In this document: one piece after another, positions 1 through 64,000 of the stretch
How positions within the stretch are numbered: position 1 is the first letter of the stretch
Layout: every line of letters begins with the position of its first letter
The notes under the pieces: model-generated
What the model saw: the letters and a program-made list of their open reading frames with translations, nothing else
What the model was told of the DNA's origin: nothing
Databases searched by the model: none
Made by a program: the position numbers and the translations under genes
NCBI GenBank assembly: GCA_027491315.1
Contig: JAIXWL010000001.1
Span: 496,001 to 560,000, forward strand
Origin: Cytophagaceae bacterium
GTDB taxonomy: Bacteria; Bacteroidota; Bacteroidia; Cytophagales; Spirosomataceae
Length of the DNA stretch: 64,000 bases
Reading direction: 5' to 3'

Positions 1-725
1 GGGCACATGCCAGTTTATCTACTCAGCTATTTAATGCCATTAAAAATTCCCCTTTGAGAGACAAGAAAGAATATGTGTATTCAGATCTTTCTTATTACTA
101 TTTACCAAAGGTTTCTCCGCGTATGTCGGGCAAAGAATGGACTGAATTCTTATCCGATACCTTTTATAAACCATTGGGTGCTAGCACCTTGGTTTACCAA
201 GCCGATAAGCATTTCCCTTTGGACAGAATAGTTCCTACGGAATATGACTCCTTGTTTAGAAAAACCCTCATTCATGGAAAGGTGCACGACGAAGGTGCGG
301 CTCTTTTAGATGGAATTAGTGGGCATGCAGGCTTATTTGGTAATGCAAATGACCTAGCGAAATTGATGCAAATGTATTTGCAAAAGGGATATTATGGTGG
401 CCAACAGTTCATCAAGGATGAAACCATGAGAACCTGGACATCATATCCTTTTTCTATAGATGAAAATTCGAGAAGAGGAATAGGTTTTGATAAACCAGAT
501 CGCAGAAAACCAGGTATTTCAGCCGCTGCATCAGCTAGTGCGGAAAGCTTCGGCCACTCCGGATTTACCGGAACCTATACCTGGATAGATCCGGCCCATG
601 ATTTAGTTTATGTCTTTTTATCGAATCGTGTTTATCCAACCCGAAATAATAGTAAGATTAGCGACTTGAATATTCGTACGGGCATCAATGAGGTAATTTA
701 TCAAGCTATTAAGAAAGGAAATTAA
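1..725 (+). CDS. Serine hydrolase (beta-lactamase class C) domain, C-terminal part; gene cut by window edge
   Basis: The reading frame is open to the left edge (codons from base 3), so only the C-terminal end is present. It has YSDLSYYY, a Tyr-x-Ser/Asn type second motif, and HSGFTGT near the end, which fits the third (KTG/HxG) box of class C beta-lactamase-like serine hydrolases. The SxxK nucleophile motif must lie upstream of the window. The stretch with GISGHAGLFGNANDLAKLM resembles the hydrolase domain that many Bacteroidota fuse behind a GH3 beta-N-acetylglucosaminidase. If so, the full protein would be about 1000 residues and act on peptidoglycan fragments. The fusion is inference. The next gene starts four bases after the stop. 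Confidence 0.75.
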   Translation, partial: AHASLSTQLFNAIKNSPLRDKKEYVYSDLSYYYLPKVSPRMSGKEWTEFLSDTFYKPLGASTLVYQADKHFPLDRIVPTEYDSLFRKTLIHGKVHDEGAALLDGISGHAGLFGNANDLAKLMQMYLQKGYYGGQQFIKDETMRTWTSYPFSIDENSRRGIGFDKPDRRKPGISAAASASAESFGHSGFTGTYTWIDPAHDLVYVFLSNRVYPTRNNSKISDLNIRTGINEVIYQAIKKGN

Positions 726-729
726 TTCG

Positions 730-1617
730 ATGAAAATACTGATCACAGGAGGTACCGGTTTTATTGGGCAAGCATTGCAAAAGCAGTTGCGGGAAAGTGG
801 TCATCAGGTAGTCATTTTATCTCGCCGAGGCGGAGATTTTCATTGGAATCCTGCCAAGGGAGAAATGGAGAGTAGCGCTTTGGACGGAGTGGACGCTATT
901 ATTCATTTGGCTGGAGCCGGAATTGCGGAAAAGCGCTGGACAGATGCAAGAAAAGAAGAGTTAATTCAATCTCGGGTACAGAGCTCTCGATTATTATATC
1001 AAATGCTTAAAAAGCATCCAAATCAAGTTCAAACGCTTATTTCTGCCTCTGGTATAGGCTATTATGGAGCGGATACAGGTGAGAAATTATGTGAGGAAAA
1101 TTCCGAACCGGGCCATGATTTTATTTCACAATGCACGCAAGCATGGGAAGGAAGTTTGGAAGGAATAGAGGCCTTAGGTATTCGAGTGGTTAAATTCCGA
1201 ATAGGCCTAGTGATGGGTAATGGTGGAGGAATTTTGCCAGTTTTGCAAAAACCAATTCGTTGGTTTGTTGGAGCTGATATTGGAACAGGAAAGCAGTGGC
1301 AATCTTGGATTCACTTACAAGATTTGATAGGCATGTTTATGTGGGCCTTACAAAAAAAATCGATGCAAGGAGTGTATAATGCCGTAGCCCCTGAACCTCT
1401 TCGTCAGTCTGAATTGAATAAATTATTGGCTCATGCCATGCATAGGCCCTTATTTTTACCGGCTGTTCCTGCTTTTGCTTTACGATTGCTTTTAGGGGAA
1501 ATGGCCGTTTTAGTTACAGGAGGAAATTTAGTTTCTTCGAATCGGATACAGAAAGAAGCGGGTTTTTCGTTTAGATTTGTACGATTTTCAGAAGCCCTAA
1601 AGGATTTAATCCCTTAA
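730..1617 (+). CDS. TIGR01777 family NAD(P)-binding epimerase-like protein (YfcH/SulA-type)
   Basis: The 295-residue protein is an extended SDR of the TIGR01777 family. It starts with a Rossmann dinucleotide-binding motif (GGTGFIG, residues 7-13) and has SGIGYYG in the middle, where the family places its Ser/Tyr region. The last 60 or so residues match the family's C-terminal helical DUF1731 region (RQSELN...GFSFRF). Length is normal for the family. The substrate is not known; annotation as a nucleoside-diphosphate-sugar epimerase is by fold only. It sits between a serine hydrolase (4 bases upstream) and a LOG-family gene (1 base downstream), so the genes are probably co-transcribed. Confidence 0.88.
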   Translation: MKILITGGTGFIGQALQKQLRESGHQVVILSRRGGDFHWNPAKGEMESSALDGVDAIIHLAGAGIAEKRWTDARKEELIQSRVQSSRLLYQMLKKHPNQVQTLISASGIGYYGADTGEKLCEENSEPGHDFISQCTQAWEGSLEGIEALGIRVVKFRIGLVMGNGGGILPVLQKPIRWFVGADIGTGKQWQSWIHLQDLIGMFMWALQKKSMQGVYNAVAPEPLRQSELNKLLAHAMHRPLFLPAVPAFALRLLLGEMAVLVTGGNLVSSNRIQKEAGFSFRFVRFSEALKDLIP

Positions 1618-1618
1618 T

Positions 1619-2200
1619 ATGTCAAAAAAAATATTGATTTACTGTGGTTCTTCGAAGGGTAATAATCCCGTGTATGAAGAAGAAGTTAAACGTTTAGCCC
1701 AAGAACTTAAAAAGCACGATTGCACCATTATTTTTGGTGCAGGTAGCGTAGGTTTAATGGGGGTGATGGCGGATGAATACCTTCGATTAGGTGGTGAGGT
1801 AATAGGAGTTATTCCTTCTTTTATGGAACCTTGGGAAGTCAAGCATTTAGGCATTCAGACCTGCCATGTGACGGAATCCATGCATGAAAGAAAGCAATTG
1901 ATGGCTGAATTGGCCGATGGGGTTATCGCCATGCCAGGCGGATTTGGTACTTTTGATGAATTATTTGAAATGTTAACTTGGAAGCAGTTGGACTTACACC
2001 AAATGCCCATTGCTATCTTCAATACCGCAGGATATTATGACTTATTGTTGCAACAATTGCAGCATATGATTCACGAAGGCTTTTTAAAGGAGCGAAATTT
2101 GACTGCTTTGCATGTGGAATCGGATGCGACAAAACTGGCCGATTGGATGATGGAATATGTGCCAGAGAAGATGGAAAAGAAATGGATATATCGCGCATAA
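1619..2200 (+). CDS. LOG family protein (TIGR00730), probable nucleoside 5'-monophosphate phosphoribohydrolase
   Basis: This 193-residue protein has the LOG-family signature PGGFGTFDEL (the PGGxGTxxE motif that binds the phosphoribosyl group and supplies the catalytic Glu). An N-terminal Rossmann-like segment begins ILIYCGSSKG, and GAGSVGLMG follows. Members cleave cytokinin riboside monophosphates or AMP-like nucleotides to a free base and ribose 5-phosphate; the bacterial role is usually undefined. Length matches the family. It starts one base after the upstream epimerase stop and is followed closely by an OmpA-family gene. Confidence 0.9.
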   Translation: MSKKILIYCGSSKGNNPVYEEEVKRLAQELKKHDCTIIFGAGSVGLMGVMADEYLRLGGEVIGVIPSFMEPWEVKHLGIQTCHVTESMHERKQLMAELADGVIAMPGGFGTFDELFEMLTWKQLDLHQMPIAIFNTAGYYDLLLQQLQHMIHEGFLKERNLTALHVESDATKLADWMMEYVPEKMEKKWIYRA

Positions 2201-2213
2201 TGCCGCATTGAGG

Positions 2214-3854
2214 ATGATGAAATATGTGATTTTTTTCTTTTTGTTCCTTGGGTTTTTGGACAGCCAAGCCCAAAAATTGCCGGAAAACTTAGGTTCTGCC
2301 ATTAATTCGGATTACTCGGAATTGAATCCGGTCATGGCTCCCGATGGAAAGACCTTGTTTTTTGGAAGAAAAAATCATCCATCCAATAAATATGGTACAG
2401 CAGGTTCAGAAACGGTAGCGGGCTCGCAGGATATTTGGTATAGTGAACGAATCGGGGATGTTTGGAGTACCGCCAAAAGAATGCCCGATGTACTTAATCG
2501 CGACCAATACAATACGATTTTGTCGATTTCTCCTGACGGGCAAACCATTTTATTGAAAGGGGCTTATGTACAGGGGAATTATGAAACACGAGGCTTTTCT
2601 ATTTCCAAAAAGACATTGAATTCTTGGTCCATACCGGAAAAATTAGATATTCCTAATTATGAAAAACTGAGTCGGGGGAAAAATGAATATGCTTATTTGA
2701 CCATGGATGGCAAGGCGCTTTTGTTAGCTTTTTCTGAAAAAAAGAATTCCGACCGGGATGATTTATATGTGAGTTTTTTGAATGATGGCAAATGGACAGA
2801 ACCTAAAAATTTGGGTAAATCCATCAATACCGATTTTTCGGAAACAACGCCCTTTTTAGCGGCAGATGGGAAAACCTTATATTTCTCTTCGGATAGGCCA
2901 GGTGGACAGGGAAGTCAAGATATTTATATGTCCAAACGGTTGGATAATAGTTGGACGAATTGGCGTACGCCTATCAACTTGGGAGGACCCATCAATACAG
3001 AAGAATACGACGCCTATTATAGCTTGTCAGCTAAAGGGGATTATGCCTATTTTTTATCCTCCAAAGCCTCATTGGGTAAAAAAGACATCTTTCGGATTGC
3101 GATAGAAGCAGAACCTGAGGTTCCAGCTCCAGTTAAGCCAGTTGATTCAAAAGTGGAGGATAAACCTATACTGGCTCAACAAGATGTTAAAGGTAGTCCG
3201 CGATCGGTATCTAGCGAGCAATCAGAGGCCGTTGTTTTAGTCTCTGGTCGAGTTTTGGACCCTCAGACAGGTAAGGTGCCAGATGAGACAAATATCAGCT
3301 ATGAGGATTTAAAAACGGGCAAAACCATTGGTATTGCTAAACCCGATCCTAAGACGGGTTTGTATAAATTAGTATTACCTTATGGAGTTAATTATGGTAT
3401 TACTGCCAAAGCCAAAGGATTTTTACCTAGTTCTATCAACATCGATTTAAGCAAATTACGTGGACGTTATCTGGAATTGGATGAGCGTGACTTAGTAATG
3501 GCTCCAATAGCCAAAGGTTCCAGCATGACGATTAATAACTTGTTCTTTGAAACGGGTAAAGCGACTTTGACACCTGAATCTGATCCTGAATTGAAGCGCA
3601 TTGTTCAAGTAATGCAAGAAAATGCCTCTTTACAAATCGAAATATCAGGACATACGGATAATACGGGTTCTGACGAGTTAAATAATAAATTATCACAAGA
3701 TCGCGCTGACGCGGTTAAAAACTACTTGATGAACGCAGGGGTTAAGTCGGACCGAATAAGAACCAAGGGCTATGGTAAAACGAAACCTAAGGCAGACAAT
3801 ACTACAGAGGAAGGCCGACAAATGAACCGTCGTGTGGAATTTGCTATTTTGTAA
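2214..3854 (+). CDS. Secreted OmpA-family protein with PD40 beta-propeller repeats
   Basis: The 546-residue protein starts at the ATG at 2214 (or the adjacent one at 2217). This gives a clean signal peptide ending in DSQAQ; the longer frame from 2157 would overlap the previous gene and bury it. Residues about 25-300 carry PD40/WD40-like repeats (AADGKTLYFSSDRPGGQGSQDIY and relatives). A carboxypeptidase-regulatory-like segment follows (VSGRVLDPQTGKVPDETNISY). The C-terminal 110 residues form an OmpA peptidoglycan-binding domain (ISGHTDNTGSDELN, DRADAVKNYL, MNRRVEF). This layout is common in Bacteroidota and suggests an outer-membrane/periplasm anchor. The exact role is unknown. Confidence 0.9.
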   Translation: MMKYVIFFFLFLGFLDSQAQKLPENLGSAINSDYSELNPVMAPDGKTLFFGRKNHPSNKYGTAGSETVAGSQDIWYSERIGDVWSTAKRMPDVLNRDQYNTILSISPDGQTILLKGAYVQGNYETRGFSISKKTLNSWSIPEKLDIPNYEKLSRGKNEYAYLTMDGKALLLAFSEKKNSDRDDLYVSFLNDGKWTEPKNLGKSINTDFSETTPFLAADGKTLYFSSDRPGGQGSQDIYMSKRLDNSWTNWRTPINLGGPINTEEYDAYYSLSAKGDYAYFLSSKASLGKKDIFRIAIEAEPEVPAPVKPVDSKVEDKPILAQQDVKGSPRSVSSEQSEAVVLVSGRVLDPQTGKVPDETNISYEDLKTGKTIGIAKPDPKTGLYKLVLPYGVNYGITAKAKGFLPSSINIDLSKLRGRYLELDERDLVMAPIAKGSSMTINNLFFETGKATLTPESDPELKRIVQVMQENASLQIEISGHTDNTGSDELNNKLSQDRADAVKNYLMNAGVKSDRIRTKGYGKTKPKADNTTEEGRQMNRRVEFAIL

Positions 3855-3979
3855 TGATCAATAGGATTTGCTCAATTCCTATTCCATGCTTGAACATGCC
3901 TTATGGGCTCTGGGTAAGGTGAAATCAATAAACGATTTAAGTCTAGATTTTGCTTTAAACAATAGATAAGTTCGGTCGA

Positions 3980-4981
3980 TTAAATTTGAACTTTATCAAT
4001 GAAGTTGATCACCTTTTGGAAGGGTAAACTTAGGTATTTTCTAACCCGTAAAAAACGTTTTCTTGGTTTTGCCACGGGTGTTTTGATGTAAAAACAAGGA
4101 AATTTCTTGTACATTTCGTGCCCATTTTTTATCAAAATTTGTGCGTATTGGTCAAAAATGGTCGCTACATCCGGTTTTTCTTGGAAGGTATAGCGGTTTT
4201 GGTACTTGGAAATTTCGGTTGGATTTTCAGGATGATAACCTGAAAAGTGGAAAAAGATGAGTGGAACGGCATTATTCACAGAATAGGGAATATTTTCACC
4301 TGTTAAAGTTCTTTCATGCAGGTTCCAGTAAGCCATATTGAGGCCTAAATGCCTACTAATAAATACATCTTCAAAATAAACCGGGGCAAAATTCACCCAT
4401 AACTGATCGACAAACATACCATTGGCCAAATCAATGTAGCATTGATCACGGAGGCGTTCTTTCCACCAATGTAAAAAAGCTAGGGTATTGGGGCTACGTT
4501 TGGTACCAATGAATCCTAAATTAAATATCCCTGTATTCAATAGATCCGTTTCTTGCGGACGAGAGGTGTCTGGGTAAGGGCTTAGGATGTGAGGAGTTAA
4601 AACTAAACTATGGTTTTTTAAAGGAGTTTCGATTTCGCTCAAGGCTTGAAAAACCAAAATATCGGGATCAAAATAATGTAGTATTTCGGCTTCTGGATAG
4701 GTATTATACACATATTCCATGAAAAATGGCTTCACGGCAGTGTTTAATTCGGTGATATTATATTTCTCACACATTTCATCCAAATCCTCTATTCCGATGC
4801 TGTGGAGTTCAATCAAAGGATAGCTTGGCAATTGGGATTTATCAATGCTGGATTGATCCAAACGATCAACCAATCCTATTAAAAAGGAGTAATCTGGATT
4901 GTGTTGTAGAAGAGAATCGCCCAATGATTTAGCTTGTGCTAAATAATTAATGGAGCAAATGGTAAGGACAATTTTTTGCAT
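3980..4981 (-). CDS. Putative nucleotide-sugar glycosyltransferase (GT-A, DxD-type)
   Basis: The 333-residue soluble protein begins MQKIVLTICSINYLAQAKSL, an opening typical of GT8-like and related GT-A transferases, and has a DPD motif at residues 105-107 (LHYFDPDILVF) that would bind metal and nucleotide sugar. A conserved-looking NLGFIG and a histidine-rich segment (FFHFSGYHPE) occur later. The basic C-terminus may lie against the membrane. Donor and acceptor cannot be read from the sequence. A palindromic repeat lies just upstream (4994-5026). The gene converges on the OmpA gene with 125 bases between. Confidence 0.7.
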   Translation of the reverse strand: MQKIVLTICSINYLAQAKSLGDSLLQHNPDYSFLIGLVDRLDQSSIDKSQLPSYPLIELHSIGIEDLDEMCEKYNITELNTAVKPFFMEYVYNTYPEAEILHYFDPDILVFQALSEIETPLKNHSLVLTPHILSPYPDTSRPQETDLLNTGIFNLGFIGTKRSPNTLAFLHWWKERLRDQCYIDLANGMFVDQLWVNFAPVYFEDVFISRHLGLNMAYWNLHERTLTGENIPYSVNNAVPLIFFHFSGYHPENPTEISKYQNRYTFQEKPDVATIFDQYAQILIKNGHEMYKKFPCFYIKTPVAKPRKRFLRVRKYLSLPFQKVINFIDKVQI

Positions 4982-4993
4982 GATATGAAACCA

Positions 4994-5069
4994 AGATTTG
5001 TCAATTTTTCAAAAATTGACAAATCTAAGTCAACAAATCTACGGCGACAATTCGAGCTTGACAAATCCT
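4994..5069. repeat. Intergenic palindromic repeat, TTGNCA family (copy 1)
   Basis: A perfect 33-base palindrome (4994-5026) has 16-base arms AGATTTGTCAATTTTT and its complement around a single C. It is followed by degenerate partial copies (CAACAAATCT, CTTGACAAATCC) up to the end of the serine hydrolase gene. It lies between two minus-strand genes, downstream of 5068-6333 and upstream of 3980-4981. The arm carries TTGTCA at the position shared by the other copies in this window. Confidence 0.85.
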
Positions 5070-6333
5070 AGCGTATCAAACTGCTATAAATGACATTTTC
5101 TACCTTTCTGCTGTAATCAAAATGTGAGTTGGGTGTATGCTGCGTCATGATGAGACAAATCATATTTTCTTTAGGGTCTGCCCAATAGGTCGTACCATAA
5201 TATCCTCCCCAGTTGAATGAACCTTTGTTTCTCCCATGTAATTGGCTGGATTTTTCTGAGGTTATAGAAAAGCCTAGTCCAAAATTATCTGCTCCACCTT
5301 GGATGAAATCTAGCTGTGGACTTACCATAAGTTCAACGGTTCTTCTTCCTAAAATCTGTTTTCCATTGTATTTGCCTCCATTGAGAAGCATTTGAAGGAA
5401 AATAGCATAGTCAAAAGCGGTAGAAGAAAGCCCTGCGCCACCCGAGAAATAGGATTTTTTATCTAGGGGATAATTGGGGTTAATATTTCTGAAATTAGGG
5501 GCCCAAGCGATAATCTTTTTTTGTGCATCTTCGGTATAAACACCCGGAAGTCTGCTCGCTTTCTCCGCTGGAACATTGAAATAGGTATCTTTCATTCCGA
5601 GCGGTTCAAAGATGTTTTTTTGTAGGTATTCTTCCAATGTTTGGCCACTTATGACTTCGATGAGGCAGCCCAATAAGTCCGTATTGAGGCCATAGGTAAA
5701 CTTTTCACCGGGTTGATGTTCCAAAGGTAATTTGCCAAGAATTTTCATTTTTTCCAGAAGATTGGCACGAAAAGTCCCTAGGCCTGAAGGAACACCCGCT
5801 TTAGCATAAATAGCTTTCATGCGCTCAGAACCGATATCAGCATATCCTATTCCAGAGCTATGTGTTAACAAATCGCGAAAGGTGATTTCTCTCTTAGCGT
5901 TGATGTAGGTGAAAGTGGTATCAGCAGGATTATAATCTTGAATGACTTTGGGCTTTTTAAATTCAGGGATGAAATCACCTATGGACTGATCAAGGCTAAA
6001 TTTTCCTTTTTCGTACAATTGCATGATGCCCACGCTGGTTATGCCTTTGGTTTGGCTCATAATTCGGAAAATGGCATCTGCTGGCATGGGCTTTTTAGAA
6101 GCTAAATCTTGGTATCCATGACCTTTATAATGAACGACTTGATTATCTTTTATCACGATGGTTACGGCGCCGGTCAACCAATTTTTGTCTACGTATTGTT
6201 TCAAAACTGTATCTACATAGGCCAATCGCTGGTTGTCGATACTAGGATGCGGTTTAATGACAGGAGAAAGAACTTGCCCGTAATGGGTTAAACTGATGGT
6301 AATTAAGAGGAGGGATAATAAACTTTTTTTCAT
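5068..6333 (-). CDS. Secreted serine hydrolase, class C beta-lactamase family
   Basis: The 421-residue protein has a signal peptide (MKKSLLSLLLITISLTHYGQ). Ser93-Gln-Thr-Lys96 is the SxxK nucleophile motif, and a YGLN motif near residue 215 fits the YxN box. HGRNKGSFNWGGYYGT near the C-terminus fits the third box of the EstB/class C esterase-like group. Such proteins are esterases, D-aminopeptidases or beta-lactamase-like enzymes; the substrate is not predictable. The start at 6333 is supported by the signal peptide. It lies downstream of the minus-strand tRNA pair and its terminator. Confidence 0.88.
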   Translation of the reverse strand: MKKSLLSLLLITISLTHYGQVLSPVIKPHPSIDNQRLAYVDTVLKQYVDKNWLTGAVTIVIKDNQVVHYKGHGYQDLASKKPMPADAIFRIMSQTKGITSVGIMQLYEKGKFSLDQSIGDFIPEFKKPKVIQDYNPADTTFTYINAKREITFRDLLTHSSGIGYADIGSERMKAIYAKAGVPSGLGTFRANLLEKMKILGKLPLEHQPGEKFTYGLNTDLLGCLIEVISGQTLEEYLQKNIFEPLGMKDTYFNVPAEKASRLPGVYTEDAQKKIIAWAPNFRNINPNYPLDKKSYFSGGAGLSSTAFDYAIFLQMLLNGGKYNGKQILGRRTVELMVSPQLDFIQGGADNFGLGFSITSEKSSQLHGRNKGSFNWGGYYGTTYWADPKENMICLIMTQHTPNSHFDYSRKVENVIYSSLIR

Positions 6334-6432
6334 GGATCAAAAGGTTCTTTGGATTTTATACCAAGTTAAAAGGAATTCAGGAAGAATAATAATGGCGAAA
6401 AATTTTACGCAAGTATTTGGTTTTTTAGCAAC

Positions 6433-6462
6433 AAAAAACCCCTCCAATTGCTTGGAAGGGTT
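6433..6462 (-). terminator. Rho-independent terminator after the tRNA pair
   Basis: On the minus strand an 11-base-pair stem with one wobble (AACCCTTCCAA / TTGGAGGGGTT) and a four-base loop is followed directly by a run of T. It lies just past the 3' end of tRNA-Leu, where the tRNA transcript should end. Confidence 0.8.
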
Positions 6463-6476
6463 ATTGTCGATTATCG

Positions 6477-6562
6477 TACCTGGGATGGGAATCGAACCCA
6501 TACGAGCGTTTCGGCTCACAGGATTTTAAGTCCTGCGTGTCTACCAGTTCCACCACCCAGGC
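6477..6562 (-). tRNA. tRNA-Leu (anticodon TAA)
   Basis: The 86-base gene folds as a class II tRNA. Acceptor arm GCCTGGG pairs with CCCAGGT (G-U first pair), the discriminator is A, and the anticodon stem CAGGA/TCCTG has loop CTTAAAA, giving TAA. A long variable arm (GAGCCGAAACGCTC) and T arm GGGTTCGATTCCC follow. The 3' CCA is not encoded. It lies 43 bases after tRNA-Gly, probably in the same transcript. Confidence 0.96.
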
Positions 6563-6605
6563 GGCCCTGTAAAACTCAAAAGCACCGTGGGGTGCTTCCA
6601 AGTGG

Positions 6606-6678
6606 AGCGAAAGACGGGGTTCGAACCCGCGACCTCGACCTTGGCAAGGTCGCGCTCTACCAGCTGAGCTACTTTCGC
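6606..6678 (-). tRNA. tRNA-Gly (anticodon GCC)
   Basis: The 73-base gene has acceptor arm GCGAAAG/CTTTCGC, D arm GCTCAGCTGGTAGAGC, anticodon stem CGACC/GGTCG with loop TTGCCAA (GCC) and T arm CGGGTTCGAACCCCG. The discriminator is T. The three bases after it (6605-6603) read CCA, so the 3' end is encoded here, unlike in the neighbouring tRNA-Leu. Confidence 0.96.
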
Positions 6679-6690
6679 ATTTTCGTGGGG

Positions 6691-6722
6691 CAAAATTAAG
6701 AACCTTTGCTTATTTATGCAAG
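6691..6722 (-). promoter_or_regulatory. Bacteroidota-type promoter for the tRNA pair
   Basis: On the minus strand CTTG (a -33-like element, 6719-6722) is followed after 20 bases by TAATTTTG (6698-6691), which matches the Bacteroidota -7 consensus TAnnTTTG. The tRNA-Gly 5' end lies about 12 bases downstream. Confidence 0.65.
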
Positions 6723-6752
6723 GGGAAACGTAAATTTCCCTTAAATATTCTA

Positions 6753-6760
6753 TAATTTTG
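6753..6760 (+). promoter_or_regulatory. Likely -7 element for the Lrp-family gene
   Basis: TAATTTTG fits the TAnnTTTG consensus and lies 16 bases before the ATG at 6777. No good -33 element is visible at the usual distance, so support is partial. Confidence 0.4.
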
Positions 6761-6776
6761 TTTTTTCTAACATTCC

Positions 6777-7247
6777 ATGAACATCACAAAGCTAGATCAA
6801 ACCGATCACAAATTGCTGGAAATTTTGCAACAAAATGCCAAAATTACCAACGCCCAATTGTCGAAGGAAATTGGACTTTCTCCCGCTCCTACCTTGGAAC
6901 GTGTCAAGAAATTAGAAAGTCTTGGAATCATTCAAAGCTACCACGCACAAGTAGATCGTGATAAAGTAGGTTTAGGTGTAACTACTTTTGTTACAGTGAC
7001 TTTAACAGGTCATAAGAAGCAAGTGACCGAGTCTTTTGTTCGACAAATCAATCAAATACCAGAGGTAATTGAATGCCATCACGTGACGGGAGCAGGCGAT
7101 TTTATGTTGAAGATTATTTCTAAAGATATCTCCACCTATCAGAAACTCATGTTGGAAAAAATCAATGAAATAGAAGAGGTATCTGCTACTTCTACCATGG
7201 TGATTTTATCGACCTTCAAAGAATCAAAAGTTTTACCAATTCCTTGA
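6777..7247 (+). CDS. Lrp/AsnC family transcriptional regulator
   Basis: The 156-residue protein has the AsnC-type winged helix-turn-helix at residues 1-60 (DQTDHKLLEILQQNAKITN, then LSKEIGLSPAPTLERVKKLE). The Lrp ligand-binding RAM domain follows, with GAGDFMLKI in the usual place. Length is typical (150-160). Such proteins form octamers and respond to amino acids; the regulon cannot be read here. It is expressed from its own promoter and runs directly into the 3' end of tgt on the other strand, with no gap. Confidence 0.93.
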   Translation: MNITKLDQTDHKLLEILQQNAKITNAQLSKEIGLSPAPTLERVKKLESLGIIQSYHAQVDRDKVGLGVTTFVTVTLTGHKKQVTESFVRQINQIPEVIECHHVTGAGDFMLKIISKDISTYQKLMLEKINEIEEVSATSTMVILSTFKESKVLPIP

Positions 7248-8381
7248 TTATAGTCGCTGCATTAGTTGTGGAATCATGCGATTTTTCCAAGAAGTGAAAT
7301 TTCCTTGAAGGATTTCTTTGCGCGCTTCTCCTACTAACCAGAGGTAAAAACGTAAGTTACAAACACTGGCGATCATTGCTCCGAGCATCTCTTCGCAGCG
7401 AATCAAATGCCTAACATAGGCCTTGCTGTATTGGCCATGAAGGGTATCGGCAAAGGCTGGATCTATGACAGAAAAGTCAGATTTCCACTTTTCATTTTTA
7501 ATATTGATGATTCCTTGGGTAGTAAAAATCATGCCATTTCGGGCGTTCCTAGTGGGCATCACGCAGTCGAACATATCTATTCCCAAGGCAATACCTTCCA
7601 AAATATTGGCGGGTGTTCCTACCCCCATCAAGTAACGGGGTTTGTCTTTAGGTAAAATATCAGTTACCTCATCCGCCATTTCATACATGTCTTCAACAGG
7701 TTCTCCAACGGATAATCCTCCGATGGCATTTCCAAAAGCGCCCTTCTCTGCAATGTATTCAGCCGATATTTTACGGAGATCTTTGTAAACACTTCCCTGA
7801 ACGATCGGGAATAGGGCTTGCTTGTGGCCATATTTGGGTTCTGTGGCCTCGAATCTAGTAATGCAGCGATCTAACCAGCGGTGGGTCATTTCCATGGATT
7901 TGCGGGCGTATTCATAGGTACATGGATACGGCGTGCATTCGTCAAAGGCCATCATGATATCGGCGCCAATGGTTCTTTGAATGTCCATGACAGATTCTGG
8001 ACTAAAAAAATGAGTACTACCGTCGATGTGGGATTTGAATTTGACTCCCTCTTCCACAATTTTTCTACCTGTTCCAGCCAAGGAGTAAACCTGATAACCA
8101 CCCGAATCCGTTAAGATAGGCCCGCTCCAAGAATTGAATTTGTGTAATCCTCCAGCAGCTTCTATAACCTCCAAGCCTGGTCTAAGGTATAAGTGGTAGG
8201 TATTTCCAAGTATGATTTGGGCCTTAATAGGGTCTGTCAATTCAGAAATATGGACCCCTTTTACGGTACCCGCTGTGCCAACAGGCATAAAAATGGGGGT
8301 TTGAATAGTACCGTGGTCGGTGGTTAAGCTACCTGCTCTTGCCTTAGAATGGGCATCTGTGGATTGAATCTCAAATTTCAT
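7248..8381 (-). CDS. tgt: tRNA-guanine(34) transglycosylase (queuine biosynthesis)
   Basis: The 377-residue enzyme exchanges guanine-34 of GUN-anticodon tRNAs for the queuine precursor preQ1. DSGGYQV holds the general acid/base Asp and FDCVMPTR the nucleophilic Asp. The start at 8381 (MKFEIQS) fits family length; the frame extends 16 codons further but without family resemblance. The usual CxCxxC...H zinc site is absent: the aligned stretch reads FADTLH before GQYSKAYVRHL, and the later His position reads Cys (SVCNLRFY). I recall that many Bacteroidota enzymes lack these cysteines, so the gene is probably functional. It converges on the Lrp gene. Confidence 0.93.
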   Translation of the reverse strand: MKFEIQSTDAHSKARAGSLTTDHGTIQTPIFMPVGTAGTVKGVHISELTDPIKAQIILGNTYHLYLRPGLEVIEAAGGLHKFNSWSGPILTDSGGYQVYSLAGTGRKIVEEGVKFKSHIDGSTHFFSPESVMDIQRTIGADIMMAFDECTPYPCTYEYARKSMEMTHRWLDRCITRFEATEPKYGHKQALFPIVQGSVYKDLRKISAEYIAEKGAFGNAIGGLSVGEPVEDMYEMADEVTDILPKDKPRYLMGVGTPANILEGIALGIDMFDCVMPTRNARNGMIFTTQGIINIKNEKWKSDFSVIDPAFADTLHGQYSKAYVRHLIRCEEMLGAMIASVCNLRFYLWLVGEARKEILQGNFTSWKNRMIPQLMQRL

Positions 8382-8453
8382 AGCACAAAGGTAGGGAAAA
8401 AATAAAGCGGTACATGAGTTCACATGCACCGCTCCTTTTTATTTGCTATTGGA

Positions 8454-11400
8454 TTATTCTACTTTCATCACCCCATTCATAATTCTCCAGTGACCTGGGA
8501 ATGTGCATAAATACGGGTAATTACCTTTGGTGCTAGGGGCTTTAAATACCAATTTAGCTCTTCCATCGGGATCTACTAAAGCAGTGTAAGCAAGCACTTC
8601 AGGGATATTCGGGATATAATTCTTCTGTGCTCCATCGGCTGCCGTAATCATCTTGTCGGCTGCTAAACCAATTTTCTCTTGACTTCCCATTTGGCCAATC
8701 ACCAAATTGTGTTGCATGGCATCGATATTCTCAAAAATGATTTCCACATTAGCTCCTGCAGGAACACTGAATTCACGAATGTCAAATTGCATGGCTTCTT
8801 TGACCGTTTTGATGACCTTTCTTACTACATTGGCAGAGCCCGTGTTAGTGGCAACTTCTATTTTCCAAGTGGCCGCTAAACGCTCGTAATAATCGAAGTC
8901 GCTAGGACGAATGGATGCGCCAATTTTTTTGAAATAGGCCAAATTATCGGCTGACAATTTGGGATCTTTTTTGGCATTCCATGTAGCAGATGCTCCTTTT
9001 AATGCCGCGCCAAAGGCAGGCGATTCGATGATCTCAATGCTCTTCAAGGCATTTACTACTTCATCTCCTGACCAAGTTGATGCTCCACCACGGAATACCT
9101 TTTCCATCATGTAGACATTCAATGAGCTAGGTCCACTTACTTCCAGCGCTTTGCGGTAAGTATTATTGTTACGAACACTTTCTGGCAATGCCCCTGTTTT
9201 GTCAATCTGAATCTCCATATTGTATGAACCTGCTACATCAGCCGTCCAACCAAAATTACCTGTCCATGGGCCATTGGTATTTTTAGTAACGGAAACCGTT
9301 TCTCCTGGAGCTACACCATCCGTAAAGGTGAAGGATTCCATATCAATTCGACGGCCCATACCTTCAATCTTTAAGAATACAGGTAAAACCGTTCCCTTGG
9401 CCAAGGCCTGATCTCCTTTATTTTTGATGCGAATGACAAAAGAGCTGTTTTCTCTTAGTTTGAATTGTCCTCCTCTTATTTGAACCTCAGCTACCACTAA
9501 ATCTAGTCCTGTGCTTTGGCCATCTATACTTGGATTAGATAACTCTTTGCCTACTTTTTCAGCTGTAGCTACGGGTTTTCTTTTTCCTTCGCTAAGGATG
9601 AAATCCTTCATTCTTTGGCCACCCTTAGCCATTGTCCAAGCAGAAAATGCTTCTGGTAACCAACGATCACGGTTATTTTGTTCCTTGGCAATTTTTGCGT
9701 CCAAGGCTTTATTCAATGCTGGACTTTCAGGCATTTCTATGCTAGCTAATACGGCATGTAAAGCCACCAAGGTATCGGCATCATTCAATACATTTTTTTG
9801 TACCAAGACTTTGGCCCAAGCGTCAGTTCTAGGCAACACTTGTACTGCGTTTTTACGAACAGCAGCACTTGGGTGAGATAAAGCTTGAATGAGACCCGTT
9901 TTAACGGTAGGAAGTTCCAAAGCTTGTAAGCCTTCTAAAGTTCTAAGGGCATGAATAGCTCCCACATTTAAGCCTAACTCATCCACTTTTTTGTTCGCAA
10001 TAAGTGCCAATAAAGCAGGAACGATATCTTTTTTACCTCGCTCTACTAATAACCTTTGTGCATGTAAACGCCAGAATAAATTGTTGTTTGATAAGGCTTT
10101 GATACAAGCTGCCGGATCATTTCTAGATAATTGGATAGGCTGGTAGGCAGGAGCTTGATTCCAACCTACTCGATAGATACGTCCATGGGTATAATCACGT
10201 AAATCCGTTTCATAGGCATTACCCGTTCCGTTGGAGAATCCTTTAGGAACAGGATTGTGTTGAATGATGAAACTATACCAGTCTGCAATCCAAACGGCAC
10301 CGTCCGGACCTACTTGAGCAAATACTGGAGAAACCCATTCATCGGCACCAGCTAATAGGTTAAATGCTTCTTCATCGTTATAGTCGCTTCCCGTTTTCAC
10401 CATCTTATTTTGGTGGACAACGTGTCCGGTCGGTTCTGATACGAAAGCGATTTTATTCCAATATTTTTTAGGGAAAGAGCGAGCAGAATAGAAATTATGA
10501 CCTGCTGCTGCCGTAAAACCGCCAAAAACGTCTACCTGACGCACTTTCTTCGTGATCGGTTTCATGTCTTTGTGGGTATCGGTACTTTTACTTCCATTGA
10601 ATGAAAATGGAGCTTGCCAGATATTTTTGTGAGGAATCGGAATATACCAGCCGTGCGAGTTATTGGCAGTAGATCCGAAGGCATCACCTGCTTCATTGAA
10701 ATCAAAGCCCCAGGTATTGTTAGAGGTGTTAGTCACATGTTCCATTTTGGACCCATCAGGTTTGAAACGGAAAAAGGCATTGCCGAAATTGAGAGAATCG
10801 CTACCCACTTTTCCTTTGAAACCCGAGTAACCCACTGAGCCCCAAATCCAGTTGTCGAAACCATAATGTAAGTTCGAAGGTCCCGCATGGGTATCACCTG
10901 TTCCAAAACCTGTAATAATCACTTGCTTAACATCAGCTTTGTCATCACCATCAGTATCTTTTAAAAATAAGATATGAGGTGCTTGAGAAACAATTAAGCC
11001 GCCGTTGGCGAAGACCATACCCGTTGGAATACTTAAACCTTCCGCAAAACGGGTAAACTTATCGGCTTTGCCATCTTTATTGGTGTCTTCACACATTAAA
11101 ATGTAGTCACTACCTCCTGAATTTTTTCGTTCATTGGGATAATCCTTGGTGATTAAAACAAATAAGCGACCTTTTTCATCCCAAGCCATGGCAATAGGGT
11201 GCATGACATCAGGCTCAGCGGCAAAAACGGTTAGGTTAAAATCAACGGGAATTTGGATGTATTTGACAGACTCTTCTGGGCTCAAAGGTAACTGCTGTAA
11301 TTGCGGTCCTTGACGCTTTTCGTAGTTTGGTAAATTAGCTTCGCGATAAGCCAAAGGGGCTAATTTCAAATTTTCTAAAAGCGTAACTTTGTCCTTACCC

Positions 11401-12104
11401 ACAGCATATAAAATACCTTGTTCCACTAAAGTTTGAAAGCCTACAGTTTCCCAGGTTCTTTCATCATGACCATAAGCCGTATAGAAGACATTTCCTTTAC
11501 CATAAGAGCGTACCCAAGTGTAGGGTTCTGTCGCTTGGCCGGGTTTATCTTTGGCTTGTTCTGGACCGATGATACGGGATTGAATCACGTTATTATCGGC
11601 TTGTAATTGGCTATGCAAATAGGTTTCATCCACAGTTTTAATTCCAGGGAAACCTTTTAAAACAGGGTGTTGCGCTTGAACATTTTGGATGCGAATGGAA
11701 TCCATTTTATGACGCCAAAATTGTCCACCAACCATTTTTACATATTCCGGAGAATTTCTAAAACAGAAAGAGGCACAGTGTAAGGCGACCAATCCATGAC
11801 CAGAACTGATGTATTCCAACAATGCCTTTTCTTGGGGTTTTGGAATAGAATCATGATTTGCAAAAATGATCAAACCATCAAACTTATTTAAATAGCTTGG
11901 ATTTAGGTCTTTCAGAGACTCCGTATAGGTTAAGTTGATGCCTTTTACACCTAAAGCCGACTGCAAAGAAGGAAAGCGGTCAAGGGGTTTATGATGACCA
12001 CGATCACCTAAAAATAGCATTTCTAGCCTTCTAGGCTTTTGGTTTTGTGCCAAAAGCTGAAATGATGCAGCCAATAATAAGAGGAAACAAGTAAATTTTT
12101 TCAT
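8454..12104 (-). CDS. ThuA / PQQ-like dehydrogenase / HEAT / CARDB / azurin fusion protein
   Basis: The 1216-residue secreted protein (signal peptide to about residue 19) combines several modules. Residues about 25-240 are ThuA-like (GHGLVALHCASFCF, YTWVRSYGKGNVFYT). Residues about 275-660 form a beta-propeller of the Pirellula-type membrane-bound dehydrogenase family (EPDVMHPIAMAWDEKGRL, DTDGDDKADV). HEAT-like repeats run from about 670 to 830, followed by a CARDB-like beta domain to about 1010. The last 90 residues are a cupredoxin with His1132, Cys1200, His1205 and Met1209, the type-1 copper ligand spacing of azurin. No CxxCH haem motif is present, so copper probably takes the electrons. 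It lies 27 bases downstream of a Gfo/Idh/MocA gene, suggesting oxidative sugar breakdown. Confidence 0.88.
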   Translation of the reverse strand: MKKFTCFLLLLAASFQLLAQNQKPRRLEMLFLGDRGHHKPLDRFPSLQSALGVKGINLTYTESLKDLNPSYLNKFDGLIIFANHDSIPKPQEKALLEYISSGHGLVALHCASFCFRNSPEYVKMVGGQFWRHKMDSIRIQNVQAQHPVLKGFPGIKTVDETYLHSQLQADNNVIQSRIIGPEQAKDKPGQATEPYTWVRSYGKGNVFYTAYGHDERTWETVGFQTLVEQGILYAVGKDKVTLLENLKLAPLAYREANLPNYEKRQGPQLQQLPLSPEESVKYIQIPVDFNLTVFAAEPDVMHPIAMAWDEKGRLFVLITKDYPNERKNSGGSDYILMCEDTNKDGKADKFTRFAEGLSIPTGMVFANGGLIVSQAPHILFLKDTDGDDKADVKQVIITGFGTGDTHAGPSNLHYGFDNWIWGSVGYSGFKGKVGSDSLNFGNAFFRFKPDGSKMEHVTNTSNNTWGFDFNEAGDAFGSTANNSHGWYIPIPHKNIWQAPFSFNGSKSTDTHKDMKPITKKVRQVDVFGGFTAAAGHNFYSARSFPKKYWNKIAFVSEPTGHVVHQNKMVKTGSDYNDEEAFNLLAGADEWVSPVFAQVGPDGAVWIADWYSFIIQHNPVPKGFSNGTGNAYETDLRDYTHGRIYRVGWNQAPAYQPIQLSRNDPAACIKALSNNNLFWRLHAQRLLVERGKKDIVPALLALIANKKVDELGLNVGAIHALRTLEGLQALELPTVKTGLIQALSHPSAAVRKNAVQVLPRTDAWAKVLVQKNVLNDADTLVALHAVLASIEMPESPALNKALDAKIAKEQNNRDRWLPEAFSAWTMAKGGQRMKDFILSEGKRKPVATAEKVGKELSNPSIDGQSTGLDLVVAEVQIRGGQFKLRENSSFVIRIKNKGDQALAKGTVLPVFLKIEGMGRRIDMESFTFTDGVAPGETVSVTKNTNGPWTGNFGWTADVAGSYNMEIQIDKTGALPESVRNNNTYRKALEVSGPSSLNVYMMEKVFRGGASTWSGDEVVNALKSIEIIESPAFGAALKGASATWNAKKDPKLSADNLAYFKKIGASIRPSDFDYYERLAATWKIEVATNTGSANVVRKVIKTVKEAMQFDIREFSVPAGANVEIIFENIDAMQHNLVIGQMGSQEKIGLAADKMITAADGAQKNYIPNIPEVLAYTALVDPDGRAKLVFKAPSTKGNYPYLCTFPGHWRIMNGVMKVE

Positions 12105-12131
12105 GTGTCGTTTTGCCTAAGGGAATAATGA

Positions 12132-13244
12132 TTAAAATTCAGGGATTTCGATGATCTTACCCCCTTGAAGAGCGGATTCGTGGGCTAAAATACCCACCGA
12201 GGTCCAGTTGGCCGACTGAGGAGCATTAGGGAATGGATCGCGATCCTGTGCTAATGCTTGTAAAAATTCATTGACTAAATGGGGATGTGAACCACCATGG
12301 CCTCCGCCTTGGGTAAAGGATAGGTGAGTATTTTCGTTTTCGTCGTATACCCCTTTGGTGGTAAAACGTTGAATTTCCTCAGGTAAATAATGCGCGAAAT
12401 CTGGAGTTACCACTTTTTCAGGAATTTCAGGTTCTGGTTTTTTGGCCGTATGTACTACAAGTTCTTCACCTTCTATCAAAGGCCATTCCACACTTTTCTT
12501 AGAACCATATACTTCAAAACTTTCACGGTATTGACGGGCCACGTCAAATAAGGAGCGATATACAACAGCACTAAGGTCTGAGTTACGGAATTTGATATGA
12601 GCTGATTCTACTGCAAAAGGAGAATTATAATGCTGAATCAATTCTTCGCGAATGGTTCCTGAACCAAAGCAAGAAACATATTCAGCTTCTAAACGAAGTA
12701 AACCCGCCACAGGTCCTACGCAGTGAGTTGCATAGTGCATAGGAGGCAAACCTGGCCAATAATCTGGCCATCCATCCATATCTTGTTGGTGTGAACCTTT
12801 CAAGAATTGAATCTTCCCTAATTCACCTTTTTCATATAATTCTTTGATGTAAAGAAACTCACGTGAATAAACCACCGTTTCCATCATCATGTATTTTTTC
12901 CCCATTTTACGGCTAGCCTCCACAATGGCCTTACATTCTTCTACGGTAGTGGCCATAGGAACCGTACAAGCTACGTGCTTACCAGCTAACAATGCTTGAA
13001 GGGTTTGTTGGGCATGTAAATGGATGGGGGAATTGATATGAACGACATCCACGTTAGGGTCTTGGATGAGTTTTTCAAAGTCGGTATACCGAGTTGCAAT
13101 TCCATAAGCGTCACCAATTGAATTTAATTTTTCCTCGTTTCTTTGGCAAATGGCATACATGTTAGCCAATGGATGCTTTAAATAAATAGGGATGAATTCG
13201 GCACCAAAACCTAGGCCGACAATGGCAACGTTGAATTTTTTCAT
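12132..13244 (-). CDS. Gfo/Idh/MocA family NAD(P)-dependent oxidoreductase
   Basis: The 370-residue protein has an N-terminal Rossmann fold with VGLGFGAEF (residues 10-18). It lacks the usual EKP motif: GKHVACTVPMATTVEECK puts TVP where most members have EKP, so the catalytic Lys of that motif is not at the normal place. The C-terminal half is the usual substrate-binding alpha/beta domain. Members oxidise or reduce sugars and inositols. No signal peptide is visible, so it is cytoplasmic. It is probably the first gene of an operon with the ThuA/azurin fusion gene 27 bases downstream. Confidence 0.88.
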   Translation of the reverse strand: MKKFNVAIVGLGFGAEFIPIYLKHPLANMYAICQRNEEKLNSIGDAYGIATRYTDFEKLIQDPNVDVVHINSPIHLHAQQTLQALLAGKHVACTVPMATTVEECKAIVEASRKMGKKYMMMETVVYSREFLYIKELYEKGELGKIQFLKGSHQQDMDGWPDYWPGLPPMHYATHCVGPVAGLLRLEAEYVSCFGSGTIREELIQHYNSPFAVESAHIKFRNSDLSAVVYRSLFDVARQYRESFEVYGSKKSVEWPLIEGEELVVHTAKKPEPEIPEKVVTPDFAHYLPEEIQRFTTKGVYDENENTHLSFTQGGGHGGSHPHLVNEFLQALAQDRDPFPNAPQSANWTSVGILAHESALQGGKIIEIPEF

Positions 13245-13321
13245 AGTAGATGGTATAATTAATAATTTGAATGAAGTTTAAGGCTTCATGCGTTTGATTA
13301 AAAGGCAATATGCGAATTTTT

Positions 13322-14206
13322 TTACTCTTTTTTACCTGATTTTATCAAGAAAGGATGAATCATCACCGTCATAACCAAAAGCGATGTACCCCAGTAAAAA
13401 CCTGAATGCATAATTTCTTTACTTCCAAAGATAAAAACGGCTAGTAAAATGCCATACACGGGTTCTAAGGTGATGATAAGATTGATGGAAAATACCGAAA
13501 AAACGCGGTATAATCGGATGGTTTCGGTATAGGCATATACGGTGCAAACAATGGCCAAAATACTAATCCAAAGCCAATCCATTCCTAGGGGTATAAATTG
13601 TGGCAAATCACTTGAAAAACCATAAATCCATACGATTCCTGTGATGATGCCTGCAGTAATCATTTCATAAACGGTAATTAACCGAGGGTCATATTGGTGG
13701 GTATATTTTCCATTTATCACCGAAAAAAGCGCACCAAAGAAACCTGATGCAATACCCATCAAAAGTCCTAAAGCTTGAGCCTGCTCCACAGAGAAAATAA
13801 TGATTAAAGCTATGATGACTAAGACACCTAGAAAAACCTCAACTCGTTTGATTTTTTCTTTTTTGGTCCAAGGCTCAAGGAGACTAGTCCAAAAGGTTTG
13901 AGTAGACAATCCGGCTAGGCACATGGCCACGGTTGACACCTTAGCCGCACCAAAAAATAAAAGCCAATGTAAAGCGATGAAAAGTCCATTTAAAATCCAT
14001 TGGTACAGAATTTTCTTGGGGACCTGAAAAGCTACTTGTTGAAAACGTAGGATACCCATTAAAAAGACAGAGCTAATCACGCAACGAAAAAATACGATAC
14101 TGAGGGCATTGGCTTGAGTAGCATTTCCTAAGATAGCCGTAAATGCATATAGAAGCACAATGAAGTGAATCTTCAAATAGTCAACAAATCGAGGAGCTTG
14201 TCTCAT
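13322..14206 (-). CDS. EamA/DMT family transporter
   Basis: The 294-residue protein has about ten hydrophobic segments in two repeats, as expected for the drug/metabolite transporter superfamily. The second half begins near GLLMGIASGFFGALFSVINGK, and LEPVYGILLAVFIFGSKE is the typical EamA signature near the end. The substrate is unknown. The start codon overlaps the stop of the LptF/G gene by one base, so the genes 15680-13322 form one transcript. Confidence 0.9.
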   Translation of the reverse strand: MRQAPRFVDYLKIHFIVLLYAFTAILGNATQANALSIVFFRCVISSVFLMGILRFQQVAFQVPKKILYQWILNGLFIALHWLLFFGAAKVSTVAMCLAGLSTQTFWTSLLEPWTKKEKIKRVEVFLGVLVIIALIIIFSVEQAQALGLLMGIASGFFGALFSVINGKYTHQYDPRLITVYEMITAGIITGIVWIYGFSSDLPQFIPLGMDWLWISILAIVCTVYAYTETIRLYRVFSVFSINLIITLEPVYGILLAVFIFGSKEIMHSGFYWGTSLLVMTVMIHPFLIKSGKKE

Positions 14207-15282
14207 TATCTTGGAAGGGTATAATAGAGACCAACACCAATACCGCTAAAAATGATATTAGGTAACCATACGGCTAGTAGCGGAGGCATTCCACCACCTT
14301 CGGCGATACCTTTGCTCATCATGAAAAAGAGGATGTAGACAAAGGCCAAGGAGAAACCTAAAGCAATTTGAAAGCCCACTCCTCCACGAGATTTACGTGC
14401 AGAAACTAAAAACCCAATGATGGTTAAAATGATTACAGAGAAAGGGTTGGCAAAACGAAGGTATTTTTCAATCAAGAAAATTTCAATTCCATCGGCACCT
14501 CTTGAACGAACTAACTGTATATGTTTTTCTAATTCAGGTAGGGTAAAGGTTTCATGTAACAAGTGTTTATTCTGGAAATCTTTTGGAAAAAGATTAAGCG
14601 TGGTATCTATTTTTGTGCCAAATACGATACCTGTTTTACCAGCCTCCAAGGTTCTAATTCGGTAGTCATGAATGGTCCATTTTTTGCGAACAGAATCCCA
14701 GGAGATTCGGTCAGACATCAGCTTTTGTTTGATTTCATTGTCAGCGATTCTCTCTAAACTGAAGCGATAACCTGTGTTAGTGCTATTGTCGTAACTTTCA
14801 ATATAGGCATAGATTTCGGGTGCAATTTTGATATGAACATCTCGCTTATCAAAGAAATAGGTATTGTTGATGTATTTATGTTCAAAAGGTACTCTGATTT
14901 TATTGGCATTGGGGACAATCCATCCAATCATAATGAAAGTGCCAATGGCAACAATGCCAGATCCAATTAAATAGGGACGCATGAGTCGTGTGAAACTCAC
15001 TCCAGAGCTTAAAATAGCGATGATTTCTGTTTTAGCCGCCAGGTTAGCGGTAAAGAAAACGGTGGCAATAAAAACCATTAATGGACTGATGTAATTAGCC
15101 CAATAGGGTATAAAATTCAGGTAGTAGTCGAAAAGGATTTCATTCAATGGAGCTTGTTTACGGATAAAATCATCGATTTTTTCGGTGTAATCAATCACCA
15201 TGACAATCAATACAATCAGAAAAACAGCGAAAACATAGGTTTTCAGAAATTTTTTCAGAATGTATAGATCCAGAATTTTCAT
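14206..15282 (-). CDS. LptF/LptG (YjgP/YjgQ) family permease
   Basis: The 358-residue protein starts MKILDLYILKKFLKTYVFAV, the usual opening of the LptF/G family, with transmembrane helices at the N- and C-terminal ends and a roughly 170-residue periplasmic beta domain between. These permeases work with LptB to extract lipopolysaccharide from the inner membrane. Bacteroidota usually encode two separate paralogues, and which one this is cannot be decided. Length is normal. It overlaps both neighbours by one base. Confidence 0.9.
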   Translation of the reverse strand: MKILDLYILKKFLKTYVFAVFLIVLIVMVIDYTEKIDDFIRKQAPLNEILFDYYLNFIPYWANYISPLMVFIATVFFTANLAAKTEIIAILSSGVSFTRLMRPYLIGSGIVAIGTFIMIGWIVPNANKIRVPFEHKYINNTYFFDKRDVHIKIAPEIYAYIESYDNSTNTGYRFSLERIADNEIKQKLMSDRISWDSVRKKWTIHDYRIRTLEAGKTGIVFGTKIDTTLNLFPKDFQNKHLLHETFTLPELEKHIQLVRSRGADGIEIFLIEKYLRFANPFSVIILTIIGFLVSARKSRGGVGFQIALGFSLAFVYILFFMMSKGIAEGGGMPPLLAVWLPNIIFSGIGVGLYYTLPR

Positions 15283-15680
15283 TAGTTAGCCTTTGAAGAA
15301 CCTGCTGCCTCAGGTTTGTATTTAACCATGGAAAACAAGTGAATGAAGATCACACGAGCCATTCGGAAATTGAACGGAACCATGAGTAAAGAAACTAATG
15401 TAATCGGAATGATATAGCCTTCGGCTGAAGGGTCGCCAAAGAAATTGTAAATAATGACACCCCCAACAATCATAATTCCCACTGTGAAAGCATAAGAAAT
15501 ATACATGGCTCCAAAAAAGAAACCAGGCTCTACTTCATAGCGTAAACCACAAGAAGGACAATGCTCGTGCATTTCACTGAACTTGAAAATATTCCACCAT
15601 TTATGAGTAAAAATTCGGCCTTCATGACATTGAGGGCAACGCGCCTTGACAGCGGCTCCTAATTTGGATGGATTCGACAT
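15282..15680 (-). CDS. DUF983 domain membrane protein with zinc-ribbon-like cysteines
   Basis: The 132-residue protein starts at 15680 (MSNPSKLGAAVKARC), the usual opening of DUF983 proteins; an upstream in-frame ATG at 15719 adds 13 codons without likeness. Two CxxC pairs (CPQC, CPSC) flank HKWW and HEHC, suggesting a small metal site, followed by EPGFFFGAMYISY and two transmembrane helices. Function is unknown. It is the first gene of the run 15680-13322. Confidence 0.85.
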   Translation of the reverse strand: MSNPSKLGAAVKARCPQCHEGRIFTHKWWNIFKFSEMHEHCPSCGLRYEVEPGFFFGAMYISYAFTVGIMIVGGVIIYNFFGDPSAEGYIIPITLVSLLMVPFNFRMARVIFIHLFSMVKYKPEAAGSSKAN

Positions 15681-15759
15681 ATTTTCTAGTTTAAAAAGAC
15701 AAAGGTAAAGAAAATTCAAGGATTAATTTGAAAGCGGTGGGGCATCTTAGGGGAATTTG

Positions 15760-15767
15760 TATCTTTG
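15760..15767 (+). promoter_or_regulatory. Likely -7 element for the cytochrome-B-like gene
   Basis: TATCTTTG matches TAnnTTTG and lies 24 bases before the ATG at 15792. No -33 element is obvious at the usual distance. It would start the run 15792-17653. Confidence 0.45.
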
Positions 15768-15791
15768 TAAATAACTAAACTCTACCATATT

Positions 15792-16229
15792 ATGTATGCT
15801 ATTTTATTGAATGTACACTCGTATTTACGTTGGCTAGTTCTCATCTTAGGAATTCTAGCAATTTACCGAGGGTTTAAAGGAGCTCAATCAGGGGCACCAT
15901 TTTCAGAGTCTGATAGAAAATCAGGTTTATTTTTCTTGATTTCGGTTCATACTCAATTGTTGATTGGCTTGTTATTGTATTTTGTATTTAGTCCAATTAC
16001 CCAAGCGGCATTTGCTGATTTTGGAGCGGCGATGAAGGATCCTGCTATCCGATTAATTGCGGTTGAACATATCACCGTTAATATTTTGGCAGTTATTTTA
16101 GTAACAGTAGCTTATTCAAAAAACAAAAAAGCGATTGCTGATGCTCAAAAACATAAAAATGCTTGGTTGTTATTTGGTATAGCTTTGTTGTTGATTTTAA
16201 GTCGTATTCCTTGGGCTCGTTTAGCTTAG
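15792..16229 (+). CDS. Four-helix membrane protein, cytochrome-B-like Bacteroidota family
   Basis: The 145-residue protein has four hydrophobic helices. Histidines sit near or within them (His9 in LNVHSYLRWLV, His53 in ISVHTQLLIG, one in AVEHITVNILAV), which could bind haem. Short proteins with this pattern are widespread in Bacteroidota and are often labelled cytochrome B. Haem binding is inference from the histidines. It is followed one base later by a HAD phosphatase gene, with which it probably shares a transcript. Confidence 0.7.
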   Translation: MYAILLNVHSYLRWLVLILGILAIYRGFKGAQSGAPFSESDRKSGLFFLISVHTQLLIGLLLYFVFSPITQAAFADFGAAMKDPAIRLIAVEHITVNILAVILVTVAYSKNKKAIADAQKHKNAWLLFGIALLLILSRIPWARLA

Positions 16230-16230
16230 T

Positions 16231-16743
16231 ATGAGCAATAAATGTGTTTTTTTGGATCGGGATGGTGTGTTGAATGTAGACCGAGTTGATTATGTTTACC
16301 ATCTTGGTCATTTTATAATTCCTGAGGGGGTTGTGGAGGCATTGAAAGCATTGAAAGCAGCAGGCTATAAATTAATTGTGATTACCAACCAAAGTGGTAT
16401 TGCCAAGGGGATATACGAACGAAAAGACGTTCAGTTAATTCATGATGCTCTTCAAGAAGCTAGTGGAGGAGCCTTGGATGATTTGTATTATTGCCCTTAT
16501 CATGAATTACATGATAGTGCTTCATTAACTAGAAAACCGGGTTCTTTGTTGATAGAGAAAGCGGCGGCTAAATATGAAGTTGATATGTCTCAATCATATA
16601 TGGTGGGAGATCATGAAAGGGATATTTTAGCGGGCATGCGGGCCGGCCTTCAGACCATTCGCATTGCCGAGGAGGGGACCCCTACGCAGGCAACATTTTT
16701 GGTGAAAAATTTATTAGCAGCATCTAATATTATATTATCGTAG
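16231..16743 (+). CDS. HAD-IIIA phosphatase, GmhB-like (heptose 1,7-bisphosphate phosphatase family)
   Basis: The 170-residue protein has the HAD nucleophile motif FLDRDGVLN, the Thr motif VITNQSGI, and VGDHERDI as the acidic motif IV, in the HAD-IIIA size range. GmhB removes the C7 phosphate from heptose bisphosphate in lipopolysaccharide core synthesis. The zinc loop is partly lost: the family pattern CPHH...CxCRKP reads CPYH...SLTRKP, so two of the four ligands are missing. It may act on another sugar phosphate. An aldo/keto reductase follows four bases later. Confidence 0.82.
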   Translation: MSNKCVFLDRDGVLNVDRVDYVYHLGHFIIPEGVVEALKALKAAGYKLIVITNQSGIAKGIYERKDVQLIHDALQEASGGALDDLYYCPYHELHDSASLTRKPGSLLIEKAAAKYEVDMSQSYMVGDHERDILAGMRAGLQTIRIAEEGTPTQATFLVKNLLAASNIILS

Positions 16744-16747
16744 AATT

Positions 16748-17653
16748 ATGGAAAAGATTTATTTGAGTGACGCCGGTCCGAAAGTTTCTCCAGCTATTTA
16801 TGGTTTTTGGAGATGGGAAAAGGAAAGTGCCAATAGTTTAAAAGACATGGACCAAATTGTTCATTTGTGTTTGGAATTAGGCATTAACACCTTTGATCAT
16901 GCTGACCGATATGGAAAGTACAGCTGTGAAAGCCTTTTTGGAAAGGTCCTTGCCAATAAATCTTTTAAACGTAGTGATATTGTTTTATTCTCTAAATGTG
17001 GCGTCAATATTCCAGATCCTTCTCGTCCTGAGATCCGTGTGAGCCATGTGGATAGCTCGGCCAAGCACATTACCTCCAGTGTTGAAAATTCTTTGAGAAA
17101 TCTACAAACAGATTACCTTGACGTATTTTTATTGGATCAATTAGACCCATTGTCTGATTTAGAAAGTACGGTTTTGGCCCTAGAGAAATTAAAAAGTGCG
17201 GGTAAAGTAAAAAATATTGGTGTCTCCAATTTTTCTGTTTATCAGCATCAATTATTGGAATCGTTTTTGTCGATACCTGTTGTTTCAAACCACATAGATT
17301 TAAATTTATTGAATACTTCTGCCTTAGATAATGGAGCTTTGGATTATGTTAAGCAAAAATACATGCGTCCATTAGCCGTTTCCCCTTTGGCGGGAGGCCG
17401 CATCGAGCACGGCACAGATGAGTTGGCTTTAAAAGTCCGCAAGAAATTGGTGGAAATGGCGGAAAAATATGAGAGTAATATTGAATCCATTGCGGTTGCT
17501 TGGATTGTGAAATTAGGGGCCTTACCTCTGATTGGAACCTTAGAGGAAAAGCGCATTCGAAATATTGTGAATTCGTTTAAAGTTAAATTGGATCATCAAG
17601 ATTGGTATGAATTATACCACACAACACGTCCATCTCCGATGGTTCAAGATTAA
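16748..17653 (+). CDS. Aldo/keto reductase family protein (YdhF-like) lacking the catalytic His
   Basis: The 301-residue TIM-barrel protein has Asp50 and Tyr55 (FDHADRYG) and Lys83 (FSKCG), three of the four aldo/keto reductase catalytic residues. The fourth, His in the LLLHRPDPL motif, is replaced: the sequence is LLDQLDPL with Asp130 at the His position. IGVSNFSVYQ is typical. NADPH-dependent reduction is the family activity. The change could slow or redirect it. The next gene, rnr, is convergent, with a palindromic repeat between. Confidence 0.88.
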   Translation: MEKIYLSDAGPKVSPAIYGFWRWEKESANSLKDMDQIVHLCLELGINTFDHADRYGKYSCESLFGKVLANKSFKRSDIVLFSKCGVNIPDPSRPEIRVSHVDSSAKHITSSVENSLRNLQTDYLDVFLLDQLDPLSDLESTVLALEKLKSAGKVKNIGVSNFSVYQHQLLESFLSIPVVSNHIDLNLLNTSALDNGALDYVKQKYMRPLAVSPLAGGRIEHGTDELALKVRKKLVEMAEKYESNIESIAVAWIVKLGALPLIGTLEEKRIRNIVNSFKVKLDHQDWYELYHTTRPSPMVQD

Positions 17654-17668
17654 AGGATACTTTTGCAG

Positions 17669-17716
17669 AGATTTGTCAACTTTAGAAAGTTGACAAATCT
17701 TAAAGTTGACAAATCT
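17669..17716. repeat. Intergenic palindromic repeat, TTGNCA family (copy 2)
   Basis: A perfect 32-base palindrome (17669-17700) has arms AGATTTGTCAACTTT and its complement around AG, followed by a second right half-arm (AAAGTTGACAAATCT) to 17716. It sits between the convergent aldo/keto reductase and rnr genes. Confidence 0.85.
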
Positions 17717-17740
17717 CTCCCAGTCCTAAGAAGAAGCAAC

Positions 17741-20002
17741 CTATCTTCTTTTTCGACCAATATTATTTCTACGGTCTTTGCCTCGTGGAATTACATTAGC
17801 GGGCCTACCTTCTCTTCTTCTAATTCGGTTATTACCAAATCGATCTCCTCCTGATTTCATTCCGACTAACTCAAGGTCAATGGTTCTTTTGGCCAAATTG
17901 GTATCTCGTACTTTTACTTTAACGGCATCTCCAAATGAGAAAACGCGGCCGTTGGATTTACCTACAATTCGGTAGTTTTCCTTGTCTAAATCGTAATAAT
18001 CATCATTTAGGTCAACCATTCTAACTAAGCCTTCACAGGAGGTTTCCCCTATTTCTACAAAGATTCCAAACTCGGTTACTCCAGTGATGATACCATCAAA
18101 AATCTGGGGTTCATGCAAGGACATATACTCAACTTGCTTGTACTTCACAGAGGCTCTTTCGGCATCGGCAGCTAGCTTTTCTCTATCTGAACAATGTTTA
18201 CATTGAATTTCTAGAGGAGCCCTTTCTGGGGAGGCGCCTTTATCCAAATACAATTGAAGTAAACGATGCGTCATGACATCGGGATAGCGGCGTATGGGGC
18301 TTGTAAAGTGGGAGTAGAATGGGAATGCTAAGCCAAAGTGACCGATGGCATCGGTACTGTAGCGGGCTTTGGACATGGTTCTCACCGCCAAGCTTTGTAA
18401 AACATGTTCTTCTGCTTTCCCTTCCACATTTTCCATCAAGGCATTAAAGGATTGGGAAACTTGTTTGGGTTCCGTAGAAACTTGATAACCAAATTTCTTA
18501 GCAAAGGCAGAAAATACCCGTAATTTTTCTGGATCAGGAGCCTCGTGAACTCGGTAAACCATGGTATTTCTGGGTTCCGTTTTTTTCAATTCATGAACAT
18601 ACTCAGCCACTTTTTTATTGGCCATCAACATGAATTCTTCGATTAACTTATGGGCATCTTTTCTTTCTCTTGGGAAAACGGCCAAAGGTGTACCATTTTC
18701 ATCCAATTCAAATTTCACCTCAACGGTTTCAAAATTGACTGAACCATGCTTAAATCGGTATTCACGTAGCTTTTTAGCAATTCGATTTAAATCCTTAATG
18801 ACAGGCTCGTAAGCATCGATTTCTTCTCCCTCGTTTTCTATTAAAACTTGTGCTTCCTCATAGGCAAAGCGGCGATCCGAGTGAATGACCGTTCTACCGA
18901 ACCATTCCTTGACAATGATGCCATTGGGGTCAAACTCTAAAAGCGTGGAGAAGGTTAATTTATCTTCATGAGGTCTTAAAGAACATAATCCATTGGATAG
19001 TTTTTCGGGTAACATAGGTACTACCCTGTCAACTAAATAGACGGAAGTGGCTCTTCGGAAAGCTTCTTGATCCAAAACACTTCCCGGTTTTACATAATGA
19101 GAAACATCCGCGATATGCACTCCTATTTCCGTATTTCCATTGGCTAATTTTTGGTAACTAATGGCATCATCAAAGTCTTTGGCATCTTTGGGGTCGATGG
19201 TAAAACTAAGAATCTTACGTAAATCCTTCCTTTTTTTGATTTCTTCTTTAGAAATTTCGGTGGGAATAGCTTCTGCGGCTAATTCAACCATTTCTGGGAA
19301 TTCGTAGGGCAGGCCAAACTCGGCTAAAATGGAGTGCATTTCTGTCTCATTTTCCCCTGCTTTTCCTAAAATTTTAATTACTCTCCCTTCCGCTTTTTTA
19401 CCCGGGGTTCCCCAACGAGTTACCTCCACAATCACTTTATCTAGGTGGTTGGCTTGCAAGGTTTCTGTTTTAGGAATGTAGATATCCTCATAGATTTTTT
19501 TAGAATCAGGAATGAGGAAAGAATAGTGAGGAGTTACCTGAATGACACCCACAATTTCAGATGATTTACGCTCTAAAATTTCAACAACCTCACCTTCAGG
19601 GCGATCATTTTTCTTTTTTTCAGAAGGTCTTCTAGCCTGCACTCGAACTCGATCACCATCTTTGGCATTCATCAAATCAGCCGTAGCTACCCATACATCT
19701 TTGCTTCCATCATCAGGAATAACAAAGGCGAATCGGGCATTGACATGGTCTACTCGGCCTTCAATTTGAAAAGATTCATTATCGAAACGGTAATTACCAT
19801 CGGATTGACGGATTAACCGGTTTTCAATGACTAGTTTTTGGACCAAATCAGCGTACAGCTCTTTGGTTTTACGATCACGAATGGCAAAAGCCTTATGAAT
19901 TTGGTTAATCGAATACGAACGGTAGTCGTTTAATTCAAAAAACTCTAGGATGTCTTTTTGTAAACTAGCCAAAAAACGTTGTTCCTTTGGGGAAGTTGGC
20001 AT
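17741..20002 (-). CDS. rnr: Ribonuclease R (3'-5' exoribonuclease)
   Basis: The 753-residue enzyme has N-terminal cold-shock domains (VDHVNARFAFVIPD, GVIQVTPHYSFLIPD). A central RNB domain carries DPKDAKDFDDAI, which holds the metal-binding Asp residues. A C-terminal S1 domain (GIITGVTEFGIFVEIG) is followed by a basic tail rich in Arg/Lys. It degrades structured RNA and helps in rRNA and tmRNA quality control. Length is normal. A single gene with its own upstream region. Confidence 0.96.
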   Translation of the reverse strand: MPTSPKEQRFLASLQKDILEFFELNDYRSYSINQIHKAFAIRDRKTKELYADLVQKLVIENRLIRQSDGNYRFDNESFQIEGRVDHVNARFAFVIPDDGSKDVWVATADLMNAKDGDRVRVQARRPSEKKKNDRPEGEVVEILERKSSEIVGVIQVTPHYSFLIPDSKKIYEDIYIPKTETLQANHLDKVIVEVTRWGTPGKKAEGRVIKILGKAGENETEMHSILAEFGLPYEFPEMVELAAEAIPTEISKEEIKKRKDLRKILSFTIDPKDAKDFDDAISYQKLANGNTEIGVHIADVSHYVKPGSVLDQEAFRRATSVYLVDRVVPMLPEKLSNGLCSLRPHEDKLTFSTLLEFDPNGIIVKEWFGRTVIHSDRRFAYEEAQVLIENEGEEIDAYEPVIKDLNRIAKKLREYRFKHGSVNFETVEVKFELDENGTPLAVFPRERKDAHKLIEEFMLMANKKVAEYVHELKKTEPRNTMVYRVHEAPDPEKLRVFSAFAKKFGYQVSTEPKQVSQSFNALMENVEGKAEEHVLQSLAVRTMSKARYSTDAIGHFGLAFPFYSHFTSPIRRYPDVMTHRLLQLYLDKGASPERAPLEIQCKHCSDREKLAADAERASVKYKQVEYMSLHEPQIFDGIITGVTEFGIFVEIGETSCEGLVRMVDLNDDYYDLDKENYRIVGKSNGRVFSFGDAVKVKVRDTNLAKRTIDLELVGMKSGGDRFGNNRIRRREGRPANVIPRGKDRRNNIGRKRR

Positions 20003-20197
20003 AAAATTGAAATTTAAAACTTACCCGAAGGTACGGGTTTTTAGTTTTAGAATGATTATCAGCTGTTTATTTCCTTTCCTTCGGAGAAATTCCCTGATTG
20101 AACAAAAGGATGTAAGCATAAAGTGGCTATTTCAAGAAAATGTTTCTTCTGAGGATTAATTCCGTAGGCTTCATTCCTTAATCCTAATTCTATTTAG

Positions 20198-20205
20198 TAC
20201 TTTTG
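20198..20205 (+). promoter_or_regulatory. Likely -7 element for the M28/gcvT run
   Basis: TACTTTTG matches TAnnTTTG and lies 22 bases before the ATG at 20228. No clear -33 element is seen. Confidence 0.45.
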
Positions 20206-20227
20206 GGCTTGTTTTTCCCAATTATTC

Positions 20228-21238
20228 ATGAATCGATCTAGGGTTGCTCTACTTTTGTTGCTTGTCTTTATCCTCTCAGGCCTAGTTTATTGGTTTCAGG
20301 GTACCAATAAAGCGAGTGAAGAACAAACCGCAGCTGTACAATTAGTTGATACCCCGAATTTTAGTTCGGATTCTGCTTACGCTTATATCCAACAACAAGT
20401 CAATTTTGGTCCAAGAGTTCCCGGTACCGATGCGCACCAAAAATGTCAAGAATGGATCATTGCTAAGTTGAAATCATACGGTTTACAAGTGAGTACACAA
20501 GCTTTTACAGCTACCAACTACCAAGGAAAAGTGTTAAAAGGAACCAATATTATGGCGCAGTTTCAGCCAGGGATTGGGAAGCGTATTTTATTGGCAGCAC
20601 ATTGGGATTCGAGAGCGGTGGCTGATAAGGATTCTGTTCGAAAGAATGAGCCTATTGATGCAGCAAATGATGGTGGAAGTGGCGTGGGTGTGATGATTGA
20701 ATTAGCCAGACAACTTAGCTCTGCCTCCAAAAAGCCATCTGTTGGAGTGGATTTTCTGTTTTTTGATTTAGAGGATACGGGTGAACCACATGGTGTTTCC
20801 ACTAGCGTTCAAAATACTTGGGCTTTAGGTTCTCAATATTGGGCTGCGCATATTTTTCCTAATAATTACCGACCGTTTTATGGAATATTATTGGACATGG
20901 TGGGAGCTAAAGGAGCGGTATTTCCTCAGGAATATGGTTCCATGCAATATGCGCCTACCGTTGTTCGCTCCATCTGGTCAGCAGCCGCAGATTTAGGCTT
21001 TGGTCATTTATTTATCCAAGAGGAGGGACCCGGAATTACGGATGACCATACGGCCGTCAATGAGGTGGCCAAAATTCAGATGATTGATATTATTGATTTG
21101 CGTCCCCAAGCTCCCGGAAGTATGGAAGATATTTTTGGACCCTATCATCATACCCATGGAGATAATATGTCCATTATAGATCCTAAAACCTTACAAGCTG
21201 TAGGGCAAACCGTATTACAAGTTTTATATCGAGAATAA
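20228..21238 (+). CDS. M28 family zinc peptidase / glutaminyl-peptide cyclotransferase-like
   Basis: The 336-residue protein has an N-terminal membrane/signal segment (residues 7-23). An M28 core carries [10 protein letters not shown] and NDGGSGVG (metal His and Asp), DLEDTGE (acidic pair), WALGSQYWA and a late HTHGDN His. The WALGSQYWA and [10 protein letters not shown] features resemble type II bacterial glutaminyl cyclases, which form N-terminal pyroglutamate on proteins exported through the periplasm. An aminopeptidase function is the alternative. gcvT begins three bases after the stop. Confidence 0.82.
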
Positions 21239-21240
21239 AT

Positions 21241-22329
21241 ATGTCAGAACAACTAAAACGCGTTCATTTGAACGATACCCATGTGGCCTTAGGGGCAAAA
21301 ATGGTCCCATTTGCAGGATTTAACATGCCTGTATTATACAGCAATTTAATTGAGGAGCATATTTGTGTGCGTCAGCAGGTGGGGGTATTTGATGTGAGTC
21401 ACATGGGAGAGTTTTATTTGAAGGGAGAAAAGGCCTTGGATTTAATTCAATATGTAAGCTCGAATGATGCATCTAAACTAGTAGATGGTAAAGTGCAGTA
21501 TAGTTGTTTACCCAATGACCAAGGGGGGATTGTGGACGATTTGTTGGTTTATCGTATAAAGGAAAATGAATATATGTTGGTGGTCAATGCCTCCAATATT
21601 GAAAAGGATTGGAATTGGATTTCTTCTCACAACACTTTTGGAGTGGAAATGACCAACCAGAGTGATGAATATAGTTTATTTGCTGTTCAGGGGCCAAAGG
21701 CCATTCTAGCCTTACAAAAATTGACAGATGTAGATTTGTCTTCAATGCCCTATTATTCATTTAAAATAGGTCAAATGGCAGGCATTGATGACGTAATTAT
21801 TTCCAATACGGGGTATACTGGTGCAGGAGGATTTGAGATTTATGTGAAAAATGAGCAGGCATTAGCGATGTGGAATGCCATATTTGAGGCGGGTGCTGAT
21901 TTGGGTATAAAGCCGATTGGTTTAGGGGCAAGAGATACCTTACGTACAGAAATGGGTTATTGCTTATATGGCCATGATATCGATGACACTACTTCACCTA
22001 TTGAGGCAGGATTGGGCTGGATTACTTCATTTAATAAAGAGTTTATCGCTTCGAATATTCATGCTAAAATAAAGGCAGAGGGAGCTAAAAAGAAATTAGT
22101 GGGATTTGAGATGATTGATCGGGGAATCCCTCGTCAGCATTATCCTATTGTTAATGAGTCGGGCGATGCTATTGGTGAGGTAACATCTGGCACCCAATCA
22201 CCTAATTTATCTAAGGGCATAGGTATGGGATATGTGAAAGCGGAATATGCCAAGGTGGGCACAGAAATATTTGTACAGATTCGTGATAAATCATTGAAGG
22301 CGGTTATTGTTAAAATGCCATTTATTTAG
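21241..22329 (+). CDS. gcvT: Glycine cleavage system T protein (aminomethyltransferase)
   Basis: The 362-residue protein matches GcvT throughout: [10 protein letters not shown] near residue 55, [16 protein letters not shown] with the folate-site region, [12 protein letters not shown], and [21 protein letters not shown]. It transfers the methylene group from lipoylated H protein to tetrahydrofolate, releasing ammonia. Length is normal. The other glycine cleavage genes are not in the window, as is common in Bacteroidota. It lies in a run with M28, comB and thrC. Confidence 0.96.
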
Positions 22330-22336
22330 CGATAAT

Positions 22337-23044
22337 ATGAGAAAAATCGACGTTTGTTTGTCGCCAGAACTCATTCATTTGTATGATGTTCCTACTCTTG
22401 CGGTGGTGGTGGTGGATATTTTTAGGGCCACATCCTGCATGGTTACGGCCTTTGCCCATGGGGCGAAGGAGATAATTCCAGTGGAAAAAATGGACTTATG
22501 TAGCGCCTATGGCTCCAAGGGCTATTTGACTTCGGCTGAAAGAAATGGTATAACTCCAGAGGGATTTGATTTTGACAATTCACCCTTTAGCTATCAAGTA
22601 GACAAAGTGAAGGGGTCTAAGATTTGTGTAACCACTACGAATGGTACCGTGGCAATTCGAAAGTCTAGAAAATCGCCATTACTTTTAGTGGGGGCTTTTT
22701 TAAATATTTCAAAAGTGGCGGAGGCATTGCAAAGTTGGGAAGGTGATGCATTAATTGTGTGTGCAGGCTGGAAAGGTAAACCTAATCTAGAGGATACTTT
22801 ATTTGCAGGAGCTTTGATTGATTTATTACAAGGGACCTATCGAGTGGCAGATGATGCCGCCATGATGGCTTTAGGGACCTACCGGGAGGCTTCATCCAAC
22901 TTATTCCAAGCTGTAAAAGGATCCTCTCATGTGAATCGATTACTAGGTTTGGGTATTGAAAAGGATATTAATTTTTGTTTGGAGCGGGATGTATACCCAG
23001 TTTTACCACGATTAAAAGGGAATAAGCTGGTATTGAAGTATTAG
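22337..23044 (+). CDS. comB: 2-phosphosulfolactate phosphatase family protein (ComB)
   Basis: The 235-residue protein starts at 22337 (MRKIDVCLSPEL); a longer frame from 22307 would overlap gcvT. It matches the ComB family: VVVDIFRATSCMVTAF, FDNSPFSY, TTTNGTVAI and CAGWKGKPNLEDTLFAGAL. ComB hydrolyses 2-phosphosulfolactate in coenzyme M synthesis in archaea, but many bacteria without coenzyme M carry it and its role there is unclear. thrC follows 44 bases later. Confidence 0.9.
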   Translation: MRKIDVCLSPELIHLYDVPTLAVVVVDIFRATSCMVTAFAHGAKEIIPVEKMDLCSAYGSKGYLTSAERNGITPEGFDFDNSPFSYQVDKVKGSKICVTTTNGTVAIRKSRKSPLLLVGAFLNISKVAEALQSWEGDALIVCAGWKGKPNLEDTLFAGALIDLLQGTYRVADDAAMMALGTYREASSNLFQAVKGSSHVNRLLGLGIEKDINFCLERDVYPVLPRLKGNKLVLKY

Positions 23045-23088
23045 CGACAATTTGGTCTAATTTATTTGACCTACATAATAAAAAGGTG

Positions 23089-24396
23089 ATGAAGTTATAC
23101 AGTACACAACATCAAAGTCCAGATGTTTCTTTAGAAGAAGCCATATTTAGGGGTTTGCCGCCTGATAATGGATTATATATGCCATTGACGATTGAGAAAA
23201 TGGATGCTTCATTTTTTGAAACGATTCAAGAACGAAATTTTCAAGAAATAGCAGAGGCAGTATGCCAACATTTATTGGGAGATGATTTAAGCCAAGAGGA
23301 AATACATGGAATTATTCAACAGTCTATGACTTTTGATGCTCCTTTATTTGGCCTAGAAAAAGATGTAGAAGTTTTGGAATTATTCCATGGACCATCTATG
23401 GCATTCAAGGATTTTGGCGCACGTTTTATGGCGGCCATAATGTCCCATTATTTACTGAAATCTAAAAGAGAGATTCGAATTTTAGTGGCTACTTCCGGGG
23501 ATACGGGAGGAGCGGTAGCTCAAGGATTTTTTAATACGCCTGGTATATCTGTAACCATTTTATATCCCAAAGGAAAGGTGTCCGATATTCAAGAAAAGCA
23601 ATTGACGACATTAGGAGGAAACGTGCAAGCATTAGAAATTGATGGAACTTTTGATGACTGCCAAAGTTTGGTTAAACAAGCTTTTTTAGATGAGGAATTG
23701 AGAGAAAAGTTTAATCTAGCATCAGCCAATTCCATTAATATTTCACGATTGATTCCTCAATCCTTTTATTATTTTGCTGCCTACGCCGAAGCAAAACGAA
23801 AGGGTTTGAAACTACCGATTGTTTTCAGTGTACCCAGTGGAAATTTTGGAAATTTGAGTGCGGGTTTAATTGCTTACCAACTAGGTTTACCTGTTAAAGC
23901 ATTTGTGGCAGCTTGCAATGAGAATAAGGTTGTTCCTGAATATTTACAATCAGGAGAATACCATGCCAAACCAAGTGTTGAGACTCTTTCTAATGCGATG
24001 GATGTAGGCAATCCCTCAAATTTTATCAGGATGAAATTGTTGGCAGGGGAAAAGTGGGAATCAGTAAGAAAATTGGTGAAAGGGTATTTTACTAATGACC
24101 TAGAAACCAAAGCCAGGATGAAAGAGGTGTACGACCGTACGGGATATGTTATGTGTCCACATACGGCGGTGGCTTATGATGGTTTACAACAATTCAAAAA
24201 AGAAAATCCAGGCGAGTTCACAGGAATTATATTGTCTACGGCCCATTATGCTAAATTCCTACCAACGGTTGAAACTACTTTAAATCGACAAGTACCTATT
24301 CCTGAACGTTTATCTTCGCTGTTAAGTAAAGAAAAAGTGGCTCAATCACTTGGCACAGATTACGCTAGTTTTAAGCAATATTTGTTGGGAAAATAA
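23089..24396 (+). CDS. thrC: Threonine synthase
   Basis: The 435-residue PLP enzyme converts O-phosphohomoserine to threonine. GPSMAFKDFGARF contains the PLP-binding Lys107, and ATSGDTGGAVA and SVPSGNFGNLSAG form the phosphate-binding loops. PHTAVAYDGL and STAHYAKF are late family motifs. The ATG at 23089 is preferred over the GTG one codon earlier. It is the last gene of the run from 20228; a strong palindrome follows the stop. Confidence 0.97.
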   Translation: MKLYSTQHQSPDVSLEEAIFRGLPPDNGLYMPLTIEKMDASFFETIQERNFQEIAEAVCQHLLGDDLSQEEIHGIIQQSMTFDAPLFGLEKDVEVLELFHGPSMAFKDFGARFMAAIMSHYLLKSKREIRILVATSGDTGGAVAQGFFNTPGISVTILYPKGKVSDIQEKQLTTLGGNVQALEIDGTFDDCQSLVKQAFLDEELREKFNLASANSINISRLIPQSFYYFAAYAEAKRKGLKLPIVFSVPSGNFGNLSAGLIAYQLGLPVKAFVAACNENKVVPEYLQSGEYHAKPSVETLSNAMDVGNPSNFIRMKLLAGEKWESVRKLVKGYFTNDLETKARMKEVYDRTGYVMCPHTAVAYDGLQQFKKENPGEFTGIILSTAHYAKFLPTVETTLNRQVPIPERLSSLLSKEKVAQSLGTDYASFKQYLLGK

Positions 24397-24405
24397 GAAT
24401 TTTAA

Positions 24406-24444
24406 AACAACGTTGGCAAGGTTCAAAACCTTGACAACGTTGTT
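24406..24444. repeat. Intergenic palindromic repeat, TTGNCA family (copy 3)
   Basis: Two 18-base arms (AACAACGTTGGCAAGGTT and AACCTTGACAACGTTGTT) surround loop CAA. The only mismatch, G opposite A, falls inside the shared TTGNCA core. It lies ten bases after the thrC stop and may end or stabilise that transcript. Confidence 0.85.
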
Positions 24445-24465
24445 CGAACGAATTTAAATATTGGC

Positions 24466-24491
24466 TTATTGTCCAATTTGTTGGACAATAA
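24466..24491. repeat. Short perfect hairpin between thrC and the DoxX-like gene
   Basis: An 11-base-pair stem TTATTGTCCAA / TTGGACAATAA with loop TTTG. It sits between convergent genes and could work as a terminator hairpin, although no T-run follows on either strand. Confidence 0.6.
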
Positions 24492-24508
24492 ATCGGATTA
24501 AATATAGG

Positions 24509-24871
24509 CTACAATAAGGCCTTAAACTTATCAAATTCTTGATAAGCAATAACTCCAATAAGGATAATTAACAGGGGACCTGCGCCCAAACCTCCTAGAA
24601 CTAATAATTCTAATAACAAGATATTGACTGCTATTGGACTCAGAATTAGTAAGGAAAGAGCTCTTTTGGAAGGAATCAGTAATAATACGGCACCAACAAT
24701 CTCTAAAATTTTTACCACTTTCATGAATCCCGTTGGAACCATCAGGTTAAAAAACACAGCTTGATTTCCTGACATAGTAGGAGTGGGAACAAATTCAAAG
24801 AAAAAATTTAAGCCTCCAAATAAAAATAAAAAGGCCAATGCGAATGTTGGAATCAGTTTTACGGATTTCAT
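24509..24871 (-). CDS. DoxX-like four-helix membrane protein
   Basis: The 120-residue protein is very hydrophobic with four transmembrane segments. The opening segment (FALAFLFLFGGLNFFFEF) and KVVKILEIVGAVLLLIP resemble the DoxX/DUF4267-type families. Function is unknown; some relatives take part in redox or thiol stress. The gene is monocistronic and bracketed by near-identical palindromes at 24406-24444 and 24914-24946. Confidence 0.65.
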   Translation of the reverse strand: MKSVKLIPTFALAFLFLFGGLNFFFEFVPTPTMSGNQAVFFNLMVPTGFMKVVKILEIVGAVLLLIPSKRALSLLILSPIAVNILLLELLVLGGLGAGPLLIILIGVIAYQEFDKFKALL

Positions 24872-24913
24872 AATATTTTAGGATTTTGATTAAGCTAAAA
24901 GGGTGTGTTCGGC

Positions 24914-24946
24914 AACGTTGGCAAGGTTTTAAACCTTGACAACGTT
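24914..24946. repeat. Intergenic palindromic repeat, TTGNCA family (copy 4)
   Basis: Arms AACGTTGGCAAGGTTT and its near-complement AAACCTTGACAACGTT repeat the stem of copy 3 almost exactly, including the G/A mismatch in the TTGNCA core. It lies between the start of the DoxX-like gene and the 3' end of the 25014-26351 gene. Confidence 0.85.
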
Positions 24947-25013
24947 AAGGGGAAATTAGGTATTTTTTTATGATTACCCAATCAATTTATTGATAAAACT
25001 ATCAGAAAATCAA

Positions 25014-26351
25014 CTACTTAATAGAAGGAATAAATTCACCTTTATGTAGCATATCAACCATCATAAGGTGGAGCTCATATTTTTTGACATTCTCCTTACT
25101 GAATCCAAGTCCCTGTTTTTGATGAATAAATAATTGATAATCTTGAAGTAGAAATTCTTTCCGATTTTTTATTGCTGGGTAATAGGTAATAATAGAACTA
25201 AGCCAAAAAATTACAGCAATTGGAAGTATCCATTTGGTCGTAAATATAGAGGTTACCAGGTGGGTTGAAACTACATAGACCAATAACATGGCCAAGGTGG
25301 CAATTATTTTATAATTCCCAATTAAGAAAACAAATGGACCATATTTTGACCTTAATATCGCCAATAATACACCGTTTAATAGACAAAAAGTTAGACATCC
25401 GGCAAGAAAAAGTTGACTTGAACTAGCCATTTCATGGGAGGTCCATCGTTTTAATAAGCTAGGAAATGTTTTTTGTTCTTTGACAAAAACCCATTGACGA
25501 AAGCCTAAAATGATAAGGATGAATAAGAGTAATCCCATCGTAAAACTAAAGACTAATCTAATTGAAGAATCTTGTTCATTAAAATAATCAGTCGATCCAC
25601 CTAAAAACACAAAAAAGCCTTGAATACTCTGCCAGGGGTGTTCTAATAAATATAATAAACCATTTTGATTTGCCCCCATACTAGGATAATTCCAGAAAAA
25701 TAGTGTCAGAAAAATGACAAATACTCCTACCCATATGGCTAATTTTTTTAATTCAAATGCGGTTAACAAAATCATTCCACCGGAGGCGATAAATAATAAA
25801 CCGTCTGAATTAGACATGCAGGCTAGCATGGTACATATGATGCCCGTTAAAAACAATTTATTACTCCTCTTGCTTAAACAAAACATGGCCAAAAAGCCAA
25901 AACCAATAACAAGGTTTCGTTGAATGGAAACGATGAACCAAAACGTATTTAAGTGGTATTGAAAGTTTAAATACAAGAATGGTATGGGTAGAAAATACCA
26001 CCAGCGATCCTTAGCCGGTAAATTAAACCAAAGCAAAATGAATATGATGATGAGGTATAGGTGGGAGGTTAATAATAAGGCCTTTAGGTCTAGTTGGTTA
26101 AATACCAAATAGTGAACCATCACCCATAATCTTAGGGTAACGATTCGGTGCTCATTATTAGGAAACCAAATCATTTTTAAGCGATCATACCAATCGGGAT
26201 GTGCAAACCAGGCACGAATGGTCATGGGTGCTTCAAAATCATCTAACCAAGGTATATTGATGGAAAAGCTAAATAGGGACCAAGAGAAAAATACAATGGG
26301 TATTAATCCAATAAAAAAAGAAATAAGTTTTAAACGCGGTAAGTAAGGCAT
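25014..26351 (-). CDS. Polytopic membrane protein, putative GT-C-type glycosyltransferase (second paralogue)
   Basis: The 445-residue protein has about eleven transmembrane helices. The first outside loop carries IPWLDDFEAP, an acidic DD pair where GT-C enzymes keep their catalytic acidic motif. It is followed by FPNNEHR and RLWVMVHYLVFNQ. The neighbouring 26369-27955 product has the same arrangement, so the two are paralogues. GT-C enzymes use polyprenyl-phosphate sugars on the periplasmic side. No named family is recognised. It is the last gene of the cluster 30817-25014, 17 bases after its paralogue. Confidence 0.65.
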   Translation of the reverse strand: MPYLPRLKLISFFIGLIPIVFFSWSLFSFSINIPWLDDFEAPMTIRAWFAHPDWYDRLKMIWFPNNEHRIVTLRLWVMVHYLVFNQLDLKALLLTSHLYLIIIFILLWFNLPAKDRWWYFLPIPFLYLNFQYHLNTFWFIVSIQRNLVIGFGFLAMFCLSKRSNKLFLTGIICTMLACMSNSDGLLFIASGGMILLTAFELKKLAIWVGVFVIFLTLFFWNYPSMGANQNGLLYLLEHPWQSIQGFFVFLGGSTDYFNEQDSSIRLVFSFTMGLLLFILIILGFRQWVFVKEQKTFPSLLKRWTSHEMASSSQLFLAGCLTFCLLNGVLLAILRSKYGPFVFLIGNYKIIATLAMLLVYVVSTHLVTSIFTTKWILPIAVIFWLSSIITYYPAIKNRKEFLLQDYQLFIHQKQGLGFSKENVKKYELHLMMVDMLHKGEFIPSIK

Positions 26352-26368
26352 TTATGGAGGAGTGGTCC

Positions 26369-27955
26369 TTAATTAGTAATTGTTAGTGGAGTTAAATACT
26401 GATATGTTGCTCGTTGATTTTGTGGTAAATTAAGTAAATATACTTGAAAGTGCTTTAATGGCAAAGTATTGTAAATCAATATATTACTGTATTTTGTTCG
26501 CTCATTCAGGTCATTGGTTAAAGGGCCAATATAAAAGCTATTTTTTTGCCCTTCTTCTGATTTTAAAACAATGAACCTTTGATCCCAAGGCTTATTTTTT
26601 TCTGGTAATTGATTCCATGACAAAGATAATCGGCCTTGTTGAAAACGATAGGTTTTTGGGGTGATTCCTCCCGATTTTTGTGAAACAAATTTTGGGAATG
26701 ATGGGGGAATTTCCTCTTTATCAAATTCGAAAAAAGATTCGTTTAATAATTGAAGTGTTTGGGGTGGACAAGGGTAAGCTGAAGAGCTTTGAAAAAAATA
26801 GGCCCCCATTACATCCGCTTTCCATCTGAGATTCATTTCATGTAAAGGTCTTCTAGCAATAAAATAAGAAGCGACCATCCATGCTCCTGATAATAATAAG
26901 GCCCATGGAAGTCGAAGTGCATCCTGTCTCTGAAGTATCAAACTAGCATAAATGGCCATTAACATGATATTCCCATATAATAAGAAGCGGTCAGATAAGG
27001 TGATCAGCTCTAAATCACCCATTCCTGCTCGTCCATAGCATATTAGAAATCCGGTGGCCAAAATCTGCAAAAATAGTATGGATGGGAACGATAATTGGAT
27101 TCGGAATGAACCCAATATTTTCCAAGTAAAAAAGAGCAATACCAAAAGACCAGCCAATATATTGATCCAAATTCGAAATGAATCTGAAACAGGCAATACC
27201 CAATTTCCTAAAAAGATAAATAGCCCTTTAAAGAGTATCCATGAAAAGTGAGCAACTGCTGAAGAGTTTCCAACATAATCATGAAAATATAGGAAAATTA
27301 CCCCAAGGGCTAATAGGCTAAAAGGAAGGCTAAATCGAGATTTTTTTGTCCATAATACATAGGCAACTATCGGTAAAAAAGCGACGCCTTCTGTGGAAAC
27401 GAATGGGTAACAAAGCGCTAATACGATTGTCCCCCAAGCATTTTCCGCATAAAATAAGCCATAAGCTATCCATACTAAAAACAGAAGAGAAGCGGTATGC
27501 TGCAAAACGCCTATTAAATTGAAGTTATCTAAATTGCCAAAAGGGGAAAAAAGTAGGCAGGCAATTCCAAACAAATGCCAGGGAGAGTGTTTGATTTTAC
27601 GAATAAAAAGGTGAAAAGGAATTAAAATCAAGATCATCTGAACATTGGCTAGCAGAATGCCTGTTTTGAAATTGACTTGTCCCCAAACAGCATATTGCAT
27701 TAATACCCAAATTCTGGAGTAGGCAATGCGATGTATGTCATTATGAAAGTGAAATATATAGGCGATATTTTCCTGAATGCTATGGTTTTTCACGTAGTGA
27801 ATGAGCTCTAAAAAAGCATAATCATCGCCCCAATTGGGGAAATTCAGGGTATATATTTGAAGTCGATAAAAGTGAAAAAACAAAATCCCGCCTATCGCCA
27901 CAAACCAGGCCAATTTTTCCGATAATCGCATGGATGTGGGAAGGATAGTCAGCAT
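26369..27955 (-). CDS. Polytopic membrane protein, putative GT-C-type glycosyltransferase (first paralogue)
   Basis: The 528-residue protein has about eleven transmembrane helices and a soluble C-terminal domain of about 150 residues, probably periplasmic. The first outside loop has NWGDDYAF, then FHNDIHR and SRIWVLMQYAVWGQ, aligned with DDFEAP, NNEHR and RLWVMVHYLVFNQ of the downstream protein. A GT-C role is inferred from the DD motif, topology and the adjacent GT2. Its start overlaps the GT2 stop by one base, indicating translational coupling. It has no recognised family name. Confidence 0.65.
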   Translation of the reverse strand: MLTILPTSMRLSEKLAWFVAIGGILFFHFYRLQIYTLNFPNWGDDYAFLELIHYVKNHSIQENIAYIFHFHNDIHRIAYSRIWVLMQYAVWGQVNFKTGILLANVQMILILIPFHLFIRKIKHSPWHLFGIACLLFSPFGNLDNFNLIGVLQHTASLLFLVWIAYGLFYAENAWGTIVLALCYPFVSTEGVAFLPIVAYVLWTKKSRFSLPFSLLALGVIFLYFHDYVGNSSAVAHFSWILFKGLFIFLGNWVLPVSDSFRIWINILAGLLVLLFFTWKILGSFRIQLSFPSILFLQILATGFLICYGRAGMGDLELITLSDRFLLYGNIMLMAIYASLILQRQDALRLPWALLLSGAWMVASYFIARRPLHEMNLRWKADVMGAYFFQSSSAYPCPPQTLQLLNESFFEFDKEEIPPSFPKFVSQKSGGITPKTYRFQQGRLSLSWNQLPEKNKPWDQRFIVLKSEEGQKNSFYIGPLTNDLNERTKYSNILIYNTLPLKHFQVYLLNLPQNQRATYQYLTPLTITN

Positions 27956-28692
27956 TATTTTTTCAAATAATCGTTTCTTGAAAGGTATTTTTCAATGAGA
28001 ATGTACAATAGAATGAACAGGTAACGGCTACCCATTTCTTTAATTTTTAAATTGGATTGACCAGCCTTTCTATTACGCCAAGAATTGGGTAAAACATCGT
28101 AAGAATATCCTCGAATAATGGCTTTTAGTGGCAACTCAATAGTAAGATTAAAATGAGCGGATAAAAATGGCTTTAGTCCTTCAATGGTGTTTTTTCGATA
28201 CATTTTGAAGGCATTGGTTGAATCATTGTAAGGAATGCCTACCAATATTCGAATCAAGGTATTTGCCAGTCGGTTGATGATATATTTATGCTTGGGGTAA
28301 TCATATGTTGATCCTCCTTTGATAAATCTGGAACCAAATACACAGTCTAAATTCTTTTCGACCATTAGTCGGTAAAAAGCAATGAGATCTTGGGGGTCAT
28401 CAGACAAGTCAGCCATCATCACCGCTACAATATCTCCTTTGAAGCGCTCTAAACCATAACGTATGGCATAACCAAATCCATTCGGTCCAGGATTGGTATA
28501 AATGGTTAAACTTGGAATACTTTTTTGTAAGTCTTCCAAAATGGACAGGGTTTGATCTTTGGAATTATCATTTACTACCACAATTTCATGATCAATTTCA
28601 GCTTGCTGAAGTGCCTGATATAAAGACTCTAATGTTTCAACAATGGAGCCTTCCTCATTATAAGCGGGTATGACAATACTCAGCTGCGACAT
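27955..28692 (-). CDS. Family 2 glycosyltransferase, dolichol-phosphate-mannose-synthase-like
   Basis: The 245-residue protein has the GT2 opening LSIVIPAYNEEGSI, VVVNDNSKDQT, and ADLSDDPQDL as the metal-binding region, followed by FGSRFIKGG, all typical of DPM1/Ppm1-like enzymes. These charge polyprenyl phosphate with a single sugar. It has no long C-terminal membrane domain, so it is probably a peripheral enzyme. It lies between the epimerases and the two GT-C-like proteins, a logical position for making their lipid-linked donor. Confidence 0.88.
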   Translation of the reverse strand: MSQLSIVIPAYNEEGSIVETLESLYQALQQAEIDHEIVVVNDNSKDQTLSILEDLQKSIPSLTIYTNPGPNGFGYAIRYGLERFKGDIVAVMMADLSDDPQDLIAFYRLMVEKNLDCVFGSRFIKGGSTYDYPKHKYIINRLANTLIRILVGIPYNDSTNAFKMYRKNTIEGLKPFLSAHFNLTIELPLKAIIRGYSYDVLPNSWRNRKAGQSNLKIKEMGSRYLFILLYILIEKYLSRNDYLKK

Positions 28693-28697
28693 GCCTC

Positions 28698-29762
28698 TTA
28701 GGATAAAATGGGTTGAAGAAATGCTTGATCTTGATTAAACCAAACTTGTACCTCTTCCAACAATGTAGAGACACTAATTTCAGGTTTCCAGCCGCTGAAT
28801 GCTGTAATTTGACTATTATCTGTGATGTAAATAGGAAGATCACCGGGGCGATTTTCTTTCGAAGAATTAATGGGAATGGTATTTCCTGTGATCTGAACAC
28901 ATAGGTCCGTTAATTCAGCTAAAGAAACACTATTTTCAAGGCCTCCTCCTACATTGAATATTTGACCGTGATGTAAATTTAGGTGCTGTATTTGCCAAAG
29001 TACCAGTCGGAATAAATCTTTAACATGAAGTACATCACGTATTTGTTGACCATTTCCTCCAAAACCAATATAAGAGAGCGATTTATTCCAAAAGTGTTTA
29101 GCCATCCAAAGAACAATTACCCCTTGGTCAATTTTACCCATTTGATAGGGACCACTTAATACGCCACATCGATTTATGACCGTAGGTATTCCAAAATTAT
29201 GGGCGAATTCTTGAATGATATACTCAGAAGAAAGTTTGGTAGCTCCATACAATGAACGTAAGCCTGCCAAAGGGAAATTTTCAGCAATTCCTTTTTCACT
29301 TATACCTTCATAGGCCTGTTCCTTGCTTAAAACAAAACGTTTTGCTTCGGTTTGGTAGTGGATGTTGGATAGACTATTGTAAGGATATACCCGACTTGTG
29401 GAAAGAAATATGAAGGCTGCTTGATGCTTTTTAGCAAAATATAGGGTATTGATGGTCCCGTTTAAATTGGTATCAATTAAGTATTCTAATTCCCCAGCTT
29501 GACTACCTGCTAACACTGAAGGTTCAGCTGCCGCATCTATGACAACATCTACTGCTGGGATTCGATCGAAATCCGTTTTAATTCGGACATCGCCGTGAAC
29601 GAATTTTACACCCAAAGGGAGGATTTTATTGAGGTTTAATTCTGATCCTCTTCGGGATAAATTATCTAAGCAATATACTTCACAATCAACAAGATGCTGT
29701 TTGAAAAGAGCCGCTAAATTTGAGCCGACAAAACCACAACCTCCTGTGATGAGTATTTTCAT
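28698..29762 (-). CDS. NAD-dependent epimerase/dehydratase (extended SDR)
   Basis: The 354-residue protein opens [17 protein letters not shown], the Rossmann motif of extended SDRs. The catalytic motif is canonical: [10 protein letters not shown] gives Tyr-x-x-x-Lys, with STSRVYP upstream as the Ser/Thr region. It probably modifies a nucleotide-linked sugar such as a CDP- or GDP-hexose. Its start overlaps the stop of the upstream epimerase gene by four bases (ATGA), and the GT2 gene follows five bases after its stop. Confidence 0.88.
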
Positions 29763-30817
29763 TTTGCCTTGGCTTCCATGTAACGGTTATAAATATCTTG
29801 GAATACATCTTCCAAGGATTTAGTAATATCCCAATTTGGATAGTGAGCCTTCATTTTACGAAGGTCTGAATAATAACAAATATGATCTCCAATTCGATTA
29901 GTCTCATCATATTTATACTTCATCGGAATACCACTAATCTTAGAAATGATTTGGAAAGCTTCTAAAATAGAAACTGAATTCGCTTTGCCTCCACCTATAT
30001 TGTATACTTCTGCTACTCGAGGGGCATTAATGAATTCTTCGATGAAACGAGCTACATCATAGGAGTGAATGTTATCCCTTACTTGCTTGCCCTTATAACC
30101 GAATACCGTGTATTCTTTTTGTTCCAAATTACATTTAATCAAGTAACTTAAAAATCCATGTAATTCAACACCAGCGTGGTTGGGTCCAGTTAAACAACCT
30201 CCTCTTAAACAAGCGGTTGGCATGTTAAAATAGCGGCCATATTCTTGAACTGAAATGTCTGCAGAAACCTTGGAAGCTCCAAAAAGGGAGTGCTTTGATT
30301 GATCGATGCTAAAGCTTTCCGAAATACCATGTTCATAAGCAGCATCATCATAGTCAAAGCGGGTTTCCAATTCTTTCATGGGGATGAAATTAGGAGCATC
30401 GCCATACACTTTGTTTGTTGATAAGTGAACAAAGGGAACAGAAGTACTGTATCTACGTAGGGATTCTAACAGGTTAAATGTACCTACCGCATTGGTATCA
30501 AAATCTTCAAATGGAATGGATGCAGCCCGGTCATGACTTGGTTGTGCTGCAGTATGTACAATCGCGTCTGGACTGATTTTTGGAATTAAATCCAAGACAG
30601 CTTGACGGTCGCGTATATCGATGGTATGATGTTGATAGGATTCGCCAAATTTTGCTAATCGATCTTGATTGGTCGAATTATCACCCTGAGAACCAAAAAA
30701 TACGGCTCTTTGGTTATTGTCTATTCCGTGCACTTCCCAGCCCTTTTCTAAGAAATATTCGCTCACTTCTGAACCAATTAGTCCCAAAGAACCAGTAACC
30801 ATTAATTTTTTTGACAT
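29759..30817 (-). CDS. CDP-paratose 2-epimerase-like extended SDR with Phe in the YxxxK motif
   Basis: The 352-residue protein has [11 protein letters not shown] at the N-terminus and [21 protein letters not shown], characteristic of CDP-paratose/tyvelose 2-epimerase-like proteins. The catalytic stretch reads HSLFGASK, so Phe179 replaces the usual Tyr while Lys183 is kept. I recall the same HSLFG(A/V)SK in homologues, so it may be a subfamily trait. It is the first gene of the cluster; 207 bases without a gene lie upstream and probably hold the promoter, though no clear TAnnTTTG is seen. Confidence 0.85.
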
Positions 30818-31024
30818 GTAGCTTGGCTTATTTTTAAAGAATCAAAGACAAAATTATCGTTTTATTTTTAAATATAGAATTCACCTTGGTATTTAGCCCT
30901 TTAATTCCTTTTTTATTGGGTATAGTTTTAAAAATTAGACTTTGTATTACCTCATATAAAAACTCAAATTGGGAAATAGAGCATTTTAACAAGAGAGCAA
31001 TTTTCCGTTAATGTCTTAAATCCA

Positions 31025-31735
31025 TTATTTAAAAAACTTGATTAGCTCCTTGGCAATTAGGGCATGACCTTTTTCATTGGGGTGGTTGACTTGTGACATT
31101 AAATCGGTGATGGCTACACCAGCCTGCACCTGGGAACGAAATAAGGCATAGCTGTCTACAAAACCGATTTGATGTGTTTTTGCTAATTCTCGTATTTGTG
31201 TTCCATGCTCGTCTAAAGTCGATGCAGTATCCTTGATCTCAACACGCTGATCGGGAGATGCACTCAATAGGATTAGCTTAATACCTTTGGATTTAGCACT
31301 TTGAATCATTTTTTCCCAGGCTATTTTGGCTCTTTCTAAACCAATTCCCCGATCGTTTAAAGCATAATCAATAAAAATGACATCAGGGCGGTGAGCAAGT
31401 ACTTCTTGTTCAAACCTGCTGGCACCTTTTTCGGCATTTTCTCCGCCAATGGAGGTATTGATGATATTTACTGTTGCATAGGGATATTGCTCTTTAATTA
31501 AAGTTAAGACTTGGTAGGGGTATGCACCTAGGGTATTAACTTGAGGTGTTTTGAAATAGCCAGCAGGTACAGAATGACCATGAAACACTAAATTTATCAA
31601 ACGGTTTTTAGGCCATTCCTTTTTCAACTCTAGTTTGATGTCAGATAAATAGTCAGCAGGTGAGGCTTGACTATATGCTTGAAAAGTCATTCCAAGCAAA
31701 CAGAGGAGCAAGCTTGCCCAGTAGGTTTTTTTCAT
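31025..31735 (-). CDS. Secreted SGNH/GDSL-type hydrolase with altered block I
   Basis: The 236-residue protein starts at 31735 (MKKTYWASLLLCLLG), giving a signal peptide to about residue 23; the longer frame to 31762 would spoil it. Block I reads FHGHSVPAGY, keeping the Ser but with His for Asp. Block III is ALNDRG, and the late NHPNEKGH keeps the catalytic His, while the Asp three residues before it is Gln. Members are esterases or carbohydrate acetyl-esterases. It may share a transcript with the Dabb gene upstream. Confidence 0.82.
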   Translation of the reverse strand: MKKTYWASLLLCLLGMTFQAYSQASPADYLSDIKLELKKEWPKNRLINLVFHGHSVPAGYFKTPQVNTLGAYPYQVLTLIKEQYPYATVNIINTSIGGENAEKGASRFEQEVLAHRPDVIFIDYALNDRGIGLERAKIAWEKMIQSAKSKGIKLILLSASPDQRVEIKDTASTLDEHGTQIRELAKTHQIGFVDSYALFRSQVQAGVAITDLMSQVNHPNEKGHALIAKELIKFFK

Positions 31736-31785
31736 GAAAAATGGTTTAGAAATAAGCGTCAATCAAGTCTCTTGCATGAAAAGCA

Positions 31786-32103
31786 TTACACGTCTTTTGC
31801 ATCAAAGACTACTACTTTTCTCCATAAATGAGCGTAATTTTTGACAAAATCTTGATGAATGGCATGGTCTTGGTAAATTTTTTGATCTACTTCATTTTCA
31901 AAGAACATCAACTCTGAAACATCCCAGGAAGTATCAACTACTTCTCTTTTTTCGGTGGAGGCTAAAACCCCAATATGTATTTTCTTGATGGCTTCGATGC
32001 CTTTTAAGGTATTCAGGCCTTCGATGAGCTTATTTCTATCTTCCAAGGAGTCTGGATTATTTAACCAAAAGAATACGTGATGTAATAAATATTTTGTTTC
32101 CAT
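31786..32103 (-). CDS. Dabb family (stress-responsive A/B barrel) protein
   Basis: The 105-residue protein begins with YLLHHVFFWLN, the usual Dabb opening, and has the GLNTLKGIEAIKKIHIG segment and a late DHAIHQDFVKNY, both typical of the dimeric ferredoxin-like barrel. Function in bacteria is mostly unknown. It lies 50 bases upstream of the SGNH hydrolase gene on the same strand. Confidence 0.85.
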   Translation of the reverse strand: METKYLLHHVFFWLNNPDSLEDRNKLIEGLNTLKGIEAIKKIHIGVLASTEKREVVDTSWDVSELMFFENEVDQKIYQDHAIHQDFVKNYAHLWRKVVVFDAKDV

Positions 32104-32196
32104 ATGTTTAATTGATTCGTCGATTCGATAGTTCTAAACTACATTAAAAAGGGCAAAATGAAGGTAAGTTACCTTAAATATTTAGGCAAAAGCCTA

Positions 32197-32454
32197 TTAT
32201 TTTCTTCCTAAAATTCGTTTGATTTCTTGTTTTTCTTGAGCGCTAATTTCTGTCCAAACCTTACCTTGAATCGCCATCTCTATCCCATAAAATATGTTCA
32301 AATTGGGTTGAATACCTCTTTCCTTGAGCTTTTGAGAGATGCTAGGATAGTCTGTAGATAGCAAGTCTTGTTCGGTATAAATTCCAATTTGATGTAAAAT
32401 CCCGATAGTATAGGGACCAAAGTTCCGGATTTCTTCAATACGCCTACTGCTCAT
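32197..32454 (-). CDS. TfoX/Sxy C-terminal domain protein
   Basis: The 85-residue protein consists only of the TfoX C-terminal helix-hairpin-helix-like domain: IRNFGPYTIGILHQIGIYTEQDL, then LNIFYGIEMAIQG. In Gammaproteobacteria TfoX controls competence with an added N-terminal domain; stand-alone C-terminal forms are common in Bacteroidota and have no established role. The start overlaps the DUF4260 stop by 11 bases. Confidence 0.85.
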   Translation of the reverse strand: MSSRRIEEIRNFGPYTIGILHQIGIYTEQDLLSTDYPSISQKLKERGIQPNLNIFYGIEMAIQGKVWTEISAQEKQEIKRILGRK

Positions 32455-32815
32455 GATTTTTGTATTTACTTTTTCCTATCCATCCCAAATGGGTGTGTTC
32501 CAAATTTTCTAATTTCAATCCATATCCCAAAACCCGATCCACGGTGCTATGAGCCATGAAAATTAACCCTATTTGAAATAGTAAGGGTTCTTGATAGTAA
32601 CCAAGTATGATCACCAAGGCGATGAGGCCTTGATGATGAAAAAGATTATAAGCTTTTAAGCCCAAATCTTTGGATATAAGTAGCGCTAAAAAGGAAAGAT
32701 CTGGGGCTAAAATTAGCCAAGCGAATTTCCCCCATTGTTCAGGAAAAAATTCTTGATAAGCCCAAATGCTCAAAGCAAATAAGCCCAAGGATTCTAATTT
32801 TAGTAGGGTTTTCAT
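32444..32815 (-). CDS. DUF4260 family membrane protein
   Basis: The 123-residue protein has three to four hydrophobic segments and the family stretches LAPDLSFLAL, AYNLFHHQGL and MAHSTVDRVLGYGLK. The histidines in HHQ and AHS lie at membrane borders. Function is unknown. It precedes the TfoX-domain gene with an 11-base overlap. Confidence 0.85.
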   Translation of the reverse strand: MKTLLKLESLGLFALSIWAYQEFFPEQWGKFAWLILAPDLSFLALLISKDLGLKAYNLFHHQGLIALVIILGYYQEPLLFQIGLIFMAHSTVDRVLGYGLKLENLEHTHLGWIGKSKYKNHEQ

Positions 32816-32956
32816 GGGAAATATTTTTATGTCAAATTAAGGTCAATTTTTTTAATTGAACCATAAATTATGACAAATGGCGGATAATTTAAGGAAAGGT
32901 TTTTTGTTGAATCAAGGAGCAAAATTCTTTCAAATCACTTCACCTAATCCTGGGTA

Positions 32957-32988
32957 TTTGTACTTCCATGAATAATTAGACATATTTG
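32957..32988 (+). promoter_or_regulatory. Probable promoter of the GH31/PIG-L pair
   Basis: TTTG (32957-32960) is followed after exactly 20 bases by CATATTTG (32981-32988), one base off TAnnTTTG. The ATG of the GH31 gene lies 20 bases downstream. Confidence 0.5.
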
Positions 32989-33008
32989 AAACTCTAAGCC
33001 TTTGAAAC

Positions 33009-35159
33009 ATGAAATTCGTTAAATTAGTAAGTATCAGTATTGGTATACTTTTTGCTTCAAGCCTATTTGCCCAAAAAGCCAATGTATGGAAGGAAGTTCA
33101 GCCAGGTGTTTGGAAAACCCACATTGGGAATCCCCATCATATCAGTTTATTGCAGGTAGCTGGAGCTCATGCACTTCATGAGGCCTTGAAAATATTACCA
33201 AGCTCCCATTTTCCTTTGACCAAATCGGATATTAGGATCGAACGCCTCAATAATAAAATTTACCTCCGTTTTCCATTAAGTCAGGAAGAACAAGTTTTTG
33301 GTTTGGGGTTAAATTTTCAAACGGTTAATCAACGGGGACGAATATTAAATTTGCATGTTGATCATTATGGGGGTAAGGATAATGGACGAACCCATGCTCC
33401 AGTACCCTTTTATGTTTCGTCCAAAGGTTACGGGGTGCTAATAGATGCTGCGGCCTATATGACAGTATATGCCGGTTCAAATGTCCGTGTAGATGCGAAA
33501 AACCCACCAGCGATTCAAGATAGAAATTCGGATAAAAACTGGGATTCACAGCCTCCTTCGGACGTACTAGAAGTATTGATTCCTGCCGATGGCGCTAGTA
33601 TTTATGTCTTTGCAGGGCCTACACCCATGCAGGCAGTACAGCGCTATAATTTATTTAATGGAGGAGGCTATTTGCCACCTAAGTGGGGCTTAGGATTTAC
33701 CCAGCGAGTACCTACTTTATTTAGTCAGGATGATATCATCAAGGAAGCGAAAAGCTTTGAGACGAATCAATTCCCCCTTGATTTTATTGGGGTTGAACCA
33801 GGTTGGCATAGCTCATCTTATCCTTGCACCTTTGAATGGGATCCTGGCCGTTTTCCTAGGCCTAAGGCATTTTTAGATACCCTAGCAGGTATGGGTTTAT
33901 CGGCTAATCTTTGGATGAATCCCTATGTTTCACCCAAGTCTTCTTTATATGCAGGAATCAAAAAATACACGGGGTCCCACTTGGTTTGGAATGGTATTAT
34001 TCCTGATTTTACCATGGCACAGGCTCGAAAATTAGTGAAAGATCATTTTGTGAAAAACCATTTGGATTTGGGTGTAGGGGGCTATAAAATTGATGAAGTA
34101 GATGGTTATGATAACTGGATTTGGCCAGATGTAAGCACCTTCCCATCCGGGACAAGTGCGGAGCAAATGCGGCAAATCTATGGCTTGATGGTTCAAGATA
34201 TGACGGACTCTTGGTTTAAAGAAAAAAATAAAAGAACCTATGGATTAATCCGTGCGTCTAATGCAGGAGCAAGTCGATTGCCCTATGTGATTTACAACGA
34301 CTATTACAGTCATAAAGATTTTATAACCGCCTTAGTGAATTCTAGTTTTATTGGCGTGCTTTGGACTCCTGAGGTGAGGGCTTCAAAATCGGCAGAGGAA
34401 TGGGTTAGAAGGATGCAATCTGTTTGTTTTTCACCCATGGCGATGTTGAATGCCTGGTCCGATGGAACAAAACCATGGTCTTTTCCAGAGGTCTCACAGG
34501 CGGTAAATGATGTCGCAAATTTACGGATGCAATTATTGCCCTACCTCTATACCACTTTTGCGCAATATCGTTTTGAAGGAAAACCTCCTTTTAGGGCAAT
34601 GAATTTGGTGGATGGCTTTGGGTTTAAACCTATTGGAACCCGAGGTAAAGTAGATGCTACGGAAAATCCTTACGGGATGAGTATTAAAAATGACATCAAG
34701 GATCAATACATGATGGGAGATTTTATATTGGTTGCCCCTATGTTTGCTGGAGAGAAAAGTAGGGATGTATATTTGCCTGAAGGGAAGTGGTATGATTTTT
34801 ATACAGGTAAATTAGTGGGAGAAAATCAAAAAATTAGAATTACTCCAAGCCTAGAGAAGATTCCACTTTTTGTCAAAGATGGAGCCATGATACCCATGGT
34901 ACCTGTGCACCGACAAGCCCCTAAAGACGGACAGTCTTTTGCATTAGAAATTAGACATTATGGTCAGAAAGCCAGTACTTGGAAAATTTACGATGATGAT
35001 GGCCGGACATTTAATTTTGAAAAGGGGTCTTATACTTGGACTGAGCTAGGGGTAAAAAAGGGAACAAATGGACAATTAGAGCCTTGGCCTAAGCGAGTTG
35101 ATCCTAAACCAAATTTTGGATATTTACCAGATATCACTTGGACTTTTATGACGAAATAA
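33009..35159 (+). CDS. Secreted glycoside hydrolase family 31 enzyme
   Basis: The 716-residue protein has a signal peptide ending near residue 21. An N-terminal beta domain (about 25-215) is followed by the (beta/alpha)8 barrel with FIGVEPGWHSS and GGYKIDEVDG, where Asp362 is the predicted GH31 nucleophile. An acid/base Asp may be in YNDYYSHKDF. Proximal and distal C-terminal beta domains follow (GDFILVAPMFAGEKSRDVYLPEGKWYDF is split between them). GH31 enzymes act on alpha-glucosides, alpha-xylosides and others; the linkage is not readable. A PIG-L deacetylase gene follows 12 bases later. Confidence 0.92.
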   Translation: MKFVKLVSISIGILFASSLFAQKANVWKEVQPGVWKTHIGNPHHISLLQVAGAHALHEALKILPSSHFPLTKSDIRIERLNNKIYLRFPLSQEEQVFGLGLNFQTVNQRGRILNLHVDHYGGKDNGRTHAPVPFYVSSKGYGVLIDAAAYMTVYAGSNVRVDAKNPPAIQDRNSDKNWDSQPPSDVLEVLIPADGASIYVFAGPTPMQAVQRYNLFNGGGYLPPKWGLGFTQRVPTLFSQDDIIKEAKSFETNQFPLDFIGVEPGWHSSSYPCTFEWDPGRFPRPKAFLDTLAGMGLSANLWMNPYVSPKSSLYAGIKKYTGSHLVWNGIIPDFTMAQARKLVKDHFVKNHLDLGVGGYKIDEVDGYDNWIWPDVSTFPSGTSAEQMRQIYGLMVQDMTDSWFKEKNKRTYGLIRASNAGASRLPYVIYNDYYSHKDFITALVNSSFIGVLWTPEVRASKSAEEWVRRMQSVCFSPMAMLNAWSDGTKPWSFPEVSQAVNDVANLRMQLLPYLYTTFAQYRFEGKPPFRAMNLVDGFGFKPIGTRGKVDATENPYGMSIKNDIKDQYMMGDFILVAPMFAGEKSRDVYLPEGKWYDFYTGKLVGENQKIRITPSLEKIPLFVKDGAMIPMVPVHRQAPKDGQSFALEIRHYGQKASTWKIYDDDGRTFNFEKGSYTWTELGVKKGTNGQLEPWPKRVDPKPNFGYLPDITWTFMTK

Positions 35160-35171
35160 ACAGTTTAACAT

Positions 35172-36050
35172 ATGAAAAAAGGAATTTTATGTAGTGTTTT
35201 ATTAGCCTTTGCGCTTGTAAGCCCCATCTTTGGACAAGATAAGCCATTGCAAATTATTATGATTGGTGCGCATCCAGATGATTGTGATATTAAAAGTGGG
35301 GGTACGGCTGCGTTGTTTGTTGCGATGGGCCATCATGTTAAATTTGTATCTGTTACCAATGGAGACGCAGGTCACCAAACGGAAGGAGGAGGCATGTTGG
35401 CTAAAAGAAGGATAGCAGAAACGAAGGAAGTTGCTCGTCGCTTGGGTGTATCTTATGATGTGCTGGATAACCATGATGGGGAGCTTTTACCAAGTCTAGA
35501 AATTCGTTTGCAAATCATCCGAAAAATTCGGGAATGGAAGGCCGATGTGGTGATTGCTCCGCGTTCGAATGACTACCATCCGGATCATCGATATACAGGT
35601 GTTTTAGTTCAAGATGCTGCTTTTATGGTGGGTGTACCTAATGTGGCCCCTGATGTGGAACCATTGAGAAAAAATCCAGTATTCTTATATTTTCAAGATA
35701 ATTTCAAAAAGCCCAACCCATTTCAAGCGGATATTGCGGTGGACATAACTCCCGTCATAGAAAAAAAATTGGCTGGTTTAGATGCTCACCAATCTCAGTT
35801 TTATGAGTGGTTGCCATGGATCGGAAATTATGAAAATGAAGTCCCTAAAGACCCTTCCAAGCACAAAGAATATTTGTTGGCAAAACGTGTTCAAGCTCCC
35901 AATCCAGAGGTTAGAAAAACCTTGGAAAAGTGGTATGGAAAATCGCGTGCTGATCAAGCAAAATATGCAGAGGCATTTGAAATATGTGAGTACGGGACTC
36001 AACCCACGGAACAAGATATTCGTCGTTTATTTCCCATGTTGGGAAAATAA
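35172..36050 (+). CDS. Secreted PIG-L family deacetylase
   Basis: The 292-residue protein has a signal peptide (about 21 residues) and the zinc motif AHPDDCD. The late HPDHR supplies the third metal ligand in the LmbE/PIG-L fold. PIG-L enzymes remove N-acetyl groups from GlcNAc-type sugars; the substrate here is unknown. Its position behind the GH31 gene suggests joint processing of an acetylated glycan outside the cytoplasm. The convergent CBM9-like gene begins 18 bases after the stop. Confidence 0.9.
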   Translation: MKKGILCSVLLAFALVSPIFGQDKPLQIIMIGAHPDDCDIKSGGTAALFVAMGHHVKFVSVTNGDAGHQTEGGGMLAKRRIAETKEVARRLGVSYDVLDNHDGELLPSLEIRLQIIRKIREWKADVVIAPRSNDYHPDHRYTGVLVQDAAFMVGVPNVAPDVEPLRKNPVFLYFQDNFKKPNPFQADIAVDITPVIEKKLAGLDAHQSQFYEWLPWIGNYENEVPKDPSKHKEYLLAKRVQAPNPEVRKTLEKWYGKSRADQAKYAEAFEICEYGTQPTEQDIRRLFPMLGK

Positions 36051-36068
36051 GGCATTGGGGGCCGAAAA

Positions 36069-36755
36069 TTATTTAAATAAAAAGACCCCATATTTTTTAT
36101 AGTCATGAAAGGTACCCGGAAGTGGAGACCAGGACCATTTAGCCATTTTACCTGTATCATAGTCGAGCCGACAAAAATTTCCTCTCCAAGTCATTCCGGC
36201 TTTGGCAGGTATATTTTCGAGTGGACTTAATAAGGAAAAAGGGATAAATAATTCTGCTGACCATAATCCTTTGGTACCGGATATATGTTTGAGGGATACC
36301 TTCTTTTGGACTTTTCTTTCCCCTTCATAATGCCAAGGTAACCATCCGTAAAATTTGCCTTGAAAATTAGGTACCATTAAGACCAATTCTTTCCCCAGGG
36401 GATTGATTTCATATTCAAAATAGAGAGGCACTGAGGGATTGGGATGAAAAAATACTTCAAACACATCGGCTTGGTATAAATCTTCAAAGTCGTTTTGATA
36501 GCTTGTGCTAACTTTTTCATCCTGGCCTTCCAAATACACGTAAATTCCTTTGTCAGAGTACAAAATTTTAAATCGACTGTCCAAATTCTTGGCTAGTTCA
36601 TTTCTGGCAGGTAAAGTATACCAGTTGCTTTGTTGCCAGGAAGGATGACTCGCTTGGCCGTCAATTGGGAAGTCGGCCACATGCTGCACCAATAAAGTAT
36701 CTTGAGCATACACCGAGCTAGCAAACAGTAGGAGTAAGTAAAAGCAGTATTTCAT
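36069..36755 (-). CDS. Secreted CBM9-like carbohydrate-binding protein
   Basis: The 228-residue protein has a signal peptide (about 17 residues) and a single CBM9-like beta-sandwich: IDGQASHPSWQQ at the start, YSDKGIYVYLEGQDE, DVFEVFFHP, YFEYEINPLG and WRGNFCRLDY. Such domains occur alone in Bacteroidota and in xylanases and glucan-binding enzymes. It overlaps the upstream DUF2834 gene by four bases (ATGA). Confidence 0.82.
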   Translation of the reverse strand: MKYCFYLLLLFASSVYAQDTLLVQHVADFPIDGQASHPSWQQSNWYTLPARNELAKNLDSRFKILYSDKGIYVYLEGQDEKVSTSYQNDFEDLYQADVFEVFFHPNPSVPLYFEYEINPLGKELVLMVPNFQGKFYGWLPWHYEGERKVQKKVSLKHISGTKGLWSAELFIPFSLLSPLENIPAKAGMTWRGNFCRLDYDTGKMAKWSWSPLPGTFHDYKKYGVFLFK

Positions 36756-37102
36756 GAGGTAATTTGAGGAGTTATTTTCTGATGTCTAAAAAAGAGAAAC
36801 AAGGGGAAAGCAAAGGCATATCCGATGAGAAATGTAAATAAGATAAATAACCATACTTTTTTCATTTGTAATCGGAGGCCTTCGACAATCATGAAAAATG
36901 TTCCTGCCATAGTTCCTGTCCAAAAGTCGAAGGTTAAGCTTTTTGCATAATAGCTTGTCCAAGTGCTTTGAACAAATTGGCTGACATCAAAATAGCCGTT
37001 TTGCTCTTGCATACCTAAAAAGACGAAATAAAAAGTAATCGAACCCCCTACGATGGATAGGAATAGGTAAAAATGGCCAACATTAATTGGAAAAAGTTTC
37101 AT
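36752..37102 (-). CDS. DUF2834 family membrane protein
   Basis: The 116-residue protein has three transmembrane helices. The stretch YAKSLTFDFWTGTMAGTFF matches the DUF2834 pattern seen in bacteria and cyanobacteria. Function is unknown. It is co-transcribed with the CBM9-like gene, as shown by the four-base overlap. Confidence 0.75.
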   Translation of the reverse strand: MKLFPINVGHFYLFLSIVGGSITFYFVFLGMQEQNGYFDVSQFVQSTWTSYYAKSLTFDFWTGTMAGTFFMIVEGLRLQMKKVWLFILFTFLIGYAFAFPLFLFFRHQKITPQITS

Positions 37103-37213
37103 AACCAGATTGATTTGAAAGATGGAATCAAATTTGTCAAGTTTAAGTTACTTAAATATTCGAATCGGAAATTTTATATTCGTAATTCGGTTTTGAGATA
37201 ATAACAAATCAGC

Positions 37214-37855
37214 ATGAAAATAGAAATTTGGAGTGACATTATGTGTCCTTTTTGCTACATCGGGAAGCGGCATTTAGAAAAAGCATTAGAACAATTTGAG
37301 TCGAAGACGCCCATAGAAATTGAATGGAAAAGTTATCAACTTGACCCAAGCATTCCCATGCATTTTAATGAGCCGGTCAATGTCTACGAATATTTAGCAG
37401 ATCGTAAAGGTATTAGTGTAGAGAAGTCGAAGGAGATACACCAACAAGTTGCCGAAATGGCAGAAAAAGTAGGATTGAATTATCAATTTGATCGAATGGT
37501 AGTGGCTAATTCGATGAAGGCGCACCAGTTAATACAATTGGCCAAGGAGCAAAATAAGGATAATGAAATAGAGGAAAAGCTATTTGAAGCCTATTTTGTG
37601 GAGGGAAAAAATTTGGCTAATGAGTCGGATTTGGTAGCGATTGGGGAATCGGTTGGATTAGAAAAAGAGGCCATTTTAGCGGCATTGGAGAATGATGAAT
37701 TGGCCTATCGAGTAAGACAAGATACACAAGAAGGTATTAGTTTGGGATTGAAAGGTGTGCCTTTTTTTGTGTTTAATCGTCGCTATGGAATTCCTGGTGC
37801 ACAGCCCCTAGAAGTTTTTATGGATACCCTTCGGCAGGCTGCAGAACATGATTAA
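37214..37855 (+). CDS. DsbA-family oxidoreductase, FrnE-like
   Basis: The 213-residue protein has no signal peptide and starts MKIEIWSDIMCPFCYIGKR, with Cys11 and Cys14 in the thioredoxin-fold CPFC motif. The helical insert and late KGVPFFVF (cis-Pro loop) match the FrnE/2-hydroxychromene isomerase-like branch. It is probably a cytoplasmic thiol oxidoreductase or isomerase. A stretch of palindromic repeats follows. Confidence 0.92.
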   Translation: MKIEIWSDIMCPFCYIGKRHLEKALEQFESKTPIEIEWKSYQLDPSIPMHFNEPVNVYEYLADRKGISVEKSKEIHQQVAEMAEKVGLNYQFDRMVVANSMKAHQLIQLAKEQNKDNEIEEKLFEAYFVEGKNLANESDLVAIGESVGLEKEAILAALENDELAYRVRQDTQEGISLGLKGVPFFVFNRRYGIPGAQPLEVFMDTLRQAAEHD

Positions 37856-38168
37856 TATCAGTATTTTATCATGTAATTGGTAGTTTTCTCATGATTCATT
37901 TCGGGAGATCTGTTTAGTTTTGTCAACTTGAATTATTCAACTTGGTGATTTGTCTAATTTGAATTGTCAACGTTAGATTTGTCAACTTTTCAAAAGTTGA
38001 CAAATCTGTAGGATGATAAATCAGTAGGATGACAAATCTATAGGACAAGGTCAGTGAGACAACAATAGTAGGATCTAGTTAGGACTAAGTTGGTCTCACA
38101 GGCACCTTTTAGATCCAATTAGGCCCCACTAGAATGGAGTTGACAAATTCAAAATTAAATGCGGATAC
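37856..38168. repeat. Gene-free 313 bases with palindromic TTGNCA repeat (copy 5) and degenerate half-copies
   Basis: A perfect 33-base palindrome (37975-38007, arms AGATTTGTCAACTTTT and its complement around C) is embedded in degenerate relatives: TTTTGTCAACTTG and GATTTGTC before it, and GTAGGATGATAAATC / GTAGGATGACAAATC after it. The last 100 bases before hemN hold no clear signal. It looks like the oldest or most expanded copy of the family in this window. Confidence 0.8.
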
Positions 38169-39533
38169 ATGAGCGCCATATATACTACCCTGCTGAATAA
38201 ATACAATGTTCCAATTCCCAGGTATACCAGTTACCCAACAGTACCTTATTGGGATAATGATACAGACCCAAATCAGTGGAAATCCGCTTTTCAAATGCGC
38301 TTTGCAGCATGCAATGAAACACAAGGAATCAGCCTTTATATTCACCTGCCTTTTTGTGAAAGTATGTGTACGTTTTGCGGTTGTAATAAACGCATTACCA
38401 CTAACCACAAAGTAGAAGACGAATACATCGAGGTTGTTTTGCAAGAGTGGCAACTATACCGTCAACAAATGACGGCTACCCCGCTCATAAGGGAGTTTCA
38501 TCTTGGAGGAGGCACCCCTACATTTTTTTCACCAGCTAATTTACATCGCTTAATTCAGACTATTTTGTCTGATTCTCAGGTAGCTGATGAGCATGAATTT
38601 AGTTTTGAAGGCCATCCCAATAATACCACTTACGAACATTTAAAGACCTTGTTTGATTTGGGATTTAATCGGGTGAGTTTTGGAATGCAAGATAGTAATC
38701 CAGAAGTTCAACAGGTGATTAATCGGATTCAGCCTCAAAAAAATGTGGAACAGGTGGTTCAATGGGCTAGAGAAATTGGATATGAATCAGTAAATATTGA
38801 TTTAGTTTATGGACTTCCCCTTCAAACCATTGATCGTATAGAAAAAACCATTCAAGATGCCATTTCTTTACGTCCCGACCGAATAGCTTTTTATAGTTAT
38901 GCCCATGTGCCCTGGACCAGTCGAGGACAACGTTTATTCGACGAAAATGATTTACCTTCTGCGGCTGAAAAATTAGCATTATATCAATTGGGGAGAAGTC
39001 TCTTTTTAGCGCAAGGTTATCAAGATATTGGTATGGACCATTTTGCTTTACCAGATGACCTCATGTATAAAATTAAAGAGCAAGGGAGATTGCACCGAAA
39101 CTTTATGGGTTATACTGTTCAGCAAACGGGTATGGTGTTGGGCTTGGGAGTATCTAGTATTAGTGATGTTTTTTATGGCTTTGCTCAAAATAAAAAAACG
39201 ATTCATGATTATTATGAAGAGGTAAAACAAGGAAAATTAGCTGTATTCAAAGGTTATTTTCTAAGCGAGACGGATCAATCTATGCGCCAATATATTTTGG
39301 ATATTGCTTGCAATGGGAAGACCCAATTTAGATCAGAGGATATTCCGCTATTAGAAACGTATTCTTTTCCCTATTTAGTCGAATTAGAGGAAGATGGATT
39401 GGTTCATTGGGATTACCAAGGATTAATCTTGACCACTTTAGGAGCTAATTTTGTTCGAAACGTGTGTAAAGCTTTTGACCTAAAATTATTATCGGATGAG
39501 CATGCTACTTTAAAGTTTAGTCAAGCCGTATAA
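38169..39533 (+). CDS. hemN: Oxygen-independent coproporphyrinogen III oxidase
   Basis: The 454-residue radical-SAM enzyme has the CxxxCxxC cluster motif in CESMCTFCGC, with the extra Cys typical of genuine HemN. GGGTPTFFSPANLHRL is the SAM-binding region, and RVSFGMQDSNPEVQ is another HemN mark. Late DLMYKIKEQGRLHRNFMGYT and the C-terminal HemN domain separate it from HemW. It decarboxylates coproporphyrinogen III to protoporphyrinogen IX without oxygen. Length (450-460) is normal. Confidence 0.95.
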   Translation: MSAIYTTLLNKYNVPIPRYTSYPTVPYWDNDTDPNQWKSAFQMRFAACNETQGISLYIHLPFCESMCTFCGCNKRITTNHKVEDEYIEVVLQEWQLYRQQMTATPLIREFHLGGGTPTFFSPANLHRLIQTILSDSQVADEHEFSFEGHPNNTTYEHLKTLFDLGFNRVSFGMQDSNPEVQQVINRIQPQKNVEQVVQWAREIGYESVNIDLVYGLPLQTIDRIEKTIQDAISLRPDRIAFYSYAHVPWTSRGQRLFDENDLPSAAEKLALYQLGRSLFLAQGYQDIGMDHFALPDDLMYKIKEQGRLHRNFMGYTVQQTGMVLGLGVSSISDVFYGFAQNKKTIHDYYEEVKQGKLAVFKGYFLSETDQSMRQYILDIACNGKTQFRSEDIPLLETYSFPYLVELEEDGLVHWDYQGLILTTLGANFVRNVCKAFDLKLLSDEHATLKFSQAV

Positions 39534-39620
39534 TTTTCTCCTTTCTATTTCATAAACCATACTATATTTTTCATTTTCTTTAGGAAATGATTGGGGATAT
39601 GGTGCCCCATCCCTTTGTTT

Positions 39621-40124
39621 ATGGGTGTCAAGATTTTGCGAAGTCAACGATTATATGTCAAGGAGCTAGCTCTAGATGATGCCCCCTTTATTCTGGACCT
39701 ACTCAATACTTCTGGATTTTTGGAATTTATCGGTGATCGCGGGGTACGGAGTTTAGAAGAAGCAAAAGCATTTTGTGTCAAATTAAGGGATAATCCAGCC
39801 ATTCATTATCAGGTGGTATTTCTCCACTCAACTCACATTCCCCTTGGAATCATTTCTCTCGTTCAAAGAGATTATTTGCCTCAACCGGATATTGGTTTTG
39901 CGTTTTTACCCTTACACGAGGGAATGGGATATGCCTATGAAGCAGCTAAGCTGGTATTGGACGATTATTTTGCTTGCCACAAGGCACCTATTTTCGCTAC
40001 TACCATGGAAAATAATGTTCGTTCCATTAGTCTCTTATTTCGTTTAGGCCTAACTTTTGAACGCAGTTTAGAAAGAGATCAACAAATACTTCATCTTTAC
40101 AAAAAAGATCCATGGAATCATTAG
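39621..40124 (+). CDS. GNAT family N-acetyltransferase (RimJ/RimL-like)
   Basis: The 167-residue protein starts best at the ATG at 39621 (MGVKILRSQRLYVKEL); an in-frame TTG at 39591 gives a longer form. It has the RimJ/RimL-type opening, PDIGFAFLPLHEGMGYAYEAAKLVLDD for the acetyl-CoA loop, and NNVRSISLLFRLGLTFE for the late motif. It acetylates an amine, perhaps a protein N-terminus; the target is unknown. It overlaps the next gene by 13 bases. Confidence 0.85.
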   Translation: MGVKILRSQRLYVKELALDDAPFILDLLNTSGFLEFIGDRGVRSLEEAKAFCVKLRDNPAIHYQVVFLHSTHIPLGIISLVQRDYLPQPDIGFAFLPLHEGMGYAYEAAKLVLDDYFACHKAPIFATTMENNVRSISLLFRLGLTFERSLERDQQILHLYKKDPWNH

Positions 40125-40648
40125 AGAAGCAAATCGAACAATTAGAAAAAAACCTGGCCTATATGCAGGTAAGGAATGAACAAATCTCTAAAGGATCTGT
40201 TGGCTGGCATATTGAGCATAGTTTACTAGTCATTATTAGTATCGTCAGTGCTTTGAAAAAATCGGATATCGATACTTATCGCTGGGTATTTAATTGGAAA
40301 AGAGCTTGGGTGTTTTTTACCCAAAAATTTCCTCGAGGGCGAGTGAAAGCGCCTTTGATAGTTGATCCTTCATATAACAATCAAATAAACGATTCGATAC
40401 AAGCGAATCCGATACATGTATCGGATCAAGAATCGGATCAACGATTATCGGATATTCAAGCTCAGATTGCTAAGGTCTACCAATTAGTAGAAGAGATGAA
40501 AATGATACCCCCCAACGCCTATTTCCATCATTTTATTTTTGGAGATTTGAACTTGGCTGATACGCATTATTTTTTGAGAATTCATACCCACCATCACCTA
40601 AAAATCATGGCCGATTTAATCAATGATTATACCAAAACTGGTCAATAA
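40112..40648 (+). CDS. DinB-superfamily / DUF1569-like protein with an in-frame palindromic insert
   Basis: The 178-residue protein has GWHIEHSLLVI near the start and HHFIFGDLNLADTHYFLRIHTHHHLK at the end (split across two helices). The histidines are spaced as in DinB-like four-helix metal proteins of the DUF1569 group. Between them residues about 94-115 are encoded by a palindromic repeat (40391-40453) giving NPIHVSD, QESDQ and RLSD. The insert is polar and unlike the family core. Thiol transferase or hydrolase activity is possible but unproven. Its 3' end overlaps the convergent pentapeptide gene by 33 bases. Confidence 0.75.
   Translation: MESLEKQIEQLEKNLAYMQVRNEQISKGSVGWHIEHSLLVIISIVSALKKSDIDTYRWVFNWKRAWVFFTQKFPRGRVKAPLIVDPSYNNQINDSIQANPIHVSDQESDQRLSDIQAQIAKVYQLVEEMKMIPPNAYFHHFIFGDLNLADTHYFLRIHTHHHLKIMADLINDYTKTGQ
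40391..40453. repeat. In-frame palindromic repeat element inside the DinB-like gene
   Basis: A perfect 20-base palindrome ATCCGATACATGTATCGGAT occupies 40407-40426. A left half-arm variant (ATTCGATACA) lies 15 bases upstream at 40392, and two more right half-arms (ATCGGAT) start at 40432 and 40447. All spacings are multiples of three, so the frame is kept and every right arm reads Ser-Asp. It is related to the element at 42824-42931. Confidence 0.85.
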
Positions 40649-41182
40649 TCCTGCCAAACTATTTTTGGAAAATTTGGCTTTTTTGATCCGATTGCTCTGT
40701 GGATTTATATCAAAATGAAAGGAGGTTCGGAAGTCGGCTTTTTCTAAATTAGTTTGATCAAATTGTGCATTCAAAAAATCACAATCTTCAAAATTTGCCT
40801 CACTTAAATTAGCCTGGCTAAAATCAACTTCATGCAATGAGCAATGCTGAAATTGAGCCTTTTTCATTTGTCTTTGATAGAAGGACGAAAGATTTAAAAA
40901 ACAGTTTTCAAAATGTACTTCAAACAAAAATGGATTGGCATATTCGAAATGTAAACCTTGTAAACGACAATCCTTGAAGGATACATTTTGCCACTTGGTA
41001 TTTCCTATTTTTACTAAGCTTAAGTTGCAATCATGGAACTGGCAATCGATGAAAGAATAATCCGATAAATCTTGTTGGGCCAAGTCACATTGCTTAAAAA
41101 TACAAGCTTCATATTCTCCCTTGGGGAGGCTTTCAGTCGTGTAGTTTTTTTTCTCAAAAATTTGTTGAAATTGGTTGACCAT
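40616..41182 (-). CDS. Pentapeptide repeat protein (Qnr/McbG-like)
   Basis: The 188-residue protein is made of A(D/N)LxX-type pentapeptide repeats from about residue 25 to 165 (CDLAQQDLSDYSFIDC, FSQANLSEANFEDCDF), which form a right-handed quadrilateral beta-helix. A non-repeat segment near residue 85 and a short C-terminal helix resemble McbG/Qnr layouts that mimic DNA and protect gyrase, but a general scaffold is equally possible. Quinolone resistance cannot be concluded. Its 3' end overlaps the convergent DinB-like gene by 33 bases. Confidence 0.88.
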   Translation of the reverse strand: MVNQFQQIFEKKNYTTESLPKGEYEACIFKQCDLAQQDLSDYSFIDCQFHDCNLSLVKIGNTKWQNVSFKDCRLQGLHFEYANPFLFEVHFENCFLNLSSFYQRQMKKAQFQHCSLHEVDFSQANLSEANFEDCDFLNAQFDQTNLEKADFRTSFHFDINPQSNRIKKAKFSKNSLAGLLTSFGIIID

Positions 41183-41312
41183 GATGTAGTAATTGAAATA
41201 GCTAATTTAGGAAAATTTTAACCATCTTTCTATTTGGATTCATCAATCTTAAGGCTAGGGGATTCAGAAAAAGATTGTAAATTAGGCCAGATTTAAAACC
41301 TATTTCCTCCTC

Positions 41313-42032
41313 ATGAAAAAGCTAATACTCGCCTTTTTGGCTTGGACATTTTTCTTGCAGTCCAATGCCGCCTTTGCCCAAAATTCATTGGAAGGTTCAT
41401 GGTCCAATTCGCAAGGCGATGTTTCAACTTGGATTTTAGTGACAGATCAAATTATTAGTATCACTGAATTTGAAACAAATAGTCATAAATTGATTTCCAC
41501 CATGGGCGGAACTTATAAATCAAAGCATAAAGAATTGGAAATTTTGCAAGAATGGAATTCAAAAGATTCTCTTCAAGTAGGTCAAAAAAAACGGCTTTCA
41601 TACCAAATTAAAAAAGGCCAATTGCTGCTAGACCAACAAGTGTTCATTCCTAACGAAAAGGGAGAGTCAGGTAAAATGAAGGGGGCTTGGATTATAGTAG
41701 GAAATTTTTCAGGTGAAGTTCTTTCACGTAGAAACAACCCATTTTTTCCTAGAAGAACCATGAAAATCCATACAGGAAAAGCCTTTCAATGGATAGCTTA
41801 CAACGTTCAAACCAAACAATTTTTTGGTACAGGAGGAGGTTATTACAACACACAAGGAAATACCTATACAGAAGAGATTGTATTTTTTACCAAGGCCAGT
41901 TCTAGTATTGGCAAAAAGCTACCATTTGAGTTTCAGATACAAGACGGAATTTGGCGGCATAAAGGTCAAAAGTCTACGGGAGGACCCATGGATGAGGCTT
42001 GGTCCAGAAGGGAATTATTGGACCATAAATAA
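41313..42032 (+). CDS. Secreted protein of unknown function
   Basis: The 239-residue protein has a signal peptide ending in AFAQ (residue 23). The mature part starts SLEGSWSNSQGD and is rich in beta-strand-forming residues, as in lipocalin-like or membrane-or-secreted proteins of Cytophagales; I do not recognise a named family with confidence. It is followed nine bases later by the DUF2231/cytochrome gene and is probably the first gene of that operon (41313-49838). Confidence 0.75.
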   Translation: MKKLILAFLAWTFFLQSNAAFAQNSLEGSWSNSQGDVSTWILVTDQIISITEFETNSHKLISTMGGTYKSKHKELEILQEWNSKDSLQVGQKKRLSYQIKKGQLLLDQQVFIPNEKGESGKMKGAWIIVGNFSGEVLSRRNNPFFPRRTMKIHTGKAFQWIAYNVQTKQFFGTGGGYYNTQGNTYTEEIVFFTKASSSIGKKLPFEFQIQDGIWRHKGQKSTGGPMDEAWSRRELLDHK

Positions 42033-42041
42033 TTGCCAAAC

Positions 42042-43460
42042 ATGATGGAGTTGCTCGGCCATTTACATCCCTTTTTAGTGCATTTTCCCATTGGGATATT
42101 GGTCATAGCTTGTGTCATGATTTGGATACAGGCGATTCGAAAAGTAGACTACCAGTCTTCCATTACTACCTTAGTTTTATTAGGGGCAATGGCGGCTATC
42201 CTAGCCTCCATTTCAGGGTATATTTTATCAATTTCAGGTGATTATGAAGCTTCCCAAGTGGCCTTACACCAATGGTGGGGAATAGGAACAAGTTTTGGGG
42301 CTGTTATTCTTTATTTCTTTCAAGCCTATCAAAAAATTATTAGTCTCTTTTTGTTCTTAGCACTTGCCATCACAGGTCATTTAGGAGGAGAGCTGACCTA
42401 TGGAGCAAACTATTTATTTGAACGGAAAAAGACAAGCTCTACTACCCAGACAAAGCTTCAGTCATTGGACTCTGCCCAACAAAAAATTACGATAGATACC
42501 AGTGTTCAGGTAGTGAATTCAGCGAAGTATTTTCCTTTTCAAGATGAGGTCCTACCGATTCTGAAAAGCCATTGTTTTCAATGTCATTCCAGCAAAAAGC
42601 AAAAAGGGAAATTGCGCTTAGATACAGAAGCATTTATCAAAAAAGGAGGTAAAGAAGGTAAAATATTGTGGGAAGGTAATCCATTAAAAAGTCATTTATA
42701 TAGCTATTTGATATTACCCGAAGACGATGATTTACACATGCCTCCCTCAGGTAAAAAACAGCTTACTTCAAGACAGATTGCCATCATCCGTAGATGGATT
42801 GAAATTGGTGCCCCGTTTGGAGTATATCCGATGCATGCAACTGCATATCCGATGCATGCATCGGATATATCAGGGCATGCATCGGATCTTTTTTCGCATG
42901 CATCGGATATATCAGGGCATGCATCGGATATACCAAAAACCATGGAGCTAGCAGCAGCCGAGCCAGCAGATATTTTGGAAGTAAAAGCACATGGTTTGAG
43001 TGTTAGCCCTGCCGCAAGCCACCCAGCGGGTTTAAGTCTGAATTTTGTCAATGTCAAAAATCTTGACCCACCAATTTGGCAAGCTGCCAAAAAAATCCAA
43101 CACAATGTTTTAGTCATGAAATTGACTAAACGGAAAGATATTCAAGTGGAGGAATTGTTGAATTTTACCCATCTCCAACAATTGAATCTGGAACAAAGTA
43201 ATGTTCAAGATAAAGATTTAGAGCGTTTAGTTCAATTGCCGCATTTAGAACAGTTAAATCTCTATGGCACAGCTATTTCTGACCAAGGTATAAAGGCATT
43301 GACTGCTATGAAGGCATTAAAAGTTCTTTATATTTGGCAAAGTAAGCTCAGCCAAGAAGGCTTAGTGGCTTTGAAAACTGCCCGACCTGATCTTACCATT
43401 GTTGAAGGAAAAATCAGTTTTAGTCCACCCGATACAAATCGATTGAAAGTAATAAAATAG
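42042..43460 (+). CDS. DUF2231 membrane anchor fused to a planctomycete-type cytochrome c and LRR-like domain
   Basis: The 472-residue protein starts at the ATG at 42042 (or 42045); the in-frame TTG at 42033 is less likely. Residues 1-125 hold four transmembrane helices of the DUF2231 type (LLGHLHPFLVHFPIG). Then a PSCyt1 domain has haem motif CFQCH and MPPSGKKQL, with Met as a likely axial ligand. Residues about 262-299 are a low-complexity insert from palindromic 21-base repeats (HASDISG units). The end has three leucine-rich-like repeats (LQQLNLEQSNVQDKDLE). It probably accepts electrons at the periplasmic face. PSD1 follows three bases later. Confidence 0.87.
   Translation: MMELLGHLHPFLVHFPIGILVIACVMIWIQAIRKVDYQSSITTLVLLGAMAAILASISGYILSISGDYEASQVALHQWWGIGTSFGAVILYFFQAYQKIISLFLFLALAITGHLGGELTYGANYLFERKKTSSTTQTKLQSLDSAQQKITIDTSVQVVNSAKYFPFQDEVLPILKSHCFQCHSSKKQKGKLRLDTEAFIKKGGKEGKILWEGNPLKSHLYSYLILPEDDDLHMPPSGKKQLTSRQIAIIRRWIEIGAPFGVYPMHATAYPMHASDISGHASDLFSHASDISGHASDIPKTMELAAAEPADILEVKAHGLSVSPAASHPAGLSLNFVNVKNLDPPIWQAAKKIQHNVLVMKLTKRKDIQVEELLNFTHLQQLNLEQSNVQDKDLERLVQLPHLEQLNLYGTAISDQGIKALTAMKALKVLYIWQSKLSQEGLVALKTARPDLTIVEGKISFSPPDTNRLKVIK
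42824..42931. repeat. In-frame 21-base palindromic repeat array inside the cytochrome gene
   Basis: Left arms ATATCCGATGCATGC start at 42824 and 42845 and right arms with the core GCATGCATCGGAT start at 42854, 42875, 42896 and 42917; every step within a type is 21 bases. Bases 42845-42868 form a perfect 24-base palindrome with core ATCCGATGCATGCATCGGAT. The right arms read His-Ala-Ser-Asp in frame, giving four 7-residue units (HASDISG, HASDLFS, HASDISG, HASDIPK). Left and right arms could pair in the mRNA. Confidence 0.92.
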
Positions 43461-43463
43461 ATT

Positions 43464-46400
43464 ATGAAAAGGTATTGGTTTTTATTATTTCCTCTATGCT
43501 TCTTGATGGCTGCCAAGCCCCCTAAAAGCTTGCCTTTACCTGCCGACGTGGCTTTGGAATACCGCCAGCTGCCTGCGGCTTTGGATTTTAACATACATAT
43601 CAAACCCATTTTATCGGATAAGTGCTTTGCTTGTCATGGGCCTGATAAAGCAAAACAAAAGGCTGGATTACGTCTGGATTTGCCTGAAAACGCCTATGGT
43701 AAATTGCCCGAAAACCCCAATAAAGTGGCCATTTCTCCTGGAAATCTGATGAAAAGTGAGCTTGCTCACCGTATCCTTTCAAAAGATCCAAGCTATGTGA
43801 TGCCCAGTCCTAAATCGCACCTTAATTTATCGGCTAAAGAAAAAGCAACACTCCTAAAATGGATTCAAGATGGTGCCGTTTATAAACCTCATTGGGCCTT
43901 TGTAAAACCATTGAAACAGGCTATCCCTGAAGATAAAAAAGGGATGAATGTAATCGACTATTGGGTACAGGCAAAATTGGAAAAAGAATCCTTGAAAATG
44001 AATGCCAAGGCTTCCAAAGCTATGCTACTTCGTAGACTATCTTTTGATTTGACGGGTCTTGCCCCAAGCCTGACAGAGGTAGATAATTTTTTAGCCGATC
44101 AATCAACTAATGCGTATGAAAAACAGGTGGACCGCTTGTTGGCCTCCTCCCATTTCGGAGAAAAAATGGCTGTTGATTGGTTAGATTTAGCACGCTTTGC
44201 TGATTCCCATGGTTATACGGTTGACCGCATTCGAGATATGTCGCCTTACCGCGATTGGGTTATTAAGGCATTCAATAATAACATGCCTTATGATACATTT
44301 ATCCATCAACAATTGGCCGGAGATTTAATGCCTAATCCTAGCAAGGAGATGTTAATTGCCACGGGTTTTAATCGAAATCATCCTCAAAATACGGAAGGAG
44401 GGATTGTCGAGGAAGAATTTCAAACGGAATATGTCATCGATCGGACTAATACCTTTGGTGAAGCTTTCATGGCTATTTCTACCGGATGTGCTCGTTGCCA
44501 TGACCATAAATATGACCCAATCTCTCAGAAAAACTATTATGAGCTTTTTAGCTTTTTTAATAATGTTCGTGAAGCAGGTCAAATTTCATATTCGGATGAT
44601 TTGCCTACACCAACACTGATGTTGCCGACCAAAGAAAAAGAAGCGATTTTGAATTTTATTCAGAACAAGATTCATACTGCGGAGGAAAAAATGAATCAGA
44701 TGGCAGATTCCAATGCTCCATTTCAACATTGGATTAAAAATAAAGGACAGGAAAAATTAGCTCAGGATTTGATTCCTCAACAAGGTTTGGTAGCCTATTT
44801 TGATTTGGATGCTTCTCTAAAAAATAAGTTGAACGATAAGCAGCCAGCCGTTATCAAAAGAGAATCCGGGAAGACTGGAGATCAACCTATATTTGTGAAA
44901 GGAAAGCAAGGTCAAGGATTGGCTTTTGATGGAGATATTTACGCGGATTTAAGTCCATCTGGGGTTTTTAGAAAGTCTGAACCATTTACGATAGGAATGT
45001 GGGTTAATATCCCCAAGGACATGAAAGAAGGGGTTATTTTTCATAAGAGTAATGCGGAAAGATTGTACAATTTTAAAGGTTTTCATGTCTATTTAAAAAA
45101 CAATCGCTTGGAGATAAATATGGCCCATACGGCCCCATCTAATGCCATCAATAAAGTGATGAAAATGGATATTCCTAAAGACCAATGGATACATTTGGCC
45201 CTGACCTATGATGGATCTTCTAAAGCCTCGGGCTTTAATTTATTTGTGGATGGTCAAAAGTCGGAAATGGAAACCGTCATTGATCAACTTTATAAGGACA
45301 TTATTTATTTTTCAAAAAATGAGTTAGGACTACAAATTGGAGGCTGGTGGCGTGGACTTGGTTTCAAAGGGGGAAAGGCTGATGAAGTGGCCATTTACAA
45401 CCGAGAATTGATACCATTTGAAGTTCAAGTTTTGGCCCAAAAGTCTTCCTGGAAGGATGTTGTATTTAAATCTCAAGACCAATGGACCAATTATCAAGGC
45501 GAGACTTTTAGGGCTTATTTTAAGCAAAATTTGGACAGTGCACAGGTTTCGCTGGCCAAAGAACTGAAACATTGGCGAACGGCCCTAGCGGATTCATCTG
45601 AGAAAATTGAGGAAGTGATGATCATGCAGGAAATGCCCCAACCTAAAAAGTCGTTCTTACTTCAGCGGGGTCAATACGATGCCAAGGGAGAAGAAGTTTT
45701 CCCTAATACGCCCAATAAAATTTTACCTTTTCCAGCTAATCTCCCGAAGAACAGACTAGGTTTGGCTCAATGGTTAACCCACGAAAATAATCCCCTTACT
45801 GCCCGAGTGGCAGTTAATCGTTTTTGGCAAAATTTCTTTGGAACGGGCATAGTTAAAACTTCAGAAGATTTTGGGAATCAAGGAGAAATGCCTTCTCACC
45901 CCGAGTTACTAGATGTTTTAGCGATTCAATTCCGAGAATCAGGTTGGAATATCAAGCAAATGATGAAGCAAATGGTGATGTCTGAAACCTACCAGCAAGA
46001 CTCCAAAGCCACAGCAGAACAAAGGGAGAAAGACCCGGAAAATCGCTTGTTAGCCCGAGGGCCTTCAGTCCGGCTCAGTGCGGAAATGATTCGGGACAAT
46101 GCCTTATTGGCCAGTGGATTATTGGTCAATAAAATTGGAGGAAAAAGTGTGTATCCATATCAGCCAGATGGTTTATGGGAAATCAATAGTTCCCATTACA
46201 AGCAAGACACCACTTCGGCGGTATATAGACGGAGTTTGTATGTGGTTGTGAAACGCTCTGTGCCCAACCCTACGTTAGCCACCTTTGATGCCCCATCTAG
46301 AAGTTCTTGTTTGGTCCGTCGACAAAAAACCAATACACCTTTACAGGCCTTGGTAGGCTTAAATGATCCTACCTTTTTAGAAGCGGCTAAAGTATTGGGC

Positions 46401-46676
46401 GAACAAATGGCGACAGAAAATGACATTAAGAAAGCGATTCAAATCACCTTTAAAAAGCTGACAAGTAGAGAAGCTTCAGAGAAGGAATTGACCTTATTGA
46501 TTGATTTGCAAAAGAATAGCCTGCTTCGTTTTCAGCGGGATTCAAGCAAAGCAAAAGGTTGGTTGCTAGCTGGTATGAGTAAAATAAATGAAAAGTTGGA
46601 TGCTAATCTAGTGGCGGCAAATGCTGTAGTAGCTAGTGCTATTATGAATTCTGACGCAAGCATCACTAAACGATAA
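43464..46676 (+). CDS. PSD1 and planctomycete cytochrome C domain protein with internal LamG domain (DUF1549/DUF1553)
   Basis: The 1070-residue exported protein has a short signal peptide. PSCyt1 has CFACH (Cys54, Cys57, His58). DUF1549/PSCyt2 spans about 170-380 ([33 protein letters not shown]) and holds a second haem-like motif CARCH near residue 344. A LamG/concanavalin-like domain covers about 450-690, and DUF1553/PSD1 fills the rest ([36 protein letters not shown]). This is the standard planctomycete layout. The molecular activity is not established; an oxidative step in polysaccharide use is proposed. DUF1501 follows four bases later. Confidence 0.9.
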
Positions 46677-46680
46677 AATT

Positions 46681-48165
46681 ATGGGACATAGACATACCGA
46701 TCCATTTCGTTTATCGCATCCTGATTTAGAAAAGCTTAATCGGGGATTAGACCGACGAGATTTTTTGAAAAAGACCGCCATGGGTTTTGGTGCCATCGCG
46801 TTAAATGGCCTTTTGGCTTCAAATCAGGGGCATGGACAATCCATAGAGGAGCAAATCATGCAGGCATTGCCCAGAATTGCCCCCAAGGCCAAACGCGTGG
46901 TGTATTTATTCATGAGTGGAGGCCCCTCACAGTTTGAGACTTGGGATTATAAACCCGAACTCAGTAAGCGAATGGGTCAGGATTTACCCGATTCCATTCG
47001 TAAAGGACAACGTTTAACTGGCATGAGCGCCAATCAAGCGATTTTGCCCGTTGCGGCATCAGCCTATGGTTTTAGGCCCTATGGTCAAAGCCAAACTTGG
47101 GTGAGTGATTTATTGCCTTATACGGCTCAGGTGGTGGATGAATTATGTGTCATTAAATCCATGTTTACGGAACAAATCAACCATGATCCCGCTATTACCT
47201 TTTTTCAAACTGGACACCAATTGCCCGGTCGGCCATCCATCGGTTCTTGGATGAGTTATGGTTTGGGTTCGGAGAATCAAAACTTGCCCGCCTTTATCGT
47301 GATGGTCTCAAAGGATGCCTCTAAAGATCAACCCTTGTATGCTCGACTGTGGGGAAATGGCTTTTTGCCATCTGAACATCAAGGAGTTCAGTTTAGGTCA
47401 AGTAAAGACCCCGTTTTGTTTTTGTCGAATCCTGAAGGATATGATGGGCAAGATCGACAGGAAATGTTGGCATATTTGAAACAGTTGAATCAATTACAAA
47501 ATGAGTCTTGGGGAGATCCGGAAGTAGATGCGCGCATTGCTCAATATGAGATGGCATTCAAAATGCAAACTTCCGTACCCGAGGTGATGGATGTCTCAGA
47601 TGAACCGCAAGAGGTGTTTGATTTATACGGACCAAACAGTCGGGACAAAGGAAGCTTTGCGGCCAACTGTTTGTTGGCCAGAAAGCTCTTAGAAAAGGAT
47701 GTCCGTTTTGTTCAATTGTACCATCAAGGCTGGGACCACCATGATAGTTTACCTAAAAACATTGTGAACCAATGTAAGCAAACGGATCAGGCTACGGCCG
47801 CTTTGATCATGGATTTGAAACGAAGAGGGATGTTAGAAGATACTTTGGTGATTTGGGGTGGCGAGTTTGGTAGAACGGTTTATTCGCAAGGTAAATTATC
47901 ACCAACGGGTTATGGTCGAGATCATCATCCTAAGTGTTTTAGCATGTGGATGGCAGGAGCAGGAGTTAAGGCAGGTACAAGCTTTGGTCAGACCGATGAC
48001 TTTAGTTACAATATAGTCAAAGATCCCGTGCATGTGCATGATTTTCAAGCTACTTTGTTGCACTTGATGGGGATAGATCATGAGCAATTAGTGTATAAAT
48101 ACCAGGGTCGTCGTTTTCGACTAACCGATGTACACGGAAAAATAGTGAAGGGGATTTTAGCTTAA
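46681..48165 (+). CDS. DUF1501 family protein with Tat signal (sulfatase-fold)
   Basis: The 494-residue protein has a twin-arginine signal in DRRDFLKKTAMGFGAIALNG (residues 23-42), so it is folded before export. The body matches DUF1501: FMSGGPSQFETWDYKPEL, MFTEQINHDPAITFFQTG, HQGWDHHDSL, and WGGEFGRTVYSQGKLSPTG (in two parts), which resemble alkaline phosphatase/sulfatase metal-site loops. DUF1501 genes nearly always follow PSD1 genes in planctomycetes and verrucomicrobia, as here (four-base gap). The substrate is unknown. Confidence 0.92.
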   Translation: MGHRHTDPFRLSHPDLEKLNRGLDRRDFLKKTAMGFGAIALNGLLASNQGHGQSIEEQIMQALPRIAPKAKRVVYLFMSGGPSQFETWDYKPELSKRMGQDLPDSIRKGQRLTGMSANQAILPVAASAYGFRPYGQSQTWVSDLLPYTAQVVDELCVIKSMFTEQINHDPAITFFQTGHQLPGRPSIGSWMSYGLGSENQNLPAFIVMVSKDASKDQPLYARLWGNGFLPSEHQGVQFRSSKDPVLFLSNPEGYDGQDRQEMLAYLKQLNQLQNESWGDPEVDARIAQYEMAFKMQTSVPEVMDVSDEPQEVFDLYGPNSRDKGSFAANCLLARKLLEKDVRFVQLYHQGWDHHDSLPKNIVNQCKQTDQATAALIMDLKRRGMLEDTLVIWGGEFGRTVYSQGKLSPTGYGRDHHPKCFSMWMAGAGVKAGTSFGQTDDFSYNIVKDPVHVHDFQATLLHLMGIDHEQLVYKYQGRRFRLTDVHGKIVKGILA

Positions 48166-48191
48166 TTTTTTCAATTTCTAACGAATTTTCA

Positions 48192-49838
48192 ATGAAAACT
48201 TGCAGGTTTCTTTTGGCATTAATATTCACTTGGGTTGCCATGCCTAGTTGGGCGCAGAAAAATACCTATACCGCAGATGTCATTATTTATGGTGGTAATG
48301 CTTCGGCCATCATAGCGGCGGTCCAAGTAAAAAAAATGGGGCATAGTGTCATTGTGGTTTCACCAGATAAACATCTAGGGGGCTTAACAGCTGGAGGATT
48401 AGGCTTTTCGGATACGGGGAATAAAGAAGTGATTGGAGGCTTGTCGAGGGAGTTTTATCAAAGAATTTACCAACATTATCAAAAAGAAGAGAACTGGCTT
48501 TGGGAAAAGAAGTCGCAATATGGAAATAAAGGCCAAGGTACAGTGGCCATGGATGGGGCAAATAGAACCATGTGGATTTTTGAACCCCATGCTGCAGAGC
48601 GGGTATTTGAGGATTTGGTGAAGGAGTACCAAATTCAAGTATTGCGTGACGAATGGTTGGACCGCAGTAAACAAGGCATCCGATTAAAAGACAGCAAAAT
48701 TCAGGAGATGGTAACTTTGTCTAAGAAGCATTTTGTGGGTAAAATGTTCATTGATGCCACCTATGAAGGCGACTTGATGGCCTTGGCGGGAGTGAAATAC
48801 CATGTTGGAAGGGAAGCCAATTCGGTGTATGGAGAAAAATGGAATGGGGTACAAGTGGGAGTATTTCAGCATGGGCATTATTTCAAATCCAAAATTAGCC
48901 CATATGTGATTGCCAATGACCCCAGCAGTGGATTATTGCCAGAGGTTTCTACCGAAAAACCGGGTCCTAATGGCTCGGGTGATCATAAAATTCAGGCTTA
49001 TTGCTTTAGGATGTGTTTAAGCAATCATCCAGATAACCGCATTGCTTTTCCGAAGCCAGCAGGCTATGACCCGAATCGATATACTTTGTATGCCCGGGTC
49101 TTTGAAAGTGGTTGGCGAGAAACCTTTGATAAGTTTGACGCGATTCCGAATAGAAAGACGGATACCAATAACCATGGCCCATTTAGCACGGATTTTATCG
49201 GCAAAAACTACGATTATCCAGAGGCTAGTTATGCCCGCAGAAAAGCCATCATCAAAGAACACGAATTATACCAAAAAGGATTGATGTATTTCTTGCAAAA
49301 TGACCCTAGGGTGCCATCAGAGGTTCAGGAACGCATGAAAACTTGGGGATTGGCGAAGGATGAATTCAAGGACAACGGAGGCTGGCCGCATCAATTATAT
49401 GTGCGAGAAGCCCGCCGAATGTTGGGAAAATACGTGATGAAAGAAGCGGATGCCTTGGGAAAAACGAAAATCGAAGAACCGATTGGAATGGGTTCTTATT
49501 CTTTGGATTCACACAATGCGCAGCGCTTTGTGACGGCAGAAGGCTATGTCCAAAATGAGGGAGATATTGGAGTGCATCCAGATAAACCTTATTCCATTAG
49601 CTATGGCTCCATTGTCCCCAAAGAACAGGAATGTCAGAACTTATTGGTACCCGTTTGTTTGTCTAGCTCGCACATCGCCTATGGATCCATCCGCATGGAA
49701 CCCGTCTTTATGATATTGGGACAATCTGCAGCCACCGCAGCGGTATTGGCTATTCAGCAAAAAACCAGTACGCAGCAAGTGCCCTATTCGCTATTGAAAG
49801 ATCGACTTTTGAAAGATGGGCAGGTGGTGAGTTATTAG
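48192..49838 (+). CDS. Exported FAD-dependent oxidoreductase
   Basis: The 548-residue protein has a signal peptide to about residue 21. The FAD-binding Rossmann motif YTADVIIYGGNASAIIAAVQ (residues about 25-45) uses GGNASA in place of the common GxGxxG. GGLTAGGLGFSD and IDATYEGDLMALAG are typical of the xanthan-lyase-like/FAD-dependent group found in secreted sugar clusters. SYGSIVPKEQECQNLLVPVCLSSSH lies near the end (split by the FAD tail loop). It is the last gene of the 41313-49838 operon and probably oxidises a sugar or polyol with the upstream cytochromes as acceptors; that role is inference. Confidence 0.87.
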   Translation: MKTCRFLLALIFTWVAMPSWAQKNTYTADVIIYGGNASAIIAAVQVKKMGHSVIVVSPDKHLGGLTAGGLGFSDTGNKEVIGGLSREFYQRIYQHYQKEENWLWEKKSQYGNKGQGTVAMDGANRTMWIFEPHAAERVFEDLVKEYQIQVLRDEWLDRSKQGIRLKDSKIQEMVTLSKKHFVGKMFIDATYEGDLMALAGVKYHVGREANSVYGEKWNGVQVGVFQHGHYFKSKISPYVIANDPSSGLLPEVSTEKPGPNGSGDHKIQAYCFRMCLSNHPDNRIAFPKPAGYDPNRYTLYARVFESGWRETFDKFDAIPNRKTDTNNHGPFSTDFIGKNYDYPEASYARRKAIIKEHELYQKGLMYFLQNDPRVPSEVQERMKTWGLAKDEFKDNGGWPHQLYVREARRMLGKYVMKEADALGKTKIEEPIGMGSYSLDSHNAQRFVTAEGYVQNEGDIGVHPDKPYSISYGSIVPKEQECQNLLVPVCLSSSHIAYGSIRMEPVFMILGQSAATAAVLAIQQKTSTQQVPYSLLKDRLLKDGQVVSY

Positions 49839-50208
49839 TTATTAGGGGTTAGGGTTTAGAATGTAGAATGTAGAATGAAGAGTGAAGAATGTCTTGTCCT
49901 GATATAGGTTGACCGTTTAAGTATTTCTGGCAAATTCAAATTTTGGGATTTTATGGTCAAATTAATAAGGCAATTTTACTCGTATATTACATACGAGGGT
50001 AAATTTTCTCAAATTTTGCCCTCGTTCCCTAGATAAGAGTAAAAATTACCCTCGTTTGTTCCCATAAATTTTAGGGAATCTATTTGATATCATTTTAGAA
50101 ACAGAGTGATTTACCTGTAGGCAAATGATCAAATGTGGCTTTTGACCATTCTATTTAGGGAAAAGATACCACAAATTCTACATTCTACATTTTTCATTCT
50201 ACATTCTA
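49839..50208. other. Gene-free 370 bases bounded by inverted GAATGTAGAATG arms
   Basis: Left edge (49858-49890) reads GAATGTAGAATGTAGAATGA with a degenerate continuation. The right edge (50173-50209) reads ATTCTACATTCTACAT and CATTCTACATTCTA, its complement. Inside, ACGAGGGTAAATTTT and AAAAATTACCCTCGT form a second inverted pair around 50003-50063. No open frame with family likeness was found. It lies between convergent genes and could be a small non-autonomous element or a decayed one. Confidence 0.6.
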
Positions 50209-51651
50209 TCAAAGCAAATCCTTAAACTGATACCCCTCCGTAATGCGTTCCTTACTCAATTTACGGTATTCGGCTAATCCCCAAAGCACTAATTCCTTCA
50301 TGAAATAGCGATCTTCCTTCTTGACTTTTGGGATGTATTTTTTCAATAAATCATCCAAAGGTTTGATGGAGTCTAAGCTACTTTGGTATTCTGCATCTGG
50401 ACAATCATCCGTAATCACCACACCGCCTTCCGTGAAGATAAATTCCAATAAAGGATCATAAGGGCTCACTAAATCCTTTTTGTTTAATTTCTCAATCTTA
50501 GGAAAATAGTTGGGGAAAAAATGATGCACCGCCTGACTGATTAGCTGTTGGGCTACTTCTGCTGCCCCTTCTTGCTCGCCTTCATACACTAACTCTACTT
50601 TTCCTGTAATGGATGGAACGATGCCCATGAAATCTGATAATCGCAAAGAAGTATGTTCATCACCAGCTCTCAAGGAACGTCTTTCGGCAGCGCTCATTAA
50701 GTTTTCCAATGCGGTGATGCTCATGCGCGCACTTACACCACTTTTGGCATCTACAAATTCACTATCTCTTGCCACAAAGCTAATTTGTTCCAAAATATCC
50801 ATGGCCAAATCAGGAATGTACACGCGGTCTTTTTGCTCTTTTTCTAGCTTGGCTTCCTGCGACGTAATGGTTTTGGCAATTTCGATGCTTTCAGGATAGT
50901 GTGTCAAGATTTGAGAACCAATACGGTCTTTCAAAGGAGTAACAATACTACCACGGTTGGTATAATCCTCTGGGTTAGCCGTAAAAATAAATTGCAAATC
51001 CAAAGGCATGCGCAATTTGAATCCACGGATTTGAATATCACCCTCTTGTAAAATATTGAACAAAGCCACTTGAATGCGGGCTTGTAAATCGGGTAATTCA
51101 TTGATGACAAAAATACAGCGATTGGCACGAGGAATCATCCCAAAATGTATCACTCGGTCATCGGCATAAGAAAGCTTTAAATTAGCTGCTTTAATGGGGT
51201 CTACATCCCCAATTAAGTCGGCCACCGTCACATCAGGGGTAGCTAATTTTTCAAAGAATCGCTCATCACGGTGTAACCATGAAATAGGTGTTGCATCTCC
51301 TTTTTCAGCAATCAAATCTTTGGCATACCGTGAAATCGGCTGAAAGGGATCATCGTTGATTTCTGAACCGCTGACAAAAGGAATATATTCATCCAAAAGT
51401 GTGACCATCAACCGTGCCAACCGGGTTTTCGCCTGTCCACGTAGGCCAAGTAAGTTAATGTTATGTCGAGATAAAATAGCTCTCTCCAGCTCAGGAATAA
51501 CCGTGTGTTCAAAACCATGCACTCCTTCAAACGGAGTTTGTCCCGACTTGATTTTGGCAATCAAATTTTGTCTTAATTCATCTTTGATTCCTCTACTCGT
51601 ATAACCTGATTTTTTTAACTCTCCTAAGGTGGCAATGTTGTTCATGGACAT
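50209..51651 (-). CDS. MoxR-like AAA ATPase (magnesium-chelatase ChlI type)
   Basis: The 480-residue protein has Walker A GLRGQAKT (Gly69 to Thr76) and a Walker B-like strand CIFVINELPDL, where Asn-Glu replaces the more common Asp-Glu. FTANPEDYTNRG is the sensor-1 region and ARMSITALENLMSAAERR the sensor-2 helix. Members load or activate partner VWA proteins. The gene follows the VWA gene with six bases between, forming a MoxR/VWA-type pair. It is not linked to chlorophyll synthesis here. The true target is unknown. Confidence 0.87.
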   Translation of the reverse strand: MSMNNIATLGELKKSGYTSRGIKDELRQNLIAKIKSGQTPFEGVHGFEHTVIPELERAILSRHNINLLGLRGQAKTRLARLMVTLLDEYIPFVSGSEINDDPFQPISRYAKDLIAEKGDATPISWLHRDERFFEKLATPDVTVADLIGDVDPIKAANLKLSYADDRVIHFGMIPRANRCIFVINELPDLQARIQVALFNILQEGDIQIRGFKLRMPLDLQFIFTANPEDYTNRGSIVTPLKDRIGSQILTHYPESIEIAKTITSQEAKLEKEQKDRVYIPDLAMDILEQISFVARDSEFVDAKSGVSARMSITALENLMSAAERRSLRAGDEHTSLRLSDFMGIVPSITGKVELVYEGEQEGAAEVAQQLISQAVHHFFPNYFPKIEKLNKKDLVSPYDPLLEFIFTEGGVVITDDCPDAEYQSSLDSIKPLDDLLKKYIPKVKKEDRYFMKELVLWGLAEYRKLSKERITEGYQFKDLL

Positions 51652-51657
51652 GTGGCT

Positions 51658-52776
51658 TTATTTAATGCGTTTTTTTCGATTCGTTTCGTAGTCTTCAAAG
51701 ATCATTTCTCCCAGTCCTTTTAGCCCTGTATAAAAGGCTTTGCCTTGATTGGCTTGGGTAAATTCATTCACAAATCGTTGCAGGTATTGATCCCGAGCAA
51801 TCATGAATGTGGTGATAGGAATATGTAATTTTCGTGCTTGCTGAGCTTGGGTATAGCATTTGTCAACAATGTACTCATCTAGGCCATTGCTATTCATGAA
51901 GTACTCCCCATTCGGTAATTTCACACAGCTGGGTTTACCATCTGTGATCATGAAAATCTGCTTATTGGTATTTCTTTTTCTTCTTAAAATATCCATAGCG
52001 AGCTGTAAGCCTGCCACGGTGTTGGTATGGTAAGGACCTACTTTGAGGTAGGGCAAATCTTTGATGGAAATACTCCAGGCGTCATTGCCAAAGACCAAAA
52101 TATCCAAAGTGTCTTTAGGGTAGCGTGTTGTGATAAGTTCGGCTAAGGCCATGGCTACCTTTTTGGCTGGGGTAATTCGGTCTTCTCCGTACAAAATCAT
52201 GCTATGACTGATGTCTATCATCAGCACGGTACTCATTTGAGATTTATGTAAGGATTCTTCGACCACCAAGTCATCTTCGCTGAGTTGGAATTGGTCCATG
52301 CCATGATTAATCTGGGCATTGCGTAGACTTTCTGTCAAAGAAATTTTTTCTAAACTGTCGCCAAAACGGTATTCACGAAACTCACCCGTATGTTCATCGC
52401 CACTACCGGGATGTTTGCTTTTATGGTTTCCTGACCCACTGCGTTTTAAGTCACCAAAAATCGTATCCAGCGCTTGTTGACGAATGGCTCTCTCTGTTTT
52501 GGCGGTGATGCCCAAACCCGAACTCCCATCTTCCTTCGTTTCGTCCCGTATATAGCCTCTTTTTTTCAGGTCTTCAATGAAATCGTCGATGGTATAGGCC
52601 TCATCCGTTAGCTGATATTCTTTATCTAATTCCCGAAGCCAGTCGATCGCCTCATCCAAATCACCAGAAGTATGCACAATCAGCTCTTTGAAAATAGCAA
52701 AAAGCTTATCGAAAGGGCTCTGATTCTCAGGCTCATAGATTTTAAAATAGAAGGCTCTTTTATTTTCTTGACTCAT
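51658..52776 (-). CDS. VWA domain protein, partner of the AAA ATPase
   Basis: The 372-residue protein has an N-terminal helical region and a charged stretch. A VWA domain starts near residue 180, with MIDISHSM giving the MIDAS Asp188-x-Ser190-x-Ser192 and MITDGKPSC as the later Asp motif. No signal peptide or membrane helix is seen, so the pair is cytoplasmic. It precedes the AAA gene by six bases, and the two probably form a metal-dependent chaperone or remodelling complex. Confidence 0.88.
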   Translation of the reverse strand: MSQENKRAFYFKIYEPENQSPFDKLFAIFKELIVHTSGDLDEAIDWLRELDKEYQLTDEAYTIDDFIEDLKKRGYIRDETKEDGSSGLGITAKTERAIRQQALDTIFGDLKRSGSGNHKSKHPGSGDEHTGEFREYRFGDSLEKISLTESLRNAQINHGMDQFQLSEDDLVVEESLHKSQMSTVLMIDISHSMILYGEDRITPAKKVAMALAELITTRYPKDTLDILVFGNDAWSISIKDLPYLKVGPYHTNTVAGLQLAMDILRRKRNTNKQIFMITDGKPSCVKLPNGEYFMNSNGLDEYIVDKCYTQAQQARKLHIPITTFMIARDQYLQRFVNEFTQANQGKAFYTGLKGLGEMIFEDYETNRKKRIK

Positions 52777-52849
52777 GTCATGGGGTTGGGAAGCTTTATA
52801 GTAACGCTAATCTAGGCTTTTCTGTTTCATAAATGTAAAAATATGCAGG

Positions 52850-53680
52850 ATGAGTTTGAATTCGGACTGGCAAAGTTTTTTAAGCGGCTTGAATTCCATA
52901 TTTTTACCAGGCAAAATTATACCTATGAGCGTAGAAAAATTTCTTCAAATTGCCTTGAGTATAGGTAGCCGATATTACTTGGTGGCAGGAGTATACTTCT
53001 TGATTTTCTATGTCCTTTTTAGGAGGGCCTTATCCAGTAAAAAAATACAAGCTGCATTTCCTGCTAACAAGGATTATTTGCGTGAAATGGCTTATTCATT
53101 TGGGACCATAATTCTTTTTGCGGCCGTACCCATTTTCATTGTACAAAACCCAGCCGTAAGGCCCTATACGACGCTTTATGACCGAATGAATGAGATGGGT
53201 TGGGGCTATTATTGGTTCGCGTATTTGTTGATGTTTTTAATGCACGACACCTATTTCTATTGGGCTCATCGAATTATGCACCATCCAAGTATTTTCAAAT
53301 GGGTCCATAAAGTACATCATTTGTCGACTAACCCTTCGCCCTGGGCGGCTTATGCCTTTCACCCTTTGGAATCTATCGTAGAAACGGGCATTTTTGTCCT
53401 ATTTGTTTTTACGATTCCAGTGCATCAAAGTCACATATATTTGTTCTTCTTTTTCTCCATCATTTACAATGCTTATGGCCATTTGGGATGGGAATTATAT
53501 CCAGCAGGTTTTTCTAAAACTTGGATTGGCAAATGGATTAATACTTCGGTAAGTCATAACCAGCATCATAAATATTTTAAAGGAAATTATGGCTTGTATT
53601 TGCTGTTTTGGGACCGGATTATGGGAACTTTACGCGAAGATTATGATGCGACTTTTGAAAAAGTAAAGCAAAAAACATAA
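52850..53680 (+). CDS. Sterol desaturase / fatty acid hydroxylase family membrane protein
   Basis: The 276-residue protein has about five transmembrane helices and the three histidine boxes that bind the di-iron centre: HDTYFYWAHRIMHH, HKVHHLS and HNQHHKYF. Family members desaturate or hydroxylate lipids, carotenoids or hopanoids with oxygen. An internal ATG at 52925 is a possible alternative start. A secreted phosphoesterase-like gene follows nine bases later. Confidence 0.92.
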   Translation: MSLNSDWQSFLSGLNSIFLPGKIIPMSVEKFLQIALSIGSRYYLVAGVYFLIFYVLFRRALSSKKIQAAFPANKDYLREMAYSFGTIILFAAVPIFIVQNPAVRPYTTLYDRMNEMGWGYYWFAYLLMFLMHDTYFYWAHRIMHHPSIFKWVHKVHHLSTNPSPWAAYAFHPLESIVETGIFVLFVFTIPVHQSHIYLFFFFSIIYNAYGHLGWELYPAGFSKTWIGKWINTSVSHNQHHKYFKGNYGLYLLFWDRIMGTLREDYDATFEKVKQKT

Positions 53681-53689
53681 ACCTATCTT

Positions 53690-54610
53690 ATGAAATTTTT
53701 ATCAACATTCCTTTTCAGCTTACTGCTGTGTCTGGGAGCTTTCGCTCAAAACAAAAAATTTGATTTCATCGCGTTTGGAGATATGCCCTATAAATTGCCT
53801 GAAGACTATGCTAGGTTTGAGGGAGTGATCAACAAGATAAATCAAGAGAAACCTGTTTTTAGTGTTCATGTGGGAGACATTAAATCCGGGTCTACCCCAT
53901 GCTCTACGGAGTACTTTTATAAAATACATCAGTATTTTGAAACCTTTGATCAGCCTTTGGTATATACACCTGGTGATAACGAATGGACGGATTGTCACCG
54001 CAAAGCTGCTGGAGAATATGATGCCAATGAACGCTTAAAAGAACTGAGAAAAGTGTTTTTTGCTAAGAAGGAAAGCTTTGGGAAGAAGAAGATTAAATTA
54101 GTTTCTCAATCTGAGAATCCTGCTTTTGCTAACTATGTTGAAAATAATGCTTGGGAATATGGTGGGATACAATTCGTGACGATTCACTTAGTGGGTTCCA
54201 ACAATAATTTGAAAGGGGGAAATGCCGATAACTCGGAATTTAATGATCGCGAAAAGGCCAATCAAGCGTGGTTGGAGGAAGTGTTTGCGAAGGCGAGCAA
54301 TAAGAAAGGTTTGGTGTTTTTTACACAGGCCGACATGTTTTACCATGGTGCTGTTCCAACCGGATTTACCCAAATTGTAGAGAAATTAACAGCATTAACC
54401 CGGGCCTATGGAAAGCCTGTTTTGTGGATCAATGGAGATTCACATCGCTTGATTATAGAGAAGCCATTGTTGATGCCAGATAAGAAATCGACGATATTGA
54501 ATTTTACGCGTTTACAAGTTTTTGGAGAGGCGGATATGGAAGCGGTTCGGGTGATTGTTGACCCTAAATCATCACAATTATTTTTGTTCGAACAATTGAT
54601 GGTGGACTAA
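53690..54610 (+). CDS. Secreted metallophosphoesterase-like protein
   Basis: The 306-residue protein has a signal peptide (MKFLSTFLFSLLLCLGAFAQ). The calcineurin-like core has FIAFGDMPY, HVGDIKSG and YTPGDNEW, which correspond to the GDxH/GDxx/GDNE metal motifs in an altered form, plus a late NGDSHR for the GHxH-type motif. It probably cleaves phosphoester bonds in the periplasm. Its end overlaps the convergent SGNH gene by four bases. Confidence 0.8.
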   Translation: MKFLSTFLFSLLLCLGAFAQNKKFDFIAFGDMPYKLPEDYARFEGVINKINQEKPVFSVHVGDIKSGSTPCSTEYFYKIHQYFETFDQPLVYTPGDNEWTDCHRKAAGEYDANERLKELRKVFFAKKESFGKKKIKLVSQSENPAFANYVENNAWEYGGIQFVTIHLVGSNNNLKGGNADNSEFNDREKANQAWLEEVFAKASNKKGLVFFTQADMFYHGAVPTGFTQIVEKLTALTRAYGKPVLWINGDSHRLIIEKPLLMPDKKSTILNFTRLQVFGEADMEAVRVIVDPKSSQLFLFEQLMVD

Positions 54611-55536
54611 GGAGCGAGCATCGCATCTATTTGCTTGTCTATGGCTAAAGATAATTGTAGGGCTTCCATCAAAGGAAGTCCTTTTTTCATTTCAGGTCGC
54701 CGATGTCCTGTCGAAACAAGCCAAGCATCCTTCATCAAATTATGTCTTTGCACAATGAGCTGATAGAAAGCCTGAGGGTCTTTCAGATTCGATAAAGCTT
54801 GGAGGATGGAGTTCGATTGAAGTATATTCTTTTGACCTAAGTGAAATAAAATTTGTTGGGCCATAAGCCAATGTCCCAATTCTCCCGGATGAACACCATC
54901 CTTCGCTAAAGCAAAATTTGGGTCTATCTTTTGTTGGTTCGATTGGTATTGTTTCATAGGAAAATGCACATCAATCACCTCCCAGTTTTTTTGTTGGATG
55001 AGCCAGTCTGAATAGCGATCTAGTACTTGGGAATAGCCTAATTTTTTCCCTAATAATTCATCGTAAGGGGCGGGAGTCAAGTGTATGATTTTAGAACCCC
55101 GATCTTCAATTTGGGCATGTAGCCAAGTAATGCCATCTTTAAATTTTTGAAAACGAAGGGAATCCAAAGGCAGGTAAATGCCATCGTTCATGCCATAGGA
55201 AGCAAAAACAATATCGGGTTGGGTTTGAAGTAGCACACGGTCCAATCTTTCGTGTAAATCTGGCCTAGGAAATCGCCCATCGGCATGTCCTTCTTCTGAC
55301 AAGCCTGAGACGGTTTCACTAGGTAAACCGGCATTGATGAATTCAATTTTATGTTGGGGAAAATGGGCCTTGTGGTAAGCTTCTATCGCCTGCACATAAC
55401 CAGCAGCATAGGTGATGCTATTTCCTAGAAAAAGCACTCGTTTGACGGAGTCATCAAATAGCTGAGCTTGTAAACTACTCCATGAGCAAATGAAAAGTAA
55501 ACATATCCAGGGCAATGGTGTCTTTTTTAGCCTCAT
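54607..55536 (-). CDS. Secreted SGNH/GDSL hydrolase
   Basis: The 309-residue protein has a signal peptide and block I FLGNSITYAAGY with the nucleophilic Ser. NAGLPSETVSGL supplies the Gly block, ASYGMNDGIY the Asn block, and DGVHPGELGH the catalytic Asp and His. It is a probable esterase for acyl groups on sugars. The start overlaps the stop of the DUF1080 gene by four bases, and both lie downstream of the 998-residue dehydrogenase. Confidence 0.87.
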   Translation of the reverse strand: MRLKKTPLPWICLLFICSWSSLQAQLFDDSVKRVLFLGNSITYAAGYVQAIEAYHKAHFPQHKIEFINAGLPSETVSGLSEEGHADGRFPRPDLHERLDRVLLQTQPDIVFASYGMNDGIYLPLDSLRFQKFKDGITWLHAQIEDRGSKIIHLTPAPYDELLGKKLGYSQVLDRYSDWLIQQKNWEVIDVHFPMKQYQSNQQKIDPNFALAKDGVHPGELGHWLMAQQILFHLGQKNILQSNSILQALSNLKDPQAFYQLIVQRHNLMKDAWLVSTGHRRPEMKKGLPLMEALQLSLAIDKQIDAMLAP

Positions 55537-56336
55537 TTTTTTCTGGATTTTGGAATGGGTAAAACTTGAATTTCGATATTTCTAAAATCGATTTCTTGTC
55601 CTTCGCTTTGCAGAGCAATATATCCCTCTTTCAATAATTTTCCATCAATTTTGATCGCAGGATCATAGCCATTGGCCACACCTCCACCAATTTGAGGTTG
55701 GGTATATTCCAATACCTTTTCTCCATTGATGTAATGGCTTACTAAGGAATCTCCTAGTACTACGAGTTCGGCTTTTACCCATTGATCTCCTTCATAGGTC
55801 TTAGAACTAGAGTTAATGCAATGCCTCGGATCTTTTCTACCCTGATAAAATACATCCGTTCCGGGTGAGCACATATTTCCTGTGGGTCTAGGTTTTCCAT
55901 CGCCTAAGCCGGCCAAAAATTGCATTTCCACAGAAATTGGCCAATCCTGTTCTTTTGGCATGGTTTTGGGGTCTTGAGAGTGGAACATGACACCCGAGTT
56001 TTTTAAGGTATAATCGGGGGCATCTTTTCTCCAAATACCCGTAAATCGATACTCTAAGCGGAGTTTATAGTATGAAAACGGTTTTTTATAATACAAATGC
56101 CCATAGCGATTATTAAAATGGTCGTATTGGTCATACCGCACATTAATCATGCCATCTTCTACCCGGAATGTTTGACCGTAATTATCTCCCACTTCATGGT
56201 GGTATATTTTTACAGTCCAATCTTTGATGTCTTTCCCATTAAATAAGGAAACCCATTTTTCTTTTTTAGGCTTGAGACAAAAGGCATTAAATGCCAATAA
56301 TAGGGCGATACATGCTAGTGCTGTTTTGGACATCAT
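55533..56336 (-). CDS. DUF1080 / 3-keto-disaccharide hydrolase domain protein
   Basis: The 267-residue protein has a signal peptide and a concanavalin-like domain with the DUF1080 opening WVSLFNGKDIKDWTVKIYHH (in the first 50 residues). NSGVMFHSQDP, SVEMQFLAGLGDG and a late GYIALQSEGQEIDFRNIEI are all typical. Some relatives hydrolyse 3-keto-disaccharides, which fits the dehydrogenase gene upstream. It overlaps the SGNH gene by four bases. Confidence 0.9.
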   Translation of the reverse strand: MMSKTALACIALLLAFNAFCLKPKKEKWVSLFNGKDIKDWTVKIYHHEVGDNYGQTFRVEDGMINVRYDQYDHFNNRYGHLYYKKPFSYYKLRLEYRFTGIWRKDAPDYTLKNSGVMFHSQDPKTMPKEQDWPISVEMQFLAGLGDGKPRPTGNMCSPGTDVFYQGRKDPRHCINSSSKTYEGDQWVKAELVVLGDSLVSHYINGEKVLEYTQPQIGGGVANGYDPAIKIDGKLLKEGYIALQSEGQEIDFRNIEIQVLPIPKSRKK

Positions 56337-56418
56337 TATCAGTTAATAGGTAAATAGAGCGAATGTCCAAATATATCAGATTCTTGAATAAAAAATTCGA
56401 TTATTTTGTTTTTGTAAC

Positions 56419-56451
56419 AGGGTTGACAGCGTTCCAAACGCTGGCAACCCT
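56419..56451. repeat. Intergenic palindromic repeat, TTGNCA family (copy 6)
   Basis: Arms AGGGTTGACAGCGTT and AACGCTGGCAACCCT surround CCA. The arm sequence differs from all other copies, yet the stem pairs and the core TTGACA sits at the same place, with the single A/G mismatch inside it. It lies between the 998-residue gene and DUF1080. Confidence 0.85.
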
Positions 56452-56465
56452 AGTCATTTTTCGGT

Positions 56466-59462
56466 TTAAATTCCTTTGATAAATGCCACTAAATCAGCCA
56501 TATCCTGAAGTTTGATATTGGCATCTAATCCATTTGGCATGGCAGAAATCTTGGATGCGACTCTTGACTTGATGCGGTATTTCTCGATAACCTGTACGGC
56601 TCCACCCATTTGTTTTAAACTTAGGGAATTATCATTTTCAGAAGTTATAATTCCGGATAGTCGGGTACCATCGGATAATTGTAAATCCCAGTTGCCATAT
56701 TTATCAGCGATGGAGTTATTCGGGTTGATAATTTCAGTAATAATTGAAAGCGCATTTCTACTTTTCAAAGTTGACAAATCTGGCCCAAATGCTACTCCAG
56801 CGACCCCTTTGATTTGATGGCAAACGGTGCAATTGCTCTTAAAAATTTCTTTGCCTTTTGCCGCATTTCCTGCTATATCAGCTGCAGGTAAATAGTTTTG
56901 TAAAACGGCTTTTCTATCCTCACTGATGGCCAAAACCTCACGCGCTAATTTTCGGATATTGGCATCATACGAATTCATTAGCTCTACCAATTGAGGCCAC
57001 TCCAAATCTGACTTAGGGATATTTTTAGTAGCAATTTCCTTCAAGAGTGGAATCATGTATTTTTCATTCACAATTTGATAACGAATCCAAGCCTTACGAG
57101 AAGGCATTTTCATCTTGTTGTATACTTGATTGATCTGGGCTATTTCTTGAGTAGATATTTGATTAGGGAGCGCCTTGATACTAGCCAATTGAATGGATTC
57201 ACTCGTAGAAGTACGAATGAATGAAATTAATTTGCTAGTGAATGCTGGATCCTTTGGCAAGCTTAATAAGGCTAAGGCATCCTCCTGGAATTTGGCATCT
57301 TGACTGCCTGAAAATTTAGCAAAAACCTCTTTAGCAAATGCTTTATCTGCCGGTAAACCTACCGCTTTAAATACCGCTATGATGGCATGGCGCATCTTAG
57401 CATCTGGGGAAATCATGAAGGATTTAGCGAGGGCATTTTTTTGCTTTTCATCCAAGTTAATTTTCTTTTCGGCATAATCAGCATAGGAAGCTAAACCTTT
57501 AAGTAAAGCTGCCTGCCACCAATCATTGCTTACTTGTAAATCGCTCGTTAATGCTAAGAAACTTATGTCTTGCTTTTTCATTAATGCCGCTGCGACATAG
57601 GCAAAGAAATTTTCTTTTCCCTCTGAAGGCTTATTCCCAAAGTTGGCAATCGCTCCTTTTAACAAATTTAATTCTGAGCCCTTTGATGCGGCAATAGCAG
57701 CTACGCCCACCCAATGGTCGTCAATATCTTGATTCAAAATAATACTTCTCAGAGCTACGGCTTCTGGAAAAGTAAAAAAGGCAGAAGAACAAAGCCATTG
57801 AAAACGAACGCGGGCATCCGTATCTTTAGCGGTTTCTATGATAGATTGGGTCAATGCTTTATCGGAGGCGAAAGCCGGTAAATGCCAATGCTGATCGGCA
57901 ATTTTTAAAGCGTTTTCACGCACCCCAGCCGTTTTATTTCCTAATGCTCCCACCAAATCTGCCGGAGTCAATTTACCCCAATCAGATAATAACCATAAGG
58001 CCGGTACACTGGCTTCTGCCTCCTTATTGGCTATGATTTCTTGTAAAGCTGGTGCTACCGAGACATCTTTGCGATGGAACAACAAGCGCTGCGCAGTCTT
58101 TCTGAACCAACCATTGTCGGATTGTAAAAGCTCCACCAGCTTTTCGGAGGATTCTTTCGATAAACGTGTTTCATTCATCCAATTCATTCCTGCACTTCCT
58201 TTTTTAGTGATTCGATAAATGCGTCCCTTGGTTTTACCATTGTACAAGGCTCCGCTTTTATTCACTTCTTCCGACATCCACTCCGGATGCTCGATCAATT
58301 GTCGGTAATAGTCAATCACATATAAAGCCCCGTCAGGTCCTACATAAAAATTAACGGGTCTAAACCAGGGGTCTTTGGAAGCTAAAAATTCTTTTTTCTC
58401 CAATAGTCTTTTGCCAGAAAAGGTAGAACCTTTCGAATCAATGATATCGGCATGGACTAAATTATGTACTGGTTCGCCAACAAAAGTCACTTGACTAAAA
58501 TCCTTTCCAAATGCACCTCCATCATACCAGGTGATGCCGCAACTTGATGTCACGACTCCCACATCGGTTAATAATTGATGATTGGGATTCTCTGAAATGG
58601 GATATACCTCACAAGCATCCCCATGATCGGGGATTTTTTCCATGGCTTCAGGTATAACTAAATTTGGGTTGGTGCTGGTATAGCGAGCATCCAATACTTC
58701 ATGGTATAAATGATCGGCATTATCCGTATAAAATCGATGGCCCCAAGGGTCAAAGGTATGACCGTATTGAGTTTCTCCTGACATGGATTCAAGTCCAAAA
58801 CTATCTGGTTTGAAGCGAACATTTCGCCCATTACCATTTTTGGGAAGAATATTTGCCTTTGGATTTGAAGGATAGCGAATGTCACTTCCTTTATCCCCAA
58901 ACAGGTATTCATAGGCAAAGGAATTGATGGATCCAGAGTGGCCTAAGTAAATCCAGTTGTCAAGACCAAACTTAGGCGTATTCATATTGTGTTGGGGATT
59001 GGACAAAGAAAACCCAGTTAAGATGACCTCTCTTTTATCCGCTTTATTGTCGCCATTGGTATCTTCGAAATACAGGATATTAGGAGCATCAGCCACGATG
59101 ATTCCCTTTTTCCATTTCATAATTCCCATGGGAAGGGTCAAACTGTCCACAAAAATCTCCGATTTATCTGGATAGCCATCACCATTGCTGTCTATAAGTT
59201 TACGCACTTGTCCCGTTTTACTTAAGTCCAAAGGGTAACCTGGCATTTCTAATACGAACCAGTTGCCATCTTCATCTATTTCCATAGCTACAGGATCAGC
59301 TACCAAGGGTTCTGCGGCGACCATTTCAATTTCAAATCCTTCCATGATTTGAAAATCATCAAGGGCTTTTTGGTGTTCTTTGGACAGCTTGGGAGCATTC
59401 TTTTTCTCAGTTGAACAAGCGAAAATGCTGAGACAAAGAGCAATGAATAATAAATTATGCAT
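56466..59462 (-). CDS. PVC-type haem-binding dehydrogenase lipoprotein (beta-propeller / HEAT / cytochrome c)
   Basis: The 998-residue protein has a lipoprotein signal (LSIFAC). Residues about 35-420 are a beta-propeller of the Pirellula-type membrane-bound dehydrogenase family (FEIEMVAAEPLVADPVAMEI in two strands, DSNGDGYPDKSE). HEAT-like repeats run from about 430 to 840, and a cytochrome c domain closes the protein with CTVCH near residue 875 and AFGPDLS. It probably oxidises a sugar and passes electrons to its own haem. It is the first gene of a run with DUF1080 and SGNH. It is related to the 8454-12104 protein, which has azurin in place of haem. Confidence 0.9.
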   Translation of the reverse strand: MHNLLFIALCLSIFACSTEKKNAPKLSKEHQKALDDFQIMEGFEIEMVAAEPLVADPVAMEIDEDGNWFVLEMPGYPLDLSKTGQVRKLIDSNGDGYPDKSEIFVDSLTLPMGIMKWKKGIIVADAPNILYFEDTNGDNKADKREVILTGFSLSNPQHNMNTPKFGLDNWIYLGHSGSINSFAYEYLFGDKGSDIRYPSNPKANILPKNGNGRNVRFKPDSFGLESMSGETQYGHTFDPWGHRFYTDNADHLYHEVLDARYTSTNPNLVIPEAMEKIPDHGDACEVYPISENPNHQLLTDVGVVTSSCGITWYDGGAFGKDFSQVTFVGEPVHNLVHADIIDSKGSTFSGKRLLEKKEFLASKDPWFRPVNFYVGPDGALYVIDYYRQLIEHPEWMSEEVNKSGALYNGKTKGRIYRITKKGSAGMNWMNETRLSKESSEKLVELLQSDNGWFRKTAQRLLFHRKDVSVAPALQEIIANKEAEASVPALWLLSDWGKLTPADLVGALGNKTAGVRENALKIADQHWHLPAFASDKALTQSIIETAKDTDARVRFQWLCSSAFFTFPEAVALRSIILNQDIDDHWVGVAAIAASKGSELNLLKGAIANFGNKPSEGKENFFAYVAAALMKKQDISFLALTSDLQVSNDWWQAALLKGLASYADYAEKKINLDEKQKNALAKSFMISPDAKMRHAIIAVFKAVGLPADKAFAKEVFAKFSGSQDAKFQEDALALLSLPKDPAFTSKLISFIRTSTSESIQLASIKALPNQISTQEIAQINQVYNKMKMPSRKAWIRYQIVNEKYMIPLLKEIATKNIPKSDLEWPQLVELMNSYDANIRKLAREVLAISEDRKAVLQNYLPAADIAGNAAKGKEIFKSNCTVCHQIKGVAGVAFGPDLSTLKSRNALSIITEIINPNNSIADKYGNWDLQLSDGTRLSGIITSENDNSLSLKQMGGAVQVIEKYRIKSRVASKISAMPNGLDANIKLQDMADLVAFIKGI

Positions 59463-59725
59463 GGTGTTTTATAGGTTTAGTTATCGCAAGTTAGTGTATT
59501 TATTAATTTTTGATGAATCTCAAAATCAAACAAAAAACAGAATTTATACAATATGCTAGATTTTATTATTAACATGTATAAATAGTTGTCTTTTGTCGGT
59601 CTTTGTCAGCATGTTACAGCGTCATTTTGACAATTCACCTAGCTGCTTTATCCGTTTATCCCAAATTGGATGAAGGAAATAATCCTTTTGATTTACTTGT
59701 TAAAATAATTGTATACCCTAAAATC

Positions 59726-60478
59726 ATGAGCAAAAAATCTACTTCAAAATCTAGCAGTACCGTAGGTATTGTATTCCTATTAGTTGGTGTCGTATTTTTT
59801 ATTCGGCAGGCTGACTGGTTCTTATTCCCTGATTGGCTATTTACTTGGCCTGTCATCTTGATCATTGTGGGATTAGTTTCTGGTATTAGTAGTTCTTTCC
59901 AAAGGACTGGTTGGATTTGGCCAGTATTAATAGGCGGGGCCTTCTTGGTAGACCGAGAATTTATGGATATTGATATTTTTGAGTATACCTTACCTATCGT
60001 ATTTATCATTGTCGGGATTTCTTTGATTCAGAAGTCGAACCGTAAGAAAAATAAGGACTCATCCGGCTCAGACATGGAAAATGATTCCTTTTCATTTGAT
60101 AAATCAAATACCCATTTTTCTATCAATGATGACCCATTTTTAGCGGTATCCGTAGTTTTTAATTCGAGCACTATTCAGGCTACGAGCAAAGAATTTAAAG
60201 GAGCCAATTTGACCAACATTGTAGCGGGTTTGGAAATTGATTTTAGCCAAGTTTCATTCGAAGGAGAATCGGCAAGTATTGAATTAACTCAAATCATGGG
60301 AGGGACTACTTTATATGTGCCTGCACATTGGGAAATTAGGCAGCATTACACAACTTTATTGGCAGGTTTTGAAGATAAAAGAAAGACTTTTGGTAATAAT
60401 ATAGAAGGTGAGAGGAAGATTTTACGTATAAATGGCTTTCAAGTTTTGTCAGGAATTCAAATTAAAGATATCCGTTAA
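59726..60478 (+). CDS. LiaF-like membrane protein (DUF5668 / LiaF C-terminal domain)
   Basis: The 250-residue protein starts at the ATG at 59726; a longer frame from a TTG at 59603 is unlikely. Four transmembrane helices (residues about 12-110) are of the LiaI/LiaF-like type, followed by a soluble LiaF-type C-terminal domain with NIVAGLEIDFSQVSF and IMGGTTLYVPAHWEI. LiaF relatives sense envelope stress in Firmicutes; in Bacteroidota the role is unknown. It stands alone, with 263 and 141 gene-free bases on either side. Confidence 0.85.
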   Translation: MSKKSTSKSSSTVGIVFLLVGVVFFIRQADWFLFPDWLFTWPVILIIVGLVSGISSSFQRTGWIWPVLIGGAFLVDREFMDIDIFEYTLPIVFIIVGISLIQKSNRKKNKDSSGSDMENDSFSFDKSNTHFSINDDPFLAVSVVFNSSTIQATSKEFKGANLTNIVAGLEIDFSQVSFEGESASIELTQIMGGTTLYVPAHWEIRQHYTTLLAGFEDKRKTFGNNIEGERKILRINGFQVLSGIQIKDIR

Positions 60479-60619
60479 GTATACGTTTTTTGACTGCAGG
60501 AAGGTATTTTTATAAGTTTAAATTCGTTTTTTGGAGACTCTTTTTTTCAAAAAATTAGCTAAAAAGGGTGATTTTCTCATAAATAGTGTAATTTCGCTTT
60601 CCATTGAACCTATTTAACT

Positions 60620-61639
60620 ATGAAAATTTTATACATACTGGCACTTATGGTGCTAGGTCAAGGAGCTTTCGCGCAGATTACTAGCTCAGAATTTATTTAC
60701 GATAAGGCGCCATTTCCAGAATGTCATGCCTCCACCATTGAAGAGACCCCCAAAGGCTTAGTTACGGCCTGGTTTGGAGGAACCGAAGAGCGTAATCCAG
60801 ATGTAGGAATTTGGGTGAGCAGAATGGTGAATGGTAAATGGACGGCTCCGGTAGAAGTAGCTAATGGGGTTCAAAATAGTACCATTCGCTATCCCCTTTG
60901 GAACCCCGTTTTATTCCAAATGCCTGCCTCAAAAGGAGGAGAGTTATTATTATTCTATAAAGAAGGACCTACCCCTAGAGATTGGTGGGGTATGATTAAG
61001 CGCTCGAAAGATGGCGGTATAACTTGGTCAAATGCTGAACGATTGCCACTCGGTATTTTAGGTCCGATTAAAAATAAGCCTGTCATGGTGAAGGATGGCA
61101 CCTTGCTTTGTCCAACTAGTTCAGAGGACAATGGCTGGCGCGTTCATTTTGAAATGACCAAAGATGGGGGTCGTACCTGGTCACGCACCGATGCCATAAA
61201 TGATGGAAAAGAGTTTTCTGCCATTCAACCGAGTGTCTTGTTTTTAAAAGACGGACGTTTACAAATTCTTTGTCGGAGTAAGAATGGATTTATTTTAGAG
61301 GCATTTTCTTCGGATCAAGGTAAAACCTGGACAGCTTTAAAGGCCATTTCGCTTCCAAATCCCAATTCTGGAACTGATGCAGTAACCTTAAAGGATGGCC
61401 GTCAAGTATTGGTTTATAACCATGTGACTAAAGAATCTCAAGAATGGGGAGGTAAACGTTCTCCTCTAAACGTAGCAATTTCTTCGGATAGTAAAACTTG
61501 GAAAGAATTGGCTGTATTAGAAACAGAGCCTAAGGCTGAATTCTCCTACCCAGCAGTGATCCAAACGAAAGATGGTAAGATACATATTACCTATACATGG
61601 AAGCGAGAGAAGATTAAGCACGTTGTGATCACTTTGTAA
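60620..61639 (+). CDS. Secreted sialidase-like BNR-repeat protein
   Basis: The 339-residue protein has a signal peptide to about residue 18 and a six-bladed propeller with three Asp boxes: SKDGGITWS, TKDGGRTWS and SSDQGKTWT. The early CHASTIEETPKGLVTAWFGG and RNPDVGIWVSR features match the exo-alpha-sialidase-like proteins of sugar clusters. The substrate may be sialic acid or another glycan. A sodium symporter follows one base later and then an aldolase of the NanA/DapA family, so the three probably act in one pathway. Confidence 0.85.
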   Translation: MKILYILALMVLGQGAFAQITSSEFIYDKAPFPECHASTIEETPKGLVTAWFGGTEERNPDVGIWVSRMVNGKWTAPVEVANGVQNSTIRYPLWNPVLFQMPASKGGELLLFYKEGPTPRDWWGMIKRSKDGGITWSNAERLPLGILGPIKNKPVMVKDGTLLCPTSSEDNGWRVHFEMTKDGGRTWSRTDAINDGKEFSAIQPSVLFLKDGRLQILCRSKNGFILEAFSSDQGKTWTALKAISLPNPNSGTDAVTLKDGRQVLVYNHVTKESQEWGGKRSPLNVAISSDSKTWKELAVLETEPKAEFSYPAVIQTKDGKIHITYTWKREKIKHVVITL

Positions 61640-61640
61640 T

Positions 61641-63146
61641 ATGACACTACCTATTCTTGATCTTAGCATCATTGTAGTTTATTTGCTCTGCATGGTGGCC
61701 ATAGGTATTTATTTTTCAAGGAAAAATAATAGTTCCGAGCAATTTACAACGGCTTCAGGCCAAATTCCTGGCTGGGCTTTAGGTTTAAGTTTTTACGCTA
61801 CTTTTTTAAGTGCCATCACTTTTTTGGGTGACCCTGGGAAATCATTTGGGTCAAACTGGAATCCTTTTGTCTTTAGTTTATCCATTCCATTTGCGGCCTG
61901 GGTTTCCACCAAGTATTTTGTTCCTTTCTACCGTAACTCGGGAGAAGTTAGTGCCTATACGCACTTAGAAAAACGTTTTGGAGCCTGGGCAAGGACCTAC
62001 GCCATGGTCTGTTTCATCATGACGCAATTGGCCAGGATGGGTACTATTTTTTATGGAATTGCCTTGACTATCAATGCCCTTACGGGTGTAGATATGCGCT
62101 TGATTATCATCGTTTCTGGTTTATGCATCATTTTTTACACCGTTCTAGGTGGCATGGAGGCAGTTATCTGGACGGAAGTAATTCAGGCCATTTTAAAAAC
62201 CATGGGTGCACTGATGATCGTTGGTATTATTATTTACCAAACAGGTTTTTCCAAGGTTATCGAAGTTGGGATTCGCGATGATAAATTTAGTTTAGGAAGT
62301 TTTGATCCAGATTTTAGCACCAGTTCCGTATGGGTGGTTTTGTTGTATGGTTTCTTTATCAATTTGACCAATTTCGGAATTGATCAAAACTACATTCAGC
62401 GATACCATACAGCAAAAGATGCCAAAGAAGCGGCTAAAAGCATTTGGTTATGTGTATTTTACTTTGTTCCAGTTTCTTGTTTGTTCTTTTTTATTGGAAC
62501 AGCGCTCTATACTTTTTACATGGAAAATCCAGCCTTGATTTTGGAATTAAAGCAGCAGGTTTCCGCTGAAAAAAGTATTGCCCTAGATGCCCTAAAACCG
62601 GCTGATTATGGGGATCGTGTTTTGCCATTTTTCATGAAGACACAGATTCCAAAAGGTTTGTTGGGTTTATTGATGGCGGCTCTGCTATCAGCAGCTATGA
62701 GTACCATGAGTAGCGGTATGAATAGCTCGGCTACCGTATTTTTAAAGGATATTTATTTACGGTATGTTCAAAAGGATTTACCAGCAGCTAAGCAATTGAA
62801 AGTATTGCATATCGCTACGGTGATCATGGGCTTATTGGGTATCACCTTTGGCATTAGCATGATAGGCGTCAAAAGTCTCTTAGATGTTTGGTGGAAATTA
62901 TCAGGGATATTTGCAGGGGGTATGTTAGGGATTTTCTTACTAGGTTTTTTATCAAAACATGTGGAAAATTTGGCGGCCAAAATTGGGGCCATTGCCGGCG
63001 TGGCCATCATTGCTTGGATATCTTTTAAAGATAGTTTCCCAGAAGCGTATAGAAGCCCCTTTGATTCTAAAATGACCGTCGTATTGGGGACCATTTCCAT
63101 CATATTAATCGGTCGCCTTGTTCAAAAATTTGTTAGTAAAAAGTAA
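61641..63146 (+). CDS. Sodium:solute symporter family transporter
   Basis: The 501-residue protein has about 13 transmembrane helices. SGQIPGWALGLSFYATFLSAITFLGDPGK is split over the first helices, and the pattern AALLSAAMSTMSSGMNSSATVFLKD (helix 8-9, with Ser/Thr sodium ligands) is standard for the SSS family. Cluster context points to uptake of sialic acid or a related acid sugar released by the upstream protein. The aldolase gene begins two bases after the stop. Confidence 0.93.
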   Translation: MTLPILDLSIIVVYLLCMVAIGIYFSRKNNSSEQFTTASGQIPGWALGLSFYATFLSAITFLGDPGKSFGSNWNPFVFSLSIPFAAWVSTKYFVPFYRNSGEVSAYTHLEKRFGAWARTYAMVCFIMTQLARMGTIFYGIALTINALTGVDMRLIIIVSGLCIIFYTVLGGMEAVIWTEVIQAILKTMGALMIVGIIIYQTGFSKVIEVGIRDDKFSLGSFDPDFSTSSVWVVLLYGFFINLTNFGIDQNYIQRYHTAKDAKEAAKSIWLCVFYFVPVSCLFFFIGTALYTFYMENPALILELKQQVSAEKSIALDALKPADYGDRVLPFFMKTQIPKGLLGLLMAALLSAAMSTMSSGMNSSATVFLKDIYLRYVQKDLPAAKQLKVLHIATVIMGLLGITFGISMIGVKSLLDVWWKLSGIFAGGMLGIFLLGFLSKHVENLAAKIGAIAGVAIIAWISFKDSFPEAYRSPFDSKMTVVLGTISIILIGRLVQKFVSKK

Positions 63147-63148
63147 AA

Positions 63149-64000
63149 ATGATGCAGCAGAAATTACCGAAGGGTTTCGTACCCGTTATGATAAGTAGCT
63201 TCAAAGAAGACCATTCTTTGGATTTGGAAGGAATAGCCCGTTTAACGGAAATGTATATTCAAACAGGTTCAGTTGGCCTATTTGCTAATTGTTTGTCGAG
63301 CGAAATGTATGAATTAACTCGTGCAGAGCGCTTAAGTTTAGTGGAAACTGTTGTGAAAACGGCAGCAGGAAGAGTCCCAGTAGTGGCTACGGGAACGCTA
63401 GGAGATAGTATCGAGGAAATGGCAGATTTTTCTAAAGCTATTTATGCTTTGGGAGTGGATGCTGTGATTGTATTAAATAACTTGATGGTGAAGGAAGAGG
63501 AGTCAGATGCGGAGTTTTTAAAGCATATGCACCATTTCATGGATTTGACACCAGGAATTCCCTTTGGCATATATGAGTGCCCTGTACCTTACAAGCGCTT
63601 GATTAGTCAAGAGGTATTAGAAGATTTATTACCAACAGGACGTTTGGTATATCATAAAGACACCTCCTTGGATTTAGCTAAGGTTGCCTTACGTATTCGT
63701 ACTGCTCAGGGCTATAATTTTGGTTTATACGATGCCTACATGGGTCATGCTGTCTCTGTATTAAAGGCAGGCGCCATGGGATTGTCTTGTATTCAAGGGA
63801 ATTATTTCCCAGAACTGATCGCTTGGTTATGTGCCAACTTTAATACACCGGGAAAAGAAGATCAAGTGGCCATTGTGCAAAAATTCTATATTGACAATAT
63901 GGACGTGATGCATACGGTTTATCCAACCAGTGCTAAATATGTATTACAAAAAAGAGGCTTCCCCATTCGTTTAGCTACCCGCCGTGATGTAGGTAAATTA
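63149..64000 (+). CDS. Dihydrodipicolinate synthase / N-acetylneuraminate lyase family protein, 3' end beyond window
   Basis: The open frame starts at ATG ATG (63149) and runs 284 codons to the edge without a stop. It is a (beta/alpha)8 class I aldolase: YHKDTS holds the Schiff-base Lys170, IYECPVPYKR holds Tyr142, and CLSSEMYELT replaces the usual GTTGE loop. Family members split N-acetylneuraminate or make dihydrodipicolinate. The cluster with a sialidase-like protein and an SSS transporter favours sugar-acid cleavage. The changed loop suggests a substrate other than those two. Confidence 0.88.
   Translation, partial: MMQQKLPKGFVPVMISSFKEDHSLDLEGIARLTEMYIQTGSVGLFANCLSSEMYELTRAERLSLVETVVKTAAGRVPVVATGTLGDSIEEMADFSKAIYALGVDAVIVLNNLMVKEEESDAEFLKHMHHFMDLTPGIPFGIYECPVPYKRLISQEVLEDLLPTGRLVYHKDTSLDLAKVALRIRTAQGYNFGLYDAYMGHAVSVLKAGAMGLSCIQGNYFPELIAWLCANFNTPGKEDQVAIVQKFYIDNMDVMHTVYPTSAKYVLQKRGFPIRLATRRDVGKL

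Follow-up and report, generated by a model that had tools for sequence, protein, structure and literature searches.

How short perfect palindromes came to stand in frame in two unrelated neighbouring genes is the question raised by a 64,000-nucleotide stretch (the window) of the genome of Aquirufa, a freshwater bacterium. The first array lies in the central linker of a DinB-like gene of 178 amino acids (positions 40112–40648, forward strand, as are all features given here; the Pfam DinB_2 match to this open reading frame, E 0.0037, is below the curated cut-off). It consists of a degenerate left arm, GATTCGATACA (40391–40401), a perfect 20-nt palindrome, ATCCGATACATGTATCGGAT (40407–40426), and two extra right arms ATCGGAT, 12 nt (40432–40438) and then 15 nt on (40447–40453), so that three right arms are spaced by 12 and 15 nt. 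The second array is in an open reading frame of 475 amino acids encoding a PSCyt1 cytochrome/LRR protein (42033–43460; a weak DUF2231 membrane match is below cut-off), in the linker separating the cytochrome part from the LRR part. An outer left arm and spacer, TATATCCGATGCATGCAACTGC (42823–42844), precede a central perfect 24-nt palindrome, ATATCCGATGCATGCATCGGATAT (42845–42868), and four 21-nt units (42854–42937), whose 13-nt arms are identical in four of four and whose 8-nt spacers partly differ; the spacer of unit 2 matches those of units 1, 3 and 4 at 2, 2 and 1 of 8 positions.

The palindromes are real and beyond chance, as a shuffled window is expected to hold 0.02 matches to such 20-mers at up to three mismatches. 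A sequence-only reading of the window had reported perfect 20-nt palindromes at 40407–40426 and 42847–42866, and both were confirmed, the second being extendable to 24 nt (42845–42868). It was likewise correct that the two 20-mers differ solely at two mutually pairing positions, 8 and 13 (A-T versus G-C), and that both are read in frame, as NPIHVSD in the DinB-like gene (40112–40648) and YPMHASD in the cytochrome gene (42033–43460). The two left arms ascribed to each array are exact for the cytochrome gene only, where two left arms accompany four right arms 21 nt apart, because the DinB array has one exact and one degenerate left arm. The location in linkers stood, but "insert" proved a weak word in view of linker lengths with and without the palindrome. 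The cytochrome linker has 64 residues in the window and 60 in A. rosea, which is without palindromes; the DinB linker has 45 residues in the window, 25 in A. rosea and 23 in A. ecclesiirivi, where an imperfect palindrome is present. The window's DinB linker thus exceeds that of A. rosea, while other linker lengths overlap with and without an array. Spacings divisible by three were also seen in a non-coding array (15 and 15 nt, A. aurantiipilula PhyH locus), and the argument from reading frame is therefore weak.

Whole-genome searches placed the motif at three loci only in the window's genome: two are the linkers of the DinB-like and cytochrome/LRR genes, and the third is a spacer that follows a PhyH-family gene, is largely non-coding and overlaps the PhyH stop codon with its left end. 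Of 59 genomes, five contained the palindrome at up to two mismatches, namely that of the window and those of four close relatives, which bears out the proposed restriction to this lineage. The four related species have copies at one to three of the same loci, and searches of their genomes found no further copies elsewhere. In A. rosea, which branches off before the five array-bearing species, no palindrome was found at up to two mismatches, and the arrays are absent. Half-motif matches away from the loci numbered 23 in 38 genomes of the genus, 22 of them lone arms and one with the opposite 7-mer at a distance of about 60 nt. Arrays have been lost or have decayed in several species; A. beregesia has a broken DinB gene and a possible arm remnant in its PhyH spacer. 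Among 11 aligned copies, four are imperfect (the three A. ecclesiirivi copies and the DinB copy of A. nivalisilvae) and ten have a CATG centre, and the central ATGCATGCAT is identical across all seven aligned cytochrome and PhyH copies; in a set of six copies from relatives, four are perfect. For more distant Aquirufa, the set viewed comprised 16 of 25 DinB loci and, with nearer species included, 19 of 30 PhyH loci (13 of these distant), the distant cytochrome linkers (L200–L209) lying outside it.

Between species, the compensating change noted in the window was both upheld and extended. Across nine distinct sequences, both-side changes were present at 4 of 10 pairs (shuffled mean 1.9; 9 of 500 shuffles as high). 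Covariation, in copies that are related and were retrieved by a palindromic pattern, was 0.300 compared with 0.137 after shuffling (0 of 500 as high) and no higher than 0.065 with partners slid. Of five copies with two mismatches, three carry complementary mismatches at positions that pair with each other, for which random placement would give approximately 5e-5. The count of further pair types (5) was not above shuffles (5.5; 467 of 500 as high). By the paired mismatches and the covariation, then, the arms change together, as in template switching.

Larger rearrangements were found in A. aurantiipilula. The DinB linker of this species forms a perfect inverted repeat, each arm 30 nt long, and the four differences private to the outer copy recur in mirror image. 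Its cytochrome linker contains a 29-nt block of A. beregesia solely in exact reverse complement (29/29), so that the segment between arms is inverted, again as in template switching. The 19-nt core of this block was scored in the cytochrome linkers of four species, the window's and A. rosea cytochromes being outside this comparison: it matches inverted at 19/19 in A. aurantiipilula and directly at 19/19 in A. beregesia, 16/19 in A. nivalisilvae and 14/19 in A. ecclesiirivi, the last a score that the best among 2000 shuffles of another sequence matched or exceeded. For the PhyH array a flip was only weakly preferred (30.5 versus 27.5).

Taken together, these patterns favour, at a probability of roughly 0.55, arrays that are local and have arisen and persisted through replication template switching where the sequence tolerates change. 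At a short palindrome the nascent strand would fold back on itself or switch to the opposite strand, after which one arm would be templated by the other, changing both sides together, and the segment between arms could become inverted, while slippage would add tandem copies of arms. Within the two genes, the survivors would be versions that leave the frame open. The agent would be template switching by the polymerase; the arrays would be functionless, with their spacings shaped by selection for frame. Template switching has been reported to homogenise arms and to invert spacers (PMC8604942; cf. PMC8794818). Paired changes are usually taken as proof of a selected structure; in poorly conserved linkers and together with a block inversion, they point to the mutation process itself.

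Template switching leaves unexplained the constant central sequence of the seven copies and a stretch of 28 identical nt common to two unrelated loci, the window's cytochrome array and the A. nivalisilvae PhyH spacer (60 shuffled pairs gave at most 11). The ends GTATATCC or GGATATAC are also found at both cytochrome and PhyH loci. The 28 nt indicate that at least one copying of the palindrome from locus to locus probably took place, or that a binding site was selected; under copying, the common sequence may trace to one inter-locus event. There is a modest chance that a palindrome of 24–28 nt is a minimal gene-less self-copying DNA element, its symmetry kept by template switching, which would rarely copy it to a new locus; mobility and maintenance would then be one process. 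Unlikely, in our estimate, is a miniature mobile palindrome of the Rickettsia type (about 24–28 nt), with at most three insertions in the ancestor of the five species followed by decay or expansion in place. Such insertion would account for the shared 28 nt and ends, for the array-free A. rosea on its earlier branch and for the 20 additional residues of the window's DinB linker; however, there are only three loci with no additional one in four relatives, the off-locus half-motifs are lone arms in 22 of 23 cases, no target duplication was noticed and the cytochrome linkers of the window and A. rosea are nearly equal in length. Viral contigs held no match to the exact 20-mer, and plasmids and phages none to the 126-nt array, and a phage or plasmid origin was rejected on these results. 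The mobile coding element of the sequence-only reading is thus mostly unsupported, given copies confined to three loci, one largely non-coding, and no clean empty site. Inter-locus copying at some time is nonetheless indicated by the shared 28 nt; a dispersed element as the main reading was rejected on the whole-genome searches of the window's genome and its relatives.

Were the arrays half-sites of a sequence-specific DNA-binding site, resembling an operator or a partition site and under selection at all three loci, this would fit the 13-nt arms conserved despite one diverged spacer, the near-constant CATG centre and the motif common to different loci. We consider such a site quite unlikely, as the arms vary among loci of one genome (ATCCGATA, ATCCGATG, ATCTGATG) and have been altered by paired substitutions, and copies have been lost or have decayed in several species. 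A parS-like site was considered; a palindrome in genome G007, which we take to be parS-like, differs in sequence. Selection of an mRNA hairpin acting within the transcript, on stability or translation pausing, is very unlikely, although paired changes are present and strong folds are predicted for the window's cytochrome array (z −8.95, compared with −0.39 and −0.04 for two control stretches of the same gene) and the two linkers of A. aurantiipilula (−5.3, and −10.2 for DinB, of which one control window reached −4.17). The symmetry extends right into the centre, where an RNA loop has no need of it; block inversion is unexpected under base-by-base selection; one locus is mostly outside genes; and some orthologues fold weakly (A. 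ecclesiirivi cytochrome, −0.87; A. nivalisilvae DinB, 0.01). The A. nivalisilvae cytochrome gave −2.05, with one of its own controls at −2.88. The A. rosea cytochrome, the A. beregesia DinB and the PhyH spacers of A. nivalisilvae and A. aurantiipilula were outside the fold set. The PhyH spacer of A. rosea carries a terminator-like hairpin instead (z −5.08).

Comparison with described systems suggests that the arrays belong to a kind already known, coding palindromes made by template switching. Template-switch mutation has been described between inverted-repeat arms in coding DNA of S. cerevisiae genes (PMC8604942) and in RNA stems (PMC8794818); features in common with these cases are homogenised arms changed on both sides, inverted spacers and a setting in coding genes, whereas the Aquirufa arrays are multi-arm, persist at shared loci in several bacterial species and have a motif common to loci. 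In Nematomorpha mitochondria, coding palindromes of up to 284 bp are numerous and lie in conserved protein regions (PMC6649704). They too are perfect inverted repeats in coding genes, gained or lost between species, for which template switching was proposed; those of Aquirufa differ in measuring 20–65 nt (110 nt for the window's cytochrome array) and in occupying variable linkers at three loci of a bacterial chromosome. The five species with the same loci form a natural test of how a palindrome originates, persists and perhaps moves in such a chromosome. As outlined in PMC10969869, Rickettsia palindromic elements are about 150 bp long, form ten families and have 44 integrations in R. conorii genes. 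A palindromic unit in frame in unrelated genes is common to that outline and to Aquirufa (two of three loci in frame); unlike the many dispersed copies per genome of the Rickettsia type, three loci, one largely non-coding, were found in the whole window genome, and no dispersal. PARCELs (PMC2996958) are coding tandem repeats with dyad symmetry, as are the arrays, but are built on a 25-residue amphipathic motif in ORFs without assigned functions, many membrane-targeted, and have spread horizontally. The Aquirufa arrays repeat with a period of at most 7 residues (21 nt).

Short palindromes of other kinds also occur in the window's genome, a likeness to REP/RAYT systems, in which the hairpin flanks a RAYT gene. 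A RAYT-like ORF (in locus L086, named via NCBIfam) is flanked by a hairpin that differs in sequence from the arrays and has a 3-nt centre, and neither ATCGGAT nor ATCCGAT was found within the 3.3-kb loci of the two Y1_Tnp genes; REP/RAYT membership was rejected on these grounds. In 461,310 bases, made up of the window and 20 stretches of which several had been chosen for known copies, six perfect palindromes of at least 20 nt were counted, three of them from the family of the present arrays, compared with about one per Markov sequence. Two-sided arm clusters numbered 15, compared with 5, 5 and 1: three of the array family, seven TTGACA hairpins and five others. The idea that the TTGACA hairpins might serve a light regulator as operator was dropped, since the RAYT-like ORF lies between two of them. 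In 1.26 Mb of three genomes, 12 inverted repeats with arms of at least 12 nt lay within ORFs of at least 150 amino acids (7 of 46 inverted repeats in the sample of the window's genome, 3 of 37 in G020 and 2 of 28 in G007), so such repeats are not unique to the array loci; the longest arm, 17 nt, was that of the window's cytochrome array, the others reaching at most 14.

Both 20-nt palindromes reported by the sequence-only reading are present where it placed them, at window positions 40407–40426 and 42847–42866, and the symmetry of the second continues out to 24 nt. The first lies in the linker of a DinB-like gene (Pfam match below the cut-off) and the second inside a cytochrome protein gene, between the PSCyt1 and LRR parts. 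Each is flanked by a half-motif array, with left arms (ATCCGAT) 5′ of the centre and right arms (ATCGGAT) 3′ of it. Across the 17 contigs of the genome (2.92 Mb), three loci carry the palindrome when up to three mismatches are allowed. The third is in the spacer that separates a PhyH-family gene from a convergently oriented one; on its left it overlaps the stop codon of PhyH. The arms of the window's two coding arrays are spaced at 21, 12 and 15, and those of the PhyH spacer in its genome at 19; because a spacing of 15 also occurs in the PhyH spacer of A. aurantiipilula, spacing alone is no proof of selection on the frame.

Protein matches assign the window's genome to Aquirufa, close to A. 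beregesia, A. ecclesiirivi, A. nivalisilvae, A. aurantiipilula and A. rosea. With up to two mismatches, the palindrome was matched in 5 of 59 genomes, namely the window's own and those of the first four of these species. All nine places fell at one of the three loci, and seven were perfect palindromes. A wider pattern applied to six genomes retrieved 21 places, of which 11 belong to the three loci (seven perfect; three copies each in the window's genome and A. ecclesiirivi, two each in A. aurantiipilula and A. nivalisilvae, and one in A. beregesia) and 10 lie elsewhere, none of these 10 being a perfect palindrome by eye. The single place in A. rosea was off-locus. The half-motif CATGYATCGGAT was found at 39 places in 38 genomes of the genus (16 at the three loci, 23 elsewhere); 22 of the off-locus places are lone arms, and the remaining one, in the further stretch L063, has an opposite 7-mer ~60 nt away. 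Judged by title and abstract opening, no paper on palindromes in Aquirufa was found, in a coverage excluding most subscription journals.

A tree was built from PhyH, DUF1553 and cytochrome DNA with the linker excluded; A. ecclesiirivi contributed no DUF1553, and the outgroups were represented by PhyH alone. A. rosea branched first (support 0.957), followed by the window's genome and then the other four (1.000). No array was seen at any of the three loci in A. rosea, nor in the 16 DinB linkers and 13 PhyH spacers inspected in more distant Aquirufa; given this branching order, the arrays are therefore probably older than the split between the window's lineage and its four relatives. The species have since diverged in what they carry: the PhyH palindrome is absent from A. 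beregesia, whose DinB-like gene is broken (stretch L019, ~2370–2600) by stops and loss of its middle, and A. nivalisilvae has a degenerate DinB copy and no clear copy in the cytochrome linker. The cytochrome linker has 64 residues in the window, 59, 59, 56 and 44 in relatives and 60 in A. rosea; the DinB linker has 45 in the window, 34, 27 and 23 in relatives and 25 in A. rosea. Such lengths point to replacement and resizing more than to a fixed insert.

Among the five two-mismatch copies, three have their mismatches at partner positions and complementary, and two, both from A. ecclesiirivi, do not; among nine distinct sequences, 4 of 10 pairs changed on both sides. The covariation vanished once partners were slid, and the number of further pair types in the nine sequences was not above shuffles. 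Because the copies are mutually related and were retrieved with a palindromic pattern, the percentages paired are biased towards symmetry. In the DinB linker of A. aurantiipilula, 30-nt arms form a perfect inverted repeat about a 5-nt centre; its outer and inner units differ at four positions that the perfect arms mirror. In the cytochrome linker of the same species a block is exactly inverted (19/19; 29/29 including edges), and it stands in direct orientation in A. beregesia (19/19) and, less exactly, in A. nivalisilvae (16/19) and A. ecclesiirivi, whose 14/19 is no higher than the best shuffle reaches. All four units of the window cytochrome array have the same 13-nt arm; spacers 1 and 3 are identical, spacer 4 agrees with them at 5 of 8 positions, and that of unit 2 agrees with the other three at 2, 2 and 1.

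These features fit template switching, that is, replication jumping between inverted-repeat arms. A study of yeast genes describes arm homogenisation and inversion of the intervening piece as its outcome between inverted repeats (PMC8604942), and the Aquirufa arrays, with homogenised arms and an inverted block, resemble the effects given there. Template switching is likewise proposed as the origin of RNA stems with paired changes (PMC8794818) and of coding palindromes in nematomorph mitochondria (PMC6649704); evidence for the maintenance of short stems is termed circumstantial by the authors of the former (PMC8794818). Such switching would act in tolerant linkers, with which the Aquirufa pattern is consistent, and we infer that the arrays have no function. 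A stretch of 28 nt is identical between the cytochrome array of the window and the PhyH spacer of A. nivalisilvae, against at most 11 in 60 shuffled pairs. Template switching within a locus cannot yield this sharing between two loci; either the palindrome was copied from one to another or a binding site was selected. The DinB palindrome has the core TACATGTA, unlike the other loci, and may have arisen independently and come to resemble the other copies later.

Predicted folding gave z-scores of −8.95 for the window cytochrome array and −2.12 for the window DinB array, with −0.39 and −0.04 for two stretches of the cytochrome gene taken as controls. Among other arrays that were folded, the extremes were −10.2 for the DinB array of A. 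aurantiipilula and 0.01 for that of A. nivalisilvae; weak scores are not to be read as structure, because single flanking controls reached −4.17, −2.97, −2.88 and −2.57.

Other hairpins were also seen. Intergenic AGATTTGTCAACTTTTnAAAAGTTGACAAATCT hairpins lie at window positions 4994–5026, 17667–17718 and 37975–38007; several have extra side arms, and inner positions show changes on both sides. Forward matches with exact outer arms number 19 in the window's genome, 17–18 in four relatives (a count that includes two overlapping pairs twice) and 7 in A. rosea, with none in the remaining 53 of 59 genomes. In the further stretch L086 (15077–15963), a variant stands on both sides of an ORF (15164–15796, minus strand) that matched NCBIfam REP_Tyr_transpos with E 3.2e-13 and a score of 49.8 bits, short of the required 80, had no Pfam match and was not among the Y1_Tnp matches; this suggests a REP/RAYT system. 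A separate family, AACGCTGTCAAGGTTTnAAACCTTGACAGCGTT, occurs in stretches L097 (11082–11281), L099 (1241–1442) and L162 (~2416), twice paired at a distance of 167–169 nt and with one copy near a Y1_Tnp gene. Window positions 49857–49892 and 50175–50208 hold 7-nt tandem repeats as an inverted pair (TAGAATG/ATTCTAC), and a similar foldback is found in A. nivalisilvae (L104). In the more distant Aquirufa G007, a foldback array with CTTAGTC/GACTAAG arms and hairpin-like spacers (L130, 16649–16798) is like the window palindrome arrays in layout and unrelated in sequence. The same genome has two copies of the parS-like palindrome AATGTTTCACGTGAAACATT in L134, at 15664 and 17245.
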